DNA of 64,000 nt from Lachnospiraceae bacterium (GTDB lineage Bacteria > Bacillota > Clostridia > Lachnospirales > Lachnospiraceae), in the NCBI GenBank assembly GCA_017399445.1, contig JAFQCM010000127.1, positions 1 through 64,000 on the forward strand. The letters run 5' to 3'. Made by a program: the position numbers and the translations under genes. Positions 1 to 64,000 of this stretch are shown piece after piece; within the stretch, counting starts at the first letter, position 1; each line of letters opens with the position of its first letter. The notes under the pieces are model-generated. The model searched no databases, was not told the DNA's origin, and saw only the letters and a program-made list of their open reading frames with translations.

Positions 1-66
1 ATGGCAGTTGCGTCTACAATACTTTATTTTATTGGGAGGAAACGATTTAAACCAGAATATATTTAA
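1..66 (+). CDS. C-terminal tail of an upstream gene (partial)
   Basis: The first 22 codons of the window are open and end in TAA at 64-66. The readable tail has a short hydrophobic stretch followed by a basic end (GRKRFKPEYI), which suits the last membrane segment and cytoplasmic tail of a membrane protein. The gene starts outside the window, so neither family nor function can be named. An ATG at base 1 is probably an internal Met, since no ribosome site can be judged. Confidence 0.4.
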   Translation: MAVASTILYFIGRKRFKPEYI

Positions 67-74
67 TAAAATTG

Positions 75-139
75 GAAGAGAAGCCTTCGAAACAGGCATT
101 TCAGAGACGTTGTCTCGCCTGTTTCGAAGGCTTCTCTTC
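75..139. repeat. Perfect 23-bp inverted repeat with nested hairpin
   Basis: Bases 75-97 and 117-139 are perfect reverse complements (core AAGCCTTCGAAACAGGC). The 19-nt spacer contains a second small stem, GAGAC (104-108) with GTCTC (112-116) around a GTT loop. No run of T follows either arm, so it is not a canonical intrinsic terminator, although its position between a stop codon and spoIIIAA would suit one. It could be a processed 3' end structure or a palindromic intergenic repeat. Confidence 0.75.
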
Positions 140-190
140 TAGTCGTTAGCCCTCCATAGCCATTCCCCTAATCTCATTTTAAAGAAAAGT

Positions 191-220
191 GTAATACTTT
201 AGAATTCCTTTTCATATATT
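191..220 (+). promoter_or_regulatory. Possible sigma-E-type promoter of the spoIIIA operon
   Basis: GTAATA (191-196) and CATATATT (213-220) are separated by 16 bases and loosely resemble the sigma-E -35 and -10 elements. The spoIIIA operon is sigma-E controlled in Bacillus subtilis. The predicted start would leave a leader of only about a dozen bases before GAGGTGAG at 229-236, so this is tentative. Confidence 0.3.
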
Positions 221-238
221 GAGGTAAGAGGTGAGAAC

Positions 239-1180
239 ATGAGAATTCAAAAGCAATTTTCCACATTTCTTCCTAAGGAGATATGTGAACTTATTAGAAC
301 AGCAGGAGTAAAAGAAGAAGACATTCAGGAAATACGAATGAATACAGGACAACCATTAATCTTAAAAGTACAAGGAAAAGAAATCTTTCCCACATTATCG
401 GGAAAAATTTCCGAAGAATATAGAGAAGGATTTATTATCAGTGAAACCATGTTAAAGGAAACCTTTGAATTTGTATGCAGACATTCTGTATATGCCTACG
501 AAGAGGAAATCAGACAAGGTTTTATTACCATAGAGGGAGGGCACAGGGTAGGGCTGGCAGGACAGGCTGTGGTGGAAAAGGAAAAAGTAAGGAATTTAAA
601 ATATATTTCCGGTTTAAATATCCGAATTGCATCAGAAGTAAAAGGCTGTGCCCAAAAAGTAATGAAAAGTATTGCCAATAAGCAGAAAATTTATAATACC
701 TTAATTATATCACCACCATGTTCCGGGAAAACCACGTTGCTTCGAGATTGTATTCGTATGATTTCTAATGGGTTTGAGACGGTACCTGGGGTAAGAGTCG
801 GGGTGGTAGATGAACGAGGGGAGATTGGGGCAGCCTTTCGTGGTATTCCTCAGAATGATTTGGGGATTCGTACGGATATTTTAGATAGAATGCCTAAGGC
901 AGAAGGAATTTTGATGTTAATTCGCAGTATGGCACCTAGAGTGGTGGCAGTAGATGAGATTGGTTCCGCATTGGATATGGAAGCTTTGAAAAATGCCTGC
1001 CTTTCCGGATGCAATATAATTGCCACTATACATGGAGCATCTCCTTATGAAATTTACGAAAAGACAATTTTTGAAAATATTAAGGCAAATAATATGTTTC
1101 AAAGATATATTGTACTAAAGCCTGGAAAAATGGGGGAGGTAAAGGGAATCTATGATGAGGATTTGAAAAAGATTTCTTAG
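239..1180 (+). CDS. spoIIIAA: Stage III sporulation protein AA, ATPase
   Basis: SpoIIIAA is the cytoplasmic ATPase of the mother-cell SpoIIIA complex, which with forespore SpoIIQ forms the channel needed for late forespore gene expression. The 313-residue protein carries a Walker A loop (PPCSGKTT, residues 159-166), a VVDERGEIG segment and a VAVDEIGS Walker B-like strand, as in secretion ATPases of the GspE/VirB11 type. The ATG follows GAGGTGAG at 229-236. First of eight closely spaced genes in the canonical order AA to AH. Confidence 0.95.
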   Translation: MRIQKQFSTFLPKEICELIRTAGVKEEDIQEIRMNTGQPLILKVQGKEIFPTLSGKISEEYREGFIISETMLKETFEFVCRHSVYAYEEEIRQGFITIEGGHRVGLAGQAVVEKEKVRNLKYISGLNIRIASEVKGCAQKVMKSIANKQKIYNTLIISPPCSGKTTLLRDCIRMISNGFETVPGVRVGVVDERGEIGAAFRGIPQNDLGIRTDILDRMPKAEGILMLIRSMAPRVVAVDEIGSALDMEALKNACLSGCNIIATIHGASPYEIYEKTIFENIKANNMFQRYIVLKPGKMGEVKGIYDEDLKKIS

Positions 1181-1185
1181 AACGT

Positions 1186-1704
1186 ATGGTGAAAATAATT
1201 GGTGGAATTATGATTATTCTGGCATCTTCTCTTTTGGGAATGATATTTAGTATGGAAACATCACAAAAGCTAAATACACTGTATGAGATACAGCGGATTC
1301 TTATTATGCTAAAAGGAGAAATTACATATAATAAAGCACCAGCGGCAGAGGCGTTTCTAAGCCTGTCAGAGCATGTAAAAGAGCCTTTTGGAAAATTTTT
1401 TCGAAAAACAGGACAAGAATTAAACCAGGGTTTTGGAAAAACCATTGAAACAGTCTGGTGGGAATGCTGTGATTCCGAATTAGGAGGCCTGGTAATTGAC
1501 AAAGAAGACAAGCAGGCATTTCGGGAATTAGGCTCTTGTATGGGATATTTGGATGCAGGAATGCAGATATCCAGCCTTACTCTTTATAGCGAAAAACTGG
1601 ATATGAGAATTAGGGAAAGTACACAGGGCATCAAAGAAAGGCAGAAAATTTTTAAAGTAATGGGAATTATGGGAGGAATTTTCATAGTACTGTTAATGGC
1701 ATAA
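1186..1704 (+). CDS. spoIIIAB: Stage III sporulation protein AB
   Basis: SpoIIIAB is a membrane component of the SpoIIIA complex with a fold related to GspF-type secretion proteins. The 172 residues begin with one hydrophobic segment (IIGGIMIILASSLLGMIF) and end with another near IMGGIFIVLLMA, the family pattern. It starts 5 bases after the spoIIIAA stop and has no good Shine-Dalgarno sequence of its own, which suggests translation coupled to spoIIIAA. Confidence 0.93.
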   Translation: MVKIIGGIMIILASSLLGMIFSMETSQKLNTLYEIQRILIMLKGEITYNKAPAAEAFLSLSEHVKEPFGKFFRKTGQELNQGFGKTIETVWWECCDSELGGLVIDKEDKQAFRELGSCMGYLDAGMQISSLTLYSEKLDMRIRESTQGIKERQKIFKVMGIMGGIFIVLLMA

Positions 1705-1716
1705 ACAGGAGGAAAT

Positions 1717-1911
1717 ATGAGTGTAACAATAATATTTAAAATTGCTGCTGTGGGAATTTTAGTATCAATATTAAGTCAGGTATTAAAGCACAGTGGCAGG
1801 GATGAGCAGGCATTTTTAGCAAGTCTTGCAGGGTTGATTCTGGTACTTTTCTGGATTGTTCCATATATTTATGAATTGTTTGAAACCATTCAGAAACTTT
1901 TTTTGATTTAA
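1717..1911 (+). CDS. spoIIIAC: Stage III sporulation protein AC
   Basis: A 64-residue protein made almost entirely of two hydrophobic helices, with the family signature LKHSGRDEQAF between them. SpoIIIAC is a small integral membrane subunit of the mother-cell channel, homologous to part of SpoIIIAD. AGGAGGAAAT stands directly before the ATG, and the gap to spoIIIAB is 12 bases. Confidence 0.95.
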   Translation: MSVTIIFKIAAVGILVSILSQVLKHSGRDEQAFLASLAGLILVLFWIVPYIYELFETIQKLFLI

Positions 1912-1923
1912 CAGAGGTGTGCT

Positions 1924-2310
1924 ATGGAAATATTGAAAATAGCTTTGATTGGGATTGGAGCAACAGTGCTGGCAGTTTATTGTAAAGGGTTGAAATCAGA
2001 ATATGCAGTGATGATATCCATGACAGCTTGTTGCGTGATTATGTTTTACATTGTGAGTAAATTGCTGCAAATATTTGAAATATTCGAATATTTGCAGACA
2101 ATTTTGCCTTTAGAAAAAGAATACTTGTCCGTTCTTGTGAAAATGATTGGAATTACTTATATAGCAGAATTCACATCTAATATATGTAAAGATGGAGGGT
2201 ATCAGGCAATTGCATCACAAATTGAAATTTTTGGAAAAATATCCGTACTGGCAGTGAGCATGCCGATTTTTAGTGCCTTATTAAAGCTGATTCAGGAAAT
2301 GCTTGGATAG
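1924..2310 (+). CDS. spoIIIAD: Stage III sporulation protein AD
   Basis: A 128-residue integral membrane protein with about four hydrophobic stretches, matching SpoIIIAD in length and in the segment EYAVMISMTACCVIMF. It belongs to the membrane core of the SpoIIIA channel. An AGAGGTGTGCT ribosome site precedes the ATG, and the next gene begins 8 bases after its stop. Confidence 0.93.
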   Translation: MEILKIALIGIGATVLAVYCKGLKSEYAVMISMTACCVIMFYIVSKLLQIFEIFEYLQTILPLEKEYLSVLVKMIGITYIAEFTSNICKDGGYQAIASQIEIFGKISVLAVSMPIFSALLKLIQEMLG

Positions 2311-2318
2311 GAGGTAAT

Positions 2319-3491
2319 ATGATTGCAGTAATTACCTTGTGTTTACAGCTTGTACTTGTATCTGCAGTTCCAGTAAGTATACAAACTAGTATGAATACTG
2401 GGGAAGAAATTTGGGAGTCAGCTGTATATGAGGAGATAGATAACAATACAGGAATGGACAGTATTATGTCTAATATTTCTTTTGAGGAAATAGATAACGT
2501 ATTAGATGATATTTTGAATCACAGTGAACTGGGATTTCAGGATATTATGCAAGGACTGATTCAGGGGGATTTTGGTTTTAGTGAACAATATGAAGGGAGT
2601 ATCAAAGAATTTATTATAGAAGAAATTTCTTTTAATAAGAAAGATATGACATATCTTTTGATTTTGGCGGTTAGTGCCTCTGTCTTTTCTGTATTTACGG
2701 AAGTGTTAAAGGACAAGCAAATTGCGGATACCTGGTTTTATATGCTGTATCTTATGATGTGTGTGGTGGTATTTGGTGCTTTTCGGGAAATTATGGAATG
2801 TGCACTGGATGCTTCAAAAGACCTTGTTTCTTTCATAGAAGTATTGGTGCCTGCCTATAGTTTAAGTGTATCTCTGGCTACGGGGCCTTGTACAGGAGCC
2901 GGTTTTTACCAATGTACTTTGATTTTGATTTCATTAATCGGTAATGTAATCAATGTTTTAATTATTCCAATGACACAGGCATTTGTGATTGTAAAAATTA
3001 TCAATTATATATCGGAGGAAGATATTTTATCTCGTATGGCGGGGCTTTTTGAAAGTGGAGTAAAATGGATGTTAAAAACCTCTATGGCAATGTTAGTAGG
3101 ATTTCAGGTGATTCAGTCTTTGTTGGCACCAGCAATTGATTCTTTGAAAAATACTTCAGTAAGTAAGGCATTATCTGCAATTCCGGGAATTGGAGGAGCT
3201 GCCGGAGCCGTAACGGAAATGTTATTTGGTTCAGCAGTACTGGTAAAGAACGGAATAGGAACCGCAGCCATTATTATTATCCTGATTATATGTATTCCCC
3301 CATTAATTAAGATTGCAGTATTTACTATAAGCTATAAAGTAATGGCAGCTGTGGTACAGCCAGTGACGGATAAAAGGTTTACTGGGTGCATGGCAGCAGC
3401 AGCAGATGGAGGAGCACTAGTGTTAAAATCCTGTGCCATGATTGCAGCTATGTTTATGCTTTCCATTGCTATTGTAGGACTTAGTAAATAA
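2319..3491 (+). CDS. spoIIIAE: Stage III sporulation protein AE
   Basis: The largest membrane subunit of the SpoIIIA complex, 390 residues. It begins with a signal-like hydrophobic stretch (residues 1-20), continues with an acidic extracellular segment, and then has multiple membrane helices in the C-terminal two thirds. The glycine-rich SAIPGIGGAAGAVTEML segment is typical of the family. GGAGGTAAT precedes the ATG. In the canonical order it sits between spoIIIAD and spoIIIAF. Confidence 0.95.
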   Translation: MIAVITLCLQLVLVSAVPVSIQTSMNTGEEIWESAVYEEIDNNTGMDSIMSNISFEEIDNVLDDILNHSELGFQDIMQGLIQGDFGFSEQYEGSIKEFIIEEISFNKKDMTYLLILAVSASVFSVFTEVLKDKQIADTWFYMLYLMMCVVVFGAFREIMECALDASKDLVSFIEVLVPAYSLSVSLATGPCTGAGFYQCTLILISLIGNVINVLIIPMTQAFVIVKIINYISEEDILSRMAGLFESGVKWMLKTSMAMLVGFQVIQSLLAPAIDSLKNTSVSKALSAIPGIGGAAGAVTEMLFGSAVLVKNGIGTAAIIIILIICIPPLIKIAVFTISYKVMAAVVQPVTDKRFTGCMAAAADGGALVLKSCAMIAAMFMLSIAIVGLSK

Positions 3492-3501
3492 AGGAGGGAC
3501 T

Positions 3502-4077
3502 ATGTTTGCAGAGTTTTATGGATGGATAGAGGATATTACAGTTTACATGATTGTAGTAACATTGATTTACAAATTAAGTGCAAATTCCTCATATAAACCA
3601 TATATTAAACTGTTTACCGGACTTTTAATGATAATTATCATTATGACACCCATAGCAAAAATATGGAATGGAGATATGGATTTGTCTTTAAAAAAGGAAA
3701 GATATGACTGGGAGATAGAAAGTGCCAGAATATCAGAAGAAATTTATACAGAAGAAAGTAAGAAAATTATGTTGAATACTTATCAGGAAAAAGTGGAAGA
3801 GCAGGTGAGGAGTAAACTAGAAGAATATGATTTGTTTTTAAGTGATTTGGAAATTGCCTTTGGAGAAGGAGAAGAATATGGAGTAATAAAGCAAATGCAT
3901 ATGACAGTTTCTTATGAAAAAGACAATTCTAATCAAGATAACCAAATTCAAGTGGGAGAAATCGCTTTTTCAGAAAATAAGACTGTCAGCAGTGTAGTGG
4001 AATTAAAGTTAAAAGACTGGTTTTATGACATGTATGGTGTGACGGGAGAACAGGTTAATATTTACCTAAAAAAGTGA
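3502..4077 (+). CDS. spoIIIAF: Stage III sporulation protein AF
   Basis: A 191-residue protein with two N-terminal membrane helices (about residues 12-27 and 34-54, the second including GLLMIIIIMTPIAKIW) and a charged soluble C-terminal domain facing the intermembrane space. SpoIIIAF is a ring-associated component of the SpoIIIA channel. AAAGGAGGGACT precedes the ATG. Confidence 0.92.
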   Translation: MFAEFYGWIEDITVYMIVVTLIYKLSANSSYKPYIKLFTGLLMIIIIMTPIAKIWNGDMDLSLKKERYDWEIESARISEEIYTEESKKIMLNTYQEKVEEQVRSKLEEYDLFLSDLEIAFGEGEEYGVIKQMHMTVSYEKDNSNQDNQIQVGEIAFSENKTVSSVVELKLKDWFYDMYGVTGEQVNIYLKK

Positions 4078-4087
4078 TGGTGAGTGT

Positions 4088-4666
4088 ATGAAAGATTGGA
4101 AAGAGATAGGAGCATCTTTAGAAAAACTAAAAAAGAAAGATAATCTTTTTATTCTTATTCTTGTGGGGGTATTGCTTATGGTAATTACCATTCCTGTGGA
4201 TAAGAAAGAGGGAAAAAAGGAAGAGGATGTGATAGTAGAAAGTACTTCCACTGAACAGGGAACAGATTCTGTAGAAAAAATGGAGCAGCGCCTGGAAAAA
4301 ATCCTGGGAAAGGTAGAAGGTGTAGGGGAAGTCAGTGTAATGATTACCTTAAAATCCAGTGGAGAAAAGGTGGTAGAAAAGGATTTAGAAAGCAGTGGAA
4401 ATAGTACAGAAGAAGCGGATTCCCAGGGAGGAACCAGAAAAACTACAGACAGTAGCAAAAAGGAGGAAACGGTTTTTTACAGTAATGAAAGCGGCAGTAA
4501 CGAACCTTATGTAATTAAAGAAATGGAGCCGGAAATTGAAGGGGTATTAGTAATTGCAGAAGGGGGAGATAACCCTTCTGTGGAAAAAAATATTTCAGAT
4601 GCAATTTTAGCATTATTTTCTATCGATGCACATAAAATTAAAGTAATGAAGTCAGTAAATGAATAA
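4088..4666 (+). CDS. spoIIIAG: Stage III sporulation protein AG
   Basis: SpoIIIAG forms a large oligomeric ring in the space between mother cell and forespore. The 192 residues show an N-terminal anchor (FILILVGVLLMVITI), an acidic low-complexity linker, and the ring-building fold (RLEKILGKVEGVGEVSVMIT near residues 70-90, then VEGVLVIAEGGDNP). The order anchor-linker-ring is typical. It follows spoIIIAF after 10 bases. Confidence 0.94.
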   Translation: MKDWKEIGASLEKLKKKDNLFILILVGVLLMVITIPVDKKEGKKEEDVIVESTSTEQGTDSVEKMEQRLEKILGKVEGVGEVSVMITLKSSGEKVVEKDLESSGNSTEEADSQGGTRKTTDSSKKEETVFYSNESGSNEPYVIKEMEPEIEGVLVIAEGGDNPSVEKNISDAILALFSIDAHKIKVMKSVNE

Positions 4667-4696
4667 TGCTTTTATAAAAAGGAAAGGGGAATAACA

Positions 4697-5440
4697 ATGA
4701 AAGGGAAATTTAAGAAAAATCAAATTGTAATTACTACTTTGGCACTTATGATTGCTATTGCAGGATATCTTGATTTTGCAGGAACGGAAATCGGGCAGGA
4801 AACTGCAATGACAGAAGGTGTAGTAGATGACAACATGGAAAGTGCAGACAGCAGTGATATTGCCAGTGACATTTCAATGGAAGACATTTATGCAGAAAGT
4901 GAGAGTGAAGAAACGGGGGATGCAGTGGTAGTGGGGGATTCCAGTGAAGAAGCAGAGGAGAACTCAGCAGAAGCCAGTACTACAGAGGATATTGAAAGTT
5001 ATGATTTTGATTTAACAAGTAATACAACAGGAGAGGAGGAAATACCAGGAGAAGCAGTGCTTACCAATGGAAGTGCAGCCAGTGTTTCTGATGTAGTTTC
5101 AGAAGCAAGACTTACCAGAGAGCAGGTTCGTTCTAAAAATAAAGAAGCTTTATTAGAAGTAATTAACAATTCTAATATTACAGACAATCAAAAGCAGGCT
5201 GCCATTGATAATATGATTTCACTGACAGATATTGCAGAAAAGGAAGCAGCGGCTGAAATGCTGTTAGAAGCAAAAGGATATACTGATGCTGTAGTAAGTA
5301 TTACAGACGGTAGTGTAGATGTGGTAGTGAATATGGCAGAGGTGGATGATGCAGGAAGAGCTCAGATTGAGGACATTGTAAAAAGAAAAACCGGAGCTTC
5401 CGCAGAAAATATTGTGATTACTCCAATACATACGCATTAA
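4697..5440 (+). CDS. spoIIIAH: Stage III sporulation protein AH
   Basis: SpoIIIAH reaches from the mother-cell membrane across to forespore SpoIIQ and makes the zipper-like contact of the channel. The 247-residue protein has one N-terminal membrane helix (IVITTLALMIAIAGYLDFAG), a long, very acidic Ser/Glu-rich linker to about residue 135, and a C-terminal ring-building domain ending in IVITPIHTH. The linker is more acidic than in Bacillus, as is common in Clostridia. Ribosome site AAAGGAAAGGGG. Last gene of the operon. Confidence 0.94.
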   Translation: MKGKFKKNQIVITTLALMIAIAGYLDFAGTEIGQETAMTEGVVDDNMESADSSDIASDISMEDIYAESESEETGDAVVVGDSSEEAEENSAEASTTEDIESYDFDLTSNTTGEEEIPGEAVLTNGSAASVSDVVSEARLTREQVRSKNKEALLEVINNSNITDNQKQAAIDNMISLTDIAEKEAAAEMLLEAKGYTDAVVSITDGSVDVVVNMAEVDDAGRAQIEDIVKRKTGASAENIVITPIHTH

Positions 5441-5602
5441 AGAAGGAAAGATATTCTTGCAAAGCAAAGGCTCATATTATAAACTAGGGGTGTAAATTTA
5501 AAAGTGGAAAGGTAATTTTTCGAACGATTCCCATTAGTAATGTGGCTACGTCATTACGTCGGTACATGCCAATGTCAAGTTATCATAGGAAATTAGAAAA
5601 GA

Positions 5603-5640
5603 AACCCAGTTATGGTTAGATTGCCATGGCTGGGTTATAA
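5603..5640 (+). terminator. Probable terminator of the spoIIIA operon
   Basis: A 13-bp stem pairs 5603-5615 with 5624-5636 (outer AACCCAG with CTGGGTT, inner part with two G-U pairs) around an 8-base loop. It is followed by an AT-rich but not T-only tail. It lies about 160 bases after spoIIIAH; the stretch between holds no gene that I can see. Confidence 0.55.
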
Positions 5641-5655
5641 TTATGCTTCCGCTCC

Positions 5656-5685
5656 TTGACAACACCAAATCCTCTATTGTACAAT
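5656..5685 (+). promoter_or_regulatory. Sigma-A promoter of prfC
   Basis: TTGACA (5656-5661) and TACAAT (5680-5685) are separated by 18 bases, about 100 bases upstream of the prfC start. The -35 box matches consensus exactly. Confidence 0.65.
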
Positions 5686-5786
5686 AAGTTATTGGTTTGG
5701 CAGACTATGCCAAAAATAGGAAAGAATATGAAACGATAAGAAACAATAAACATAGAAAGCCTTTGTAAGAAGGCGAGGAGGGTAAA

Positions 5787-7376
5787 GTGGCAGATTATAG
5801 TAAAGAAATAGCTCGTAGAAGAACCTTTGCAATTATTTCTCACCCAGATGCGGGAAAAACTACATTAACAGAAAAATTTCTGCTGTATGGTGGAGCAATT
5901 AATCTGGCTGGTTCCGTAAAGGGAAAGGCAACTGCAAGACATGCAGTATCTGACTGGATGGAAATTGAAAAAGAAAGAGGTATTTCCGTTACCTCCTCGG
6001 TACTTCAGTTTGAATATGATGGCTGTTGTATCAACATTCTGGATACACCAGGGCATCAGGACTTCTCTGAAGATACTTACCGAACCTTAATGGCAGCAGA
6101 TTCTGCCGTAATGGTAATTGATGCTTCCAAAGGGGTAGAAGCCCAGACCAGAAAATTATTTAAGGTATGTGTAATGCGTCACATTCCGATTTTTACTTTT
6201 ATTAATAAAATGGACAGGGATGCTAATGATACCTTTGATTTATTAGATGAAATCGAAAAAGAATTAGGCATTGCTACTTGTCCTGTAAACTGGCCAATTG
6301 GTTCAGGAAAAGGCTTTAAAGGGGTATACGACAGAAATGAAAAGAAAGTATTACTTTTCTCTGATACAGAAAAGGGTACTAAAGAAGGGGAAGAAGTAGC
6401 AGTATCTTTAGAAGGCGATGAACTGGAAGGATATATTGGGGAAGAAGCAGCTGCTACTTTAAGAGAAGAAATTGAATTGTTAGATGGTGCAAGTGCAGAG
6501 TTTGACCAGGAACTGGTTTCCAAAGGAGAACTTTCACCAGTATTTTTCGGTTCCGCGCTTACTAACTTTGGTGTAGAAACCTTTTTGAAACATTTCTTAA
6601 AAATGACTTATGCACCATTGCCTCGTATTGCTAATGGAGAACCGGTGGACCCTATGACAGAAGATTTTTCTGCATTTGTATTTAAAATCCAGGCAAATAT
6701 GAACAAAGCCCATAGAGACAGAATTGCTTTTATGAGAATCTGCTCTGGTAAATTTGATGCAGAGAAAGAAGTATACCATGTACAGGGCGGAAGAAAATTG
6801 CGTCTTTCCCAGCCACAGCAGCTGATGGCACAGGAAAGAAAAGTAATTGATGAAGCTTATGCAGGGGATATTATTGGTGTATTTGATCCAGGAATCTTTT
6901 CCATTGGAGATACTATTTGTATGCCAGGGAAAAAGTTTGAATATGAAGGAATTCCAACCTTTGCACCAGAACATTTTGCAAGAGTGCGTCAGGTAGATAC
7001 CATGAAACGTAAGCAGTTTGTAAAAGGAATCAACCAGATTGCCCAGGAAGGTGCCATTCAGATTTTCCAGGAACATAATACCGGTATGGAAGAAATCATT
7101 GTAGGAGTAGTTGGTGTGTTGCAGTTTGATGTTTTGAAATATCGACTGGAAAATGAATATAATGTGGAAATTCGTATGGAAAATCTTCCATATGAACATA
7201 TCAGATGGATTGAAAATGAAGAGATAGATTTAAATAAAATTACAGGAACCTCTGATATGAAAAAGATAACAGACTTAAAAGGCAGACCATTGTTACTGTT
7301 TGTGAATAGCTGGAGCATTGGAATGACATTAGATAGAAATGAAGGTTTAATATTATCAGAATTTGGACGGAATTAA
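5787..7376 (+). CDS. prfC: Peptide chain release factor 3
   Basis: RF3 is the translational GTPase that recycles RF1/RF2 from the ribosome after termination. The 529-residue length is typical. G1 is HPDAGKTT (residues 19-26), G3 is DTPGHQDF, and G4 is NKMD; the RF3 context EDTYRTLMAADSAVMVIDA separates it from EF-G. A GTG start follows GAGGAGGGTAAA. The gene interrupts the common spoIIIA to asp23 order and has its own promoter upstream. Confidence 0.96.
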   Translation: MADYSKEIARRRTFAIISHPDAGKTTLTEKFLLYGGAINLAGSVKGKATARHAVSDWMEIEKERGISVTSSVLQFEYDGCCINILDTPGHQDFSEDTYRTLMAADSAVMVIDASKGVEAQTRKLFKVCVMRHIPIFTFINKMDRDANDTFDLLDEIEKELGIATCPVNWPIGSGKGFKGVYDRNEKKVLLFSDTEKGTKEGEEVAVSLEGDELEGYIGEEAAATLREEIELLDGASAEFDQELVSKGELSPVFFGSALTNFGVETFLKHFLKMTYAPLPRIANGEPVDPMTEDFSAFVFKIQANMNKAHRDRIAFMRICSGKFDAEKEVYHVQGGRKLRLSQPQQLMAQERKVIDEAYAGDIIGVFDPGIFSIGDTICMPGKKFEYEGIPTFAPEHFARVRQVDTMKRKQFVKGINQIAQEGAIQIFQEHNTGMEEIIVGVVGVLQFDVLKYRLENEYNVEIRMENLPYEHIRWIENEEIDLNKITGTSDMKKITDLKGRPLLLFVNSWSIGMTLDRNEGLILSEFGRN

Positions 7377-7379
7377 CAT

Positions 7380-8621
7380 ATGAAAAGAAAAGTGGGTATA
7401 ATGACAGTCCTGATAATTATAGTGGTTATTATGGCTGCAACAGGGAGATATGACGATTTAATTGACCTGGCAAAACAGGAAATTAATGGTTCCGAGTACC
7501 TTGGTGGGAGTAAGGTGATTTCGGAAGTAGTGGTGCCATCAGGAAATGCTGAAGAACAGGGAAAAAGTTTGTCTGAAAATGAAATCAATTACGAAGAACT
7601 AGAAAACATTTCTTATACAGCAGGTTATGGCTATCAACTGTTAAATGAAGAAGAAAAGAATATATATGTGGAAATTTTAAATGCTATCAATAATTTATCT
7701 GAAGATGTGGTGATTTCTTCTTCCGATGTAGATCAGGTAATTAAGATTCATGAGTATGTATGTGCTGATAATCCGGAATTATTCTGGGTAAAGGGATATC
7801 AAGTGGCTCCATATGAAATGGATGGAGAAACGGTAGGAGTAAAGTATTCCGGAATTTATACCATGAATGCAGGACAGAAGGAAAATTATCAGATTGCGTT
7901 AAAGCAGGTAACTAAAGCGTGGCTGGAAGAAATTGCTCAGTATAAAGAAGAGTATGATAAGGTAAAAAAGGCATACGAACTGGTGATTTTAAATACAGAA
8001 TATGAAGAAGATTCCAGTGAGAGTCAGAATATTTTAAGTGTATTTTTGAATGGAAAATCAGTGTGTCAGGGCTATGCAGAAGCTTTTCAATACCTTTTAA
8101 AGCATTCGGGCATTCAGAGTATCCTTGTAACCGGAACTGCCTCCAATGGAGTAAGTACACAGCCTCATGCATGGAATATGGTATCTATTGGTGGAAACTA
8201 TTATCAGTTTGATGTAACCTGGGGAGAGCCAAACTATCAGGCAACAGAGAAGGAAAAGGTAAAATGGGATATGTCTTACAAATATTTTGGAATTACAGAC
8301 GAAGAAATGTATCGAAATCATACAATAGAAACAGAAATCCCTTTACCTGAATGTCATAATAAAGAGTATAATTATTTTATAAAAGAAGGATACTATTATA
8401 CAGAATTGGATAAAAGACAGTTAAAATTACAGTTTATGGAAGCAGAAAAGGCAAATCTTGGAGTGGCCCATATAAAATGTGATAATGGTTTGCTATATAA
8501 AGAGTTTGTAAAATACTTAATAGAAGATTCAAAGGTTTTTTATATTATTCGAAATCAAACAGAAATTCAGTATTCTCTAGATGATGATATGATGTGTATT
8601 AGTATTTTTTGGGAAGTATAA
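7380..8621 (+). CDS. Membrane-anchored or secreted transglutaminase-like protein
   Basis: A 413-residue protein with an N-terminal hydrophobic segment (residues 5-20), an extracellular helical region, and a transglutaminase/protease-like core. The likely catalytic triad is Cys229 (SVCQGYAEAF), His263 (QPHAWNMV) and Asp278 (FDVTW). Such domains in Firmicutes are usually cell-surface proteins of unknown substrate, some acting as peptidases rather than crosslinkers. It begins 3 bases after prfC with a poor ribosome site, so it is probably coupled to it. The C-terminal 120 residues are not recognised. Confidence 0.8.
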   Translation: MKRKVGIMTVLIIIVVIMAATGRYDDLIDLAKQEINGSEYLGGSKVISEVVVPSGNAEEQGKSLSENEINYEELENISYTAGYGYQLLNEEEKNIYVEILNAINNLSEDVVISSSDVDQVIKIHEYVCADNPELFWVKGYQVAPYEMDGETVGVKYSGIYTMNAGQKENYQIALKQVTKAWLEEIAQYKEEYDKVKKAYELVILNTEYEEDSSESQNILSVFLNGKSVCQGYAEAFQYLLKHSGIQSILVTGTASNGVSTQPHAWNMVSIGGNYYQFDVTWGEPNYQATEKEKVKWDMSYKYFGITDEEMYRNHTIETEIPLPECHNKEYNYFIKEGYYYTELDKRQLKLQFMEAEKANLGVAHIKCDNGLLYKEFVKYLIEDSKVFYIIRNQTEIQYSLDDDMMCISIFWEV

Positions 8622-8626
8622 AAATA

Positions 8627-8655
8627 TTGGCAAAAAAACTGTTTTCTGATATACT
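8627..8655 (+). promoter_or_regulatory. Sigma-A promoter of asp23 and the nusB run
   Basis: TTGGCA (8627-8632) and TATACT (8650-8655) with a 17-base spacer, about 60 bases before the asp23 start. It begins 5 bases after the preceding stop codon. Confidence 0.7.
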
Positions 8656-8713
8656 TGAACTAATGAGGATTAGGAACAAGTAAGTGAAGAACCAAATAAA
8701 TGGAGGTAGCATT

Positions 8714-9094
8714 ATGACAGAGGATAGAAACGTGTATACAATTCATGAAGATGGAAAACTTGGGGCAGTACAGATTGCAGATGAAGTGGTGGCAATCATT
8801 GCAGGGCTTGCGGCTACAGAGGTAGATGGAGTTGCTTCTATGGCAGGAAATGTTACAAATGAACTGGTAAGTAAGCTTGGAATGAAAAATCTTTCCAAAG
8901 GTGTTAAAGTAAATGTAATAGAAGGAAAAGTAAATGTTGCCTTAGCGTTAAATCTTTCTTATGGCTATAGTATACCAGCTACCAGTGTAAAAGTGCAGGA
9001 CAGAGTAAAAACAGCAATTGAGAATATGACAGGTCTTGAGGTTATAGAAGTAAATATTAGAATTGCAGGCGTAGACATGGAAAGTGGAAAGTAA
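8714..9094 (+). CDS. Asp23/Gls24 family envelope stress protein
   Basis: A 126-residue Asp23/Gls24 family member with the core signature VAIIAGLAATEVDGVASMAG and a late VQDRVKTAIENMTGLEV. Family members are abundant cytoplasmic proteins tied to envelope stress or membrane lipid metabolism; the exact role is unsettled. The ATG at 8714 is chosen because GGAGGTAGC stands just before it. A start 10 codons earlier lacks such a site. The position directly before nusB is usual in Clostridia. Confidence 0.93.
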   Translation: MTEDRNVYTIHEDGKLGAVQIADEVVAIIAGLAATEVDGVASMAGNVTNELVSKLGMKNLSKGVKVNVIEGKVNVALALNLSYGYSIPATSVKVQDRVKTAIENMTGLEVIEVNIRIAGVDMESGK

Positions 9095-9192
9095 TCCATT
9101 CATAAAATACAATTAGGAGGGGTTGGCTCAGAACAGGGTTAATCCCTTTCATAAGTTAAAAATCAAGATGGCTTGAGAAACAGGAGGCAGTT

Positions 9193-9603
9193 ATGAAAAG
9201 AAGTGAATTAAGAGAAAATATATTTAAGTTGTTATTTCGTGTGGAATTTAATTCAGAGGAAGACATGAAAGAACAAGTAGGTCTGTATTTTGAGGATATC
9301 CAGGAAGAGGGAGCTAAGACAATTTCTGAGAAAAATCAGAAATACATTGAAGATAAATATAAAGCTATTGTAGAAAAATTAGAAGACATTGACAAAGAAA
9401 TTGAAGAAGTGTCTAATGGATGGCAGATTTCCAGATTGGGAAAAGTGGAACTGACCATTATCCGTCTGGCTCTTTATGAAATTCGTTATGATGAAGATGT
9501 ACCTACCGGAGTTGCTATTAACGAAGCAGTAGAACTGGCAAAGAAATTTGGTGGAGATGAAGCACCGGCATTTATTAACGGTATTTTAGCTAAGATGGTA
9601 TAA
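9193..9603 (+). CDS. nusB: Transcription antitermination factor NusB
   Basis: NusB binds boxA RNA with NusE (S10) in antitermination complexes on rRNA operons. The 136-residue all-helical protein starts with RSELRENIFKLLFRVEF and ends with the conserved GVAINEAVELAKKFGGDEAPAFINGIL. ACAGGAGGCAGTT precedes the ATG. The 98 bases between asp23 and nusB contain no recognisable signal. Confidence 0.96.
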   Translation: MKRSELRENIFKLLFRVEFNSEEDMKEQVGLYFEDIQEEGAKTISEKNQKYIEDKYKAIVEKLEDIDKEIEEVSNGWQISRLGKVELTIIRLALYEIRYDEDVPTGVAINEAVELAKKFGGDEAPAFINGILAKMV

Positions 9604-9626
9604 AACAGACTCAGTGGAGGAATAAC

Positions 9627-10832
9627 ATGGCGAACACCTATACGGTTGCACAGGTAAATTCATACATAAAAAATATGTTTGCACAGGACTTTTTTCTGCA
9701 AAGAGTTTATGTAAAAGGGGAAGTTTCTAATTGTAAATACCATACTTCTGGGCATATTTATTTTACCTTAAAAGACGAAAGCGGTACCCTTTCTTGTGTT
9801 ATGTTCGCAGGAAAGCGGAAGGGACTGAAATTTCGTCTGGCAGAAGGGCAAAAGGTAATTGCAGGTGGTAGTATCGAGATTTTTGAACGTGATGGGAAGT
9901 ACCAGATGTATGCCAGTGAAATTACCTTAGATGGAGCAGGAGAGCTTTATTTAAAATTTGAAGCTTTAAAAAGAGAACTGGCAGAAATGGGCATGTTTGC
10001 AGATGAGTATAAACAGCCTATTTCTGAATATAATAAAACAATCGGTATAGTTACAGCATCTACAGGAGCAGCAGTCAGAGATATTATTCAAATTGCTCAA
10101 AGAAGAAATCCTTTTGTAAATCTGATTCTTTATCCGGCACAGGTTCAAGGTGTGGGAGCAAAAGAAAGCATTGTCAAAGGAATTCAAATGTTGGATGAAT
10201 ATGGAGTAGATGTAATTATTGTAGGAAGGGGAGGCGGCTCCATTGAAGATTTATGGGCATTTAATGAGGAATGTGTTGCCCGGGCAATCTTTGAATGTAG
10301 TACACCAGTTATTTCAGCAGTAGGTCATGAAACAGATATTACCATTGCCGATTATGTGGCAGATTTGCGGGCACCAACACCTTCAGCGGCTGCAGAACTG
10401 GCAGTATTTGAAGTGAGAGATTTTCTGAAAAAGATAGAGGTCTATCAGGAAAGGTTAAGAGATGGATTAAATGCTCAGATAACTTATAAAAAACAGCAGT
10501 ATGAAAATTATCAAGTGCGGCTTCGGCTGCTAAGTCCTGAAAATAAAGTGAAAGAGAAACAAATGATGTTGTTAAATTTAGAACGACGGATGGAAGATGC
10601 TATGAAGTTGTCTATAGAGCATTACAGGCATAGACTTCAGTTATATATTGAAAAACTTCATGGATTGTCACCTGCCGGAAAATTAAATCAAGGGTATGCT
10701 TTTGTGGCAAAAGAAGGAAAAACAGTAAAAAGTATTGCAGATGTAGAAAAACAGGATATGATTACCATTAGTGTAATGGACGGAACCATCCATGCAAAGG
10801 TAGAAGAAACTGAAAAAATCAATCGAAAATAA
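9627..10832 (+). CDS. xseA: Exodeoxyribonuclease VII large subunit
   Basis: XseA is the catalytic subunit of exonuclease VII, which degrades single-stranded DNA from both ends. The 401 residues show the N-terminal OB fold (VKGEVSNCKYHTSGHIYFTL), the nuclease core with GRGGGSIEDLWAFNEE and SAVGHETDITIADYVAD, and a C-terminal coiled coil. A ribosome site TGGAGGAATAAC precedes the ATG. It is followed after 16 bases by the small subunit gene. Confidence 0.97.
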   Translation: MANTYTVAQVNSYIKNMFAQDFFLQRVYVKGEVSNCKYHTSGHIYFTLKDESGTLSCVMFAGKRKGLKFRLAEGQKVIAGGSIEIFERDGKYQMYASEITLDGAGELYLKFEALKRELAEMGMFADEYKQPISEYNKTIGIVTASTGAAVRDIIQIAQRRNPFVNLILYPAQVQGVGAKESIVKGIQMLDEYGVDVIIVGRGGGSIEDLWAFNEECVARAIFECSTPVISAVGHETDITIADYVADLRAPTPSAAAELAVFEVRDFLKKIEVYQERLRDGLNAQITYKKQQYENYQVRLRLLSPENKVKEKQMMLLNLERRMEDAMKLSIEHYRHRLQLYIEKLHGLSPAGKLNQGYAFVAKEGKTVKSIADVEKQDMITISVMDGTIHAKVEETEKINRK

Positions 10833-10848
10833 ATAAGAGTGATAGGAT

Positions 10849-11058
10849 ATGGCAGGAAAAGAAAAAACAATTGAAAGTATATTTGAAGAGTTAGAGGAAA
10901 AAGTAAATAAATTAGAGAGCAGGGATATTACCCTGGAAGAAGCTTTTAAGACGTATACTGAAGGAATGAAACTTTTAAAATCATGTAATGATAAGCTGGA
11001 GAAAGTAGAAAAAAAAGTCATGCTTATGAATGAGGAGGGAAATTTAAGTGAATTTTAA
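10849..11058 (+). CDS. xseB: Exodeoxyribonuclease VII small subunit
   Basis: A 69-residue helical protein with the family signature SIEFEELEEKVNKLES-like N-terminus (here SIFEELEEKVNKLES), followed by LEEAFKTYTEGMKLLKSC. XseB wraps around XseA and is required for the holoenzyme. Its last 11 bases overlap the start of ispA. Confidence 0.95.
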   Translation: MAGKEKTIESIFEELEEKVNKLESRDITLEEAFKTYTEGMKLLKSCNDKLEKVEKKVMLMNEEGNLSEF

Positions 11059-11932
11059 GGAGTCAATGGAAGCAAAAATCCAGACAATTGAAAACATACT
11101 AAATCAATACCTTCCAAAAGAAGAGGGCTTTCAAAAGATTGTAATGGAAGCAATGAATTACAGTGTTTTGGCAGGGGGGAAACGAATCCGCCCTATGCTT
11201 ATGATGGAAACCTATCGATTGTTTGGGGGGAAAGGAAAAGTAATTGAGCCCTTTATGGCAGCCATGGAAATGATTCATACGTATTCTTTAGTACATGATG
11301 ATTTGCCGGCTATGGACAATGATGAATACAGAAGAGGAAGAAAAACAACACATATTGTATACGGTCATGCTATGGGGATTTTAGCAGGAGATGCGCTGTT
11401 AAATTATGCCTTTGAAACAGCTTTACAGGCCTTTGAAATAGAAAACAATGATGGAATTCCAAAAGCTCTTATGATTCTTGCAAAAAAAGCCGGAATTTAT
11501 GGAATGATTGGTGGTCAGGTAGTAGATGTATGTGCAGTAGGAGAAAGTCTTGACAGAGAACGTTTAGATTTTATTTATAAATTGAAAACCGGTGCATTAA
11601 TAGAAGCATCCATGATGATTGGGGCAATTCTTGCCGGAGCCACAGAGGAAGAAGTTGCTAAAGTAGAAAAAGCCGCAGCAGATATTGGTCTTGCTTTTCA
11701 GATTCAAGATGATATTCTGGATGTTACAAGCACAACAGAAATCCTTGGGAAACCGGTATTTAGTGATGAGAAGAATAACAAAACTACATATGTAACCTTT
11801 GAAGGTTTAGAAACAGCGAAAACACATGTTGCAAAAATTTCAAAGGCTGCCATAGAAACTATCAAATCTTTCCAGGGAGAGAATGAATTTCTTATCGAAT
11901 TGGTAAAATACCTGATTCACAGAGAAAAGTAA
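11048..11932 (+). CDS. ispA: Geranylgeranyl/farnesyl diphosphate synthase (polyprenyl synthetase)
   Basis: A 294-residue trans-type prenyltransferase that condenses IPP with allylic diphosphates, feeding polyprenyl lipid synthesis. The first aspartate-rich motif is in VHDDLPAMDND with RRGRKTTH next, and the second is QIQDDILD. The GTG start at 11048 lies inside xseB and is preceded by GAGGAGGG, so the overlap is real. Next to dxs, it makes a small isoprenoid cluster. Product chain length (C15 or C20) cannot be told from sequence alone. Confidence 0.95.
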   Translation: MNFKESMEAKIQTIENILNQYLPKEEGFQKIVMEAMNYSVLAGGKRIRPMLMMETYRLFGGKGKVIEPFMAAMEMIHTYSLVHDDLPAMDNDEYRRGRKTTHIVYGHAMGILAGDALLNYAFETALQAFEIENNDGIPKALMILAKKAGIYGMIGGQVVDVCAVGESLDRERLDFIYKLKTGALIEASMMIGAILAGATEEEVAKVEKAAADIGLAFQIQDDILDVTSTTEILGKPVFSDEKNNKTTYVTFEGLETAKTHVAKISKAAIETIKSFQGENEFLIELVKYLIHREK

Positions 11933-11943
11933 GGAGATATATA

Positions 11944-13809
11944 ATGCTCTTAGATAAAATTAATCAGCCAAATGATATAAAAAAACTGGATAAGGAAGAA
12001 TTAAAGGGATTAGCAGAAGAAATTAGAGAGTTCCTTATTGATAAAATAAGTACTACGGGGGGACACTTGGCGTCTAACCTGGGTGTAGTGGAACTAACTA
12101 TGGCACTGCACTTAGTACTAAATTTGCCGGAAGATAAAATTGTATGGGATGTAGGTCATCAGGCTTATACCCATAAAATTTTAACAGGACGTCAGGAAGG
12201 ATTTGATGTTCTGCGTAAATATGGTGGTATGAGTGGATTCCCAAAAAGAAAGGAAAGCAACTGTGACTGCTTTGATACAGGGCATAGTTCCACTTCTATT
12301 TCAGCTGCCTTAGGTTATGTTCAGGCAAGAGAGATTGCAAAAGAGAATTACACAGTAGTAGCAGTCATTGGAGACGGAGCATTAACTGGTGGAATGGCAT
12401 ATGAAGCATTAAATAATGCCTCACATTTAAAGAGCAATTTTATCATAATTTTAAATGACAATAATATGTCAATTTCTGAAAATGTAGGTGGAATGTCTTC
12501 CTATCTTGGAAATTTAAGAACAGCAGAGTCCTATAATGGAATCAAAGAAAGCATCACGAATACCATTGGAAAAAATCCGGTTTATGGGGATAAGGTAATG
12601 AAAAATCTTATCAAAATTAAAAGTGGTATTAAACAGCTTTTTATTCCAGGAATGTTTTTTGAAGATATGGGAATTAAGTATTTAGGACCAGTAGAAGGTC
12701 ATAATATGGAAAAATTAGTAAAAGCATTAAAAGAAGCCAAGAAAGTAAAAGGACCAGTTTTGGTTCATGTAATGACAAATAAAGGACAGGGGTATGCACC
12801 AGCAGAACGACATCCTTCCAGATTTCATGGAACAGAGCCTTTTGATATAGAAACTGGACTTCCATTGGCAAGAAAAAAGAAACCAAGTTACACTAATGTA
12901 TTTTCTACAGTAATGGTAAAATTAGGTGCCAGAAATGAAAGAATCGTAGCTATTACAGCGGCTATGCCTGATGGAACCGGATTAAAACGTTTTCGTAATA
13001 TGTATAAAGAACGTTTTTTTGATGTAGGAATTGCAGAAGAACATGCAGTTACTTTTGCTGCAGGATTGGCAGCGGGAGGTATGCGACCGATAGTGGCAAT
13101 TTATTCTTCCTTTTTGCAAAGAGCCTATGACCAGATTATCCATGATGTGTGTATACAGAATCTTCCTGTGGTTTTTGCCATAGACAGAGCAGGATTGGTT
13201 GGAAGTGATGGAGAAACCCATCAGGGGATTTTTGATATTTCTTTCCTTTCCGGAATACCAAATATGCATATTATGGCACCAAAAAATAAATGGGAACTGT
13301 CAGATATGATGAAATTTGCAGTGGCATTTCAGTCACCTATTGCTATTCGTTATCCAAGAGGTGAGGCGTATGATGAGTTTAAAGAATATCGTACACCGGT
13401 GGTATTGGGAAAAAGTGAAACTTTATACGACGAAGATGAGATTGCCTTATTTGCTTTTGGAAGTATGGTAAAAATTGCAAAAGAAGTAAGAGATGAGTTA
13501 AAGAATATTGGATATAACTGTAGTCTGATTAATGCACGTTTTGCAAAGCCTTTTGATGAAGAACGGATTAGGGAACTGGCAGAAGATCACAAAGTAATTG
13601 TAACTTTAGAAGAAGGAGTAAAAAGTGGTGGTCTTGGAGAACATGTAGCAAATTTTGTGTCAGAAAAGAATCTGGATGTGAAAGTGGAAATTATTGCTAT
13701 TCCAGATGAGTATGTAGAACATGGAAATGTAGACATTTTGAAAAAAGAAGTTGGTATGGATAAGGAATCCATTGTAAACCGGATTGTTTCAGCCTATGTA
13801 GGACTGTAA
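11944..13809 (+). CDS. dxs: 1-deoxy-D-xylulose-5-phosphate synthase
   Basis: Dxs joins pyruvate and glyceraldehyde 3-phosphate in the first step of the MEP isoprenoid pathway, using thiamine diphosphate. The 621-residue length is usual. Visible motifs are the thiamine site GDGALTGGMAYEALNNA, the N-terminal GGHLASNLGVVELT, and the transketolase middle domain (DVGIAEEHAVTFAAGLA, DRAGLVGSDGETHQG). AAGGAGATATATA precedes the ATG, 11 bases after ispA. Confidence 0.97.
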   Translation: MLLDKINQPNDIKKLDKEELKGLAEEIREFLIDKISTTGGHLASNLGVVELTMALHLVLNLPEDKIVWDVGHQAYTHKILTGRQEGFDVLRKYGGMSGFPKRKESNCDCFDTGHSSTSISAALGYVQAREIAKENYTVVAVIGDGALTGGMAYEALNNASHLKSNFIIILNDNNMSISENVGGMSSYLGNLRTAESYNGIKESITNTIGKNPVYGDKVMKNLIKIKSGIKQLFIPGMFFEDMGIKYLGPVEGHNMEKLVKALKEAKKVKGPVLVHVMTNKGQGYAPAERHPSRFHGTEPFDIETGLPLARKKKPSYTNVFSTVMVKLGARNERIVAITAAMPDGTGLKRFRNMYKERFFDVGIAEEHAVTFAAGLAAGGMRPIVAIYSSFLQRAYDQIIHDVCIQNLPVVFAIDRAGLVGSDGETHQGIFDISFLSGIPNMHIMAPKNKWELSDMMKFAVAFQSPIAIRYPRGEAYDEFKEYRTPVVLGKSETLYDEDEIALFAFGSMVKIAKEVRDELKNIGYNCSLINARFAKPFDEERIRELAEDHKVIVTLEEGVKSGGLGEHVANFVSEKNLDVKVEIIAIPDEYVEHGNVDILKKEVGMDKESIVNRIVSAYVGL

Positions 13810-13833
13810 CCAATGTAAGATAGGAAATTGAGT

Positions 13834-14643
13834 ATGAAAGAAAGATTAGATGTATTACTGGTAAAAAGAAATCTTGTAGAGTCCAGAGAAAAGGCAAAAG
13901 CCATTATTATGTCTGGAAATGTATTTGTAAATGGACAAAGAGAGGACAAGGCAGGAACAACTTTTGATGTAGAAAAGAACCATGTGGAGATTGAAATTAA
14001 AGGAAATACTTTGAAATATGTAAGTCGTGGTGGATTGAAACTGGAAAAAGCCATGAACAATTTTGATGTAACAGTAGAAAATAAGGTTTGTATGGACATT
14101 GGAGCTTCTACTGGTGGTTTTACAGACTGTATGCTGCAAAATGGAGCAGTAAAAGTGTTTGCAGTGGATGTAGGACATGGTCAGCTTGCATGGAAACTTC
14201 GTCAGGATGAACGGGTTGTCTGCATGGAAAAAACAAATATCCGATATGTAACCACAGAAGACATTGGAGAATTATTGGATTTTGCTTCTGTAGATGTATC
14301 TTTTATTTCCCTTACCAAAGTGCTGATTCCGGCATATAATATGCTCCGGGAAGGGGGCGAAATGGTTTGCCTTATTAAACCTCAGTTTGAAGCAGGTAAA
14401 GAAAAAGTAGGGAAAAAGGGCGTAGTCAGAGAGAAATCCGTACATAGAGAAGTAATTGAAATGGTGATACAGTTTGTACTTGCTAATGGATTTAATGTGC
14501 TGAATTTGGACTATTCCCCTGTAAAAGGTCCGGAGGGAAATATTGAATATCTTCTTCATATTCGTAAAGAAACACCGGCGGAATATGATATGGGAAATGT
14601 GGCAGTGGTAGTAGATGCAGCACATCAAGAACTTGATAAGTAA
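13834..14643 (+). CDS. tlyA: TlyA family 23S/16S rRNA 2'-O-methyltransferase
   Basis: TlyA-type proteins join an N-terminal S4 RNA-binding domain (residues 2-65, RLDVLLVKRNLVESREKAK) to an FtsJ-like Rossmann methyltransferase (DIGASTGGFTDCML, then VDVSFISL and LIKPQFEAGK). They methylate ribosomal RNA riboses; some relatives are called hemolysins without good reason. The ATG at 13834 is preferred over an in-frame TTG two codons earlier because AGGAAA is better spaced to it. The position between dxs and nadK is usual. Confidence 0.92.
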   Translation: MKERLDVLLVKRNLVESREKAKAIIMSGNVFVNGQREDKAGTTFDVEKNHVEIEIKGNTLKYVSRGGLKLEKAMNNFDVTVENKVCMDIGASTGGFTDCMLQNGAVKVFAVDVGHGQLAWKLRQDERVVCMEKTNIRYVTTEDIGELLDFASVDVSFISLTKVLIPAYNMLREGGEMVCLIKPQFEAGKEKVGKKGVVREKSVHREVIEMVIQFVLANGFNVLNLDYSPVKGPEGNIEYLLHIRKETPAEYDMGNVAVVVDAAHQELDK

Positions 14644-14687
14644 AAGAATAACTATGCTGTGTAGCAGGTTATAAATGGAGAAAACAG

Positions 14688-15521
14688 ATGGATAAGTTCT
14701 ATATTATAGCAAATGCGCAGAAAGATAAAAATTTTCGGGTAACAGAAGAAATAGAAACCTACCTAATGCAAAGAGGAAAATCTGTAAAAACAGAAACTTC
14801 AGAAATTATTCGAGGAGAAGATATACCAAAGGATACAGAGTGTGTTTTGGTACTAGGTGGCGATGGTACATTAATCAGGGCAGCCCATGAAGTACTTCCT
14901 ACCAAAATTCCAATGCTTGGAGTGAATTTAGGAACTTTAGGGTATTTAGCAGAAGTGGAAACAGCTCATTTAGCATGTGCTTTGGATAAGTTAATACAAG
15001 ATGAATATACCATAGAGGAACGAATGATGTTAAAAGGTACTACACCACCTCATTCTAAATCAGCACTAGAAAGTCTGGCATTGAATGATGTGGTAATTAC
15101 CAGATCTGGGCCTCTTCGTATTGTAAATTATAAGATTTATGTAAATGGAAAGTATCTTCATTCTTATAAAGCAGATGGCATTATTGTGGCAACTCCTACC
15201 GGATCCACAGGGTATAACCTTTCAGCAGGGGGGCCTATTGTAAAACCGTCTGCATCTTCCATTGTGATTACACCAATCTGCCCTCATACTTTAAATACCA
15301 GAAGTATTGTGTTGGATGGAACAGATCATGTAATGGTGGAAATTGGACCAGGAAGAGACTGTGATAATGAAAAAGCAGATGTGTTCTTTGATGGTGACAG
15401 TGCATTTTCTTTAAATTTAAATGAGAAAGTTCATATCTGCAAGGCAGAAACTTCTGTAAAAATAATAAAACTAAGCGATTTGAATTTTTTAGAAGTACTT
15501 CGAAGGAAGCTTGGAGAATAA
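14688..15521 (+). CDS. nadK: NAD kinase
   Basis: NadK phosphorylates NAD to NADP. The 277-residue protein has the nucleotide motif LGGDGTLIRAA (around residue 56), GVNLGTLGYLAE, the NE/D-type segment LALNDVVITRS and TPTGSTGYNLSAGGPIV. GGAGAAAACAG precedes the ATG. It sits between tlyA and argR in the same direction and is likely cotranscribed. Confidence 0.96.
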   Translation: MDKFYIIANAQKDKNFRVTEEIETYLMQRGKSVKTETSEIIRGEDIPKDTECVLVLGGDGTLIRAAHEVLPTKIPMLGVNLGTLGYLAEVETAHLACALDKLIQDEYTIEERMMLKGTTPPHSKSALESLALNDVVITRSGPLRIVNYKIYVNGKYLHSYKADGIIVATPTGSTGYNLSAGGPIVKPSASSIVITPICPHTLNTRSIVLDGTDHVMVEIGPGRDCDNEKADVFFDGDSAFSLNLNEKVHICKAETSVKIIKLSDLNFLEVLRRKLGE

Positions 15522-15556
15522 ATATAACTGCCAGATAAAAATAAAGAGGTGAAAGA

Positions 15557-16006
15557 GTGAAAAGCGACAGACACGCAAAGATAGTAGAATTAATAGGGAA
15601 ATTTGATATTGAAACCCAGGAGGAACTGGCAGAAAAGCTAAATCATGCAGGATTTAATGTAACTCAGGCTACGGTTTCTAGGGATATCCGGGAATTGAAA
15701 CTTACCAAGGTAGCCACAGAAGGGAAAAAACAAAAATATGCTCTTCTTCAAAATAGTGAAGGAATGGGCGATAAATATATGAGAGTGTTAAAAGATGGCT
15801 TTGTTTCCATGGATATGGCACAAAATATTTTAGTAATAAAAACGGTATCAGGGATGGCAATGGCAGTGGCGGCATCCTTAGATGCTTTAAAATGGCATGA
15901 AGTAGTAGGATGTATTGCAGGAGACGATACCATTATGTGTGCCATTCGCAGCGTAGAAGAAACAAAAACAGTCATGGAAAAAGTCCGCAAGATTGTGATG
16001 AATTAA
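15557..16006 (+). CDS. argR: Arginine repressor
   Basis: ArgR represses arginine biosynthesis when arginine is bound. The 149-residue protein has the N-terminal winged helix (ETQEELAEKLNHAGFNVTQATVSRDIRELKL) and the C-terminal arginine-binding trimerisation domain ending in GDDTIMCAIRS. A GTG start follows AAAGAGGTGAAAGA. Operators that fit ArgR are seen over the argG and argC promoters at 48088-48101 and 48573-48606. Placement between nadK and recN is common in Firmicutes. Confidence 0.96.
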   Translation: MKSDRHAKIVELIGKFDIETQEELAEKLNHAGFNVTQATVSRDIRELKLTKVATEGKKQKYALLQNSEGMGDKYMRVLKDGFVSMDMAQNILVIKTVSGMAMAVAASLDALKWHEVVGCIAGDDTIMCAIRSVEETKTVMEKVRKIVMN

Positions 16007-16051
16007 CCTGTACTGCAATAAACCTGAGAGAAAGATTGCAAGGAGGTCTAT

Positions 16052-17740
16052 ATGTTACTAAATCTTAATGTGAAAAATTTGGCCCTAATTGACCAGGCAG
16101 AGGTGACTTTTGGAGATGGACTTAACATCTTAACCGGAGAAACCGGGGCAGGTAAGTCCATGCTTTTGGGGTCTCTTCAGCTAGCTTTTGGGGGAAAACT
16201 GGAAAAATCAGCATTAAAAGATGAAACAAAAGAAGTTTTTGTGGAGGCAGTGTTTCAAATTGAAAACAAACATCAAACAAAACTTCTAGAAGAAATGGAA
16301 ATCTTCCCAGAAGAAGGACAAGTGATTTTGTCCCGAAAATTTGCCAATGGAAGATGGATGAATAAGATTAATGGGGAAAGTGTAACAGTAAAACAGCTGC
16401 AAAAAGTTTCCGAAAGTCTGATTGATATTTATGGTCAGCATCAGCAACAGATTTTATTAAATAAGCATAAACATTTAGAATTGTTAGATGAATATGCTCA
16501 CAAGGAATTAAAAGAAGAAAAAGAAAAGCTTTTCGAGAGTTTTGGAAAATATACCAAACTAAAAAAAGAACTAGAAGAAGCTTTATCAGATGAAGAAAAA
16601 CGGTTAAGAGAAATTTCTTTTATGGAATTTGAAGTAAATGAAATTGAAGAGGCAAATCTTGTGATAGGTGAAGATGAAGGCCTGGAAAAGTTATATCGCA
16701 AAATGAATAATGCCAGAAAAATTACAGAAACTGTAGACAGAGTATATCAAATCAGTGGATACAGTGAAAATCAGTCAGCAGGAGAACAGATTGGCTATGC
16801 ATTAAAGCTGATGGATGGCGTTTCTGGCATGGATGAAGAATTAAATGATAAACGGAACCAGTTGGCAGAAATTGATGCATTGTTAAATGATTTTAACAGA
16901 GATTTAGCACAATATATGGAAACATTGGAATTTAGCGAAGAAGAGTTTTCAAAAACAGAAGAGCGTTTAGACTTGCTAAATAAGTTAAAATCTAAATATG
17001 GAAAAACAATAGAAGATATACTGGCATATAAAGCAGAAAAGCAGAAAGAACTGGAAAAGTACGGCGATTACCACATGTATGTGAATGAATTAAATCAAAA
17101 TTTGGAAACAGAGGAAAAGCAGGTAAAAGAGCTTTCTGTGAAAATTAGTGAAATTCGTAAAAAGTCCGCCGAAGTTCTTTGTAAAAAGGTGAGAAAACAT
17201 TTAGAAGACTTAAATTTTTTAAATACAGAATTTACCATGGAATTCAATGAACTTTCTCATTATTCTGCAAATGGAACGGATGAAGTCCAGTTTATGATTG
17301 CTACCAATTTAAATGAACCGTTAAGACCATTACAGACCACAGCTTCCGGTGGTGAATTATCTAGAATTATGCTGGCAGTGAAAACTGTGTTGGCAGATAA
17401 TGATAATATAGATACTTTGATTTTTGATGAAATTGATACGGGAATTAGTGGAAGAACCGCTCAAAAGGTTTCTGAAAAAATGGAATTAATTTCTAAAAAT
17501 CATCAATTAATTTGTATTACTCATCTTCCGCAGATTGCAGCTATGGCAGATAAGCATTATGTAATTGAAAAGGAAGTAGAAGAAAACAGAACAATTACAA
17601 AGGTTAGGGAACTGAAAAAAGAAGAAGAAGTATCAGAATTGGCACGTATGCTTGGTGGTGTTTCTATTACAGAAACCACTTTGGAAAGTGCAAGAGAAAT
17701 GAAAGAATTGGCAAATAGTACAAAATATAACGGGTGTTAA
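16052..17740 (+). CDS. recN: DNA repair protein RecN
   Basis: RecN is an SMC-like ATPase acting early in double-strand break repair. The 562 residues show Walker A GETGAGKS (residues 29-36), long coiled-coil arms in the middle, the ABC signature TASGGELSRIMLAVK and Walker B LIFDEIDTGISG. GCAAGGAGGTCTAT precedes the ATG. A strong hairpin starts 6 bases after its stop. Confidence 0.97.
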   Translation: MLLNLNVKNLALIDQAEVTFGDGLNILTGETGAGKSMLLGSLQLAFGGKLEKSALKDETKEVFVEAVFQIENKHQTKLLEEMEIFPEEGQVILSRKFANGRWMNKINGESVTVKQLQKVSESLIDIYGQHQQQILLNKHKHLELLDEYAHKELKEEKEKLFESFGKYTKLKKELEEALSDEEKRLREISFMEFEVNEIEEANLVIGEDEGLEKLYRKMNNARKITETVDRVYQISGYSENQSAGEQIGYALKLMDGVSGMDEELNDKRNQLAEIDALLNDFNRDLAQYMETLEFSEEEFSKTEERLDLLNKLKSKYGKTIEDILAYKAEKQKELEKYGDYHMYVNELNQNLETEEKQVKELSVKISEIRKKSAEVLCKKVRKHLEDLNFLNTEFTMEFNELSHYSANGTDEVQFMIATNLNEPLRPLQTTASGGELSRIMLAVKTVLADNDNIDTLIFDEIDTGISGRTAQKVSEKMELISKNHQLICITHLPQIAAMADKHYVIEKEVEENRTITKVRELKKEEEVSELARMLGGVSITETTLESAREMKELANSTKYNGC

Positions 17741-17746
17741 ATAAAG

Positions 17747-17797
17747 CCTCCTTCATATACTAAGAAAAGTAATATAGTATGTGAAGGAGGAATTTTT
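17747..17797 (+). terminator. recN terminator hairpin that contains the spoIVB ribosome site
   Basis: Bases 17747-17762 (CCTCCTTCATATACTA) pair with 17775-17790 (TAGTATGTGAAGGAGG), 16 pairs with a single G-U, a 12-base loop, then AATTTTT. The shape fits an intrinsic terminator for recN. The right arm ends in AAGGAGG, which is also the ribosome site of spoIVB seven bases before its ATG. Confidence 0.75.
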
Positions 17798-19066
17798 ATG
17801 GAGGCGTATCGTAAATTTTTATGGAAACTGTTAATTTGCAGCGTTGCGTTTACCTGTTTTTATGGTTATAGGTGTATTTACAACGCAATTCCCGATGAAA
17901 TAAATCTGGTAGCAGGTTCAGAACAGGAGCTTAACTTAAATCTTCCTTTTTCGGTAAAGGGAGAAATTGAAGTTCCGGCAGTTATGGCTGCCGGTGGTAG
18001 AGAAGAACAGCTAAAAGAAACTGTTCATATTAATTTGTCAGATTCTTGTAAAGTAGTAACAGGAGATTCCGGAAACTATCAGATGAGCTGTAGTTTGTTG
18101 GGAGTTTTACATCTAAAAGATGTAAATATTAATGTAATTGAGGAAACAAAACTGATGCCGGTGGGAACTCCTATAGGAATTTATATGAAAACCGCAGGTG
18201 TAATGGTAATTGGAACCGGAGAGGTAAAGGGAATGGATGGTATGAGCTATGAGCCAGCCTATAATCTGGTGAAATCCGGGGATTACATTGAAAAAGTTAA
18301 TGGGGAAACAATTTACAATAAGAAAGAACTGGTAGAAAAAGTGAATCAGACAGATGGGGAAGCAGTATTAACCCTTCGAAGAGATGGAGAACATATTGCA
18401 GTGAAAGTAAAATGCATCAAAACATCAGGAAGCGAACAAAAAATGGGTATCTGGGTAAGAGATAATACCCAGGGGATTGGAACAGTCACATATTTGGATG
18501 AAAATGGAGGTTTTGGAGCTCTGGGACATGGAATTAATGATGTGGATACCGGGGAACTGATGGAGCTAGAGGACGGAACTTTGTACAAAACCCAGGTAAA
18601 GTCTGTTATGAAAGGAAGTGCAGGTTCACCAGGAGCATTAGAGGGAGTGATTTATTATAACGAAGATGCAGAGCGGGGAATCATAGAGAAAAATACAGAA
18701 TGTGGTATATTTGGACAGGCAAATGAGATATTGATGAATGAAATACAGGGAGATTACCTTCCCATTGGTTTAAAGCAGGAAATAAAAAAAGGAAAAGCCC
18801 ATATTCGATGTACCATTAATGGGACTACTGAGGATTATGAAGTGGAGATTTTGGAGGTTAGGTTGAACAATTCAGCTGTAAATAAAGGGATTGTGTTGAA
18901 AGTAACAGATGAAAGATTATTAAGTCTTACTGGTGGAATTGTACAAGGGATGAGTGGGAGTCCTATCATACAGGAAGGAAAGATTGTGGGGGCGGTGACC
19001 CATGTGTTTGTGCAGGATGCTACCAAAGGGTATGGGATATTTTTAGAAAATATGTTGGAGTATTGA
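17798..19066 (+). CDS. spoIVB: SpoIVB sporulation signalling serine peptidase
   Basis: SpoIVB is made in the forespore and cleaves SpoIVFA to release processing of pro-sigma-K in the mother cell. The 422-residue protein has an N-terminal membrane or signal segment (residues 7-26), a PDZ domain around residues 125-205, and an S55 peptidase domain. The likely catalytic residues are His244 (GALGHGIND) and Ser388 (GMSGSPII). The position after recN is the canonical one. Translation may be limited by the hairpin that holds its ribosome site. Confidence 0.96.
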   Translation: MEAYRKFLWKLLICSVAFTCFYGYRCIYNAIPDEINLVAGSEQELNLNLPFSVKGEIEVPAVMAAGGREEQLKETVHINLSDSCKVVTGDSGNYQMSCSLLGVLHLKDVNINVIEETKLMPVGTPIGIYMKTAGVMVIGTGEVKGMDGMSYEPAYNLVKSGDYIEKVNGETIYNKKELVEKVNQTDGEAVLTLRRDGEHIAVKVKCIKTSGSEQKMGIWVRDNTQGIGTVTYLDENGGFGALGHGINDVDTGELMELEDGTLYKTQVKSVMKGSAGSPGALEGVIYYNEDAERGIIEKNTECGIFGQANEILMNEIQGDYLPIGLKQEIKKGKAHIRCTINGTTEDYEVEILEVRLNNSAVNKGIVLKVTDERLLSLTGGIVQGMSGSPIIQEGKIVGAVTHVFVQDATKGYGIFLENMLEY

Positions 19067-19068
19067 GT

Positions 19069-19228
19069 CCGGTTGGTGGGACCAGGAAATTCAACACAGA
19101 TTATGATAAAATTACTGTAAGAGACCTTTTTAATCAAACTAGTGGAATTAAAGAAAGTATATGAATGGTTAAAGGAAGCGGACAAAGTTGCTCTGATCAA
19201 TGCGATTTATAACATGGAATCTTCATAA
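19069..19228 (+). pseudogene. Relic of a beta-lactamase-type serine hydrolase plus an unknown fragment
   Basis: Frame 19066-19164 reads about 30 residues with KITVRDLFNQTSGI, the stretch that follows the catalytic SxxK in class C beta-lactamase-like hydrolases (usually ITxRxLLxHTSGI). It has no start and stops at 19162-19164. A second frame (19157-19228) reads a 23-residue tail, VYEWLKEADKVALINAIYN and four more, ending in TAA; its origin is unknown. Both look like debris rather than genes. Confidence 0.5.
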
Positions 19229-19250
19229 GAGAAAAATTAAGGGAAAGAAA

Positions 19251-19287
19251 ATGTCCAAGCAGTTGCTCGGGCATTTTTGTTTTTTTA
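19251..19287 (+). terminator. Intrinsic terminator
   Basis: ATGTCCAAGCA (19251-19261) pairs with TGCTCGGGCAT (19264-19274), one mismatch and one G-U, followed by a T-rich tail (19274-19286). It ends the spoIVB transcript or whatever remains of the relic after it. Confidence 0.75.
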
Positions 19288-19299
19288 AAGTGAATCTAC

Positions 19300-19353
19300 T
19301 TTACATCTCAAAAAAAATGTGCTATCTTATGAATGAACAAATATTCATTCATA
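19300..19353 (+). promoter_or_regulatory. tetR promoter with overlapping palindromic operator
   Basis: TTTACA (19300-19305) and TATCTT (19323-19328) with a 17-base spacer form the promoter. A perfect palindrome begins at the last base of the -10 box: TATGAATGAA (19328-19337) and TTCATTCATA (19344-19353) separated by six bases. It covers the expected transcription start. This is the normal arrangement for a self-repressing TetR-family gene. Confidence 0.8.
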
Positions 19354-19371
19354 AATGAAGCGAGGTGGATT

Positions 19372-19971
19372 ATGCCAAAATCAAAAGAAAGATGTAAAGA
19401 AATTCGTGAAGAGATGAGAAATACTATTTTGCAAAAATCATTGTTATATTTTGCCAGGAATGGATTTGCTGGAACTAAAATTAGCGATTTGTCTAAGAAT
19501 ATCGGAATTGGACAGGGAACAATCTATGTCTACTTTGAATCGAAAGAGGAATTATTTCAAGAGATATTAAAGATTGCAAATAGTAATGAGATGTTAAAAA
19601 AGATGAAACTATTGGTGAACATGCCCGTTTCTGCAAAGAAAAAACTACGTATGTTATCCGAGATGGTGCTTAATCGTCTTGAGAAAGATGAAACCTTTGC
19701 AGCTATGATAGCATTAAATACGCAAATGCTATTGGAAAAGAATGAGGCGTATTCATCAGAAGAGACAACTTATCAAACGAAGCTTTACAATTATACTTTT
19801 AAAATCATAGAGCAGGGGCAGAAAGAAAAAAGTATGGTTGATGGTTCGAGTATGAAGCTTGTAGATTACTATTGGGGAGTAGTTTATTTGTATTCGTTGA
19901 AGCGGCTTTTTACATCGGAATATGAAATGATTTCGGTGGATGATTTAGAGAGAACTGTTTTGAAGGGATAA
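19372..19971 (+). CDS. TetR/AcrR family transcriptional regulator
   Basis: A 199-residue regulator with a TetR helix-turn-helix (YFARNGFAGTKISDLSKNIG, then GTIYVYFESKEELF) at about residues 22-60 and a helical ligand-binding domain of unknown effector. The ATG at 19372 is used because GAGGTGG precedes it; an in-frame ATG 13 codons earlier lies inside the operator. The dehydrogenase gene follows after 4 bases, so both are probably controlled by the palindrome at 19328-19353. Confidence 0.9.
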   Translation: MPKSKERCKEIREEMRNTILQKSLLYFARNGFAGTKISDLSKNIGIGQGTIYVYFESKEELFQEILKIANSNEMLKKMKLLVNMPVSAKKKLRMLSEMVLNRLEKDETFAAMIALNTQMLLEKNEAYSSEETTYQTKLYNYTFKIIEQGQKEKSMVDGSSMKLVDYYWGVVYLYSLKRLFTSEYEMISVDDLERTVLKG

Positions 19972-19975
19972 TAGA

Positions 19976-20749
19976 ATGATGAAAAAGATAGCAATTTTAA
20001 CTGGAGCAACAGGTGGACTGGGAAGAGAATTTTTAAAACAAATATTAAAAGAAGAAATTGATGAGGTATGGGCAGTTGCTAGAAACGAGCAGAAACTATC
20101 AGAACTCAGGAAAGAATATGGAGAAAGGGTAATCCCAATGTCGATTGATTTGTCTGAGCTGCAAGGAATTAGACAGATAAAGAACATGCTTGACAAGAAT
20201 AAGCCTCAGGTGGTGTATTTAATCAATAATGCAGGTTTAGCAAAAATGGGAAAGTATAAAGATTTCCATATAGAGGAAATTGACAAGATGATCAATGTAA
20301 ATTGCAAGGCCCCTGTTATGCTTGCTCAAATTTGTATTCCGTATATGGGAAAAGGAAGCAAGATATTGAATATTTCATCTGCTTCTGCATTTCAGCCTAA
20401 TCCGTATATTAATTTGTATGCTGCGTCCAAAGTGTTTGAGAGAAGTTATTCCAGAGCTCTCAATGTAGAATTGGAAGAAACTGGAATTAAAAGTACGGCA
20501 GTTTGTCCGGGATGGATAGATACGGAACTCTTACAAAAAGAGATAAATGGGAAAAAAGTAAGATTTCCAGGGTTGGTTACACCGGATAGAGTTGTTAAGC
20601 AGGCGATTAAAGATGCGAAAAAAGGAAAGGATATGTCGGTTTGCTCCATGTATGTAAAATGTCAGCATGTAAATGTAAAGTTATTACCGCAACGCCTAGT
20701 TATGAAAATATGGATGGCAGGAATAGGTAAATATTTAAAGGAGAATTAG
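19976..20749 (+). CDS. Short-chain dehydrogenase/reductase
   Basis: A 257-residue NAD(P)-dependent oxidoreductase of the classical SDR type: nucleotide motif TGATGGLG (residues 9-16), NNAG, a serine in NISSASAFQPN, and YAASK with Tyr148 and Lys152. Substrate unknown. The gene lies directly after tetR and 1 base before a broken condensation-domain gene; the three probably formed one operon for making or changing a small molecule. Two consecutive ATGs make the start uncertain by one codon. Confidence 0.88.
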   Translation: MMKKIAILTGATGGLGREFLKQILKEEIDEVWAVARNEQKLSELRKEYGERVIPMSIDLSELQGIRQIKNMLDKNKPQVVYLINNAGLAKMGKYKDFHIEEIDKMINVNCKAPVMLAQICIPYMGKGSKILNISSASAFQPNPYINLYAASKVFERSYSRALNVELEETGIKSTAVCPGWIDTELLQKEINGKKVRFPGLVTPDRVVKQAIKDAKKGKDMSVCSMYVKCQHVNVKLLPQRLVMKIWMAGIGKYLKEN

Positions 20750-20750
20750 C

Positions 20751-21604
20751 GTGAAAAAATATATTAGGTCAGAACGAGCAAACTTGTTTGAACCGAATGT
20801 TTATATTAGCATGATTGTAAAATTGTCCGGAAACTTACAAAGCGAAGAAATTGAACAAGCTGTGTATAAAGCGTATGAAGCAAATGAAACTACCATGTCA
20901 AAAATTGTGTGGAAGAGAATGGAGATGCCTATTATGAAAAAATGGGGAGTAGTGGTTGTGGATTTATTATAGATAATTGTTCATGGAAGGAATTGCTTCA
21001 TCAAAGTGAGAAACGACCATTTGCTTTGAACAAAGGAGAACTTGTGAGAACATTTTTAACAAAAGAAAATGAGCAATTGATATTGCTTATTCATGCACAT
21101 CATTTGGTTGGCGATGGGCAGTCTGTTTTGATTTTGATAAATGATATTGTAACTAGTATGAATAAACAGCCGCTTGTATATAAATCAATGCTTTCTGTTG
21201 AACGAAACTTTTTGGAGAAAAGAGCAAAGTTAGGTAAAGGGACAAAATTATATATTAAATGGATTAATCAGAAGTGGCAAAAGAATGCAAGAGCATTTAC
21301 ATGGGATGATTATTTTGCAATTCACAGGAAATATTGGAATGAATATACTTCAGAAATAGATTGGATAACTCACGATATTAAAGAATTAAAGGAAAAATGT
21401 CCTAAAGGTATAACGATTAACAGTTATATTATTACAGAACTATTGAGAGAACATCCGGAATGTGAGGTGGTAGGAATTTCCATCAGCATACGAGAAGATA
21501 AGGGAATGTCGAATCAGACTTCGGGTATTGCTGTAAAATATAAATATAATTCCAAAAGGGCGTTTGAAGAGAATGGTGTTTGCTATGAAAGAAAAAGTAT
21601 ATGA
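20751..21604 (+). pseudogene. Frameshifted condensation-domain-like acyltransferase
   Basis: Two frames join into one protein. The GTG-initiated frame 20751-20972 gives the N-terminus (SERANLFEPNVYISMIVKL). The second frame continues from about 20905 to 21604 and carries HAHHLVGDG, the HHxxxDG catalytic motif of condensation/alcohol acyltransferase proteins. Reading in GTGTGG near 20906 as GTGG would restore a single frame, so a TG duplication probably broke it. The protein also seems short at its C-terminus, ending at the alkyltransferase relic. The intact relatives run to about 400 residues or more. Confidence 0.7.
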
Positions 21605-21775
21605 AGTTGTAAAAACTATTCCAAAGGAAAAGTTGCTACATATGGACAAATAGCAGGGTATTTAGGAAACAAGAATTTAGCTAGGGTGTTAGGAAATGTT
21701 CTTTACAATAATCCTGACCCGAAAAAAATTCCCTGCCATCGGGTAGTTAATTGTAATGGGAGAATTGCAGTTTGA
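21585..21775 (+). pseudogene. Broken MGMT/alkyltransferase-like gene
   Basis: ATG at 21585 reads KEKVYEVVKTIPK, then loses frame near 21626. One base further along the reading continues as KVATYGQIAGYLGN and reaches IPCHRVVNCNGRIA, the active-site PCHRV motif of O6-alkylguanine-DNA alkyltransferases, then stops at 21773-21775. A missing G in AAAGGAAAA explains the shift. The protein would be short even when repaired, closer to an Atl-type DNA-binding domain with the active Cys kept. The gene overlaps the end of the preceding relic. Confidence 0.75.
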
Positions 21776-21875
21776 TAGAACATTAGGAAGTTACATTTAT
21801 ATTAATGATTATGGTGAAATTATAGAGCAACAGAAGCTTTGAAGTTTACTGTGAGTAAAATAGGAAGGTGAATAA

Positions 21876-22187
21876 ATGAAGATATTTATAGTCTATAAAA
21901 GTGATTGTATTATAAGATGGGGGTTATTCGGACTGGTAGTATTACTTGCATTCCTATCGGGCAATTCTATTGCTCTGATTGATAAGCCTATTGTATTGTC
22001 AGCATGTACGTTAATTTTATATCTTTTTATGCCTGTTCATTTGGTTTTATGGCTAATTTCATTTATATTTTCAATCAAGAACAAACAAGTTCCGCGCATT
22101 GTTTTTTGTGTAATTGCACCGATAGTTTCTATCGTTTTTTTATTCCTTCTTATCATTATACATGTTATCATGACCGGTGGCGTGTAA
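21876..22187 (+). CDS. Small polytopic membrane protein, unknown
   Basis: A 103-residue protein with three hydrophobic segments (about residues 14-30, 37-66 and 75-99). AGGAAGGTGAATAA precedes the ATG, which supports a real gene, but no family is recognised. It is surrounded by relics, so it may be the survivor of an accessory operon. No clear promoter is seen. Confidence 0.6.
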   Translation: MKIFIVYKSDCIIRWGLFGLVVLLAFLSGNSIALIDKPIVLSACTLILYLFMPVHLVLWLISFIFSIKNKQVPRIVFCVIAPIVSIVFLFLLIIIHVIMTGGV

Positions 22188-22212
22188 ATATTTATTGTAT
22201 TGGTGCATCGAA

Positions 22213-22293
22213 ATAAGATACATAGAAAAACGAAAAGAAACTGATTTATTGATTCAGGATAATAACATATTATATCCGATAGAAATAAAAAAG
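22213..22293 (+). pseudogene. C-terminal relic of a DUF4143 AAA-type ATPase
   Basis: An unstarted frame reads EKRKETDLLIQDNNILYPIE then IKK. This is the nuclease-like C-terminal strand pattern of DUF4143 ATPases (usually EIDLLI, then LYPIEIKK). Nothing of the ATPase part remains upstream, and the frame runs on into the methyltransferase terminator. A short decayed fragment, identified from memory of the family. Confidence 0.5.
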
Positions 22294-22334
22294 CAGGTAA
22301 TACAAAAGATTCGAAGTCTTTGCATTACCTGCTT
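22287..22334 (-). terminator. Terminator of the minus-strand methyltransferase gene
   Basis: AAGCAGGTAAT (22291-22301) pairs with ATTACCTGCTT (22324-22334), with an additional inner stem. On the minus strand the hairpin is followed by TTTTTT. It begins about 25 bases beyond the stop codon of the gene at 22360. On the plus strand an A/T flank could also work for the upstream relic. Confidence 0.8.
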
Positions 22335-22359
22335 TAAAAAGGGATAAACTATAAAGCAA

Positions 22360-23202
22360 TTAGGGATTAGAAGAAGGTTTGTTACCAAGCTGCCAAAAAG
22401 CTACCGCACTGGCTGCTGCAACATTTAAGGAATCTACCCCATGAGACATAGGAATACATACCGTATAATCGCAATTAGAAATTGTATCAGATGCCAGTCC
22501 ATCCCCCTCGGTTCCCAAAACAATAGCTAACTTTTCTTCTGCCATAAGTTCTGGATTATCAATAGAAACTGCCTTATGGCTTAATGCCATAGCAGCGGTT
22601 TTAAATCCTAAGGTGTGCAGATACTCAATATTCGGTTCAGTATCTTCGGAAGCTTCTCTTCCTAAAAAAGTCCATGGAATCTGAAAAACGGTTCCCATAC
22701 TTACTCGTATTGCACGTCGGTAAAGGGGATTGCTGCAGGCAGGAGTAAGCAATACAGCATCCATATTTAATGCAGCAGCGGAACGGAAAATGGCACCTAC
22801 ATTGGTAGGATTTACAACATTTTCCAATACAGCAATGCGTCGTGCATTGGTACAAACTTCTTCTACAGTAGGTAACCTAGGGCGATTCATGGCACATAAC
22901 ATTCCACGAGTCAGTTTAAACCCGGTTAATTGTGCTAATACTTCAAATTCAGCGGTAAAAATCGGTATTTCACCGCAACGGGCAATAATGTCTTTGGCCT
23001 GGCCATCCACATGTTTTCGTTCCACCAGACAGGAAACAGGTACATATCCTGCATCAAGAGCACGTTCTATAACTTTCGGGCTTTCTGCAATGAAAAGTCC
23101 TTTTTCCGGTTCATGGCGATTGAGCAGTTGTCCTTCTGTAAGACGGGCATATATATCTAATTCAGGTGCTTGAAAATCAGTAATTTCTATAATGTTTGGC
23201 AT
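22360..23202 (-). CDS. TrmH/SpoU-type RNA 2'-O-methyltransferase
   Basis: A 280-residue SPOUT methyltransferase. A short substrate-binding N-terminal domain is followed by the knotted SpoU domain with ENVVNPTNVGAIFRSA, VLGTEGDGL and IPMSHGVDSLNVAAASAVA, the three motifs of TrmH-like enzymes. The target (rRNA or tRNA ribose) cannot be read off. AAGGAGATTTTT stands before the ATG. Promoter at 23308-23336 and a small terminator-like hairpin in the leader. Confidence 0.9.
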   Translation of the reverse strand: MPNIIEITDFQAPELDIYARLTEGQLLNRHEPEKGLFIAESPKVIERALDAGYVPVSCLVERKHVDGQAKDIIARCGEIPIFTAEFEVLAQLTGFKLTRGMLCAMNRPRLPTVEEVCTNARRIAVLENVVNPTNVGAIFRSAAALNMDAVLLTPACSNPLYRRAIRVSMGTVFQIPWTFLGREASEDTEPNIEYLHTLGFKTAAMALSHKAVSIDNPELMAEEKLAIVLGTEGDGLASDTISNCDYTVCIPMSHGVDSLNVAAASAVAFWQLGNKPSSNP

Positions 23203-23241
23203 AAAAATCTCCTTATGGTGAAATTAAAAAAACTATAACGA

Positions 23242-23265
23242 TAAAAAAGAAACGGGCAACCCGTT
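23242..23265 (-). terminator. Terminator-like hairpin in the methyltransferase leader
   Basis: On the minus strand AACGGG, a three-base loop and CCCGTT (23251-23265) are followed by TCTTTTTT. It lies downstream of the promoter at 23308-23336 and upstream of the coding start at 23202. It could attenuate the methyltransferase gene or end transcripts from the gene at 23378. Confidence 0.5.
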
Positions 23266-23307
23266 AATGCAACTTTACTGTACGGTGAAAACCCATTTCT
23301 TATAGGT

Positions 23308-23336
23308 ATGTTACAACAAGAATTATATATCGTCAA
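23308..23336 (-). promoter_or_regulatory. Sigma-A promoter of the methyltransferase gene
   Basis: On the minus strand TTGACG (23331-23336) and TAACAT (23308-23313) are 17 bases apart. The leader would be about 100 bases long. Confidence 0.55.
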
Positions 23337-23377
23337 GAAATAAAATGATTAAACTATTTGTATATGAAATGAAGTAA

Positions 23378-23662
23378 TTAGATTATTTGTATCATAAATG
23401 CAGTAGTCTGAGGGGGAATACTTATGGTCATGGCAGAAGAAAAAGAAGCATTCACTATCATACCAGTTGTTAATTCTCTTGGGGAAATAATTGCACCACG
23501 TTCATTCTGAATAAGAGTATTTCTGTCCACCACTAACACAACCTGCTGATTCTGATTTCTGCAATTAGGACAGCTACTGTAGGAAATAGTTACAAGCCAT
23601 GTATTGCGAGTTGAAGAGATATTTTCAATTGTAGCATTTGAAACAAAGATACTATCTATCAT
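23378..23662 (-). CDS. Small conserved unknown protein with CPNC pair
   Basis: A 94-residue beta-rich protein, predicted cytoplasmic, with SSCPNCRNQNQ in the middle and a C-terminal NASFSSAMTISIPPQTTAF. I recall similar short proteins in other Clostridia but cannot give a function. The Met at 23662 is chosen because AGG stands before it; a Met six codons earlier has no ribosome site. A possible sigma-K promoter (23690-23716) would place the start about 20 bases upstream. Stands alone, facing away from the NSS transporter. Confidence 0.65.
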   Translation of the reverse strand: MIDSIFVSNATIENISSTRNTWLVTISYSSCPNCRNQNQQVVLVVDRNTLIQNERGAIISPRELTTGMIVNASFSSAMTISIPPQTTAFMIQII

Positions 23663-23689
23663 AAAAATACCTGATTTCATTTTTACTAT

Positions 23690-23716
23690 TAGGATATGTA
23701 AAAATAAGTGAATAGT
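23690..23716 (-). promoter_or_regulatory. Possible sigma-K promoter
   Basis: On the minus strand CATATCCTA (23690-23698) fits the sigma-K -10 pattern CATAnnnTA exactly, with AC (23715-23716) 16 bases upstream. Short patterns like this occur by chance, so it is only a candidate. Confidence 0.3.
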
Positions 23717-23958
23717 GCAAGAAAATTTAACTATATGTAATAAAAATTTTGAAGTCAGGCAGAGACAAGGATGTTTTCGTCTTTATAGCATAATTTTGAG
23801 GGCGAAATATTAGTGAAAATGTAGAAAATTGAAGAAACAGGAAGTTTAGGCTTTTGTTCCATCAAGTTATATGATATTCTACACATATTGTGTCTTTATC
23901 GCAAAAAAGGTATTTGGGTGAAAAGTATGCAAATATAAAAGAAAGGTTAGGAGGAAAA

Positions 23959-25326
23959 ATGGAAAGAGAACGATTAGGAAGCCGGCTTGGCTTTATTCTA
24001 TTAAGTGCGGGATGTGCCATCGGTATAGGTAATGTGTGGAAGTTTCCTTATATGGTGGGAGAGTATGGTGGAGGAATTTTTGTATTAATTTACTTATTTT
24101 TCTTGATTATCCTTGGGGTACCAGTTTTGACAGTGGAATTTTCATTAGGGCGATCCAGTCAAAAAAGTCCGGCGAAATTGTATCAGCAACTAGAACCAAA
24201 GGGAAGTAAATGGCATATCCATGGTTACGTGGCAGTAATAGGGAATTATATTCTTATGATGTTTTACACAAGCGTGGCAGGATGGATGCTTCATTATTTT
24301 GTGGCAACAGCTACTGGAAAATTCCAGGGATTGAATGCGAAAGGAATTGCAGGGTATTTTGATAACTTTATGCTGGATGCAAAAACAGTAATGATTTACA
24401 TGTTAATTGTTGTTGTAATAGGTTTTGCGGTTAATTCTTTCGGTCTTCAAAACGGACTGGAAAAGATTACAAAGGTTATGATGCTGGCATTACTGGCGAT
24501 TATGGTAATTCTTGCAATTAATAGCTTCTTTATGGAAGGCGGGGAAAAAGGACTTGCTTTTTATCTGCTTCCTGATTTTGGAAGAATGAAGGAGATTGGT
24601 ATAGGAAATGTAGTAGTGGGAGCCATGAATCAGGCCTTTTTTACCTTAAGTCTTGGAATGGGGGCTATGGCAATTTTTGGAAGCTATATTGGAAAAGAGA
24701 GAGCTTTGGCAGGAGAGGCATTAAATGTGGCATTACTTGATACTTTTGTGGCAATCTGTTCAGGATTGATTATTTTCCCTGCATGTTTTGCCTATGGTGT
24801 AGAGGTGGATAGTGGTCCTAGTTTGATTTTTATTACATTGCCAAATATTTTTAATCATATACCTATGGGAAGATTGTGGGGCAGTTTATTCTTTGTATTT
24901 TTGTCTTTTGCAGCATTATCCACCGTTCTTGCAGTATTTGAAGGAATTATCGCTTGTTCCATGGATCTTTTTGATTGGAGCAGAAAGAAAGCCTGCATGA
25001 TTAATGGCATTTTAATGCCAATTCTTTCGGTACCATGTGTGTTAGGTTTTAATGTACTTAGTGGAATACAGCCATTTGGTGAAGGAAGTAATATTATGGA
25101 TTTAGAAGATTTTATTGTCAGCAATCTGATTCTTCCGTTGGGTTCCCTTGCCTTTGTTCTGTTTTGTGTAAGCAAAAAGGGTTGGGGATGGGAAAACTTT
25201 AGAAAAGAAGCAAATACAGGAAAAGGGTTAAAAGTCAGCAATATGTTAAGAGGATATATGACATATGTATTGCCAGTAATTATATTTGTAGTATTTGTAA
25301 TTGGAATTTATAACTTTTTTAAATAA
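23959..25326 (+). CDS. Sodium-dependent transporter of the NSS (SLC6) family
   Basis: A 455-residue, roughly 11- to 12-helix membrane protein. The unwound first helix AGCAIGIGNVWKFPYM carries the sodium and substrate site of LeuT-type carriers. Substrate is likely an amino acid or tryptamine-like compound, not determinable here. The ATG at 23959 follows TTAGGAGGAAAA; an upstream in-frame start 23 codons earlier has no ribosome site. Monocistronic, followed by a terminator. Confidence 0.93.
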   Translation: MERERLGSRLGFILLSAGCAIGIGNVWKFPYMVGEYGGGIFVLIYLFFLIILGVPVLTVEFSLGRSSQKSPAKLYQQLEPKGSKWHIHGYVAVIGNYILMMFYTSVAGWMLHYFVATATGKFQGLNAKGIAGYFDNFMLDAKTVMIYMLIVVVIGFAVNSFGLQNGLEKITKVMMLALLAIMVILAINSFFMEGGEKGLAFYLLPDFGRMKEIGIGNVVVGAMNQAFFTLSLGMGAMAIFGSYIGKERALAGEALNVALLDTFVAICSGLIIFPACFAYGVEVDSGPSLIFITLPNIFNHIPMGRLWGSLFFVFLSFAALSTVLAVFEGIIACSMDLFDWSRKKACMINGILMPILSVPCVLGFNVLSGIQPFGEGSNIMDLEDFIVSNLILPLGSLAFVLFCVSKKGWGWENFRKEANTGKGLKVSNMLRGYMTYVLPVIIFVVFVIGIYNFFK

Positions 25327-25332
25327 TTCAGA

Positions 25333-25375
25333 AATACAGCCTGGAAATTTTACAGATTTTTGGGCTGTATTTTTT
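25333..25375 (+). terminator. Terminator of the NSS transporter gene
   Basis: AATACAGCC (25333-25341) pairs with GGCTGTATT (25363-25371) and is followed by a T run. Confidence 0.8.
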
Positions 25376-25500
25376 GGATTAAAATTAGGAGAATGAAAAA
25401 ATACTGGTAATATCTGGTATTGGGCTTTTGATACTTGCATACAGAGAATACTTTCGATAAAATGTGAGGGACAGGAAATAAAAAAATGAAGGAGAAGTAT

Positions 25501-27405
25501 ATGAACGAGAAAAAAGAGTTTAAACCTTATATCCCGGCAGAGAAGATTACTCCTGAATTTACATTAACCTCTATTCTTATGGGGATTCTTCTTGCCGTAG
25601 TATTTGGGGCAGCCAATGCGTACTTAGGACTTAGAGTTGGGATGACTGTTTCTGCATCTATTCCTGCTGCTGTAATTGCCATGGGTGTCATCCGGGTAGT
25701 TATGCGTAAAAATTCTATTTTAGAAAGTAATATGGTGCAGACAGTAGGGTCCGCAGGGGAATCTGTGGCAGCAGGTGCTATTTTTACACTTCCTGCATTG
25801 TTTTTATGGGCCGCGGAAGGAAGAATGGATAAACCAAGTCTTTTTGAGATTACATTAATTGCATTGTTAGGTGGCCTTTTAGGTGTGATTTTTATGGTTC
25901 CATTAAGGAATGCTTTGATTGTAAAAGAACATGGAGTTTTACCATATCCGGAAGGTAGTGCATGTGCAGAGGTTCTTTTAGCAGGAGAAGAGGGGGGAGC
26001 AAATGCAACAACGGTATTTGCAGGAATGGGTTTTTCAGCTTTATTCAAATTTATTATTGATGGATTAAAGGTGGTTCCCAGTGAGGTTTCACTTAAAATA
26101 AAAGGTTATCATGGTGAAATAGGCACACAGATATATCCGGCAGTAATGAGTGTAGGGTATATTTGCGGTCCAAGGATTTCTTCCTATATGTTTGCAGGTG
26201 GTGTTCTGAGCTGGTTAGTTTTGATTCCAATGATTGTATTATTTGGGGAACAGCTTGTACTATATCCGGGAACAGAGCCAATTGGTGAAATGTTTGCAAG
26301 TGGTGGGGCTTCTGCAATCTGGAGTTCCTACATTCGTTACATTGGTGCAGGGGCATTAGCAGCTGGTGGTATTATTAGTCTCATAAAATCATTTCCTCTT
26401 ATTGTACGTACATTTCGGGATGCACTAAAGAGTATGAAAGGGACTTCTAGAGAGGAAGCGACACGTACATCAAGAGATTTAGGGATTGGTGTGGTAATTG
26501 TAGGGATTGTAGCAATTACTGTTTTCATTTGGTTAGTTCCGACTATCCCGGTCAGCCTTTTAGGTGCAGTTATAGTTGTGGTGTTTGGTTTCTTCTTTGC
26601 TACAGTATCTTCTCGTATGGTGGGGCTTGTAGGTAGCAGTAATAATCCAGTATCAGGTATGGCCATTGCAACCCTTTTAATTGCTACAGTTATTTTAAAA
26701 GTTACAGGTGATGGTGGCATACATGGTATGCAGGGAGCAATTGCAATTGGCTCTATTATTTGTATTGTGGCAGCAATTGCTGGTGATACTTCACAAGATT
26801 TAAAGACTGGATATCTTTTAGGTGCAACACCTAAAAAGCAGCAGATTGGTGAGCTGATAGGTGTTGTAGCAGCATCTCTTGCCATTGGTGTTACACTATA
26901 TTTGTTGGACAAGGCATGGGGATTTGGTTCAGAGCAGTTGGCAGCGCCACAGGCCACCTTAATGAAAATGATTATTGAAGGGGTGATGGAAAGCAATCTT
27001 CCATGGGCATTGGTATTTATTGGTGTGTCTGTAGCCATTGTAGTTGAAATACTGGGGATTCCGGTTCTTCCTTTTGCCATTGGTGTTTATTTACCAGTTC
27101 AGTTAAATGCCTGTATTATGGCAGGTGGGTTGATACGCCTTGCCTTTGACAAGATGAAAGGAAAAGAAGAAGAGAAAAAGCAAATTATCAATGATGGTAT
27201 TTTGTATTGTTCCGGTATGATTGCAGGAGAAGGATTAGTGGGAATTATTCTTGCAGTTCTTGCTATATTTGGATTGGATCAGCTAATTGATTTATCAAAA
27301 TACATGAATGTTCCTGAATTGGTAAGTAGTGTGGGCAGTCTTATAGTGTATGCACTAATAATTTTGTCCTTGTTGAAATTTTCTATATGGAAAAAGAGAA
27401 AATAA
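25501..27405 (+). CDS. OPT family oligopeptide transporter
   Basis: A 634-residue polytopic membrane protein of the OPT family, which moves short peptides or metal-chelating peptide compounds with protons. The N-terminal EFTLTSILMGILLAVVFGAA and NAYLGLRVGMTVSASIPAAV, the EGSACAEVLLAGEEGG segment, and FPLIVRTFRDA match the bacterial subfamily. The ATG at 25501 is favoured by AAGGAG six bases before it over an in-frame ATG five codons earlier. A PqqD-like gene follows after 4 bases. Confidence 0.93.
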   Translation: MNEKKEFKPYIPAEKITPEFTLTSILMGILLAVVFGAANAYLGLRVGMTVSASIPAAVIAMGVIRVVMRKNSILESNMVQTVGSAGESVAAGAIFTLPALFLWAAEGRMDKPSLFEITLIALLGGLLGVIFMVPLRNALIVKEHGVLPYPEGSACAEVLLAGEEGGANATTVFAGMGFSALFKFIIDGLKVVPSEVSLKIKGYHGEIGTQIYPAVMSVGYICGPRISSYMFAGGVLSWLVLIPMIVLFGEQLVLYPGTEPIGEMFASGGASAIWSSYIRYIGAGALAAGGIISLIKSFPLIVRTFRDALKSMKGTSREEATRTSRDLGIGVVIVGIVAITVFIWLVPTIPVSLLGAVIVVVFGFFFATVSSRMVGLVGSSNNPVSGMAIATLLIATVILKVTGDGGIHGMQGAIAIGSIICIVAAIAGDTSQDLKTGYLLGATPKKQQIGELIGVVAASLAIGVTLYLLDKAWGFGSEQLAAPQATLMKMIIEGVMESNLPWALVFIGVSVAIVVEILGIPVLPFAIGVYLPVQLNACIMAGGLIRLAFDKMKGKEEEKKQIINDGILYCSGMIAGEGLVGIILAVLAIFGLDQLIDLSKYMNVPELVSSVGSLIVYALIILSLLKFSIWKKRK

Positions 27406-27409
27406 AATT

Positions 27410-27757
27410 ATGAAACAGAAAAATGCAAAATCAGAAAATTATTTAGAACGTTGTCCTATGAGGAAGGAAGAAATCCCGTGGTCTGTAGATAAAAGAGGAA
27501 TTGTTACACTAGAGATTACAAACACAGGCTTTTTCCATTGGATCGCACAGAAATTTTTTGGAAGACCAAAAGTCAGTCATATTCATTTAGATGAAATAGG
27601 AAGTTTTGTATGGCCTCTTATGGATGGAGAAAGGGATATGATTGCGTTAGGGGTTTTAGTGAAAGAACACTTTGGAGAAGAAGCAGAACCTTTATATGAG
27701 CGTCTGGCAAAATACGTTCAGATATTGGAGAGTTATACGTTTATTTATTGGAAGTAG
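27410..27757 (+). CDS. PqqD-like protein (possible peptide-binding RRE fold)
   Basis: A 115-residue protein with the PqqD pattern: NYLERCPMRKEEIPWSV, GIVTLEITNTGFF, HLDEIGSFVWPLMDGERDMI, then VKEHFGEEAEPLYERLAKYV. PqqD proteins and related RiPP recognition elements bind leader peptides for modification. No radical SAM or precursor gene is nearby; the only partner is the OPT transporter 4 bases upstream. A role in peptide binding for transport is inference. The start is uncertain, since no good ribosome site precedes the ATG. Confidence 0.8.
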   Translation: MKQKNAKSENYLERCPMRKEEIPWSVDKRGIVTLEITNTGFFHWIAQKFFGRPKVSHIHLDEIGSFVWPLMDGERDMIALGVLVKEHFGEEAEPLYERLAKYVQILESYTFIYWK

Positions 27758-27760
27758 GAG

Positions 27761-27817
27761 AAAAGAGCTTTTGCAAAATAACTGGGTAGTCAGTTATGGA
27801 GCAGGAGCTTTTTTGCA
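27761..27817 (+). terminator. Probable terminator after the PqqD-like gene
   Basis: An inner stem ATAACTG (27778-27784) with CAGTTAT (27791-27797) is nested in an imperfect outer pairing of AAAAGAGC and GAGCTTTTTT. A T run ends at about 27814. Confidence 0.5.
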
Positions 27818-27880
27818 TTCCAATTCGATTAAAAAAGAGTTTGTAATATACGGTGGCAGAAAAAGTTCCTAAAAATTTTA

Positions 27881-27909
27881 TTGAAATATCTAAATTCATT
27901 TGATAGAAT
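27881..27909 (+). promoter_or_regulatory. Sigma-A promoter of the small secreted protein gene
   Basis: TTGAAA (27881-27886) and TAGAAT (27904-27909) separated by 17 bases, with TG before the -10 box. Confidence 0.6.
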
Positions 27910-27996
27910 TATTGTGTATTTTTACCTTGTAAAAAGTGTGAAAAGATTTGCGGAGGATAATTATTGGTATTGAAATGCAGGAAGGAGGAAGCTTTG

Positions 27997-28404
27997 ATGC
28001 ACATTAGGAAAAAGAAACTTGTATGTTTTATGTTAATGATATTCGTGTTCTTATCAGGAATGTATTTTGAGAATGTGAAAACAGATTTTTCAGTGGTATG
28101 TGCATCAAATGAGACAACCAATTCCTATATTATGTCATATGATGCCGTTATAATGGAAGCAGAGCACTGCACAACAGAAATGATGGGGATTCGTAATAGT
28201 ATAGGGATAAAACAGTTTGTAAGTCGTTACATTACTCACAAAAGAGACAGTAGAAATCCCCTTGATTTTCTGTGTTCAAATAGTTTTTGCTTATCTGAAG
28301 GAAGAAGTTTTACTAGGTTTGAAACGACATGTTTTCTGAATCAATATCAGGAAGAATTTGTCTTAAATTATATTCATAAATCTGATGGAAAAAAACGAGT
28401 CTAA
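27997..28404 (+). CDS. Small secreted or anchored protein, unknown
   Basis: A 135-residue protein starting with a basic stretch and a hydrophobic core (residues 7-24), consistent with a signal peptide or anchor. The mature part contains five Cys and no recognised domain. The ATG at 27997 follows GAAGGAGGAAGC closely; an earlier in-frame start lies upstream of that site. It stands alone between the PqqD-like gene and the Na/Pi transporter with its own promoter. Confidence 0.6.
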   Translation: MHIRKKKLVCFMLMIFVFLSGMYFENVKTDFSVVCASNETTNSYIMSYDAVIMEAEHCTTEMMGIRNSIGIKQFVSRYITHKRDSRNPLDFLCSNSFCLSEGRSFTRFETTCFLNQYQEEFVLNYIHKSDGKKRV

Positions 28405-28527
28405 ATATGTTCCCATTTTGAGCCTATGAATACATAGGTTTATTAGAGTGTATAAAATTTTATATGCATATTAGAAATAGCGTAATAGGAAATGCAAATA
28501 AGATAAAAGCAGAAAGGATTTAATATT

Positions 28528-30171
28528 ATGTCATTTACATATTTGATGGGATTACTCGGAGGTTTAGCATTGTTTCTTTATGGAATGCAAATGATGAGTA
28601 CAGGTTTAGAAGCAGCGGCAGGGAATAAAATGAAAGTTATCCTTGAGAAACTTACTGCCAACAGATTTATTGGTGTTTTAGTAGGGGCATTAATTACTGC
28701 AGTGATTCAGTCATCTTCAGCAACAACAGTAATGGTAGTGGGATTTGTAAATTCTGGGATGATGACATTAAGTCAGGCAGTATGGATTATTATGGGGGCC
28801 AACATTGGAACCACCATAACAGGTCAGTTAATCGCTTTGGATGTGGGAGAAATTGCACCATTGATTGCCTTTTTGGGCGTTGCTGCAATTGTATTTGTGA
28901 AAAATGAAAAAGTACATCATATAGGAGAAATCTTAGCAGGTTTAGGGGTATTATTTATTGGAATGGATATGATGGGTTCCGCAATGAAACCACTTGCTGA
29001 TTCAGAAGAATTTGTAGGATTACTCACAAAATTTGAAAATCCAATACTTGGAATTTTAGCTGGTACGGTCTTTACCGCATTAATTCAGTCATCTTCGGCA
29101 TCGGTAGGTATTTTACAGGCATTAGCAGGAAGTGGAGTCATAGGATTAAATAGTGCTGCATTTGTGTTGTTTGGACAAAATATTGGTACTTGTATTACTG
29201 CTTTACTGGCTTCTATTGGAACAAGTAGAAATGCAAAAAGAGCTACAGTAATTCATATTATGTTTAATGTGTTTGGTACCATTGTATTTACCATCCTTTG
29301 TTTGGTAACACCGCTTATTTCTCTGGTGCAGGGATGGACTCCGGATAATGCTCCGGCACAAATAGCTAACTTGCATACTATGTTTAATATTGTTACAACC
29401 TTGTTGCTGCTTCCGGTTGGTACATGGTTGACAAAGATTGCTACTGTAATACTTAGAGATAAGGGTGAAACAGAGGAGGCAGGTTTAAAAGTGCAGTATT
29501 TATTGGATATCAAGCATATTCATGCAGATAAACTAGGTGCTTCTGTTATTTGTATGGAGGGAATTAAAAAAGAATTAATGCGAATGATGGAAATGGCAAA
29601 AAGTAATGTATTTGAGGCATTTGACGTGTTTGCTAATAAAGGAGCAGAAAAATATCCGGCTATTGAAAAGAGAGAAGAGTATGTAGACTTTTTAAACAAA
29701 GAAATCTCTACTTATATCACAAATGCTATTTCTTATGAAAGTACAAATTCCGGTAGTCAGATTTTTAATTCATTATTTTCTATTACAAGTAATATAGAAA
29801 GAATTAGTGATCATGCTATGAATATTGCAGGATATTCTAATATGATAGGAGAAAGAAAAATTACCTTTTCCAAACAGGCAAATGATGAATTAACAGAAAT
29901 GAAAAAAGTATGCAGTTCATTATTTGAATTATTATTAGAAAAACCTGAGGATGTAATTGAGTGGCATGAAAAAGTAGCATGTATGGAACAGAAAATTGAT
30001 GATATGACCATACAATATAGAGAAAATATGTATGAAAGAATTCAAGGCGGTTCTTGTACAGATGAAGGTAGTATCCTATTCTCTGAGTTACTTACAGATT
30101 TTGAACGAATTGGTGATCATGCGCTTAACATATCTAATGATATGCTAAAGATTGCAATGATTGAAAAATAG
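28528..30171 (+). CDS. Na/Pi cotransporter family protein with PhoU domain
   Basis: A 547-residue protein of the NptA/YjbB type. Two inverted membrane repeats carry the QSSSATT and QSSSASV motifs, followed by GANIGTT and GQNIGTC. The soluble C-terminal 200 residues form a PhoU-like helical domain (RISDHAMNIAGYS and RIGDHALNISND). Exchanges sodium and phosphate; the direction is not clear in bacteria. The ribosome site AAAGGA lies before the ATG. The next gene starts 18 bases after its stop. Confidence 0.93.
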   Translation: MSFTYLMGLLGGLALFLYGMQMMSTGLEAAAGNKMKVILEKLTANRFIGVLVGALITAVIQSSSATTVMVVGFVNSGMMTLSQAVWIIMGANIGTTITGQLIALDVGEIAPLIAFLGVAAIVFVKNEKVHHIGEILAGLGVLFIGMDMMGSAMKPLADSEEFVGLLTKFENPILGILAGTVFTALIQSSSASVGILQALAGSGVIGLNSAAFVLFGQNIGTCITALLASIGTSRNAKRATVIHIMFNVFGTIVFTILCLVTPLISLVQGWTPDNAPAQIANLHTMFNIVTTLLLLPVGTWLTKIATVILRDKGETEEAGLKVQYLLDIKHIHADKLGASVICMEGIKKELMRMMEMAKSNVFEAFDVFANKGAEKYPAIEKREEYVDFLNKEISTYITNAISYESTNSGSQIFNSLFSITSNIERISDHAMNIAGYSNMIGERKITFSKQANDELTEMKKVCSSLFELLLEKPEDVIEWHEKVACMEQKIDDMTIQYRENMYERIQGGSCTDEGSILFSELLTDFERIGDHALNISNDMLKIAMIEK

Positions 30172-30189
30172 AAGGAGTGTTTCATACTA

Positions 30190-31458
30190 ATGAGGAGATG
30201 GAAAGTAGACAAAAAATATATAGTGATTGCCGGGTTAGCATTAATTATCATACTAGTGGCCCTTGTTTTTAATAATCTTTTAGAACAAGGGTCAAAGTAT
30301 GATGAAATCAGAACTACAATAAGCAATACAATGCTTCCGATTATTGCCGGATTTATATTAGCTTATTTGTTAAATCCGGTAATGAAATGCACAGAGAAGT
30401 ATATTTTTACGCCATTGGCAAAACATATTTTTAAGAAGAAAGATAAAGAACGTAAGCAAAAGAAGTTGTCCCGTTCTTTAGGAGTGATTACCACAATGGC
30501 ACTTTTTATGCTACTCCTAATTGGCGGATTTTGTTTAGTGATACCACAAATATATGTTTCTGTTGCAAAGATTGTAGAAGAGGTACCTGCTTATTACGGG
30601 GAACTTGAGAAGTTAGCAAATTCTTTTATTGAGAATGATAATGAACTGAGCAAATATATTTTAGGTTTATTAGATACTGCATATGTACAAGGGATGGAAT
30701 ATGTAAATACTGTAGTACTTCCTAATATAGATAAGATTTTAAAGGGAATTACAACAGGAATTATTGGAGGAATAAAAACTACCTTTAATGTAGTATTAGC
30801 CATTATTATTTCGATTTATGTATTGTTCGAAAAAGAAAATTTGATTTCTTATGGTAAAAAGTTAACATATTCCTATCTTAAGAGAAAGCATGCCAATATG
30901 CTGATTAAAGGTGTAAGGTATGTGAATATGGTATTTGGTGGCTTTATTAATGGAAAAATCATAGATTCATTCATTATTGGTATTTTGTGTTATATATTTA
31001 TGTTAGTTGCAGGATTTGAATATGCAGTCCTCATTAGTATTATTGTTGGGATAACAAATGTAATTCCTTATTTTGGACCATTTATTGGTGCTATTCCAAG
31101 TATATTAATTTTACTTATGACAGAACCAAAGCAGGGATTGATATTTGCTGTATTTATTCTGATTTTGCAGCAGTTAGATGGTAATGTGATTGGTCCATTA
31201 ATTTTAGGAGACCGCTTAAAGATTTCTAGTATGTGGATATTAATTGCCATATTAATTGGTGGTGGATTATTTGGTGTAGCCGGAATGATATTAGGTGCAC
31301 CTACACTGGCTTGTATTTATGCGTTACTCGGAAAGGATACAAGGCGGAGATTAGAGAAAAAAGAACTTCCAGTGGAAAGCGGAGCCTATTTGTTCCTTGA
31401 TAGGGTAAATGAAGAAATGAAAGTAGAATACTTTAATGACACACGTAAAGAAGAATAA
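30190..31458 (+). CDS. AI-2E family (PerM-like) transporter
   Basis: A 422-residue membrane protein with about eight helices and the family signature near GGFINGKIIDSFIIGILCY, NVIPYFGPFIGAIPS and LQQLDGNVIGPLILGDRLKI. Members are proposed exporters of AI-2, Na+/H+ antiporters or permeases of unknown substrate, so the name should not be read as function. The proposed ATG has GGAG rather far upstream. Ends at a strong terminator. Confidence 0.9.
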   Translation: MRRWKVDKKYIVIAGLALIIILVALVFNNLLEQGSKYDEIRTTISNTMLPIIAGFILAYLLNPVMKCTEKYIFTPLAKHIFKKKDKERKQKKLSRSLGVITTMALFMLLLIGGFCLVIPQIYVSVAKIVEEVPAYYGELEKLANSFIENDNELSKYILGLLDTAYVQGMEYVNTVVLPNIDKILKGITTGIIGGIKTTFNVVLAIIISIYVLFEKENLISYGKKLTYSYLKRKHANMLIKGVRYVNMVFGGFINGKIIDSFIIGILCYIFMLVAGFEYAVLISIIVGITNVIPYFGPFIGAIPSILILLMTEPKQGLIFAVFILILQQLDGNVIGPLILGDRLKISSMWILIAILIGGGLFGVAGMILGAPTLACIYALLGKDTRRRLEKKELPVESGAYLFLDRVNEEMKVEYFNDTRKEE

Positions 31459-31558
31459 ACTGGCACATGAACAGAAAAAGTGTTGTGTTACAATGCTACA
31501 AGCGAAATATCATGAACTTATATAATTTCATAATTGGATAAAAGTTTCTACAAACTAC

Positions 31559-31612
31559 CGTAATAGTTTACTATAAGTCTTAAAAGATTATAGTAAGCTA
31601 TTACGTTTTTTT
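31559..31612 (+). terminator. Strong intrinsic terminator
   Basis: CGTAATAG then TTTACTATAA (31559-31576) pairs with TTATAGTAAG then CTATTACG (31588-31605), an 18-bp stem with one mismatch, followed by seven T. It ends the Na/Pi - AI-2E transcript. Confidence 0.9.
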
Positions 31613-31808
31613 GTGCAGATATTAGGAAAGAATAAATATGATATAGAAAAAGATATATGGAGGAAATTATGGAAATTTTTCTTCTTATTTGTATTGCAAA
31701 TGCATTTGCATGTTCTATGAGCGGAACGTCTGTATATGAGTAAAGGAAGGTTATTCCAAATACTTGAATAAAGGTAAGGGGTATTGGTGAGAATAGAAGG
31801 TGGATACA

Positions 31809-31958
31809 ATGTGTTGGGATAAAAGGTTAAAGATACATACAGGGGGCAGAGATGCTGATAAGGAAGACGAATATCATTATCCATATGAGCCTACTTCTTA
31901 TTCTGTATTAGAGCGTTTGACAGACAGTGGATACTTGAACAGTAACAAATTTTCTTAA
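31809..31958 (+). pseudogene. N-terminal relic of a SAM-dependent methyltransferase
   Basis: ATG at 31809 opens a 49-residue frame with DEYHYPYEPTSYSVLERLTD and SGYL, then TAA. I recall this as the N-terminus of a class I methyltransferase family in Lachnospiraceae, where it leads into a DYGCGKGR SAM site. That site is missing here. There is no good ribosome site, and the flanks 31613-31808 carry no other readable gene. Confidence 0.45.
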
Positions 31959-32047
31959 AGTTCTTTAAAAAATTGATGATTTTGCTTTATTTAAGTTAGC
32001 AACTTTGTTATAATGATTTTTGGTGTTTACCAAAATAAGGAGGGATT

Positions 32048-32440
32048 TTGAAAACGGACCAAACTCCAACGGATAGATGTTATTATATTTATGACCAGTA
32101 TCTTCTTAAGGGAATAAACACAAAATAGGATAAAAGGCAGGTTGTTATTTATGCCCGTGTATCTACCAGAAACAAAAAGATGACTTAAAAACTGGAACCA
32201 ATTATTAGAAGAAGTGATGGTAAAACATATAAAAATATTAATAAAACAGCAAAAATAAAAAAATTAGAAAAACAGTTGCGAAGAGAACAGAGATGTTTCT
32301 CCCGTAAATATGAAAATTTAAAGAAAGGAGAGTCCACTCAAAAAAATATACAAAAACAGAAGCGGAAGGTACAGAAACTTTATCATAGAATAGAAAATAT
32401 TCGTACGGATTACTTTAATAAAACGCAAGCTTTAATTTAA
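32048..32440 (+). mobile_element. Decayed IS607-type element (TnpA-TnpB remnant)
   Basis: One frame, broken by two internal stops, reads a short TnpA piece (QVVIYARVSTRN, the N-terminal strand of the IS607 serine recombinase, normally YARVSTxNQKDDL) and then a TnpB middle piece (DGKTYKNINKTAKIKKLEK, LRREQRCFSRKYENLKKG, HRIENIRTDY). The recombinase core and most of TnpB are deleted. A further LSREITTMEC at about 32490-32525 may be the TnpB C-terminus. TTG at 32048 still has AAGGAGG before it. The element cannot be active. Confidence 0.75.
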
Positions 32441-32577
32441 GAGATACAACAACTTACGAAGTAGCATAATCAGATAAACGTAAGAATGTACCGATGACTT
32501 AGTCGGGAAATTACGACTATGGAGTGTACAGGAACTTGTGAGTATATTTAGTCATATTTTGAGTGGTAGGCAAGTCA

Positions 32578-35385
32578 ATGAATTACGGTAAAAATAAGAC
32601 TTCCAAAAAGCAAAAGGCATTAGCATCGAAAAATGCAAGAGTCAGAAAAAAATTTCTGATTACATTTTTTAAAGCAACCATAATATGTTTATTGGCTATA
32701 ATCATATTTGCCGGTTTTGCTGCTTTTGGAGTTGTAAAAGGAATAATCGACAGTGCACCTGATATTTCAGAAATCAATGTAGTGCCAACAGGGTATTCTA
32801 CCTTTGTATACGATCAGGAAGGAAATGAACTTGCGAAACTTGTGGCGCAAAATTCAAACAGAATTCCTGTATCAATTGATAAGATGCCGAAAAATCTTCA
32901 AAATGCTTTTGTGGCAATAGAAGATGAACGTTTTTATGAACATAATGGAATTGATATAAAGGGAATCATAAGAGCCGGTGTAAAAGGGATTACAAGTGGA
33001 AGCTTTTCTGAAGGTGCAAGTACTATTACACAGCAGTTAATCAAAAATAATGTATTTACAGAATGGGTAAATGGGGAATCTACCATTGAAAAATTTAAAA
33101 GAAAATTTCAGGAACAATATCTTGCAATTGAATTAAGTAAGATCATGAGCAAGGAAGAAGTATTGGAAAATTATTTAAACACCATTAATTTAGGACAAAA
33201 TACATTGGGAGTTCAGGCGGCATCAAAACGATATTTTAATAAAGATGTTTCTGAACTAACCATTTCAGAATGTGCAGTTATTGCAGCCATTACCCAAAAT
33301 CCTTCTAAATACAATCCGATTTCACATCCGGAATACAATGCGGAAAGAAGAGAAAAAGTATTGGGTAATATGTTGGAACAGGAATATATTACTCAGGAAG
33401 AATATGATACTGCTATGGCAGATACTGTTTACGACAGAATTCAGATTGTAAACTCAGACACAGAAGAAACCCATATTTATAGTTATTATGTAGACGAGCT
33501 TACAGAAGAAGTTATGAAGGATTTGCAGGAACAGTTAGGATATACTTCCACACAAGCATATTATGCATTGTATAGTGGTGGGCTTAAGATTTATGCTGCA
33601 CAGGATGCTCGGATACAGCAAATTTGTGATGAGGAATTTTCAAATACTGACAATTATCCAGCAGGAACCAAAGTATCGCTTTCGTATGAATTATCGGTAG
33701 AAACTGTTAGCGGTGAAATTGTAAATCATAGCATACAGATGTTAGAAAGCTACTTTAAAGAAACGGAAGACAGTGATTTTGACTTGGTATTTAGTGATGA
33801 AGAAACAGCGAGATCATATGTAGAAAAGTATAAAGCAGCAAAAGTTGGAGCAGGAGATACTATAATTGGTGAAAAAATCACCATAACACCTCAGCCACAG
33901 TGTTCTTTTACTATTATGGATCAGAAAACAGGTTATGTAAAAGCAATTGTGGGTGGACGTGGAATAAAAGAAGCCAGTCTTACTTTAAACAGGGCAACTA
34001 ATACAGTACGTCAGCCAGGTTCTACTTTTAAAGTAGTTGCAGCTTACGCACCAGCATTGGATAGTGCAGGAATGACTTTAGCCTCTGTTCAGGATGATAC
34101 AGAATATTATTATTCTAATGGACGTAAGGTAAGTAACTGGTACAGCTCAGGATACAAAGGACTTTGTACCATAAGATATGGTATTGAACAGTCTTTAAAT
34201 ATTGTAGCAGTAAAAACCATTACAGATATTACACCACAGCTGGGATTTAATTATTTAAAGAACTTTGGTTTTACAACATTAGTAGAAAGACGTGAAAATG
34301 CCAATGGTTCTGTAGAATCTGATGTGATTCAAGCGTTGTCGTTAGGTGGAATCACAGATGGTATAAAAAATATTGAATTAAATGCAGCGTATGCGGCCAT
34401 TGCCAATGGTGGAACTTATATTAAACCAATATATTATACAAAAATCCTAGATAAAGATGGAAAAGTATTATTAGAAAATATACCGCAGACTACTCAGGTA
34501 ATTAAAGATACTACAGCATATTTATTGACAGATGCTATGGAAGATGTAGTCACAAAAGGTACTGGTGGGGCCTGTGCACTTAGCGGACAGAATGTAGCAG
34601 GAAAAACAGGTACTACATCCAGTAATAAGGACGTGTGGTTTGCAGGATATACACCATACTATACAGCAACTGTATGGGCAGGATATGACAACAACCTTTC
34701 TTTGGAAGGAGATGAAAAGAACTTTCATAAAAAGATCTGGAAAAATGTTATGACCAGAGTTCATGAAAATCTGGAAGAAATAGAATTTGAAAAACCAGAT
34801 GGTATTGTTACTGCTTCCGTATGTAAAAAGTCGGGAAAACTTGCCCGTTCCGGTTTGTGTGACTGTGACCCAAGAGGCAGTATGGTAACTACAGAAATTT
34901 TTGCAGAAGGAACGGTTCCAAAGGAATACTGCGATACCCATGTACGTGCAAATATTTGCACTATGTCAGGAGCTATTGCAGGAGAAAATTGTCCGTTTGT
35001 ACAGCAGTCAGGTCAGGTATTTATAGTGAGACCAGACAGCAGCTATGTGACAAGATCGAATGGAAGTAAATATATGGGAAGTACTGCAGATTCTCCGTAT
35101 GAAATTTCTGCAGCTATGATTTCCGCAGGATGTCCACTTCATGGTGGAACAGGTTCTGTAAATAGTGGAACGGTTACTACAGCACCAAACCAGATTGTGT
35201 GGCCGCCAACAAATCAGACTCAGGTTCCACAAGCTCAACCACAGCAACAGCCACAACAGCAACCCCAACAGACAGAGATAGTACAGCCAACTACTCCGCC
35301 AGCAGAAAATGTTCAGGCATCAGAAGATATGGGAACGGATAGTGCTGTAATTGACCAGTCTACCGGACTTCCGGTTGGAGAATAA
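32578..35385 (+). CDS. Class A penicillin-binding protein (transglycosylase/transpeptidase)
   Basis: A 935-residue bifunctional peptidoglycan synthase. One membrane helix (about residues 30-55), then a GT51 domain with EDERFYEHNG (Glu115) and EGASTITQQLIKN, and a transpeptidase with SxxK (Ser482-Lys485 in PGSTFK), SLN and KTG (676-678). The tail holds cysteine pairs (SGLCDCDPRG) and a Pro/Gln-rich end. The ATG at 32578 is favoured by family N-termini; GGTAGG is a modest ribosome site. The IS607 relic lies directly upstream, so the original promoter may have been lost; none is obvious. Confidence 0.95.
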   Translation: MNYGKNKTSKKQKALASKNARVRKKFLITFFKATIICLLAIIIFAGFAAFGVVKGIIDSAPDISEINVVPTGYSTFVYDQEGNELAKLVAQNSNRIPVSIDKMPKNLQNAFVAIEDERFYEHNGIDIKGIIRAGVKGITSGSFSEGASTITQQLIKNNVFTEWVNGESTIEKFKRKFQEQYLAIELSKIMSKEEVLENYLNTINLGQNTLGVQAASKRYFNKDVSELTISECAVIAAITQNPSKYNPISHPEYNAERREKVLGNMLEQEYITQEEYDTAMADTVYDRIQIVNSDTEETHIYSYYVDELTEEVMKDLQEQLGYTSTQAYYALYSGGLKIYAAQDARIQQICDEEFSNTDNYPAGTKVSLSYELSVETVSGEIVNHSIQMLESYFKETEDSDFDLVFSDEETARSYVEKYKAAKVGAGDTIIGEKITITPQPQCSFTIMDQKTGYVKAIVGGRGIKEASLTLNRATNTVRQPGSTFKVVAAYAPALDSAGMTLASVQDDTEYYYSNGRKVSNWYSSGYKGLCTIRYGIEQSLNIVAVKTITDITPQLGFNYLKNFGFTTLVERRENANGSVESDVIQALSLGGITDGIKNIELNAAYAAIANGGTYIKPIYYTKILDKDGKVLLENIPQTTQVIKDTTAYLLTDAMEDVVTKGTGGACALSGQNVAGKTGTTSSNKDVWFAGYTPYYTATVWAGYDNNLSLEGDEKNFHKKIWKNVMTRVHENLEEIEFEKPDGIVTASVCKKSGKLARSGLCDCDPRGSMVTTEIFAEGTVPKEYCDTHVRANICTMSGAIAGENCPFVQQSGQVFIVRPDSSYVTRSNGSKYMGSTADSPYEISAAMISAGCPLHGGTGSVNSGTVTTAPNQIVWPPTNQTQVPQAQPQQQPQQQPQQTEIVQPTTPPAENVQASEDMGTDSAVIDQSTGLPVGE

Positions 35386-35401
35386 TAAACAGATAATCAT
35401 T

Positions 35402-35434
35402 AAGGCACGATACAAAAGAGTATCGTGCCTTTTT
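35402..35434 (+). terminator. Terminator of the PBP gene
   Basis: AAGGCACGATAC (35402-35413) pairs perfectly with GTATCGTGCCTT (35420-35431), followed by T residues. Confidence 0.9.
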
Positions 35435-35457
35435 AGGTGGAAATTTATATCCATTAC

Positions 35458-35486
35458 TTGTCAATTTCTGGGGTTTAAGGTATACT
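35458..35486 (+). promoter_or_regulatory. Sigma-A promoter of the yigZ-thyA-folA run
   Basis: TTGTCA (35458-35463) and TATACT (35481-35486) with a 17-base spacer, about 30 bases before the first ribosome site. Confidence 0.7.
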
Positions 35487-35523
35487 AAAATATTGTGAAA
35501 CAAAAAAATATTAGGTGACAAAT

Positions 35524-36180
35524 ATGATAGAAAATTATAAAAGTGTATATTTAGGTGGTCAAGGTGAAATTGTAGAAAAAAAATCACGCTTTATTGCCAC
35601 CGTAGAGGCAGTAGAAAGTGAAGAGGAAGCTATTGCCTTTATAGAAAAAATGAAAAAGAAATATTGGGATGCAAGACATAACTGTTCTGCTTATATCATT
35701 GGTTCTAAGGGAGAAATGGAACGATGCAGTGATGATGGAGAACCCAATGGAACAGCAGGAAAACCTATGTTAGAAGTGTTAAGAGGGATGGAAATTCGAA
35801 ATGTAGTGGTGGTAGTTACCAGATATTTTGGTGGAACTCTTCTTGGTACCGGCGGATTAGTTCGGGCGTACACAAAGGCGGTTCAGGAAGGCATAGGAGC
35901 AAGTGTAATTGTAGAAAAACAGCTGGCCACAAAACTAGTAATCGGTACAGATTATAATGGAGTAGGAAAAATCCAGTATATACTGGGGCAAAGAGGAATT
36001 AAAATTTTGGAATCCGATTATGGGGAAAGTGTAAAAATTACAGCATTAGTACCAGTATCTCAGTTTGGCCTTGTTGAAGCAGAACTGATTGAAGGAACCA
36101 ATGGAAAAGCGGCTTTAGAAAAGCTGGAAGATGTATATTTTGGTGTGGTAGAAAATGAAGTCATTTTGTTTGAAAAATAG
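35524..36180 (+). CDS. yigZ: YigZ/IMPACT family protein
   Basis: A 218-residue member of the UPF0029 (IMPACT N-terminal) family. It has KKSRFIATVEAV, the ARHNCSAYIIG segment, DDGEPNGTAGKPMLEVL and TRYFGGTLLGTGGLVRAY, plus the small C-terminal domain. Function in bacteria is not settled; eukaryotic IMPACT affects translational control. The ATG at 35524 is favoured by AGGTGA six bases before it. It leads the thyA-folA run. Confidence 0.9.
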   Translation: MIENYKSVYLGGQGEIVEKKSRFIATVEAVESEEEAIAFIEKMKKKYWDARHNCSAYIIGSKGEMERCSDDGEPNGTAGKPMLEVLRGMEIRNVVVVVTRYFGGTLLGTGGLVRAYTKAVQEGIGASVIVEKQLATKLVIGTDYNGVGKIQYILGQRGIKILESDYGESVKITALVPVSQFGLVEAELIEGTNGKAALEKLEDVYFGVVENEVILFEK

Positions 36181-36186
36181 GAGGGC

Positions 36187-37038
36187 ATGATGAGTTTAGC
36201 AGATAATATATTTATCAATATGTGTCAGGATATTATTAAAAACGGATATAGTACAGAAGGAGAGAAGGTACGCCCAAAGTGGGAAGATGGCAGCTATGCT
36301 TATACTATAAAACAGTTTGGTGTAGTAAATCGTTATGATTTGTCAAAAGAGTTTCCAGCCATTACTCTTCGAAAAACGGCCATTAAAAGTGCTACTGATG
36401 AACTTCTTTGGATATGGCAGCAGAAATCCAATAATATTAATGATTTGCACAGCCATATCTGGGATAGTTGGGCAGATGAAAATGGTTCTATAGGAAAAGC
36501 TTATGGATATCAGCTAGGAGTAAAACACCAATATAAAGAAGGGATGATGGATCAGGTAGACAGAGTTTTGTATGATTTGAAGAATAATCCCTACAGTCGG
36601 AGAATTATGACAAATCTTTATGTACATCAGGATTTACATGAAATGAATTTATATCCTTGTGCTTATAGTATGACATTTAATGTGACACAGAAAAAGGGTC
36701 AGGATAAGCTTACATTAAATGCTATTTTAAATCAGCGTTCTCAAGACATATTAACAGCCAATAATTGGAATGTATGTCAGTATGCTATACTTTTAATGAT
36801 GTTTGCTCAGGTATGTGATATGGAAGCAGGAGAGCTAGTGCATGTAATTGCAGATGCTCATATTTATGATAGGCATATTCCTATTGTGAAAGAACTGATT
36901 ACCAGAGAAACTTATCTGGCACCAAAAGTAAGTTTAAATCCGGAAATTAAAGATTTTTATGACTTTACAAGAAATGATGTCATTGTAGAAAATTATGTAA
37001 CAGGTCCCCAGGTAAAAGATATTCCAGTGGCAATATAG
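36187..37038 (+). CDS. thyA: Thymidylate synthase
   Basis: ThyA turns dUMP into dTMP with methylenetetrahydrofolate. The 283-residue protein has KTAIKSATDELLWIWQQKS and the active-site stretch NLYPCAYSMTFNV, with the catalytic Cys in YPCAYS, then ILNQRSQDI and ADAHIYDRHI. This is the folate-dependent ThyA type rather than ThyX. It is followed by folA, which regenerates the tetrahydrofolate it uses. AGGAGGGC precedes two possible ATGs, one codon apart. Confidence 0.95.
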   Translation: MMSLADNIFINMCQDIIKNGYSTEGEKVRPKWEDGSYAYTIKQFGVVNRYDLSKEFPAITLRKTAIKSATDELLWIWQQKSNNINDLHSHIWDSWADENGSIGKAYGYQLGVKHQYKEGMMDQVDRVLYDLKNNPYSRRIMTNLYVHQDLHEMNLYPCAYSMTFNVTQKKGQDKLTLNAILNQRSQDILTANNWNVCQYAILLMMFAQVCDMEAGELVHVIADAHIYDRHIPIVKELITRETYLAPKVSLNPEIKDFYDFTRNDVIVENYVTGPQVKDIPVAI

Positions 37039-37047
37039 GAGGAAATT

Positions 37048-37539
37048 ATGAATTTAATCGTAGCAGTAGATAAAAATTGGGCAATTGGCTTAAATAATAA
37101 GTTACTTGTAAGAATTCCAAGTGACCAGAAATTTTTTAGAGAGGAAACTACAGGAAAGATAGTGGTTCTAGGGAGAAAAACCTTAGAAACTTTTCCGGGA
37201 GGTCTTCCGTTAAAAAACAGAACCAACATTATTCTGTCTACAGATCCAAATTATAAGGTAAAGGATGCAGTAGTAGTCCATTCTATTGAAGAATTATTAG
37301 AAGAAGTACAGCAGTATAAATCAGAAGATGTATATATTATTGGTGGAGAAAGCGTCTACAAAGAAATGCTTCCTTATTGTGATACTGCTCATGTAACAAA
37401 GATTGACCATGCTTATGAGGCAGATACTTATTTTCCAAATCTGGATGAGATAGAAGGCTGGGAAGTGACAGCTTGTAGTGAGGAACAGACTTATTTTGAT
37501 TTAGAATTTGAATTTGTAAAATATGAAAAGAGATGTTAA
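37048..37539 (+). CDS. folA: Dihydrofolate reductase
   Basis: A 163-residue DHFR with NLIVAVDKNWAIGLNNKLL, RIPSDQKFFREET, VVLGRKTLETFPGGLPLKNR, VYIIGGESVYKEMLPYC and the closing strand EFEFVKYEK. Reduces dihydrofolate made by ThyA. The gap to thyA is 9 bases with GGAGG in it, so the two are cotranscribed. Confidence 0.96.
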   Translation: MNLIVAVDKNWAIGLNNKLLVRIPSDQKFFREETTGKIVVLGRKTLETFPGGLPLKNRTNIILSTDPNYKVKDAVVVHSIEELLEEVQQYKSEDVYIIGGESVYKEMLPYCDTAHVTKIDHAYEADTYFPNLDEIEGWEVTACSEEQTYFDLEFEFVKYEKRC

Positions 37540-37542
37540 AGA

Positions 37543-38487
37543 GTGGAAAATTTTATTTATAGTTTGAATGCCACTATACCAATATTTTTAGTCATTGTGA
37601 TAGGATATATGTTAAAACAGATTGGTATGCTAAATGATGAATTTGTATCTGTTGCCAATAAATTTAATTTTAAGGTAACTCTTCCTCTTTTGGTTTTTAA
37701 AGATATTTCAGGGGCAAATATTAAAGAAGATTTCGATATAGTATTTGTATTATTTTGTGCAATTGCAACTACTGTGTGTTTTTTCGCCATATGGGGCGGT
37801 GCAAAATTAGTGATTCAGGATAAATCGATTGTAGGAGCCTTTGTACAGGCATCTTTTCGAAGTAGTGCAGCAGTAATGGGAATTGCTTTTATTCAAAATA
37901 TTTATGGAACTTCTGGTATGGCTCCTCTTATGATTATTGGTTCCGTTCCTCTCTATAATATTTATTCTGTTATTGTATTGACTATGGAGGCAGAAGACAG
38001 CGGACAAGGGAAAGAGAAGATCAAAAAAGCTTTGGTTGGCATTGTCACCAATCCTATTATTATTGGTATTTTGCTTGGACTTTTTGTTTCTTTAGCAGGA
38101 ATTACTTTTCCGACCATAATTAATAAAACGGTTCAGAATATGGCAAGTATGGCGTCTCCATTAGCATTGATTACGATTGGAGCAGGTTTTGAGGGAAGAA
38201 AAGCATTAGCAAAAATAAAGCCAACTATTGCAGTAGCGATGATAAAGCTGGTTGTACAGACAGCAGTTTTTCTGCCGGTTGCTATCCAATTAGGATTTCA
38301 AAATGAAAAGATAATAGCAATTCTTGTGATGTTAGCAGCACCCACCACACCAAGTTGTTATATTATGGCAAAAAATATGAAAAATGATGGTGTATTAACT
38401 GCCAGTGCAGTGGTGGTAACTACTTTGTTTTCGGCAGTGACATTAACAATTTGGGTTTATTTGTTAAAAACATTAAGTATGATTTAA
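37543..38487 (+). CDS. AEC family (auxin-efflux-carrier type) permease
   Basis: A 314-residue ten-helix membrane protein of the AEC family, with IPIFLVIVIGYMLKQIGML, SSAAVMGIAFIQNIYG and the C-terminal APTTPSCYIMAKNM. Members export or import organic acids, amino acids or related anions; substrate unknown. A GTG start 3 bases after folA without a strong ribosome site suggests coupling to folA. Confidence 0.88.
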   Translation: MENFIYSLNATIPIFLVIVIGYMLKQIGMLNDEFVSVANKFNFKVTLPLLVFKDISGANIKEDFDIVFVLFCAIATTVCFFAIWGGAKLVIQDKSIVGAFVQASFRSSAAVMGIAFIQNIYGTSGMAPLMIIGSVPLYNIYSVIVLTMEAEDSGQGKEKIKKALVGIVTNPIIIGILLGLFVSLAGITFPTIINKTVQNMASMASPLALITIGAGFEGRKALAKIKPTIAVAMIKLVVQTAVFLPVAIQLGFQNEKIIAILVMLAAPTTPSCYIMAKNMKNDGVLTASAVVVTTLFSAVTLTIWVYLLKTLSMI

Positions 38488-38531
38488 AAACAATAAATTA
38501 GGATGATAAGAAACGAGAGAGGCAATAAATT

Positions 38532-40622
38532 ATGAAATCAATATTAGCAAAATTACCTGTGAGTGAAAATGGAAAAATATTTCTGAGAAGAGTAGTTATT
38601 TGTTTTTTCGTTGTATTACTGGCAGAAATTTTTTTATTTAACTTAAAAAGCTTTACTATGAATAATGTGGAAGTGGATGAAGATATTATTACAATTCAGA
38701 CGGAGACGCCGGAAAATGTGGAAATTTCTGAAGAGGGAATTTATATTCGTGGAGATGGAAATGTTATTTTTGGTGTTGAAAGTGAAGACATTAATGCTAT
38801 GGAATTGTTTTTTTCAGGGGAGGATCGAAGAATCTTGTGTACCACTGAAATTACAGATGACAATTTTTCACAACAATACATAACAGTAGCCAAAAAGTAT
38901 ACTTCTTGTGATTATGGAAAGTTTGATACTTCTTTTTTAAGTTATGGAGAATTGAAGAATGTAAAAGTTTCATTTTCTGGTGTAGACAGTGAAATTTGCA
39001 TTGATTACTATGGTTTTACAACTTCATTACCATTTCAGTTTTCCGAGCTTAGATTTTTCGTATTATTTGCAGTGACTGTGTTAATTTGTGCAATTCTAAG
39101 TTTTCGATTATATGAATGTGAATATAACCGGAATTCTAAGAAGCAGCAAGGCGTGATTTGTTTATTGCTGTTAGCAACTGTGGTTATGTTATGTAGCTTT
39201 TATAATCCGGAACAAAAAGCAGAAAAATATGATGAGGTTGATTTGACCTATAGTGACCCATATCAGCAGATGTTTGATTCTTTCATGGAAGGAAGATTGT
39301 CTCTTAAAGCAGTTCCGCCGCAGGAGCTGGGTAATTTGGAAAATCCATATGACAGATCGATAAGAGATAGCAATGCACCTGGTTATTATTGGGACAGAGC
39401 TTATTATGAGGGGGAATATTATTCTTATTTTGGTGCTACCCCGGTATTATTATTTTTCTTCCCATTTTATTTTATTTCTGGTGGATATGTGCCAACAATA
39501 AATATGGCAAGTATATTCTTTGGAATTCTTGCGGTTATTTTTATGTATGAGACCATAATTGCATTTGCAGAAAAATTTGCAAAAAAGATAAATTTCTTGT
39601 TGTTATGCGGCATACTTGCTTCCTCTGTATTTGTTTCAGGGCTGGCATACCTTGTGAATTATTCCTGTTTTTATGTGGTTCCACCAATTGCAAGTACTTG
39701 TTTTTTATTCTTGTGTTTATGGACAGGAATTCGTGCCTGTGATGAAAAGGGGAAATATAAACAATATATTTTATTCGCTATTTGTGGATTATCCTTTATT
39801 TTGTGTTTTGAGTCAAGAGCAACCAAAGCATTTAGTGCATTGATTTTAGCACCGTTGTTTATTAAAGTTTTAGTTAATAAAGAATTAAGTGTAAAAAGAC
39901 GTATTTGGTCTGTGGTGAGTTTTTTAACTCCTATCATTTTAGGATTGATAGCAATTATGGTGTATAACTATGCAAGATTTGATTCACCTTTTGAATTTGG
40001 TTCTACCTATCAGTTAACCTTAAGTGATATTCATGCAAATAAAGTGACCTGGAAGTTATTTATTCCTGCCATGATACACTTTTTCCTCCAGCCGGTTACT
40101 ATCACAGATGTATTTCCATATTTTGATTTTACTATCATTAATGCAGCAAATTATGGAAAATATATGTGTACAGAAAGTTCTGTAGGTTTAATGTATTATC
40201 CGCTCTTGTGCCTTGGAATTTTAATAGGACCATTTTTATTATACATTTTTCGGAAAAATAAAACAGAAAAGTATCAATATAACAACGAGAGAATACGAAA
40301 TTATACCTATTTTCTGATGATGGTATTTATGGTATTTGTTTCCTGGCTGGATTTTTGTGTGGGAGGTATTGTAATTAGATATGTTACAGATGTAATGCCG
40401 TTAGCATTAATGTTATCATCCTGGTGTCTTATGGAAACTTATTGTTATTCAGAGAGAGTACCTATATTGAAGAATAAAGTCTTGTTATTCTTTTTGCTGG
40501 CTGCGGTTGTTACGATGATTTTTGGGTATAGTCAGGTATTGTGGCTGCCGGATGGAGAAATCAATCGGTATCGTCCAGAGGTATTATCCATACTGGAAGA
40601 ATTAATTTGTTTTTGGAATTAG
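38532..40622 (+). CDS. Large polytopic membrane protein, GT-C glycosyltransferase-like
   Basis: A 696-residue protein with an N-terminal anchor (about residues 20-40), a 130-residue extracellular beta-rich stretch, and then about ten membrane helices. Loops such as DRAYYEGEYYSYFGATPVLL and FESRATKAFSALILAP resemble lipid-linked GT-C glycosyltransferases or polysaccharide assembly proteins. No catalytic motif is certain. The partner at 40637 follows after 14 bases, so the pair is probably one transcript acting at the envelope. Confidence 0.7.
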   Translation: MKSILAKLPVSENGKIFLRRVVICFFVVLLAEIFLFNLKSFTMNNVEVDEDIITIQTETPENVEISEEGIYIRGDGNVIFGVESEDINAMELFFSGEDRRILCTTEITDDNFSQQYITVAKKYTSCDYGKFDTSFLSYGELKNVKVSFSGVDSEICIDYYGFTTSLPFQFSELRFFVLFAVTVLICAILSFRLYECEYNRNSKKQQGVICLLLLATVVMLCSFYNPEQKAEKYDEVDLTYSDPYQQMFDSFMEGRLSLKAVPPQELGNLENPYDRSIRDSNAPGYYWDRAYYEGEYYSYFGATPVLLFFFPFYFISGGYVPTINMASIFFGILAVIFMYETIIAFAEKFAKKINFLLLCGILASSVFVSGLAYLVNYSCFYVVPPIASTCFLFLCLWTGIRACDEKGKYKQYILFAICGLSFILCFESRATKAFSALILAPLFIKVLVNKELSVKRRIWSVVSFLTPIILGLIAIMVYNYARFDSPFEFGSTYQLTLSDIHANKVTWKLFIPAMIHFFLQPVTITDVFPYFDFTIINAANYGKYMCTESSVGLMYYPLLCLGILIGPFLLYIFRKNKTEKYQYNNERIRNYTYFLMMVFMVFVSWLDFCVGGIVIRYVTDVMPLALMLSSWCLMETYCYSERVPILKNKVLLFFLLAAVVTMIFGYSQVLWLPDGEINRYRPEVLSILEELICFWN

Positions 40623-40636
40623 AGAGGAAAATACAT

Positions 40637-41239
40637 ATGTTAAAAAAAATTGGTAAAATAATGGGTATATATGCAGTGATTTATCTTGTATGTTCTGTGA
40701 TATTTGTAGGTTTATTTCATACACCTATTTTAAAAGGATTAGAAGTACTTATGTACCGGGGGATTGTTTTTATTCTTATGTCAGGGGTGCTGGCAGCAAC
40801 AGCTATGTTTTTGTGCAAAAAGAAATGGCAGGAGCTATTTGACTTTAAGGATGTTATCTTAATGTTTCTTGGATTTTGTTGTGTTAATATGGTGCTGTTT
40901 ACACTGATTCCTGTTACAGTAGAGCGTTCTGTTTCTGTATTTACTTTAAGTTATATGGCAGAAAATCCTAAGGTTTATACAGTAGAAGAGATGGAAGACA
41001 TTTTTAATGAGAAATATGTTCAGGAGTTTGAGGCTTTTGATAAACGTTTTAAAGAACAGATTGTTTCAGGAAATGTAGGTGAAACAGAAGAAGGTTATAT
41101 AATAAATGACCGAGGAAAAGCTACGGTAAAATTTTTTAGAGTGATTGGCTCCTTATTTAACACAGATGAGAGGCTGGTTTATCCTAATGAAAATAGCATA
41201 GATGCTCAGAAAGAAGTAATAGGAGAAAGCGAAAAGTAA
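40637..41239 (+). CDS. Membrane protein, unknown
   Basis: A 200-residue protein with three hydrophobic segments in the first half (about residues 8-25, 41-60 and 72-92) and a charged extracytoplasmic or cytoplasmic tail. No family recognised. The ATG at 40637 follows GAGAGGAAAATAC; an earlier in-frame start would lie inside the preceding gene. Appears to work with the GT-C-like protein upstream. Confidence 0.75.
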   Translation: MLKKIGKIMGIYAVIYLVCSVIFVGLFHTPILKGLEVLMYRGIVFILMSGVLAATAMFLCKKKWQELFDFKDVILMFLGFCCVNMVLFTLIPVTVERSVSVFTLSYMAENPKVYTVEEMEDIFNEKYVQEFEAFDKRFKEQIVSGNVGETEEGYIINDRGKATVKFFRVIGSLFNTDERLVYPNENSIDAQKEVIGESEK

Positions 41240-41241
41240 GA

Positions 41242-41293
41242 AAATCCAGGTGGAATGTGAAAGATTAAAGTCTTTCGTACTCCACCTGGATTT
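41242..41293. terminator. Bidirectional terminator between convergent genes
   Basis: AAATCCAGGTGGA (41242-41254) pairs perfectly with TCCACCTGGATTT (41281-41293), with an inner GAAAGA/TCTTTC stem (41259-41264, 41271-41276). The right arm contains the last codons of the minus-strand gene ending at 41265. Confidence 0.85.
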
Positions 41294-41765
41294 GTTTTAG
41301 GAAACGTTCTACCATAGAGTCCCATTCTGTATCCAGAGCTTTTTCCATGGTGAAAATTTTAAGAGCAGTTCCACTAACACAATGGATAATGCCATTTTCA
41401 AAAGTAATATTTAAAAATAATCCGGAAACATCAGAGGTTTTAAAACTAAGTCCTGTTTGTAACAGAAATTTTTCAGTATTTTTTTCAGAAAGCTTAAATA
41501 CAAATTTAAAGGATAAAGGTGTTTTTTTCCCTTTGATAGACTGAAAACAAAGAGCTTTGATTTCACTCCATTTTACAAAGTCCATATCAGTTCCCAGTTC
41601 CTCTAATTCTTCTGTAGTATAAAAACTTTTGTTTCGGCTACCATCAATGTGTAACGTTTGAAAGGTAGAGATGGTTGCCTCTTTCACAAGAAAACCATCA
41701 AAAGCCTCCTGAAGTAAAAGTTTGTTCATAAAATCTTTGGTATGTTCTATCTTAAATGAAATCAT
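41265..41765 (-). CDS. Conserved unknown protein (DUF5721-like)
   Basis: A 166-residue soluble protein beginning FKIEHTKDFMNKLLLQEAFD and containing FKFVFKLSEKN. I associate this with DUF5721, a family of unknown function in Clostridia, from memory. AATTGGGAGGACTTT precedes the ATG. Its promoter carries a perfect 16-bp palindrome, so it may be regulated. The coding region ends inside the convergent terminator. Confidence 0.75.
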   Translation of the reverse strand: MISFKIEHTKDFMNKLLLQEAFDGFLVKEATISTFQTLHIDGSRNKSFYTTEELEELGTDMDFVKWSEIKALCFQSIKGKKTPLSFKFVFKLSEKNTEKFLLQTGLSFKTSDVSGLFLNITFENGIIHCVSGTALKIFTMEKALDTEWDSMVERFLKQIQVEYERL

Positions 41766-41781
41766 AAAGTCCTCCCAATTG

Positions 41782-41826
41782 AAATGTTATAACATTTATT
41801 ATATCTTATTGGAGTCAGAAACTCAA
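41782..41826 (-). promoter_or_regulatory. Promoter with perfect 16-bp palindrome (possible operator)
   Basis: On the minus strand TTGAGT (41821-41826) and TATAAT (41798-41803) are 17 bases apart. Directly downstream of the -10 box lies AAATGTTATAACATTT (41782-41797), a perfect palindrome over the expected transcription start. Its position fits a repressor site; the repressor is not known. Confidence 0.65.
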
Positions 41827-41906
41827 ACTAATTAGAAGAATTAAAATAATGATTAATAAAATTAATACAAAAATATAAAAAATTAAAGTAAAAGTTTAAA
41901 AAAGTG

Positions 41907-41935
41907 TTGATGAAAGAGGTAAAGTGGAATATAAT
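41907..41935 (+). promoter_or_regulatory. Sigma-A promoter of the DUF2975-XRE pair
   Basis: TTGATG (41907-41912) and TATAAT (41930-41935) with a 17-base spacer, about 30 bases before the gene. Confidence 0.75.
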
Positions 41936-41966
41936 GAAGCTCATAAAAGAAAAAGGATAGGAGAAA

Positions 41967-42596
41967 ATGAATATGAAGGGTGAATTAGAAAAGGTGCAGA
42001 AGGGAATTAAAACGGATACCATTATACTGAAGGTGATATGTATTTTTTTGGGGTTAATTGTTCTTGTAAGAGTTGGTAATATAATTGAGTATGCAGGAAG
42101 AGCAGATTCTGATTTTCAAGTTAAGTTAGCAGATACAGATACCACAAATGGTACTCGGAATTATTATCTTTTTATCGCAGGAGAACAATACTATTCGGTG
42201 GATTATAATCTATATGGAAGACTGGATAGTGAGGGAAATACCAATGTAAAAGTCAATGTTATTATGGAGGAAATAAAGGGTATGTTGAACTGTCTGATAA
42301 TAGAATGTATTTTCTTTGTGATTTATCAGATGCTATGGAGGATAAAAGCTGGAGATTCTCCTTTTGGAAAAAAGAGTGTAGTATCATTAAGATGGGCAGC
42401 CGTTTTAAGTATCATGCTGGCACTGGTACCAACAGTAGTGGAGGGAATTAGCTACGTTGTTATGTTTCAGTATGTATGTTTTCGAAGCAATTCTATTAAT
42501 TTTTATATATGTTCCATTGGCGTTGTGTTTGGCATTCTTTCAGAAATATTTCGGTATGGTTGTACTTTGCAGGAAGAAATGAATCAAATTGCATAA
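41967..42596 (+). CDS. DUF2975 membrane protein
   Basis: A 209-residue protein with four hydrophobic segments (about residues 20-40, 100-118, 140-160 and 175-195) and the DUF2975 motif AGDSPFGKKSVVSLR, ending in EIFRYGCTLQEEMNQIA. The role of the family is unknown, but it almost always stands before a small XRE regulator, as here. Two ATGs two codons apart are possible; the second is better spaced from GGAG. Confidence 0.82.
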   Translation: MNMKGELEKVQKGIKTDTIILKVICIFLGLIVLVRVGNIIEYAGRADSDFQVKLADTDTTNGTRNYYLFIAGEQYYSVDYNLYGRLDSEGNTNVKVNVIMEEIKGMLNCLIIECIFFVIYQMLWRIKAGDSPFGKKSVVSLRWAAVLSIMLALVPTVVEGISYVVMFQYVCFRSNSINFYICSIGVVFGILSEIFRYGCTLQEEMNQIA

Positions 42597-42614
42597 AATA
42601 AAGGAGAAACAGAT

Positions 42615-42827
42615 ATGGCTATTATAGTAAGATTAGACCGTATTATGGCGGATAGAAAAATATCACTAAATGAACTGGCACAGAAAATAAATATGTCAAA
42701 CGTAAATCTGTCAAATTTAAAAACCGGTAAAATGAAAGGAATCCGTTTTGAAACAATGAATGCAATTTGTGAAGCTTTGGATTGCCAGCCAGGAGATTTG
42801 TTTGAATTTACAAAAGGTGAAGAATAA
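42615..42827 (+). CDS. Small XRE/Cro-CI family transcriptional regulator
   Basis: A 70-residue single-domain helix-turn-helix protein (ISLNELAQKINMSNVNLSNL, then AICEALDCQPGDLFEF), close to the YozG-like type. AAAGGAGAAACAG precedes the ATG, and the gap to the DUF2975 gene is 18 bases. It probably controls this pair. Targets unknown. Confidence 0.92.
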   Translation: MAIIVRLDRIMADRKISLNELAQKINMSNVNLSNLKTGKMKGIRFETMNAICEALDCQPGDLFEFTKGEE

Positions 42828-42894
42828 AATAGAAGAAATAATTGAAAAATATAGGAAAGTATAGGAAAATAGAAACAGGATAGGAGTGATATAA

Positions 42895-44190
42895 ATGAAA
42901 AAAGAAAAATGTAACAAAGAATTAATGGAACTTGTAAGTCATGGGGTTTCTCCCTTTCATGCTGTAGACTATGTGACAGAGCAGTTAAAGGAAGAAGGAT
43001 ATGAAGAACTTAGGATTAAAGATAAATGGAAATTAAAAAAAGGTGGAAAATACTATATTATTCATCATGGAACTACATTAATTGCTTTTACAATAGGAAA
43101 GGAATTTGAAGCTGAACAAGGATTTCGAATAGCTGCTTCCCATACAGATTTTCCATGTTTCCGTATTAAAATCAATCCGGAAATGACAGAAGAAAAATAT
43201 GAGAAATTGAATGTGGAAAGTTATGGTGGGTTGATTCTTAATACGTGGATGGACAGACCGCTTTCTGTGGCAGGAAGGGTAGCATTAAAAAGTAATGATG
43301 TATTTCGTCCGAATATGAAACTGGTAGACCTGAAAAAGCAGATTGCTACTATACCAAATCTTGCCATTCATATGAATCGGGATATTAATAAAGGTGTGGA
43401 ACTAAACAAACAGACAGATACTCTTCCGGTAGTAGGAATGTTTGAAGAAGAAAAAGAGAAAAAAGAATTTTTCTTAAAATATCTGGCAAAAGAACTAGGT
43501 GTGGAAAAAGAAGAAATTATTAACTTTGATTTGAATTTATATGTGGCAGAACAGCCTTCTTATGTGGGAATGGAAGATGAGTTTATTTCTGCACCAAGAT
43601 TAGATAATATGACCTCAGTACATGCAGTTCAAACAGCCTTACTTATGGGAGAGAGAAAACAGGGAATTAATGTAGGTGCCTTTTTTGATCATGAAGAAAT
43701 TGGAAGTAAAACGAAACAGGGTGCAGGCTCTATGCTGTTGAATCATATAATGGAAAAAATATATTTATCACTTGGTTATAGCGAACTGGAATATAAAAGT
43801 GCCATGGATAGTAGCATGTTGTTGGCGGTGGATGTAGGGCATGGATACCATCCAAACCAGAATAAAAAGCATGACCCGGTAAATAAAGGGGCGTTAAATG
43901 GAGGAGTAAGTATCAAACAGGCGGCTTCCCAGTCTTATGCAACTGATAGTGAGGGAATTGCAGTGGTGACTCAAATATGTGAAAAATACAAAATTAAGCA
44001 TGCACAGTTTACCAACCGTTCAGATGGGACTTCGGGAAGCACCCTTGGTTCTATTGCTTCTGCCATGCTTCCGGTTATGACAGTAGACGTGGGAGTACCT
44101 TTGGTGGCAATGCATTCTGCCAGAGAATTAATGGGAAGCGAAGACCAGCTTTCTTTAGTAAAACTGGTAAAAGAATATTTTGCAATTTAA
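42895..44190 (+). CDS. M18 family aminopeptidase
   Basis: A 431-residue zinc aminopeptidase of the M18 (aspartyl aminopeptidase) family: SHTDFPCFRIK near residue 82, the metal-binding Asp in APRLDNM, FDHEEIGS with the catalytic glutamates, and the late HSARELMGS. Removes N-terminal acidic or other residues from peptides in the cytoplasm. GGATAGGAGTGATATAA precedes the ATG. Monocistronic. Confidence 0.94.
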   Translation: MKKEKCNKELMELVSHGVSPFHAVDYVTEQLKEEGYEELRIKDKWKLKKGGKYYIIHHGTTLIAFTIGKEFEAEQGFRIAASHTDFPCFRIKINPEMTEEKYEKLNVESYGGLILNTWMDRPLSVAGRVALKSNDVFRPNMKLVDLKKQIATIPNLAIHMNRDINKGVELNKQTDTLPVVGMFEEEKEKKEFFLKYLAKELGVEKEEIINFDLNLYVAEQPSYVGMEDEFISAPRLDNMTSVHAVQTALLMGERKQGINVGAFFDHEEIGSKTKQGAGSMLLNHIMEKIYLSLGYSELEYKSAMDSSMLLAVDVGHGYHPNQNKKHDPVNKGALNGGVSIKQAASQSYATDSEGIAVVTQICEKYKIKHAQFTNRSDGTSGSTLGSIASAMLPVMTVDVGVPLVAMHSARELMGSEDQLSLVKLVKEYFAI

Positions 44191-44228
44191 TCTTGATGTA
44201 AATGATACCATAAGTTGGAACACAACTC

Positions 44229-44257
44229 TTTTCAAATAAATACAATTATGCTACAAT
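44229..44257 (+). promoter_or_regulatory. Promoter of the DegV gene (extended -10)
   Basis: TTTTCA (44229-44234), a 17-base spacer ending in TGC, and TACAAT (44252-44257). The TGn extension makes up for a weak -35 box. Confidence 0.5.
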
Positions 44258-44298
44258 AAGTAGTAATAAAAACTACATTAGCATTTAAGGAGGTTCCT

Positions 44299-45138
44299 AT
44301 GAGTTATAAAATAATTGTTGACAGTTGTGGAGAATTAACTGCTTCAATGAAAGAAAGTGGAAAGTTTGAAAATATTCCACTAACTTTGCAGGTGGATGAT
44401 GTAGATATTGTAGATAATGAAACATTCAATCAGACAGAATTTTTGAAAATGGTGGCAAAAAGTCCCAATTGCCCAAAATCAGCCTGCCCTTCACCGGAGC
44501 AATACAGAAAAGCTTGTGAAGGGGACGTTGAACATGTATATATTGTAACACTTTCCGGAAATTTAAGTGGTTCTTATAATAGTGCGGTTTTAGGACGTAA
44601 TTTGTACATGGAAGACCATGAAGATAAAAATATTTATGTTTTTAATTCTAAATCAGCATCTATCGGCCAGACGTTAATTGCACTTAAAATTCAGGAATGT
44701 GAAGAAAAGGGTATGGCATTTAAGGAAGTAATAGAAACTACAGAAAATTTTATTAGTGGAATGCGTACTTATTTTGTGTTGGAAAATTTAGAAACTCTTC
44801 GTAAAAATGGAAGATTAAGCAGAGTAAAAGCATTAGTAGCAGGAGCTTTAAAAATTAAGCCAGTTATGGGAGAAGATGGAGAAGGTAATATTATTCAGCT
44901 AGACCAAGCACGAGGTATTAATAAAGCTCTAATGAAGATGCTTGATTATGTAGAAAAAAATCTACAGAACCCAGAAGAACAGATTATTGGAATTACTAAC
45001 TGTAATTGTCCGGAAAGAGCAGAAATGATAAAAGAAGAGTTGGAAAAACGAATTAAGGTAAAGGAGATTATTATATTAAACGCCAAAGGAGTCAGCAGTA
45101 TGTATGCTAATGATGGTGGGATTATTATTGCAGTATAA
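44299..45138 (+). CDS. DegV family fatty acid-binding protein
   Basis: A 279-residue DegV protein (KIIVDSCGELTASMK start, SGSYNSA motif for the ligand carboxylate, LENLETLRKNGRLSR and GALKIKPVM). DegV/FakB proteins hold fatty acids for the fatty acid kinase FakA; no fakA is in this window. AAGGAGGTTCCT precedes the ATG. Confidence 0.92.
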   Translation: MSYKIIVDSCGELTASMKESGKFENIPLTLQVDDVDIVDNETFNQTEFLKMVAKSPNCPKSACPSPEQYRKACEGDVEHVYIVTLSGNLSGSYNSAVLGRNLYMEDHEDKNIYVFNSKSASIGQTLIALKIQECEEKGMAFKEVIETTENFISGMRTYFVLENLETLRKNGRLSRVKALVAGALKIKPVMGEDGEGNIIQLDQARGINKALMKMLDYVEKNLQNPEEQIIGITNCNCPERAEMIKEELEKRIKVKEIIILNAKGVSSMYANDGGIIIAV

Positions 45139-45168
45139 ATATGTTTGTGAAAATAATATGACTATCTC

Positions 45169-45197
45169 TTGCAATGGGAGCCGGATGCTGTTATTAT
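45169..45197 (+). promoter_or_regulatory. Sigma-A promoter of the small membrane protein gene
   Basis: TTGCAA (45169-45174) and TATTAT (45192-45197) with 17 bases between them, about 90 bases before the gene. Confidence 0.6.
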
Positions 45198-45285
45198 AGT
45201 AAAAGATGTTTTAATAAGGATAGGATAAACTTGTAACATAAGTTATACAAATACCGGAATGGAAGAAATGAAGTGAGGGAACGAA

Positions 45286-45525
45286 ATGAGTCAGGAAAAA
45301 GTAGAACGTTATAAAAAAGAGAAAGCAAATCGTAAGAAAACTTTAAAAAAAGAAAAAAGAGTTAAGTTTTTATGCAAGTTAGCCGGATGTTTGGCAGGAG
45401 TGGCTGTAGTAGGTGCAATTGGATATTCTGCATATCATTCATATATTAATAAGCCAGTAGAAGTTACTGCAGATATGAGTGCTTTTGATGATTATGTAAC
45501 AGGAATTTCAACAGAAGAAGAGTAG
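45286..45525 (+). CDS. Small single-pass membrane protein, unknown
   Basis: A 79-residue protein with a very basic N-terminus (ERYKKEKANRKKTLKKEKR), one membrane helix (about residues 30-50) and a short acidic outer tail. The topology is N-in by the positive-inside rule. GAGGGAACGAA precedes the ATG. No family recognised. It has its own promoter and a bidirectional terminator. Confidence 0.7.
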   Translation: MSQEKVERYKKEKANRKKTLKKEKRVKFLCKLAGCLAGVAVVGAIGYSAYHSYINKPVEVTADMSAFDDYVTGISTEEE

Positions 45526-45561
45526 AAATGTAAAAGTAAGTTAAATAAAATTATAAAAAAG

Positions 45562-45602
45562 CCAGAAGGACCAAGATATCTATAAATTCCTTCTGGTTTT
45601 TT
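45562..45602. terminator. Bidirectional terminator
   Basis: CCAGAAGGA (45562-45570) pairs with TCCTTCTGG (45588-45596). T runs follow on both strands (plus TTTTTT, minus TTTTTT), serving the small membrane protein gene and the minus-strand DHH gene. Confidence 0.85.
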
Positions 45603-45633
45603 AAAACTTTAATTCAAAGTTTTTGAGTATAGT

Positions 45634-46614
45634 TTATGATGGACTATGGTCTGAAATTGCTTTTAAAAAGCGCATTTCCAAGATAAAAGGAATCATAGAA
45701 TCCATGTTATCATCTCGTGTATAAGGAATAAATCCCCCTGCCATAGCGGGATGACCACCACCACGTCCAAAGCCCTCTAAAGCTGCTTTCGTAATCTGAC
45801 CAGAGTCATATAAATCTTTGGAACTTCGAACAGATAATTTTACACCCTCATCTTTATAGGAATAAATTACAGAAAAATTAACTTCTGCCAAATCTAGCAT
45901 GAAATCAGAAATACTTGCAATCAATGGTTCCGGACAGCCGGCACCAGCATTAGCAAAACTAATATCTCCAAATACCTTAATAGTATTAATGGCGTTAGCA
46001 TAGGATTTCAAATCGCTTAATTTTATGGTAGCATGGTCTAAACATTCTAATAATTTCACATCACTTAATCCATAAAGGGTATAGAACATTTTTAAGTCCA
46101 ATTCAGAAACACCACGGGTCAGATTTGCAGTGTCAATTTTAATTCCATATAATAAAGCAGTTGCAGTATTTTTATCTATGGTAATTTGATTTTCTATAAA
46201 ATATTCTGCAATCATGGAAGCGCAGGCTCCTAATTCCGGTCGAATATCTGAAAAGCGATAATTGGTATTTCCAAAAGCCGGATGATGGTCAAGACAAATA
46301 ATTTCATCTCCAGGCAAATCTTTTATATTAGAATTCCCCTTTTGGGAATCCACTAAAATAATTTCATCTGCAGAAGTAGAGTAAGAATTAATATCAACAT
46401 TAGTAATTTCAATTCCCAAACATTCAATCATTTTGTTAGTGCTATAACTATCAATCTGACCATAATGACAAATAGAAGAGGTAATTCCCTTAGAAGCTAG
46501 CAATTGCTGCAAACCAAAAGCAGATGCAATGGCATCTGGGTCTGGGAAATTATGAGTTTGAATATAAACATGCTTATTTTTGATATGTTTTAGAATAATA
46601 TCCAATGTTGTCAT
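45634..46614 (-). CDS. DHH/DHHA1 phosphoesterase (NrnA-like)
   Basis: A 326-residue phosphoesterase with QTHNFPDPDAIASAFGL, VDSQKG, the DHH motif in CLDHHPAFGN, and the C-terminal DHHA1 glycine run GFGRGGGHPAMAGG. Relatives degrade nanoRNA, pAp or cyclic dinucleotide products. The ATG at 46614 has GGAG nine bases upstream; a GTG five codons earlier with AAGGA is the alternative. Lies downstream of argG on the same strand, beyond a terminator. Confidence 0.88.
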   Translation of the reverse strand: MTTLDIILKHIKNKHVYIQTHNFPDPDAIASAFGLQQLLASKGITSSICHYGQIDSYSTNKMIECLGIEITNVDINSYSTSADEIILVDSQKGNSNIKDLPGDEIICLDHHPAFGNTNYRFSDIRPELGACASMIAEYFIENQITIDKNTATALLYGIKIDTANLTRGVSELDLKMFYTLYGLSDVKLLECLDHATIKLSDLKSYANAINTIKVFGDISFANAGAGCPEPLIASISDFMLDLAEVNFSVIYSYKDEGVKLSVRSSKDLYDSGQITKAALEGFGRGGGHPAMAGGFIPYTRDDNMDSMIPFILEMRFLKAISDHSPS

Positions 46615-46734
46615 CTGACTATTCTCCACTAAAATCCTTCTATTTATTATTACAACGGTTACTCACATTATACACACTAGAAAAAGTCACGTCAAATAAG
46701 AAATGTCAATTATAGGAAAATTGTGACTATTTTA

Positions 46735-46781
46735 TAAAAAGGAACAGGAAGAAATTGGCAATATGTCAGTTTCTTCCTGTT
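46735..46781 (-). terminator. Terminator of argG
   Basis: On the minus strand AACAGGAAGAAA (46770-46781) pairs with TTTCTTCCTGTT (46743-46754), followed by CCTTTTT. It begins 10 bases after the argG stop. Confidence 0.85.
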
Positions 46782-46790
46782 AAAGTGGTT

Positions 46791-48017
46791 CTATTTATTG
46801 TTCTTTTCAATTTCTGCAAGTTTCATTGCGCGCACCTTTAATGGAAGTCCAAATAAAGTGATGAAACCGTCAGCATCGTGGTGATCATATAATTCACCAG
46901 TGGTAAAGCTTGCTAAAGATTCGCTGTATAAAGAATATGGAGAAGTGGTTCCAGCTTTGATAATGTTTCCTTTGTAAAGTTTGAATTTCACTTCACCAGT
47001 AACATATTGCTGAGTAGATTCTACAAAAGCCTGTACTGCTTCACGAAGTGGAGTAAACCATTTTCCTTCATATACGATCTGAGCAAATTTATTTCCCATA
47101 TCCTTCTTAACTTCCATAGTAGCACGGTCTAATACTAATTCTTCTAACTGGTTATGTGCTTCCATAAGAATTGTTCCACCTGGAGTTTCATATACACCAC
47201 GGGATTTCATACCTACCACACGATTTTCTACGATATCTACAATACCAATACCATGTTTTCCGCCTAAAGCATTTAATTCAGTGATGATTTCAGAAACTTT
47301 CATGTTCTTTCCATTTACAGAAGTAGGAACACCCTTTTCAAAAGTCATGGTTACATATTCTCCTTCTTCTGGAGCTTTTTCAGGAGAAACACCAAGAACT
47401 AATAAATGATCATAGTTTGGTTCATTTGCAGGATCTTCTAATTCCAAACCTTCGTGGCTGATGTGCCAAAGGTTACGGTCACGGCTGTAACTAGAATCCG
47501 CAGAGAATGGAAGGTCAATACCATGCTGTTTACAGTATTCGATTTCATCTTCTCTAGACTGCATTGTCCAGATATCTGTCATTCTCCATGGAGCAATGAT
47601 TTTAATGTCTGGAGCTAATGCTTTGATTCCAAGCTCGAAACGAATCTGATCATTTCCCTTACCAGTAGCACCATGACAGATAGCAACCGCATTTTCTTTT
47701 CTTGCAACTTCTACTAATTTTTTGGCAATAGCTGGACGAGCCATAGAAGTACCAAGCAAATATTTGTTTTCATATACAGCACCAGCCTGTACACATGGAA
47801 CGATGAAATCATCACAAAATTCATCCACAACATCTTCTATGTACAATTTGGAAGCACCGGATAATTTTGCTCTTTCTTCCAGTCCGTCTAATTCTTCACC
47901 CTGACCACAGTTAATACAGCAGCAGATAACGTCATAATCAAAATGTTCTTTTAACCATGGGATAATTGCAGTTGTATCAAGACCACCTGAATATGCAAGT
48001 ACAACTTTTTCTTTCAT
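46791..48017 (-). CDS. argG: Argininosuccinate synthase
   Basis: ArgG joins citrulline and aspartate with ATP, the second-last step to arginine. The 408-residue protein starts KEKVVLAYSGGLDTTA with the PP-loop SGGLDT, and has GATGKGNDQIRFELG and SADSSYSRDRNLWHIS. The ATG at 48017 is set by CGGAGGTAATAATA; a longer in-frame start at 48065 lies at the expected transcription start and is excluded. No argH follows; it must lie elsewhere. Divergent from argC, with an ArgR site over its promoter. Confidence 0.97.
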   Translation of the reverse strand: MKEKVVLAYSGGLDTTAIIPWLKEHFDYDVICCCINCGQGEELDGLEERAKLSGASKLYIEDVVDEFCDDFIVPCVQAGAVYENKYLLGTSMARPAIAKKLVEVARKENAVAICHGATGKGNDQIRFELGIKALAPDIKIIAPWRMTDIWTMQSREDEIEYCKQHGIDLPFSADSSYSRDRNLWHISHEGLELEDPANEPNYDHLLVLGVSPEKAPEEGEYVTMTFEKGVPTSVNGKNMKVSEIITELNALGGKHGIGIVDIVENRVVGMKSRGVYETPGGTILMEAHNQLEELVLDRATMEVKKDMGNKFAQIVYEGKWFTPLREAVQAFVESTQQYVTGEVKFKLYKGNIIKAGTTSPYSLYSESLASFTTGELYDHHDADGFITLFGLPLKVRAMKLAEIEKNNK

Positions 48018-48073
48018 TATTATTACCTCCGATAATATTTTGAATTTTATATTGTGTTTCAACAACTAAAGTT

Positions 48074-48102
48074 AATATACAGCATTCTGTATGAATATGC
48101 AA
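48074..48102 (-). promoter_or_regulatory. argG promoter with ArgR operator
   Basis: On the minus strand TTGCAT (48097-48102) and TATATT (48074-48079) are 17 bases apart. TGTATGAATATGCA (48088-48101, plus strand) fits the ArgR half-site pattern TGnATnnnnATnCA and overlaps the -35 box, so binding would block RNA polymerase. Confidence 0.75.
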
Positions 48103-48122
48103 GTAGAAAATTGAAGGGGAAG

Positions 48123-48335
48123 GTGTTGGAGGTAGGGAGGACTGGAGGGGCACCACTGTTTTCTTGAAAGACGAGGCAACACTACGACAAACTAACTGTT
48201 AACTACGACTAAGACTCTCGGGTGAGGCCTCGAGTCTAAGTCTCCGTAAACAGTGGATTTCGTCTCCGTTAAAAGCGCCTCTTTATGTCTTTCAAGAAAG
48301 CAGTGGTGCTCCTCCGTCCTTCCTACCTCCAACAC
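48123..48335 (+). repeat. Rod-like imperfect palindrome of about 213 bp, possible structured RNA
   Basis: Arms 48123-48172 and 48287-48335 are reverse complements except for three transitions and one bulged base. The start GTGTTGGAGGTAGG and the end CCTACCTCCAACAC are visible by eye. Inner pairings continue: GAGGC with GCCTC (48173-48177, 48277-48281), ACTGTT with AACAGT (48195-48200, 48249-48254), and GACTAAGACTC with GAGTCTAAGTC (48207-48217, 48232-48242). It is more GC-rich than its surroundings. No reading frame. The following 48336-48571 shows nothing I recognise except AT-rich sequence. Confidence 0.8.
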
Positions 48336-48571
48336 AGAGCAAAAACGGTAGAGAGTCGTAGACGGGGGTGGTTTGGGATATATGGAATATATTTAAGTAT
48401 ATATGTCTTAGTACATACGTTCTGGATATATAAAAAATAAACATTAGAAAGCATCAAATATATTCTTGAATAATACATGATATTGTACCAATATTTAGTA
48501 GCTGACCGTCCACCAATATCTAGCCAAGGACAGGAGCCAACATACATAATTTGTAATTTATACAAAACTAC

Positions 48572-48606
48572 TTGCATATTATGCATAAAAGATGTATAAT
48601 TATGCA
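48572..48606 (+). promoter_or_regulatory. argC promoter with two ArgR-type sites
   Basis: TTGCAT (48572-48577) and TATAAT (48595-48600) with a 17-base spacer form a near-consensus promoter. TGCATATTATGCA (48573-48585) covers the -35 box and TGTATAATTATGCA (48593-48606) covers the -10 box. The second fits TGnATnnnnATnCA exactly; the first is one base shorter. The leader is about 105 bases. Confidence 0.8.
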
Positions 48607-48711
48607 ACAATCAAGAAACTAATGCATAACTTATTGATATTACTGCCACATTATGGTATCATAAAAGCTTAGGTAAACTTGGATGAATAAAAAGAGTAAG
48701 GAGAATGAAAG

Positions 48712-49659
48712 ATGAAAACGAAAATTTTTATTGATGGATCGGAAGGAACAACTGGTTTAAGAATACATGAACGGTTTCAGGGCAGAGATGATATTGAATT
48801 ATTAACAATATCTTCTGAGTTGAGAAAAGATGTCAATGAAAGAAAAAGATTAATTAATGCATCTGACATTACCTTTTTATGTCTTCCAGATGCTGCAGCA
48901 AGAGAGTCAGTAAGCCTTGTGGAAAATGAAAATGTAAAGATTATTGATACTTCTACAGCCCACAGAACAGAAGAGGGATGGGCTTATGGATTTCCAGAAT
49001 TATCAGAAAATCATAAAGAGGCTATTATAAAAGGGAAGAGAATTGCAGTACCGGGATGTTACGCATCTGGATTTATTTCATTGGTGTATCCATTAGTTCA
49101 AGGAGAAATTATGCCAGCAAATTATCCGGTAAGTAGTTTTGCTTTGTCCGGTTACAGTGGAGCAGGAAAGAAAACTATTGCAGTTTATGAAGGGGAAGGT
49201 AGAGACAAGGAATTGTCTTCCGGAAGAGAGTATGCATTGACACAGCAGCATAAACATTTAAAAGAAATGCAAAAGATTACCGGTTTGGAAAGAAAACCAT
49301 TATTTTCTCCAATTATTGATGATTATTACAGTGGTATGGTGGTGTCTGTACAGTTGTATGCAGATATGCTGTCCAAGAAAATGACACCAGAGTCTTTATT
49401 GGAATATTTTAGAGAGTTTTATCAGGGAAAACCATTTATCAAAGTAAGCAAAGCAGATGATGAGGTGGCAGCTAGCGGATTTATTGCAGGAAATGGTTTG
49501 TCTGGCTGGGATGGATTGAAGATTTATGTAACAGGAAATGAAGAACGTATTGTAGTTTCTTCACAGTTTGACAATCTGGGTAAGGGAGCTTCCGGTGCGG
49601 CAATCCAGTGTTTGAATTTAATGCTTGGATGTGAAGAAAGCAAAGGATTGAATCTGTAA
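48712..49659 (+). CDS. argC: N-acetyl-gamma-glutamyl-phosphate reductase (short type)
   Basis: ArgC reduces N-acetylglutamyl phosphate to the semialdehyde with NADPH. The 315-residue length and GSEGTTGLRIHERF start mark the short type 2 subfamily rather than the 345-residue type. The catalytic Cys116 is in VPGCYASGF. TAAGGAGAATGAAAG precedes the ATG. First gene of the argC-GNAT-argJ-argB-argD run. Confidence 0.95.
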   Translation: MKTKIFIDGSEGTTGLRIHERFQGRDDIELLTISSELRKDVNERKRLINASDITFLCLPDAAARESVSLVENENVKIIDTSTAHRTEEGWAYGFPELSENHKEAIIKGKRIAVPGCYASGFISLVYPLVQGEIMPANYPVSSFALSGYSGAGKKTIAVYEGEGRDKELSSGREYALTQQHKHLKEMQKITGLERKPLFSPIIDDYYSGMVVSVQLYADMLSKKMTPESLLEYFREFYQGKPFIKVSKADDEVAASGFIAGNGLSGWDGLKIYVTGNEERIVVSSQFDNLGKGASGAAIQCLNLMLGCEESKGLNL

Positions 49660-49687
49660 AAGCATAGGAGAAAGCAAGGTTTAGCAT

Positions 49688-50134
49688 ATGAAGATTAGAA
49701 CAATGACCATGGAAGATTATGAGCAGGTACATACCTTATGGATGGGAATTAGTGGATTTGGGATTCGAAGTATTGATGACTCCAAAACAGGAGTGGACAA
49801 ATTTTTAAAAAGAAATCCAACCACAAGTGTAGTGGCAGAAGACAATGGAAAAGTTGTAGGATGCATTTTATGTGGTCATGATGGCAGACGTGGCTGTCTA
49901 TATCATGTATGTGTGAATCCAGAGTATCGTAACCATGGAATTGGGAAATCAATGGTTGAATTTTGCATGGAAGCACTGAAAAAAGAAGAGATCAATAAGG
50001 TTTCCATTATTGCATTTACTAAAAATGAAATTGGAAATAAATTTTGGAAAAAGTTAGGATGGGAATTTAGGGAAGATTTAAATTACTATGATCTTACTAT
50101 AAATACAGAAAATATAACGGTGTTTAACCCGTAA
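49688..50134 (+). CDS. GNAT acetyltransferase in the arginine operon
   Basis: A 148-residue single-domain GNAT protein with the acetyl-CoA loop RNHGIG after VCVNPEY, and a closing KLGWEFREDLNYYDLTI. It lies between argC and argJ with gaps of 28 and 13 bases, so it is transcribed with them. It could be a glutamate N-acetyltransferase priming the pathway; the substrate is not visible from sequence, and it may simply be a rider. Confidence 0.85.
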   Translation: MKIRTMTMEDYEQVHTLWMGISGFGIRSIDDSKTGVDKFLKRNPTTSVVAEDNGKVVGCILCGHDGRRGCLYHVCVNPEYRNHGIGKSMVEFCMEALKKEEINKVSIIAFTKNEIGNKFWKKLGWEFREDLNYYDLTINTENITVFNP

Positions 50135-50147
50135 GGAGGACATGAAA

Positions 50148-51371
50148 ATGAACGTAATCAAAGGCGGTGTAACATCACCAAAAGGATTTAAAGCAGCAAG
50201 TGCAATGGCAGGAATTAAGTATCAAGATAGAAAAGATATGGCAATGATTTACAGTGAAGTGCCATGTAAAGCAGCTGGAACATTTACAACCAACGTAGTA
50301 AAAGCAGCACCGGTAAAATGGGATAAAGCAGTAGTAGAAGATTCGGAATTTGCACAAGCAGTAGTAATTAATGCAGGAATTGCAAATGCCTGTACTGGAA
50401 CAGAAGGATATGAGTACTGTGTAGACACTGCAAAGGCTGCTTCTGAAATTTTAAATATTCCATATAAAAGTGTATGTGTAGCATCTACTGGTGTTATTGG
50501 AAAACAGCTTCCGATGGACAAAATTGTAGGTGGTGTAAAAATGCTGGCACCAAAGCTTTCAGATACTTACGAAGCAGGTCATGAAGCAGCAGAAGCCATT
50601 ATGACTACAGATACCATGCCAAAAGAAGTGGCAGTTACCTTTGAGGTGGATGGGGTTACCGTAACCGTTGGTGGTATGTGTAAAGGTTCTGGTATGATTC
50701 ATCCAAATATGTGTACCATGTTAGGGTTCGTTATGACAGATGCAGCAATTTCCAAAGAATTGTTAACAGAAGCTTTGAAGGAAGACGTACAGGATACCTA
50801 CAATATGGTATCTGTGGATGGTGACACTTCTACAAATGATACAGTATTACTATTTGCTAATGGTATGGCAGGAAATGCAGAAATTAACAAGAAAGATGAA
50901 AATTATAAAAAATTCAAAGAAGCCCTGCATTATGTAAATGAAGAACTTGCAAAATTGATTGCAGGAGATGGAGAAGGTGCTACTGCATTATTTGAAGTAA
51001 AAGTAATTGGTGCAGAAAGCAAAGAACAGGCAGTGATGCTGAGTAAATCCGTAGTAACCTCTAGTCTTACCAAAGCGGCTATTTATGGTCACGATGCCAA
51101 TTGGGGACGAATTCTTTGTGCTATGGGATATTCCGGAGCGGAATTTGATCCGGAAAAAGTAGACTTGTTTTTTGAAAGTGCAGCAGGAAAACTTCAGATT
51201 ATCGAAAATGGTGTGGCACTGGATTATAGCGAAGAAGAAGCAACCAAGATATTGTCAGAAGATAAAGTAACTGCTATTGCAGATGTGAAGATGGGAGACG
51301 CCACAGCTACTGCATGGGGTTGTGACCTTACTTATGATTATGTAAAAATTAATGCGGATTACCGTTCTTAA
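50148..51371 (+). CDS. argJ: Glutamate N-acetyltransferase / amino-acid N-acetyltransferase
   Basis: ArgJ moves the acetyl group from acetylornithine to glutamate, and in bifunctional forms also uses acetyl-CoA. The 407-residue precursor cleaves itself before Thr190 in KGSGMIHPNMCTMLGFV, giving two subunits. The residue before the Thr is Cys rather than the usual Ala. The ATG at 50148 is set by AAGGAGG eight bases before it; an ATG two codons earlier is too close. Confidence 0.95.
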   Translation: MNVIKGGVTSPKGFKAASAMAGIKYQDRKDMAMIYSEVPCKAAGTFTTNVVKAAPVKWDKAVVEDSEFAQAVVINAGIANACTGTEGYEYCVDTAKAASEILNIPYKSVCVASTGVIGKQLPMDKIVGGVKMLAPKLSDTYEAGHEAAEAIMTTDTMPKEVAVTFEVDGVTVTVGGMCKGSGMIHPNMCTMLGFVMTDAAISKELLTEALKEDVQDTYNMVSVDGDTSTNDTVLLFANGMAGNAEINKKDENYKKFKEALHYVNEELAKLIAGDGEGATALFEVKVIGAESKEQAVMLSKSVVTSSLTKAAIYGHDANWGRILCAMGYSGAEFDPEKVDLFFESAAGKLQIIENGVALDYSEEEATKILSEDKVTAIADVKMGDATATAWGCDLTYDYVKINADYRS

Positions 51372-51386
51372 GAAAGAAGGATAAAA

Positions 51387-52283
51387 ATGAGTGAAATCAA
51401 CGATTATTTAAAAAAAGCTGAGGTTCTGATTGAAGCCTTACCATACATCCAGAGATTTAACCGCAAGGTAATTGTGGTGAAATATGGCGGCAGTGCTATG
51501 GTAGATGATGAATTAAAAAAGAATGTAATTAAAGATGTAACCTTATTAAAATTGGTTGGCTTCAAACCGATCATTGTTCATGGTGGTGGTAAAGAAATCA
51601 GTAAATGGGTGGCAAAGTCCGGAAAAGAAGCAAAATTTATTAATGGACTTCGTGTTACTGACGAAGAAACTATGGAAATTGCAGAGATGGTATTAGGCAG
51701 AGTGAATAAAAGTCTGGTACAGATGATTGAACAGCTTGGAGTTCGGGCTATTGGTATCAGCGGAAAAGATGGCGGTTTATTAAAAGTAGATAAAAAGTAT
51801 TCCAATGGTGAAGATATTGGATTTGTTGGAAATATCAAAGAAGTAAATGCAGAAATTTTATGGGATTTATTGGAGAAAGATTTTCTGCCTGTGATTGCGC
51901 CAATTGGTATGGATGATAACTTTGATACTTATAACATTAATGCAGATGATGCTGCTTGTGCTATTGCAGAAGCCATGAAGGCAGAAAAACTTGCATTTTT
52001 AACAGATGTAGAAGGTGTTATGAAAGATCCTTCTGATAAGAGTTCCTTAATTTCAGAACTTACCATTTCAGAAGCAGAAGCCTTGATTGAGGATGGAACT
52101 GTTGGTGGAGGTATGCTTCCGAAATTAAATAACTGCATGGATGCTATTAAAGAAGGAGTTTCCAGAGTGCATATTTTAGATGGAAGAATTCCACATTGCT
52201 TATTACTTGAAATATTTACAAATAAAGGAATTGGAACAGCCATATTAGGTGATAAGGAGATGAAATTTTACGATGGAAAGTAA
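51387..52283 (+). CDS. argB: Acetylglutamate kinase
   Basis: ArgB phosphorylates N-acetylglutamate. The 298-residue protein has [50 protein letters not shown] and a C-terminal GGGMLPK, with an N-terminal extension of the arginine-sensitive hexameric type, so feedback inhibition is likely. AGAAAGAAGGATAAAA precedes the ATG. The end overlaps argD by 11 bases. Confidence 0.96.
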
Positions 52284-53463
52284 GCAGTATATTGACCAGT
52301 GTGAAGAATATATTTTACATACCTATAACCGTTTTCAAATTGTATTAGAAAAGGGTAATGGAGTTTATTTATATGACGTAAACGGCAAAGAATATTTGGA
52401 TTTTGCCGCAGGAATTGCAGTGTTTGCCTTAGGATATAATGATAAGGAATACAATGATGCATTAAAAGGACAGATTGATAAGTTAATTCATACATCTAAC
52501 TTATTTTATAATGTGCCTGCCGCAAAGGCCTCTAAAAAGCTGGCAGAGGCTTCAGGATTAAGTAAAGTATTTTTTACCAATAGTGGAACAGAAGCAATTG
52601 AAGGTGCTATTAAGGTGGCTAGAAAGTATGCCTACAATAAAGATGGAAAAACAGACCATGAAATTATTGCCATGAATCACTCGTTCCACGGAAGAAGTTT
52701 AGGAGCTCTTTCTGTAACCGGAAATACAAAATATCAGGAACCATTTAAACCATTAATTGGTGGAATTAAGTTTGCTGATTTTAATGATTTAGAAAGTGTA
52801 AAGGCACAAATCAATGAAAAAACCTGTGCTATCATTATGGAAACAGTACAGGGAGAAGGTGGTCTTTACCCGGTAGAACCAGAATTCTTAAAGGGTGTAA
52901 AAGCACTTTGTGAAGAAAATGACATTCTTTTGATTTTAGATGAAATCCAGTGTGGTATGGGAAGAACCGGATACCAGTTTGCATGGCAGGAATATGGGGT
53001 AGAACCAGATGTTATGACCTGTGCCAAAGCATTAGGCTGCGGTGTACCAGTAGGAGCTTTTGTATTAAATGAAAAAACAGCGAAAGCTTCTTTGGTAGCC
53101 GGAGATCATGGAACTACTTACGGTGGAAATCCATTTGCCTGTGCAGCGGTAGACAAGGTATTGGATATTTTTGAAGAAAGAAAGATTCTTCACCATGTAA
53201 AAGAAATTAGTGAATATTTAGAGAAAAAACTGGATGAACTGGTGGAAAAATCAGAATGTCTTTCTATGAGACGAGGAAAAGGTCTGATGCAGGGACTGGT
53301 AGTAAAAGATGGTGTAAAACCTGGTGATATTGTAAATAAAGCATTAGATAACGGATTAATTGTAATTACTGCAGGAAGTAATGTAGTCCGTATGGTTCCG
53401 CCTTTGGTGATTACAAAAGAACATGTGGATGAAATGATAGAAAAGTTGCAAAATTGTTTGTAA
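52273..53463 (+). CDS. argD: Acetylornithine aminotransferase
   Basis: A 396-residue PLP-dependent class III transaminase making acetylornithine. It has [63 protein letters not shown] and the lysine in [16 protein letters not shown]. The start overlaps argB, with GGAG inside argB. Last gene of the arginine run; no argF or argH follows. Confidence 0.95.
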
Positions 53464-53478
53464 AATAATGGAGTGATT

Positions 53479-54810
53479 ATGAAAAAAGTAAGAAAAAGAA
53501 TTTCCATGTTTGCAGTGATAATTCTTCTTGCATTTATGTTATGGTATGCCATGGAGGATTCCATGAAAAATGAAGATGCAGTAAGCCGGACTAATGGCGA
53601 AGCCGTGGAGTTAAATGTGTGGTATGCAGATGAGAAAATGCAGACATATATCGATGAGGCTGCAAAAAGCTTTGAAAAAAAGAACAATATAAAGGTAAAT
53701 ACAAAACTGATTTCAGAAATTGATTATATTGAAATGATTAATGACAATAGTGTGGGAGAAGAGTTTCAGGGACCAGATGTATATCTAGTAACCAATGACC
53801 AGCTAGAAAAAGTGGAATTGGCAGGGCTCACTAAGAAGGTAGAAAAACATAAAAAACACTATAGCAGTGAGAATTATTGTGATACTGCCTTACACGCAGT
53901 CAGGTACAATGGAGAACAGATAGCTTACCCGATTAGCTTTGAAACAAGTTTTCTTTTATATAATAAAGATTATGTTCAAGTAGAGAAAACCATTGAGGCA
54001 GAAGATTCTGGAGAGGAAATTCCGGAACAGGCTCAGACAGAAATGGTTTCCGTAGTTCCAAAAACCATAGAAGAATTAAAAGAATTTTCTGATATTTTTG
54101 AAGGTGCAGAAGGCGTAGAAAATATCTTCCGGTTTGATGTGTCAGATATTTTTTATACTTATTTTTTTGTGGGAGATTACTTGACACTTGGTGGTTCTGA
54201 TGGAGACAATGCAGGTGTGGTGGATATTGATAATGATAATGTAAAAGAATGCTTAACAGTATTTCAAGAATTGGCACAATTTTTTGCTATTGATATCAAA
54301 ACCATTAACTACGAGACTGTATTGAATGAGTTTGCTCAGGGAAAAACGGTGTATACGATTGGAAAGACAGATGCAGTAAAGAGAATAGGTGATATTGCAG
54401 CAGAAAGCGGAAAAGAAATTAATTATGGCGTTGCAGCACTTCCAAATGTGTCAGATACTTTAACTTCCAAGGCATTATCCGTTACTACGGTGGCAGTGGT
54501 AAATGGCTATACAAGACATGAACATGAAGCAGATAAATTTGCAGATTACCTTGCTTTTGGCTATGCAGATAAACTTTATGAAACAACTGGAAAATATGCG
54601 GCAAAGAGAGAGGTGGTTACCGGAGAAAATTCTTACCGTAATGAAATTTATAGCCAGTATGAAAATTCAGTATCTCTTCCAAAACTTTTAAATGCAAGTA
54701 ATTTCTGGGTGAATTTAGAAATTGCATTTTTCAACATTTGGACGGGAGAAGAGATTGAACCACAAATTCAAACAGTTTCTGAACAGGTAAAAGACCAGCT
54801 AAATAATTAA
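53479..54810 (+). CDS. Orphan extracellular solute-binding protein
   Basis: A 443-residue family 1 type binding protein (LNVWYADEKMQTYIDEAAKSF, then YNGEQIAYPISFETSFLLYNKD). A hydrophobic N-terminal segment (about residues 9-25) has no lipobox Cys, so it is anchored by this helix or cleaved, unlike typical Gram-positive binding lipoproteins. No permease or ATPase gene is near. The ATG at 53479 follows TGGAGTGATT. It follows argD after 15 bases and may share its transcript. Ligand unknown. Confidence 0.82.
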   Translation: MKKVRKRISMFAVIILLAFMLWYAMEDSMKNEDAVSRTNGEAVELNVWYADEKMQTYIDEAAKSFEKKNNIKVNTKLISEIDYIEMINDNSVGEEFQGPDVYLVTNDQLEKVELAGLTKKVEKHKKHYSSENYCDTALHAVRYNGEQIAYPISFETSFLLYNKDYVQVEKTIEAEDSGEEIPEQAQTEMVSVVPKTIEELKEFSDIFEGAEGVENIFRFDVSDIFYTYFFVGDYLTLGGSDGDNAGVVDIDNDNVKECLTVFQELAQFFAIDIKTINYETVLNEFAQGKTVYTIGKTDAVKRIGDIAAESGKEINYGVAALPNVSDTLTSKALSVTTVAVVNGYTRHEHEADKFADYLAFGYADKLYETTGKYAAKREVVTGENSYRNEIYSQYENSVSLPKLLNASNFWVNLEIAFFNIWTGEEIEPQIQTVSEQVKDQLNN

Positions 54811-54838
54811 AATTTAATAGGTGACAGTATGAAAAAAG

Positions 54839-54903
54839 AAAGCAGATACTTTCCTGAAATTTAAGTTGAAAAGAATCTTGAAAAAGGAAATTCTGCTTTT
54901 TTT
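54839..54903 (+). terminator. Terminator of the arg / binding-protein run
   Basis: AAAGCAG (54839-54845) pairs with CTGCTTT (54893-54899), extended by TTTCC with GGAAA, and followed by a run of T. The loop is long (about 30 bases). Confidence 0.65.
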
Positions 54904-54944
54904 AATTTTACAGAAAAAAATACGAAAAAAATTTAATTTTTTTG

Positions 54945-54973
54945 TTGTAAAAATGTGAAAATTTAGATAAAAT
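54945..54973 (+). promoter_or_regulatory. Sigma-A promoter of comEA and the following run
   Basis: TTGTAA (54945-54950) and TAAAAT (54968-54973) with a 17-base spacer, about 45 bases before the comEA start. It lies in a very AT-rich stretch, so chance matches are possible. Confidence 0.5.
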
Positions 54974-55018
54974 AAAAATATCCATATGCGAATCAGGTGT
55001 CCTCATAAGGAGGATATC

Positions 55019-55612
55019 ATGAAAAGTAAAAAAAGTAAGGTGATAGCCATAAGCATTTTCTTCTTCCTGTGTGGAAGCTTTTGTTATATCACCAATAGTG
55101 AAAAAGAGGAAGAGCAACTTGTTATATTGAATGAAGATGTTTTAGAGACAAATATATCTAAACTACCAGAAGAACAGGCGAAGGAAAAAATATATGTTCA
55201 CATATGTGGAGCTGTTGTAAATCCTGGAGTATATGAATTAGAACAAGGTGCAAGAGTGTATGAGGGAATACAGATGGCAGGCGGAATGTTGGAAGATGCT
55301 GCGAAAGATTCTATGAATCAAGCCGCAGTATTAACAGATGGAGAACGTTTCTATGTGTCAACGGTATCTGAAATAGAACAGGGAAGAGAAGTGCCTGAAA
55401 TTGAGTCAGTAGAGGATACAAGGGTGAATATTAATACTGCTTCAAAAGAAGAGCTAATGACTTTGCCAGGGATTGGTGAGTCAAAAGCAGAGTCTGTTAT
55501 CCAATATCGTGAAGAGCATGGTGAGTTTAAAGAAGTAGAGGAATTGACTAGCATTCCTGGAATTAAAAGTGGCGTATTTGAAAAAATAAAAGAACTAGTG
55601 AGGATCAGGTGA
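55019..55612 (+). CDS. comEA: ComEA, DNA-uptake receptor with SLBB and helix-hairpin-helix domains
   Basis: ComEA binds double-stranded DNA at the outer membrane face and passes it to ComEC. The 197-residue protein has a membrane anchor (residues 7-24), an SLBB domain (YVHICGAVVNPGVYELEQGA) and a C-terminal HhH pair (VNINTASKEELMTLPGIGES, then IPGIKSGVFEKIKEL). The ATG at 55019 is set by AAGGAGGATATC. The next gene starts 4 bases after its stop. Confidence 0.93.
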   Translation: MKSKKSKVIAISIFFFLCGSFCYITNSEKEEEQLVILNEDVLETNISKLPEEQAKEKIYVHICGAVVNPGVYELEQGARVYEGIQMAGGMLEDAAKDSMNQAAVLTDGERFYVSTVSEIEQGREVPEIESVEDTRVNINTASKEELMTLPGIGESKAESVIQYREEHGEFKEVEELTSIPGIKSGVFEKIKELVRIR

Positions 55613-55616
55613 AAAA

Positions 55617-56306
55617 ATGGGAAAAAAAGTTTTAGTTGTGGATGATGAGAAATTAATCGTAAAAGGAATTCGTTTTAGTTTAGAGCAGGATGGCATGGAA
55701 GTAGACTGTGCGTATGATGGAGAAGAAGCTATCGAATATGCAAAATCCAATGAGTACGACATTATTTTACTGGATGTAATGCTTCCAAAATTTACAGGGT
55801 TTGAAGTATGTCAGCAGATAAGAGAATTCTCTAATGTGCCAATTGTAATGCTTACTGCGAAAGGCGATGATATGGATAAAATTCTGGGGCTGGAATATGG
55901 AGCAGATGACTATATTACAAAACCATTTAATATTTTGGAAGTAAAAGCAAGAATTAAAGCGATTTTAAGACGTGGTGTAACAAAAGAAGATAATTCACAA
56001 AAGCAGGATGTTATTGAAGCAGGTGATATGAGTCTTGACTGTGAAGGACGGAGACTTTATATTTCGGAAGAAGAAATTAATTTGACTGCAAAAGAATTTG
56101 ATGTATTAGAGCTTCTTGTTTTAAATCCAAATAAGGTTTACAGTAGAGAAAAACTCTTAAATTTAATCTGGGGAGAAGATTATCCTGGAGATGTAAGAAC
56201 AGTTGATGTTCATATTAGAAGACTTAGAGAAAAAATTGAAAAGAATCCGAGTGAACCAAAATACGTTCATACAAAATGGGGTGTAGGATATTACTTCCAA
56301 GTATAG
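55617..56306 (+). CDS. OmpR-family response regulator
   Basis: A 229-residue two-domain regulator: receiver with Asp53 as the phosphoacceptor (ILLDVMLPKF), acidic pair Asp9/Asp10 and Lys in DYITKPF, then a winged-helix output domain (LTAKEFDVLELLVLNPNKVY, then VDVHIRRLREKIE). AGGTGAAAAA precedes the ATG. It lies between comEA and its kinase. Confidence 0.95.
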   Translation: MGKKVLVVDDEKLIVKGIRFSLEQDGMEVDCAYDGEEAIEYAKSNEYDIILLDVMLPKFTGFEVCQQIREFSNVPIVMLTAKGDDMDKILGLEYGADDYITKPFNILEVKARIKAILRRGVTKEDNSQKQDVIEAGDMSLDCEGRRLYISEEEINLTAKEFDVLELLVLNPNKVYSREKLLNLIWGEDYPGDVRTVDVHIRRLREKIEKNPSEPKYVHTKWGVGYYFQV

Positions 56307-56339
56307 TGAGGAACAATACACGGAAGGAGTGGATAAAAA

Positions 56340-57776
56340 ATGAAAGTACTAGACGAATTGTGTCATAGTCTGCGCCTTAGAATTCTTTTAGTGGTTTTAA
56401 TAGTAGGAATTATTCCTATTTCACTCATAAAATATGGTGCATCGCATTTTTATGAAGAATGGGCAATGAATAACAAAAGTATTGAAGTTCAATTGCAGTG
56501 TAACAGTATTTCTAATCAGTTAATTAGTTCTAATTATATGTTTGATACGTCATCAGAAAAAGTAAATGCAGAGATTACACAACTGGCAAATATTTATGAT
56601 GGACGTGTTAGAATTGTGGATAATACTCTTAGGATTATTAAAGATACATATTCTTTAGATACAGGAAAAACTATAATTTCATCAGAAGTGATTAAATGTT
56701 TTCAGGGAAGTACTTCCAAAAAGTATGATGACAATGGCCGATATATTGAATTTACTGTACCTGTTATTAATAACAGAGGAGAAAGCAAACAGGAAATTAT
56801 TGGGGTAATATTGGTAAGTGTTTCTACAAATTCTATTAAAATGGTAATTTCAGAAGTTACTAAGAAATTGGATTTGATGCAGATTGTAGTGATGGTAATA
56901 GTGCTAATTATTGCAGTAGCTTTTTCTCGAAGTATTACGCATCCGTTTAAAAAGATGACAGATTCCATTGCAGAGTGGGGAGAAGAAGTAGATGAAGAAG
57001 CTATTTCCAAAACTATGACAGAATTTACAGAAACGCATTTGATTGCAGAATCCTTTGCAAGCCTGTTAACAAAAATGAAGAATGTAGATAAAGCGAGGCA
57101 GGAATTTGTTTCTAATGTGAGCCACGAATTGAAAACACCGTTAACATCCATGAAAGTCCTGGCGGATTCACTTATGGCAATGGGAGATGCACCAGCGGAG
57201 CTTTATAAGGAATTTATGACTGACATGTCAGAAGAAATTGACAGAGAAAATAAGATTATTAATGACTTATTATCATTAGTGAAAATGGATAAGACAGAAG
57301 CAAAGCCACAGGTACAAGCTATGTCTATTAATGATTTGATTGAAACGATCTTAAAGAGGCTCCGTCCAATTGCAAGAAAGAGAAATATTGAACTGGTATT
57401 TGAAAGTTTTAGAGAGGTAGTTGCGGATGTGGATGAAGTCAAATTTACTCTTGCAGTTTCTAATCTGGTAGAGAATGCCATAAAATATAATATTGAAAAT
57501 GGTTGGGTACATGTGTCTTTAAATGCAGACCATAAAGATATGTATATTGTAGTATCTGATTCGGGAATCGGAATACCTGAGGATTCCATAGGAGAGATTT
57601 TTGAAAGATTTTACAGGGTAGATAAATCACATTCCAGAGAGATTGGTGGTACCGGTCTGGGACTAGCAATTACAAAAAATGCTATATTAATGCATCATGG
57701 AACCGTGAAAGTAACTAGTAAAGTGGGAGAAGGAACCACATTTACGGTTAGGGTTCCATTAAGTTATATTGAATAA
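56340..57776 (+). CDS. Sensor histidine kinase
   Basis: A 478-residue membrane kinase: first helix at residues 13-30, an extracytoplasmic sensor domain to about residue 180, second helix (LMQIVVMVIVLIIAVAF), HAMP linker, and a kinase core with His262 in VSHELKTPLTS, N box NLVENAIKYN and G boxes SDSGIGIPED and GGTGLGLAI. The signal is unknown. AAGGAGTGGATAAAA precedes the ATG. Pairs with the regulator 33 bases upstream. Confidence 0.95.
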   Translation: MKVLDELCHSLRLRILLVVLIVGIIPISLIKYGASHFYEEWAMNNKSIEVQLQCNSISNQLISSNYMFDTSSEKVNAEITQLANIYDGRVRIVDNTLRIIKDTYSLDTGKTIISSEVIKCFQGSTSKKYDDNGRYIEFTVPVINNRGESKQEIIGVILVSVSTNSIKMVISEVTKKLDLMQIVVMVIVLIIAVAFSRSITHPFKKMTDSIAEWGEEVDEEAISKTMTEFTETHLIAESFASLLTKMKNVDKARQEFVSNVSHELKTPLTSMKVLADSLMAMGDAPAELYKEFMTDMSEEIDRENKIINDLLSLVKMDKTEAKPQVQAMSINDLIETILKRLRPIARKRNIELVFESFREVVADVDEVKFTLAVSNLVENAIKYNIENGWVHVSLNADHKDMYIVVSDSGIGIPEDSIGEIFERFYRVDKSHSREIGGTGLGLAITKNAILMHHGTVKVTSKVGEGTTFTVRVPLSYIE

Positions 57777-57790
57777 AAGGCGGTGCAAAG

Positions 57791-58735
57791 ATGAAAAAAT
57801 ATTTGAAGCTTTTAGTCCTTTGTGTCTTGCTTTGTATGATAAGTGGGTGTTCCTCCAATGAGTCTAATGAAGTAATGGGAGAAACAGAGGATGGAACTTT
57901 TAAAATCTTTTATGTTAGTAATGAAACCATGACACTGACAGAAGACGAGTATGTTCCAAAAGAACAGGGAACAGAAGCTAAGGTGAAAGAGTTATACAAT
58001 ATATTATCCCAAACACCACAGTCTCAACAATGTAAATCTGCGATTCCGGAAGGAATAGAGTTACAGAATTGTAGTTTAAATGGGAAACAATTAAGTTTGT
58101 ATTTTGGGGATTCTTATTATAATATGGATTCCATTACAGAAACTTTGTGCCGCAGCGCTATTGTGAAAACCATTATGCAATTGGAAGAATTGAAAGGAAT
58201 TGAATTTTTGGTAAATAACCAGCCTTTAATGGACAAAGCTGGTCGTACTGTGGGGCTCATGACAGAAGACGATTTTATAGATAATAAGGACTCTGAAATT
58301 CATTCCTATGAAGAAATAAAATTAAAGTTGTATTATAGTAATGCAGCCGGAGACGGATTAGTGTTAGTAGAAAGAGAACTGTTATATGATACAAATATTT
58401 CAAGAGAGAAGTTAATTGTGGAACAGCTTTTAAAAGGAATTACTGGACAAGAAAATGCTAGTCTTGCAAAGGCTTCCTTTCCGGTAAATACCAAGCTTTT
58501 AAATTTATATGTAGAAGGTGGAGTTTGTTACGTAAATTTTGATGAGAATTTTCTTGATAAGTCTGTTAGTGTAGATGAAGAAATTATTGTTTATTCATTG
58601 GTAAACTCATTAACAGAAATACCTACAGTAACAAAGGTGCAGATATCTATTGATGGAGAGTCGAATCGAATGTTTAAAGAAAAAGTAAATTTAAATACTT
58701 TGTTTGAACGTAACTTAGAATACTTAAAAGAATAG
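57791..58735 (+). CDS. GerMN-domain lipoprotein
   Basis: A 314-residue lipoprotein with a lipobox at MISGCS (Cys about residue 21) and two GerMN repeats (the second around LYYSNAAGDGLVLVERELLY and LLKGITGQE). GerM relatives act in sporulation and germination; outside spores such proteins sit beside two-component systems as surface sensors or partners. GGCGGTGCAAAG precedes the ATG. It stands between the kinase gene and comEC. Confidence 0.88.
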   Translation: MKKYLKLLVLCVLLCMISGCSSNESNEVMGETEDGTFKIFYVSNETMTLTEDEYVPKEQGTEAKVKELYNILSQTPQSQQCKSAIPEGIELQNCSLNGKQLSLYFGDSYYNMDSITETLCRSAIVKTIMQLEELKGIEFLVNNQPLMDKAGRTVGLMTEDDFIDNKDSEIHSYEEIKLKLYYSNAAGDGLVLVERELLYDTNISREKLIVEQLLKGITGQENASLAKASFPVNTKLLNLYVEGGVCYVNFDENFLDKSVSVDEEIIVYSLVNSLTEIPTVTKVQISIDGESNRMFKEKVNLNTLFERNLEYLKE

Positions 58736-58751
58736 GAAAATAGAGAGAGGT

Positions 58752-60992
58752 GTGAAATTGGGGAAAAGACCAATGTGTACACTGGCACTATTATACATAG
58801 TTCTTATTCTGATTTGTACATCAGCAGATATAAGGAAGGGAACCTTTCTTACATCTGCTGAAACAGCATTAGAAGATGGAAAACGTGTATGGGTGTACGG
58901 TGAAGTAATAAACAAAGAATTAAAAGGTGAAAATTTTGCCATAACCTTGCAGCATGCAAAGGTAGTAGGTTCTAACAATCAGGAATATAAAATACTTGTA
59001 TATTTTCAAAATAGTAATTCATGTCAAATCGGCGATAAAATCAAGATATATGGAAAAATAAGAAGATTACAGATAAGTACTAATAAAGGGATGTTTAATT
59101 CAGCGTTGTATTATAAGGCAAAAGGAATTCAATATACAATGCAGGGGAATGAAATTCAAGTGTTAAAAACAAAGAGACTGGCTATACAAGAGAGAATTTT
59201 TCGGTTCAGAGTAAGCTTGTATGAAAGACTATATCAAATGTTTGAGGAAAATACAGCAACATTACTGGGAGCAATTCTTTTGGGAATAAAAAATGATATT
59301 GCAGAAGAAACGAAAGAATTGTACCAAAGAGCAGGGATATTTCATCTTATCAGTATATCTGGATTACATATAAGTTGTATTGGGCTTGCATTATATAAGA
59401 TAATACGAAAGATAAGCGGAAGTTTTGCTGTGAGTGGTATCACGTCTAGCATTTTTCTGATCTTTTACACAGTGTTGAGCGGAAGCAGTGTATCCACCCT
59501 CCGGGCAGTGATTATGGCAATGATCATGATGGGAGCATGGTATTTGGGAAGAACTTATGATATATTGTCATCCCTTTCTCTGGCAGCAATATTAATTTTG
59601 TTAGAATCTCCATATTATTTGTATCAGGCAGGATTCCAGCTTTCTTTTGGAGCAGTTTTGGGAATTTGTGTGGTAGCTCCTAAATTAGTTGGGGCATTTG
59701 CAGGAGAAAATTCTATAGCAAAAGCATTTTTTTCAAATTTAGGAATTCAGTTTACCACACTACCCCTTATTTTATATTATTATTATGAAATTCCTGTATA
59801 TAGTCTCTTGTTAAATCTGATTTTGGTTCCCCTTATGAGCCTTGTGGTGTTTTCAGGAATATTCTCACTATTGTTATCTTTTCTTAGCATTCCAATAGGA
59901 AGGTTTCTAGGAGGGGCAGCAATTCTTTTGCTATTTTTCTATGAAAAAGCGGCAACTCTTACTTTAAAGCTTCCTAATGGTGTATTGCGTTGGGGACAGC
60001 CTTCCTTGGGAGGGATTATTATTTATTATGGGATTTTGATAGTTGCAATAGGGAGCATCGAAAGAATGAATCAGAAAAAACAGAAAATACTTGCAGAAGA
60101 AAAGCATGCTTATGGGGTAAAAGGGATGGAAGATAATATTAATAAGATATGTTTTCTGGGTATTTTTCTGGCATGCATCTTTCTGAAAGTGCATAAAAGT
60201 GAGCCATTAAGAATTACTATGCTGGATGTGGGACAGGGAGACTGTATGGTACTGGAATATGAACAAAAAGAAGTTTATTTGGTAGATGGTGGAAGCAGTG
60301 ATGTGAAGCAGGTAGGAAAATACAGGATAGTTCCTTTCTTGAAATCTGAAGGAATCAGAAAGATACAAGGCATTTTTATTAGTCATATGGATAGTGATCA
60401 CATATCAGGAATTAAAGAATTGTTAGAATATGAACAAAAAGGGGAATTTCAGATTGATACGGTGTATCTTCCAGATATTTCAGGAAAAGATGAAGCTTAT
60501 CAGGAGATGGAAACGCTGATTTCTCAGAGTGGAATACCAATTGTATATGTAGCAAGAAACATGATACTGCAAAGTGGAAATTTGGGATTTCAGATACTAC
60601 AGCCATTACAACTGGGAAATTATAGTGAAAAGAATGAAACTTCTATGGTGTTTAATTTAAAATACAAAGAATTTTCTATGCTGTTTACTGGAGATATAGA
60701 GGGAAAGGGAGAAGCAGAATTGAAAAGTTCCGGTCTTTTAGAGGATATTACTGTTTTAAAAGCAGCGCATCATGGTTCGGAGTACACCATGTGTCAGGAA
60801 ACTTTGAATCAAATCACACCAGAGGTTACATTGATTTCCTGTGGAAAAGACAACTCCTATGGACATCCTCATAAAGCACTTTTAGAAAGAATTAATAATT
60901 TAAATTCACAAATTTATGTTACAATGAATGACGGGGCAATAACGGTTGAAACAGATGGCTTACATATGGTAATATATGAGAAGTGTAAGTGA
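58752..60992 (+). CDS. comEC: ComEC/Rec2 DNA channel protein
   Basis: ComEC forms the inner-membrane channel for single-stranded DNA in natural transformation. The 746-residue protein has an N-terminal helix, an OB-like outer domain, the membrane competence domain (YQRAGIFHLISISGLHISCI and GSSVSTLRAVIMA) and a metallo-beta-lactamase domain (DVGQGDCMVLEYE, SHMDSDHISG and AAHHGSEYT). All domains are present. The start is uncertain among GTG 58752, TTG 58758 and ATG 58773. The run continues into holA. Confidence 0.92.
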   Translation: MKLGKRPMCTLALLYIVLILICTSADIRKGTFLTSAETALEDGKRVWVYGEVINKELKGENFAITLQHAKVVGSNNQEYKILVYFQNSNSCQIGDKIKIYGKIRRLQISTNKGMFNSALYYKAKGIQYTMQGNEIQVLKTKRLAIQERIFRFRVSLYERLYQMFEENTATLLGAILLGIKNDIAEETKELYQRAGIFHLISISGLHISCIGLALYKIIRKISGSFAVSGITSSIFLIFYTVLSGSSVSTLRAVIMAMIMMGAWYLGRTYDILSSLSLAAILILLESPYYLYQAGFQLSFGAVLGICVVAPKLVGAFAGENSIAKAFFSNLGIQFTTLPLILYYYYEIPVYSLLLNLILVPLMSLVVFSGIFSLLLSFLSIPIGRFLGGAAILLLFFYEKAATLTLKLPNGVLRWGQPSLGGIIIYYGILIVAIGSIERMNQKKQKILAEEKHAYGVKGMEDNINKICFLGIFLACIFLKVHKSEPLRITMLDVGQGDCMVLEYEQKEVYLVDGGSSDVKQVGKYRIVPFLKSEGIRKIQGIFISHMDSDHISGIKELLEYEQKGEFQIDTVYLPDISGKDEAYQEMETLISQSGIPIVYVARNMILQSGNLGFQILQPLQLGNYSEKNETSMVFNLKYKEFSMLFTGDIEGKGEAELKSSGLLEDITVLKAAHHGSEYTMCQETLNQITPEVTLISCGKDNSYGHPHKALLERINNLNSQIYVTMNDGAITVETDGLHMVIYEKCK

Positions 60993-61004
60993 CGAGGTAA
61001 GAAC

Positions 61005-61979
61005 ATGAAAAGTATTAATGAAGACATTAAAAACAGAAGGTTTAAACAGATTTATCTTTTATATGGAGAAGAAGCTTATCTTAAGAGAATGTATAAGGAA
61101 AAATTAAGAAATGCTTTGGTTGAAAAAGAAGATACCATGAATTACAATTATTATGCTGGAAAGGGGATTTCTATTTCCGAAGTAATTGATGTAAGTGAAA
61201 CTATGCCCTTCTTTGCAGACCGGAGACTAATTATTATTGAAAATTCTGGTTTTTTTAAATCTGCCAATGAACTTGGGGATTATATAAAAGAACTTCCGGA
61301 AACTACATATTTTGTGTTTGTGGAAGAGGAAGTAGATAAGCGGAATAAACTGTATAAAACAGTAAAAGACAAAGGCAGAATAGTGGAAATGTCAAGGCAG
61401 GATAATAAAGTTTTGACAAATTGGGTGTTGGGAAAACTAAAGGTGGAAAATAAAAATATTACCAGGGCTGCTTTGGAACTGTTTTTTACTAAAACCGGAG
61501 ATGATATGGAGAATATTGAAAAGGAACTGGAAAAGCTGGTGTGTTACTGTATGAACCAGGATTCCATTACCCCAAAAGAGGTGGAAGAAGTATGTACAGT
61601 TACCATTACTAATAAAATCTTTGATATGATTAGTGCCATTGCAGAAAAGAAAAAAGAAAAGGCTTTGGAGCTTTATTATGATTTATTGGCATTAAAAGAG
61701 CCCCCTATGAGAATTCTGTTTTTAATTGTAAGACAGTTTAATCTTTTATTACAGGTAAAGGAATTAAAACGACTGGGACGGGACAATGGAGAAATTGCCA
61801 GAAAGACTTCCCTTGCTCCATTTTTGGTAGGAAAATATTTGTCTCAGGCAGGCCATTTTGAAAAGAAACAGTTAATGAATGCATTACTTGATTGTGCAGA
61901 TACAGAAGAAGCAGTAAAAAGTGGACGTTTAAATGATAAAATTGGCGTGGAAATGCTGATTGTAAAATACAGTGCTTAA
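61005..61979 (+). CDS. holA: DNA polymerase III subunit delta
   Basis: HolA opens the sliding clamp in the clamp loader. The 324-residue protein has QIYLLYGEEAYLKRMYKEKL, the TMPFFADRRLIIIEN segment and the late NKIFDMISAIAEKKKEKALE. GAGGTAAGAAC precedes the ATG, 12 bases after comEC. A comEC-holA neighbourhood is common in Firmicutes. Confidence 0.93.
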   Translation: MKSINEDIKNRRFKQIYLLYGEEAYLKRMYKEKLRNALVEKEDTMNYNYYAGKGISISEVIDVSETMPFFADRRLIIIENSGFFKSANELGDYIKELPETTYFVFVEEEVDKRNKLYKTVKDKGRIVEMSRQDNKVLTNWVLGKLKVENKNITRAALELFFTKTGDDMENIEKELEKLVCYCMNQDSITPKEVEEVCTVTITNKIFDMISAIAEKKKEKALELYYDLLALKEPPMRILFLIVRQFNLLLQVKELKRLGRDNGEIARKTSLAPFLVGKYLSQAGHFEKKQLMNALLDCADTEEAVKSGRLNDKIGVEMLIVKYSA

Positions 61980-61991
61980 TTGAGGTAAAAA

Positions 61992-62705
61992 ATGGAACAT
62001 AACAGATTAAAAGCGAAAGAAGATTTATTATATTATACCCAGGAAATTATTCACGCCTTAGCAGAGGCTGACTTTGTAAGACTTGCAAAAGCCAGGGAGG
62101 AGATCCTGAAAAATGGAGATATTGTGTTTAAAACAGAGGAAGAAAAGTTAAATATTTATAGAATTGTAGTAGCTTCTTATAATGGGGCCTATAATCAAGG
62201 AGAAGCACTTCCCATTGCAAAGAAAATTGTAAAAATCACCAGAGATATATACCCAAAAAATTCACCTGAACAAATGGAAGCCTATGATATGCTTGCATAT
62301 GCATCTTTGGCAGCAGGAGAATGTGAGGATGCTATGAAACTGGCATCAGAGTTAAAACGTTATTATATGAAAAAATTAGGAAAAGAAGATAAAAAAACTA
62401 TAAAAGCTACAGCTCTTTTAGGAAGGTGTCAATGGAAAATGGGTGATTATAGAAAAGCCTATGATAAATTAATGGAAGCTTTTCGTATGTCAGAAAGTGC
62501 TTATGGACCCACCGATGCAGATACCTTAAATTACAGACGGGAATTAGCAATGTGTCAGTTTTATTTAGGTAATATTCAGGCGGCCTACCAGAATATGATG
62601 AAAACATATGACATATGTCTGCAAAAGTATGGAGAACATCATACAGTTACATTAAAAACATCACAAAATCTTTTGGAAATTACAAACGAATATCAGAAAA
62701 GTTAA
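61992..62705 (+). CDS. TPR-like repeat protein, unknown
   Basis: A 237-residue all-helical protein with repeated antiparallel helices of tetratricopeptide type (for example LLGRCQWKMGDYRKAYDKLM and LAMCQFYLGNIQAAYQNMM). It is probably a cytoplasmic scaffold with no signal peptide. TTGAGGTAAAAA precedes the ATG, 12 bases after holA. The next gene starts 14 bases after its stop. Confidence 0.82.
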   Translation: MEHNRLKAKEDLLYYTQEIIHALAEADFVRLAKAREEILKNGDIVFKTEEEKLNIYRIVVASYNGAYNQGEALPIAKKIVKITRDIYPKNSPEQMEAYDMLAYASLAAGECEDAMKLASELKRYYMKKLGKEDKKTIKATALLGRCQWKMGDYRKAYDKLMEAFRMSESAYGPTDADTLNYRRELAMCQFYLGNIQAAYQNMMKTYDICLQKYGEHHTVTLKTSQNLLEITNEYQKS

Positions 62706-62719
62706 GAGGAGGTCTTAGA

Positions 62720-63736
62720 GTGAAGCTATTGTCAATAGCGGTACCATGTTACAATTCGGAAAACTATATGAGAAAATGTGTGGATTCACTTCTTGTGGGA
62801 GGAAAAGAAGTAGAAATTATTATTGTAAATGATGGTTCTATGGATAAAACACCTGAAATAGCAGAAGAATATGCTAAAAAATATCCTGATATTGTCAAAG
62901 TGATTCATCAGGAGAATGGTGGACATGGAGAAGCGGTAAATACTGGAATTCGAAATGCTACCGGCTTGTTTTTTAAGGTTGTAGATAGTGATGATTGTGT
63001 TACAGAAAGTGCATATAAGAAAATTTTGGAAGTGATAGAAGAAACTACACGTGCTGGTACTACACTGGATATGTTAATCAGCAACTTTGTATATGACAAA
63101 CAAGGTGTGAAGCGAAAAAAGGTTATGAAATACACTACGGCACTTCCGGAAAATCGAATTTTTACCTGGAATGATGTGAAACATTTTCATAAAGGACAAT
63201 ATATGCTGATGCATTCTGTAATTTATCGAACCCAGATTTTGAGAGAATGTAATTTAGAACTTCCAAAACACACCTTTTATGTAGATAATATTTTTGTATT
63301 TAACCCCTTACCATATGTAAAAAACATGTACTATTTGAATGTTAATTTTTACCGGTATTATATTGGAAGAGAGGACCAGTCGGTGAATGAAGAAGTAATG
63401 ATTCGCCGAATTGACCAACAGGTTAAAGTAAATAAACTTATGATTGATTATATGGACTTATCAAAACTAACCAATCGTAAACTTCGAAATTATATGATTA
63501 GTTATTTAGATATTATTATGACAGTATCTTCTATTATGCTAATTAAGTCTGGTACAGATGAAAATTTTGAAAAGAAGCAGGAACTTTGGGCATATCTAAA
63601 AAAGCATGACAGAAGATTGTATTGGAAAATCAGAAGTGGTATTCTTGGAAGGTATATGAATCTTCCTGGAAAAGGTGGAAGACAGGTATCTGTAGTCGGA
63701 TATAAAATTGTACAGAAATTTTTTGGATTTAATTGA
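62720..63736 (+). CDS. Family 2 glycosyltransferase
   Basis: A 338-residue GT-A fold transferase: SIAVPCYNSENYMRKCVDSL, IIVNDGSMDKT, and the metal-binding acidic cluster VDSDDCV after NTGIRNATG. A cytoplasmic enzyme adding a sugar to an unknown acceptor, probably a wall or surface glycan. The GTG at 62720 follows GAGGAGGTCTTAGA; earlier in-frame starts lie inside the TPR gene and are rejected. Confidence 0.9.
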   Translation: MKLLSIAVPCYNSENYMRKCVDSLLVGGKEVEIIIVNDGSMDKTPEIAEEYAKKYPDIVKVIHQENGGHGEAVNTGIRNATGLFFKVVDSDDCVTESAYKKILEVIEETTRAGTTLDMLISNFVYDKQGVKRKKVMKYTTALPENRIFTWNDVKHFHKGQYMLMHSVIYRTQILRECNLELPKHTFYVDNIFVFNPLPYVKNMYYLNVNFYRYYIGREDQSVNEEVMIRRIDQQVKVNKLMIDYMDLSKLTNRKLRNYMISYLDIIMTVSSIMLIKSGTDENFEKKQELWAYLKKHDRRLYWKIRSGILGRYMNLPGKGGRQVSVVGYKIVQKFFGFN

Positions 63737-63744
63737 AGAAACGT

Positions 63745-63774
63745 AAAAAGCTGGCAAGTTGTGCCAGCTTTTTT
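63745..63774. terminator. Bidirectional terminator
   Basis: AAAAAGCTGGCA (63745-63756) pairs perfectly with TGCCAGCTTTTT (63762-63773) around a 5-base loop, with T runs on both strands. It serves the glycosyltransferase and the minus-strand PAP2 gene; the stop codon of the latter lies in its edge. Confidence 0.9.
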
Positions 63775-64000
63775 AGTCCGCTTTTGGAACTTTTTTGTGT
63801 TGTGAATTTAAGAGAGAAACCACTTCACGTTTATAAACTAAGGGATACATAACAGATGCCATTAAAATCCCGGTGATTACATCAAACATAGAATGTTGTT
63901 TTAAAAATACAGTTGCCATACAAATCAAAACCATAAGAATAAAGGAACTGGTACAAATAAATTTATTTTTCTTTAAAGTAGAAGAATGTATTATTGCAAT
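63773..64000 (-). CDS. C-terminal part of a PAP2-type phosphatase (partial)
   Basis: The minus strand is open from the window edge to a TAA at 63773-63775, 75 residues. It shows a membrane helix and ATVFLKQHSMFDVITGILMA, the third catalytic motif of PAP2 lipid phosphatases (the S/K-x-H-xxxD pattern), then a short basic tail. The rest of the gene lies beyond the window. Lipid substrate unknown. Confidence 0.75.
   Translation of the reverse strand: MAIIHSSTLKKNKFICTSSFILMVLICMATVFLKQHSMFDVITGILMASVMYPLVYKREVVSLLNSQHKKVPKAD

What the first reader, a model, noticed from the sequence alone, without database searches (positions are those of the whole stretch)
48123..48335. A 213-bp rod-like palindrome between argG and argC that may be a structured RNA
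The two 50-nt arms match except for one bulged base and three transitions. All three transitions would be G-U pairs if the plus strand were transcribed, and C-A mismatches if the minus strand were. Three cases are few, and one-sidedness by chance is about one in four, so this is a hint only. The inside pairs further (GAGGC/GCCTC, ACTGTT/AACAGT, GACTAAGACTC/GAGTCTAAGTC), so nearly the whole length folds into one rod. It is GC-richer than its surroundings, contains no gene, and matches no RNA family I know. It could be a new non-coding RNA, a retron-like or MITE-like hairpin, or a mobile palindrome.
Basis: partly seen in the sequence, partly recalled or inferred. Interest (0 to 1): 0.75.

Follow-up and report, generated by a model that had tools for sequence, protein, structure and literature searches.

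The report
Large mobile DNA hairpin repeat family
The near-perfect hairpin between argG and argC is one copy of an apparently undescribed family of large, gene-free mobile DNA hairpins scattered through many Lachnospiraceae genomes, whose two arms change sequence from copy to copy yet keep matching each other.

Summary
The palindrome is real (48123-48335; RNA fold z -14.4, DNA fold z -14.0) but is not a single-copy RNA gene. It belongs to a repeat family: 22 covariance-model matches in this genome, 16/2/1/1 in four congeners, matches in 34 of 397 Lachnospiraceae genomes (up to 41 in one), none convincing in phages, plasmids or Rfam. A ~120-nt core with conserved asymmetric internal loops sits inside outer arms only ~61% identical between copies but ~91-95% self-paired within a copy. 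Pairs covary massively (720 two-sided changes, 95.8% paired). The RNA hint fails family-wide: G.T 89 versus A.C 100 mismatches, no strand bias, so pairing is kept at DNA level. All four congeners lack ~450 bp at argG-argC, and a second copy has a clean empty site: the elements insert. Many come as inverted pairs 240-370 bp apart, in intergenic DNA, often just past a stop codon; none was found to encode a protein. IS200-type (Y1) transposases are not associated (20/34 versus 199/363 genomes). Best reading: giant REP/MITE-like mobile hairpins moved by an unidentified enzyme that recognises folded DNA. New variant of a known kind.

The parts
48112..48562 (.). inserted segment (~450 bp, ends uncertain by about 15 bp) absent from four congeners
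   Evidence: empty-site alignment with G001, G003, G004; G002 lacks it too but has other sequence there
48123..48172 (+). left outer arm (bulged T at 48143)
48287..48335 (+). right outer arm
48170..48289 (+). conserved core, covariance model R1 match, 132.6 bits, E 2.8e-32 in the window
   Evidence: model from 41 copies
48190..48198 (+). AACTAACTG, left side of the nearly invariant asymmetric internal loop
   Evidence: alignment A1
48253..48261 (+). GTGGATTTC, right side of that internal loop
   Evidence: alignment A1
48210..48239 (+). apical stem-loop, stem covarying in the family
48336..48562 (.). unstructured AT-rich remainder of the insert; no second hairpin detected

Best explanation
This is one copy of a non-autonomous mobile DNA element built around a ~215-bp imperfect hairpin. 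Shown: it is multicopy, absent from orthologous sites in relatives, without a gene, often arranged as inverted doublets, and its pairing is preserved by two-sided changes with no preference for G.T over A.C. Inferred: a recombinase or transposase encoded elsewhere and not yet identified recognises the folded DNA (single-stranded hairpin or cruciform) through the conserved asymmetric loops and end motifs, and moves it into intergenic DNA, often just behind genes. The variable arms serve as a duplex clamp; they stay matched because unpaired arms are selected against, because template switching across the hairpin rewrites one arm from the other, or both. The window copy is a solitary, diverged one between the divergent argG and argC genes.
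For: 20 DNA matches and 22 model matches in the own genome; 34 of 397 family genomes. Segment absent in four congeners; clean empty site for a 610-bp doublet. Inverted doublets. Arms 61% identical between copies but 91-95% self-paired, 46-50% when arms of different copies are matched. 720 two-sided changes with G.T = A.C. Conserved asymmetric loops. Hybrid copies with one half replaced by the complement of the other or of another copy. No gene inside.
Against: No mobilising enzyme found; Y1 transposases not associated. No target duplication recognised and exact ends not fixed. Some positions (hpf-secA, argG-argC) carry copies in several genera, which could mean long retention rather than movement. 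A strand-specific ssDNA fold should favour G.T slightly, which is not seen.
Confidence: 0.74

Rival explanations
1. A structured non-coding RNA or 3'-UTR element, transcribed in plus orientation from the upstream gene, protecting mRNA ends or ending transcription; copies spread but are kept for RNA function.
For: Strong conserved structure and loops. In 44 of 67 copies the left gene reads into the hairpin, core mostly 45-115 nt past its stop codon (P 0.014). At one site congeners have a terminator where this genome has a doublet.
Against: G.T not favoured over A.C on either strand; wobble pairs only 1.3% of cells; the window copy lies between divergent genes; no Rfam relative.
Confidence: 0.12
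2. Passive palindromes: long inverted repeats created and homogenised by replication template switching, without any dedicated mobilising enzyme or function.
For: Symmetrised and hybrid copies; no G.T/A.C bias.
Against: The same core and asymmetric loops recur in many genera at unrelated sites; rewriting alone would erase the asymmetry; inserts are larger than the palindrome.
Confidence: 0.08
3. A locally selected regulator of the divergent argG-argC promoters.
For: The insert splits a native inverted repeat TATGCAAG/CTTGCATA between the genes; a genome of another genus (G352) has a copy in the same gap.
Against: Absent from all four congeners; the G352 copy has the opposite orientation and another giant hairpin beside it; most copies lie at unrelated genes.
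Confidence: 0.05

Closest known systems
REP sequences, BIMEs and REPINs (RAYT-associated), including CGTC-tagged REPs (PMC3733652, PMC3116915)
   Same: Imperfect palindromes, many copies, mostly intergenic and behind genes, frequently as inverted doublets, non-autonomous; the foot GGACGC reads CGTC on the other strand, the tag of a REP superfamily that also lacks a known transposase.
   Different: About 215 bp instead of 20-40 bp; several conserved internal loops; variable long arms; the CGTC-like foot is paired, not an unpaired tag; Lachnospiraceae (that paper lists other phyla); no association with Y1 transposases here.
Bacterial MITEs and small mobile repeats such as RU/ERIC elements (PMC2759123, PMC2229807)
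   Same: Short, intergenic, gene-free, multicopy, empty sites in relatives, imperfect inverted ends of doublets.
   Different: No target duplication recognised, no parent transposon found, and a conserved multi-loop fold instead of simple inverted ends.
Integron attC sites (from own knowledge)
   Same: Folded DNA with covarying stems and conserved unpaired positions as a recombination substrate is the working analogy.
   Different: No cassette array in the loci read; conserved parts are in the core, not at the two ends; integrases not searched.
Double-hairpin elements of fungal mitochondria (from own knowledge, not tested)
   Same: Mobile, gene-free, paired hairpins with compensatory stem changes.
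   Different: Mitochondrial and much smaller; no relation tested.

Membership tests
REP / REPIN (RAYT-mobilised) | Palindrome of 20-40 bp | tested here: not met
   Units fold over ~213 bp; REP size from PMC3733652
REP / REPIN (RAYT-mobilised) | Unpaired GTAG (or CGTC) tag at one end | tested here: not met
   No GTAG foot; GGACGC (CGTC on the other strand) is common but paired with GCTGTNC, and is absent from the window copy
REP / REPIN (RAYT-mobilised) | Associated Y1 (RAYT/IS200-type) transposase | tested here: not met
   PF01797 in 20 of 34 genomes with hairpins and 199 of 363 without, P 0.72; none beside copies examined
REP / REPIN (RAYT-mobilised) | Inverted doublets in intergenic DNA, mostly behind genes | tested here: met
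MITE | Short multicopy element without coding capacity | tested here: met
MITE | Filled and empty orthologous sites | tested here: met
MITE | Terminal inverted repeats and target-site duplication | tested here: inconclusive
   Outer ends of doublets are imperfect inverted repeats; no duplication recognised at the junctions read
MITE | Ends shared with an autonomous transposon | tested here: not met
Structured ncRNA family (Rfam-type) | Match to a described family | tested here: not met
Structured ncRNA family (Rfam-type) | Covarying helices that tolerate G.U rather than A.C | tested here: not met
   covariation strong but G.T 43 vs A.C 55 and 46 vs 45
Structured ncRNA family (Rfam-type) | Transcript | not testable with these tools
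   no RNA-seq available
Integron attC | Cassette array with an integron integrase | not tested
   no array context in the loci read; integrase genes not searched

The most novel reading that the evidence does not exclude
A new class of mobile DNA in Lachnospiraceae and other Clostridia: large multi-loop DNA hairpins, often used in pairs, that a recombinase outside the Y1/RAYT group recognises as folded DNA, with arms continually rewritten from each other so that sequence drifts while pairing stays near perfect. Different hairpin cores (the second family in G234, the other giant hairpin in G352) would share the same transposition ends.
Probability: 0.35. Interest if true: 0.78.

Novelty: new variant of a known kind. 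Interest (0 to 1): 0.6.

Why it matters
Covariation is normally taken as strong evidence for a functional RNA. Here 107 distinct copies covary very strongly but without the G.U signature, so this is a clear case of DNA-level compensatory evolution and a caution for RNA discovery screens. It also points to an unidentified enzyme that moves folded DNA in gut bacteria, and offers genomes with 33 and 41 countable copies in which to look for it.

Tried and rejected
Rfam at gathering and lax thresholds: nothing relevant. Phages and plasmids by distant blastn: only a 30-nt chance hit. Viral contigs by pattern: zero, then one hit that the model rejects. Wide pairs 1-11 kb apart as ends of a gene-carrying transposon: only ordinary genes between. 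Gene clusters recurring beside copies: housekeeping and transporter genes, not transposases. Intrinsic terminators just upstream as a general target: 9 of 78 against 30 of 600 random windows, weak, although several single sites look so. IS200-type transposase association: none. A tRNA control for wobble frequency failed because the held loci carry almost no tRNAs. A second hairpin in the window's own insert: none. Literature searches found no description of this family in the open library.

Full report
OBSERVATION. Arms of 50 and 49 nt pair with one bulged T (48143) and three G.T mismatches. The 213 nt fold into one rod with -126.3 kcal/mol as RNA (z -14.4) and -67.8 as DNA (z -14.0), better than all 200 shuffles. 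It lies between argG (46791-48017, minus) and an argC-like gene (48712-49659, plus), is richer in G+C than its flanks, holds no gene and matches no Rfam family.

IT IS A FAMILY. A DNA search of the genome gives 20 matches. A degenerate core pattern finds 40 loci in assemblies of Lachnospiraceae and other Clostridia. G001 has the contig lengths of assembly RGIG2151 from a goat colon. A covariance model built from 41 copies finds 22, 16, 2, 1 and 1 matches in the five genomes of the genus and matches in 34 of 397 genomes of the family. With more candidates scored, two genomes give 33 and 41 matches.

ANATOMY. Each unit has (i) a foot, commonly GGACGCC opposite GGCTGTNC; (ii) outer arms of about 28-50 nt; (iii) a ~120-nt core of short stems separated by conserved asymmetric internal loops, above all AACTAACT opposite AGTGGATTT; (iv) a small apical stem-loop. 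Between copies of one genome arms are 61-62% identical and cores 78-81%. Yet an arm pairs 91% (G000) and 95% (G001) with its own partner and only 46-50% with the partner from another copy. The window copy lacks the usual foot and has a perfectly extended arm instead.

COVARIATION, BUT NOT RNA. On 107 distinct copies 95.8% of pair cells are standard, 31 of 32 pairs have two-sided changes, 720 cells are two-sided, and the covariation score is 0.602 against 0.193 for shuffles and 0.08-0.11 for slid partners. That alignment was fitted to the structure, which favours it; the unfitted alignment of 43 copies shows the same. A functional plus-strand RNA should tolerate G.U and reject A.C; a minus-strand RNA the reverse. 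Neither is seen: 43 versus 55 in the core, 46 versus 45 in the outer arms (P 0.47). The three G.T of the window copy were therefore chance, and pairing is maintained in DNA. A strand-specific single-stranded DNA fold would also be expected to favour G.T slightly (inference), so the lack of bias fits a cruciform, or arms rewritten from each other by template switching. Copies L008, L011, L012 and L015, in which one half is replaced by the reverse complement of the other half or of another copy's half, show that such rewriting or recombination happens. The conserved asymmetric loops argue that something reads the folded form, since rewriting alone would erase them (inference).

IT INSERTS. All four congeners have argG and argC side by side but lack the segment. 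In G001, G003 and G004 the sequence matching about 48111 is followed within a few tens of bases by that matching about 48563; G002 carries other sequence there. The segment is about 450 bp, of which 213 are palindrome; the rest is unstructured. It splits a native inverted repeat (TATGCAAG...CTTGCATA) that may belong to an arginine-repressor operator (the operator reading is inference). A second case: a doublet of about 610 bp in G001 is missing in G004, where the two flanks are directly adjacent. I could not recognise a target duplication.

DOUBLETS. Many copies come as plus-then-minus pairs 240-370 bp apart, sometimes of two divergent types. In G234 the partner is a different ~260-nt structured palindrome that also occurs alone in about ten places, and in G352 another long hairpin lies beside a copy, again in the argG-argC gap. 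Outer ends of doublets are imperfect inverted repeats.

PLACE. Copies lie between ordinary genes. In 44 of 67 the left gene is transcribed into the hairpin, the core lying mostly 45-115 nt past its stop codon (P 0.014). The hpf-secA gap carries copies in several genera. At one site congeners have an ordinary terminator where this genome has a doublet.

WHO MOVES IT. No gene lies inside, and no transposase beside the copies examined. Y1 transposases, the enzymes of REPs, are no commoner in genomes with the hairpin (20 of 34) than without (199 of 363). The over-40-genome searches use stricter filters and lose weak matches, so both counts are approximate. Copies were not found in phages, plasmids or viral contigs.

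COMPARISON. In lay-out it works like REP doublets, REPINs or MITEs (PMC3116915, PMC3733652, PMC2759123), but it fails tested definitions of REPs (size, unpaired tag, Y1 association), so it is not filed as a REP. MITE is the broadest label that fits, with ends, duplication and parent element unresolved. I found no description of this family in the open library; subscription papers and repeat databases could not be searched.

VERDICT. A real, widespread and apparently undescribed family of large mobile DNA hairpins; the RNA reading is disfavoured. The mechanism (folded DNA recognised by an unknown recombinase, arms kept matched by selection and/or template switching) is inference with moderate support.

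Noticed in passing
L182-L192 and L179-L180 (genome G234), near locus position 1500: A second, different family of ~260-nt branched palindromes with variable self-complementary outer arms, about ten copies; one (L187) has the same left terminus as the hairpin studied here, and in L179/L180 it follows that hairpin directly. No Rfam match.
   Followed up: partly
L105:1125-1365 (genome G352, argG-argC gap): Another long, nearly perfect hairpin with a different core lies beside a copy of this family, in the same intergenic gap as the window copy but in a different genus.
   Followed up: partly
L131:1705-2398 (genome G301): A 64-bp tandem repeat array (8 copies, then 2.7 of a related unit) lies between two inverted copies of the hairpin.
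   Followed up: no
L170-L171 (G338:C6:19000-46500): Five copies of a diverged subfamily within 27 kb, each between ordinary housekeeping genes.
   Followed up: no
L141:938-1072 (G000:C41): In this copy the core motif CTAACTA is expanded in tandem (ACTAACTACTAACTACTAACTACTAACTACG), enlarging one side of the internal loop.
   Followed up: no
window 48094-48106 and 48568-48580: A perfect 13-nt inverted repeat (AATATGCAAGTAG / CTACTTGCATATT) flanks the insertion; congeners have a shorter version with a short loop, so the insert sits inside a native palindrome.
   Followed up: partly
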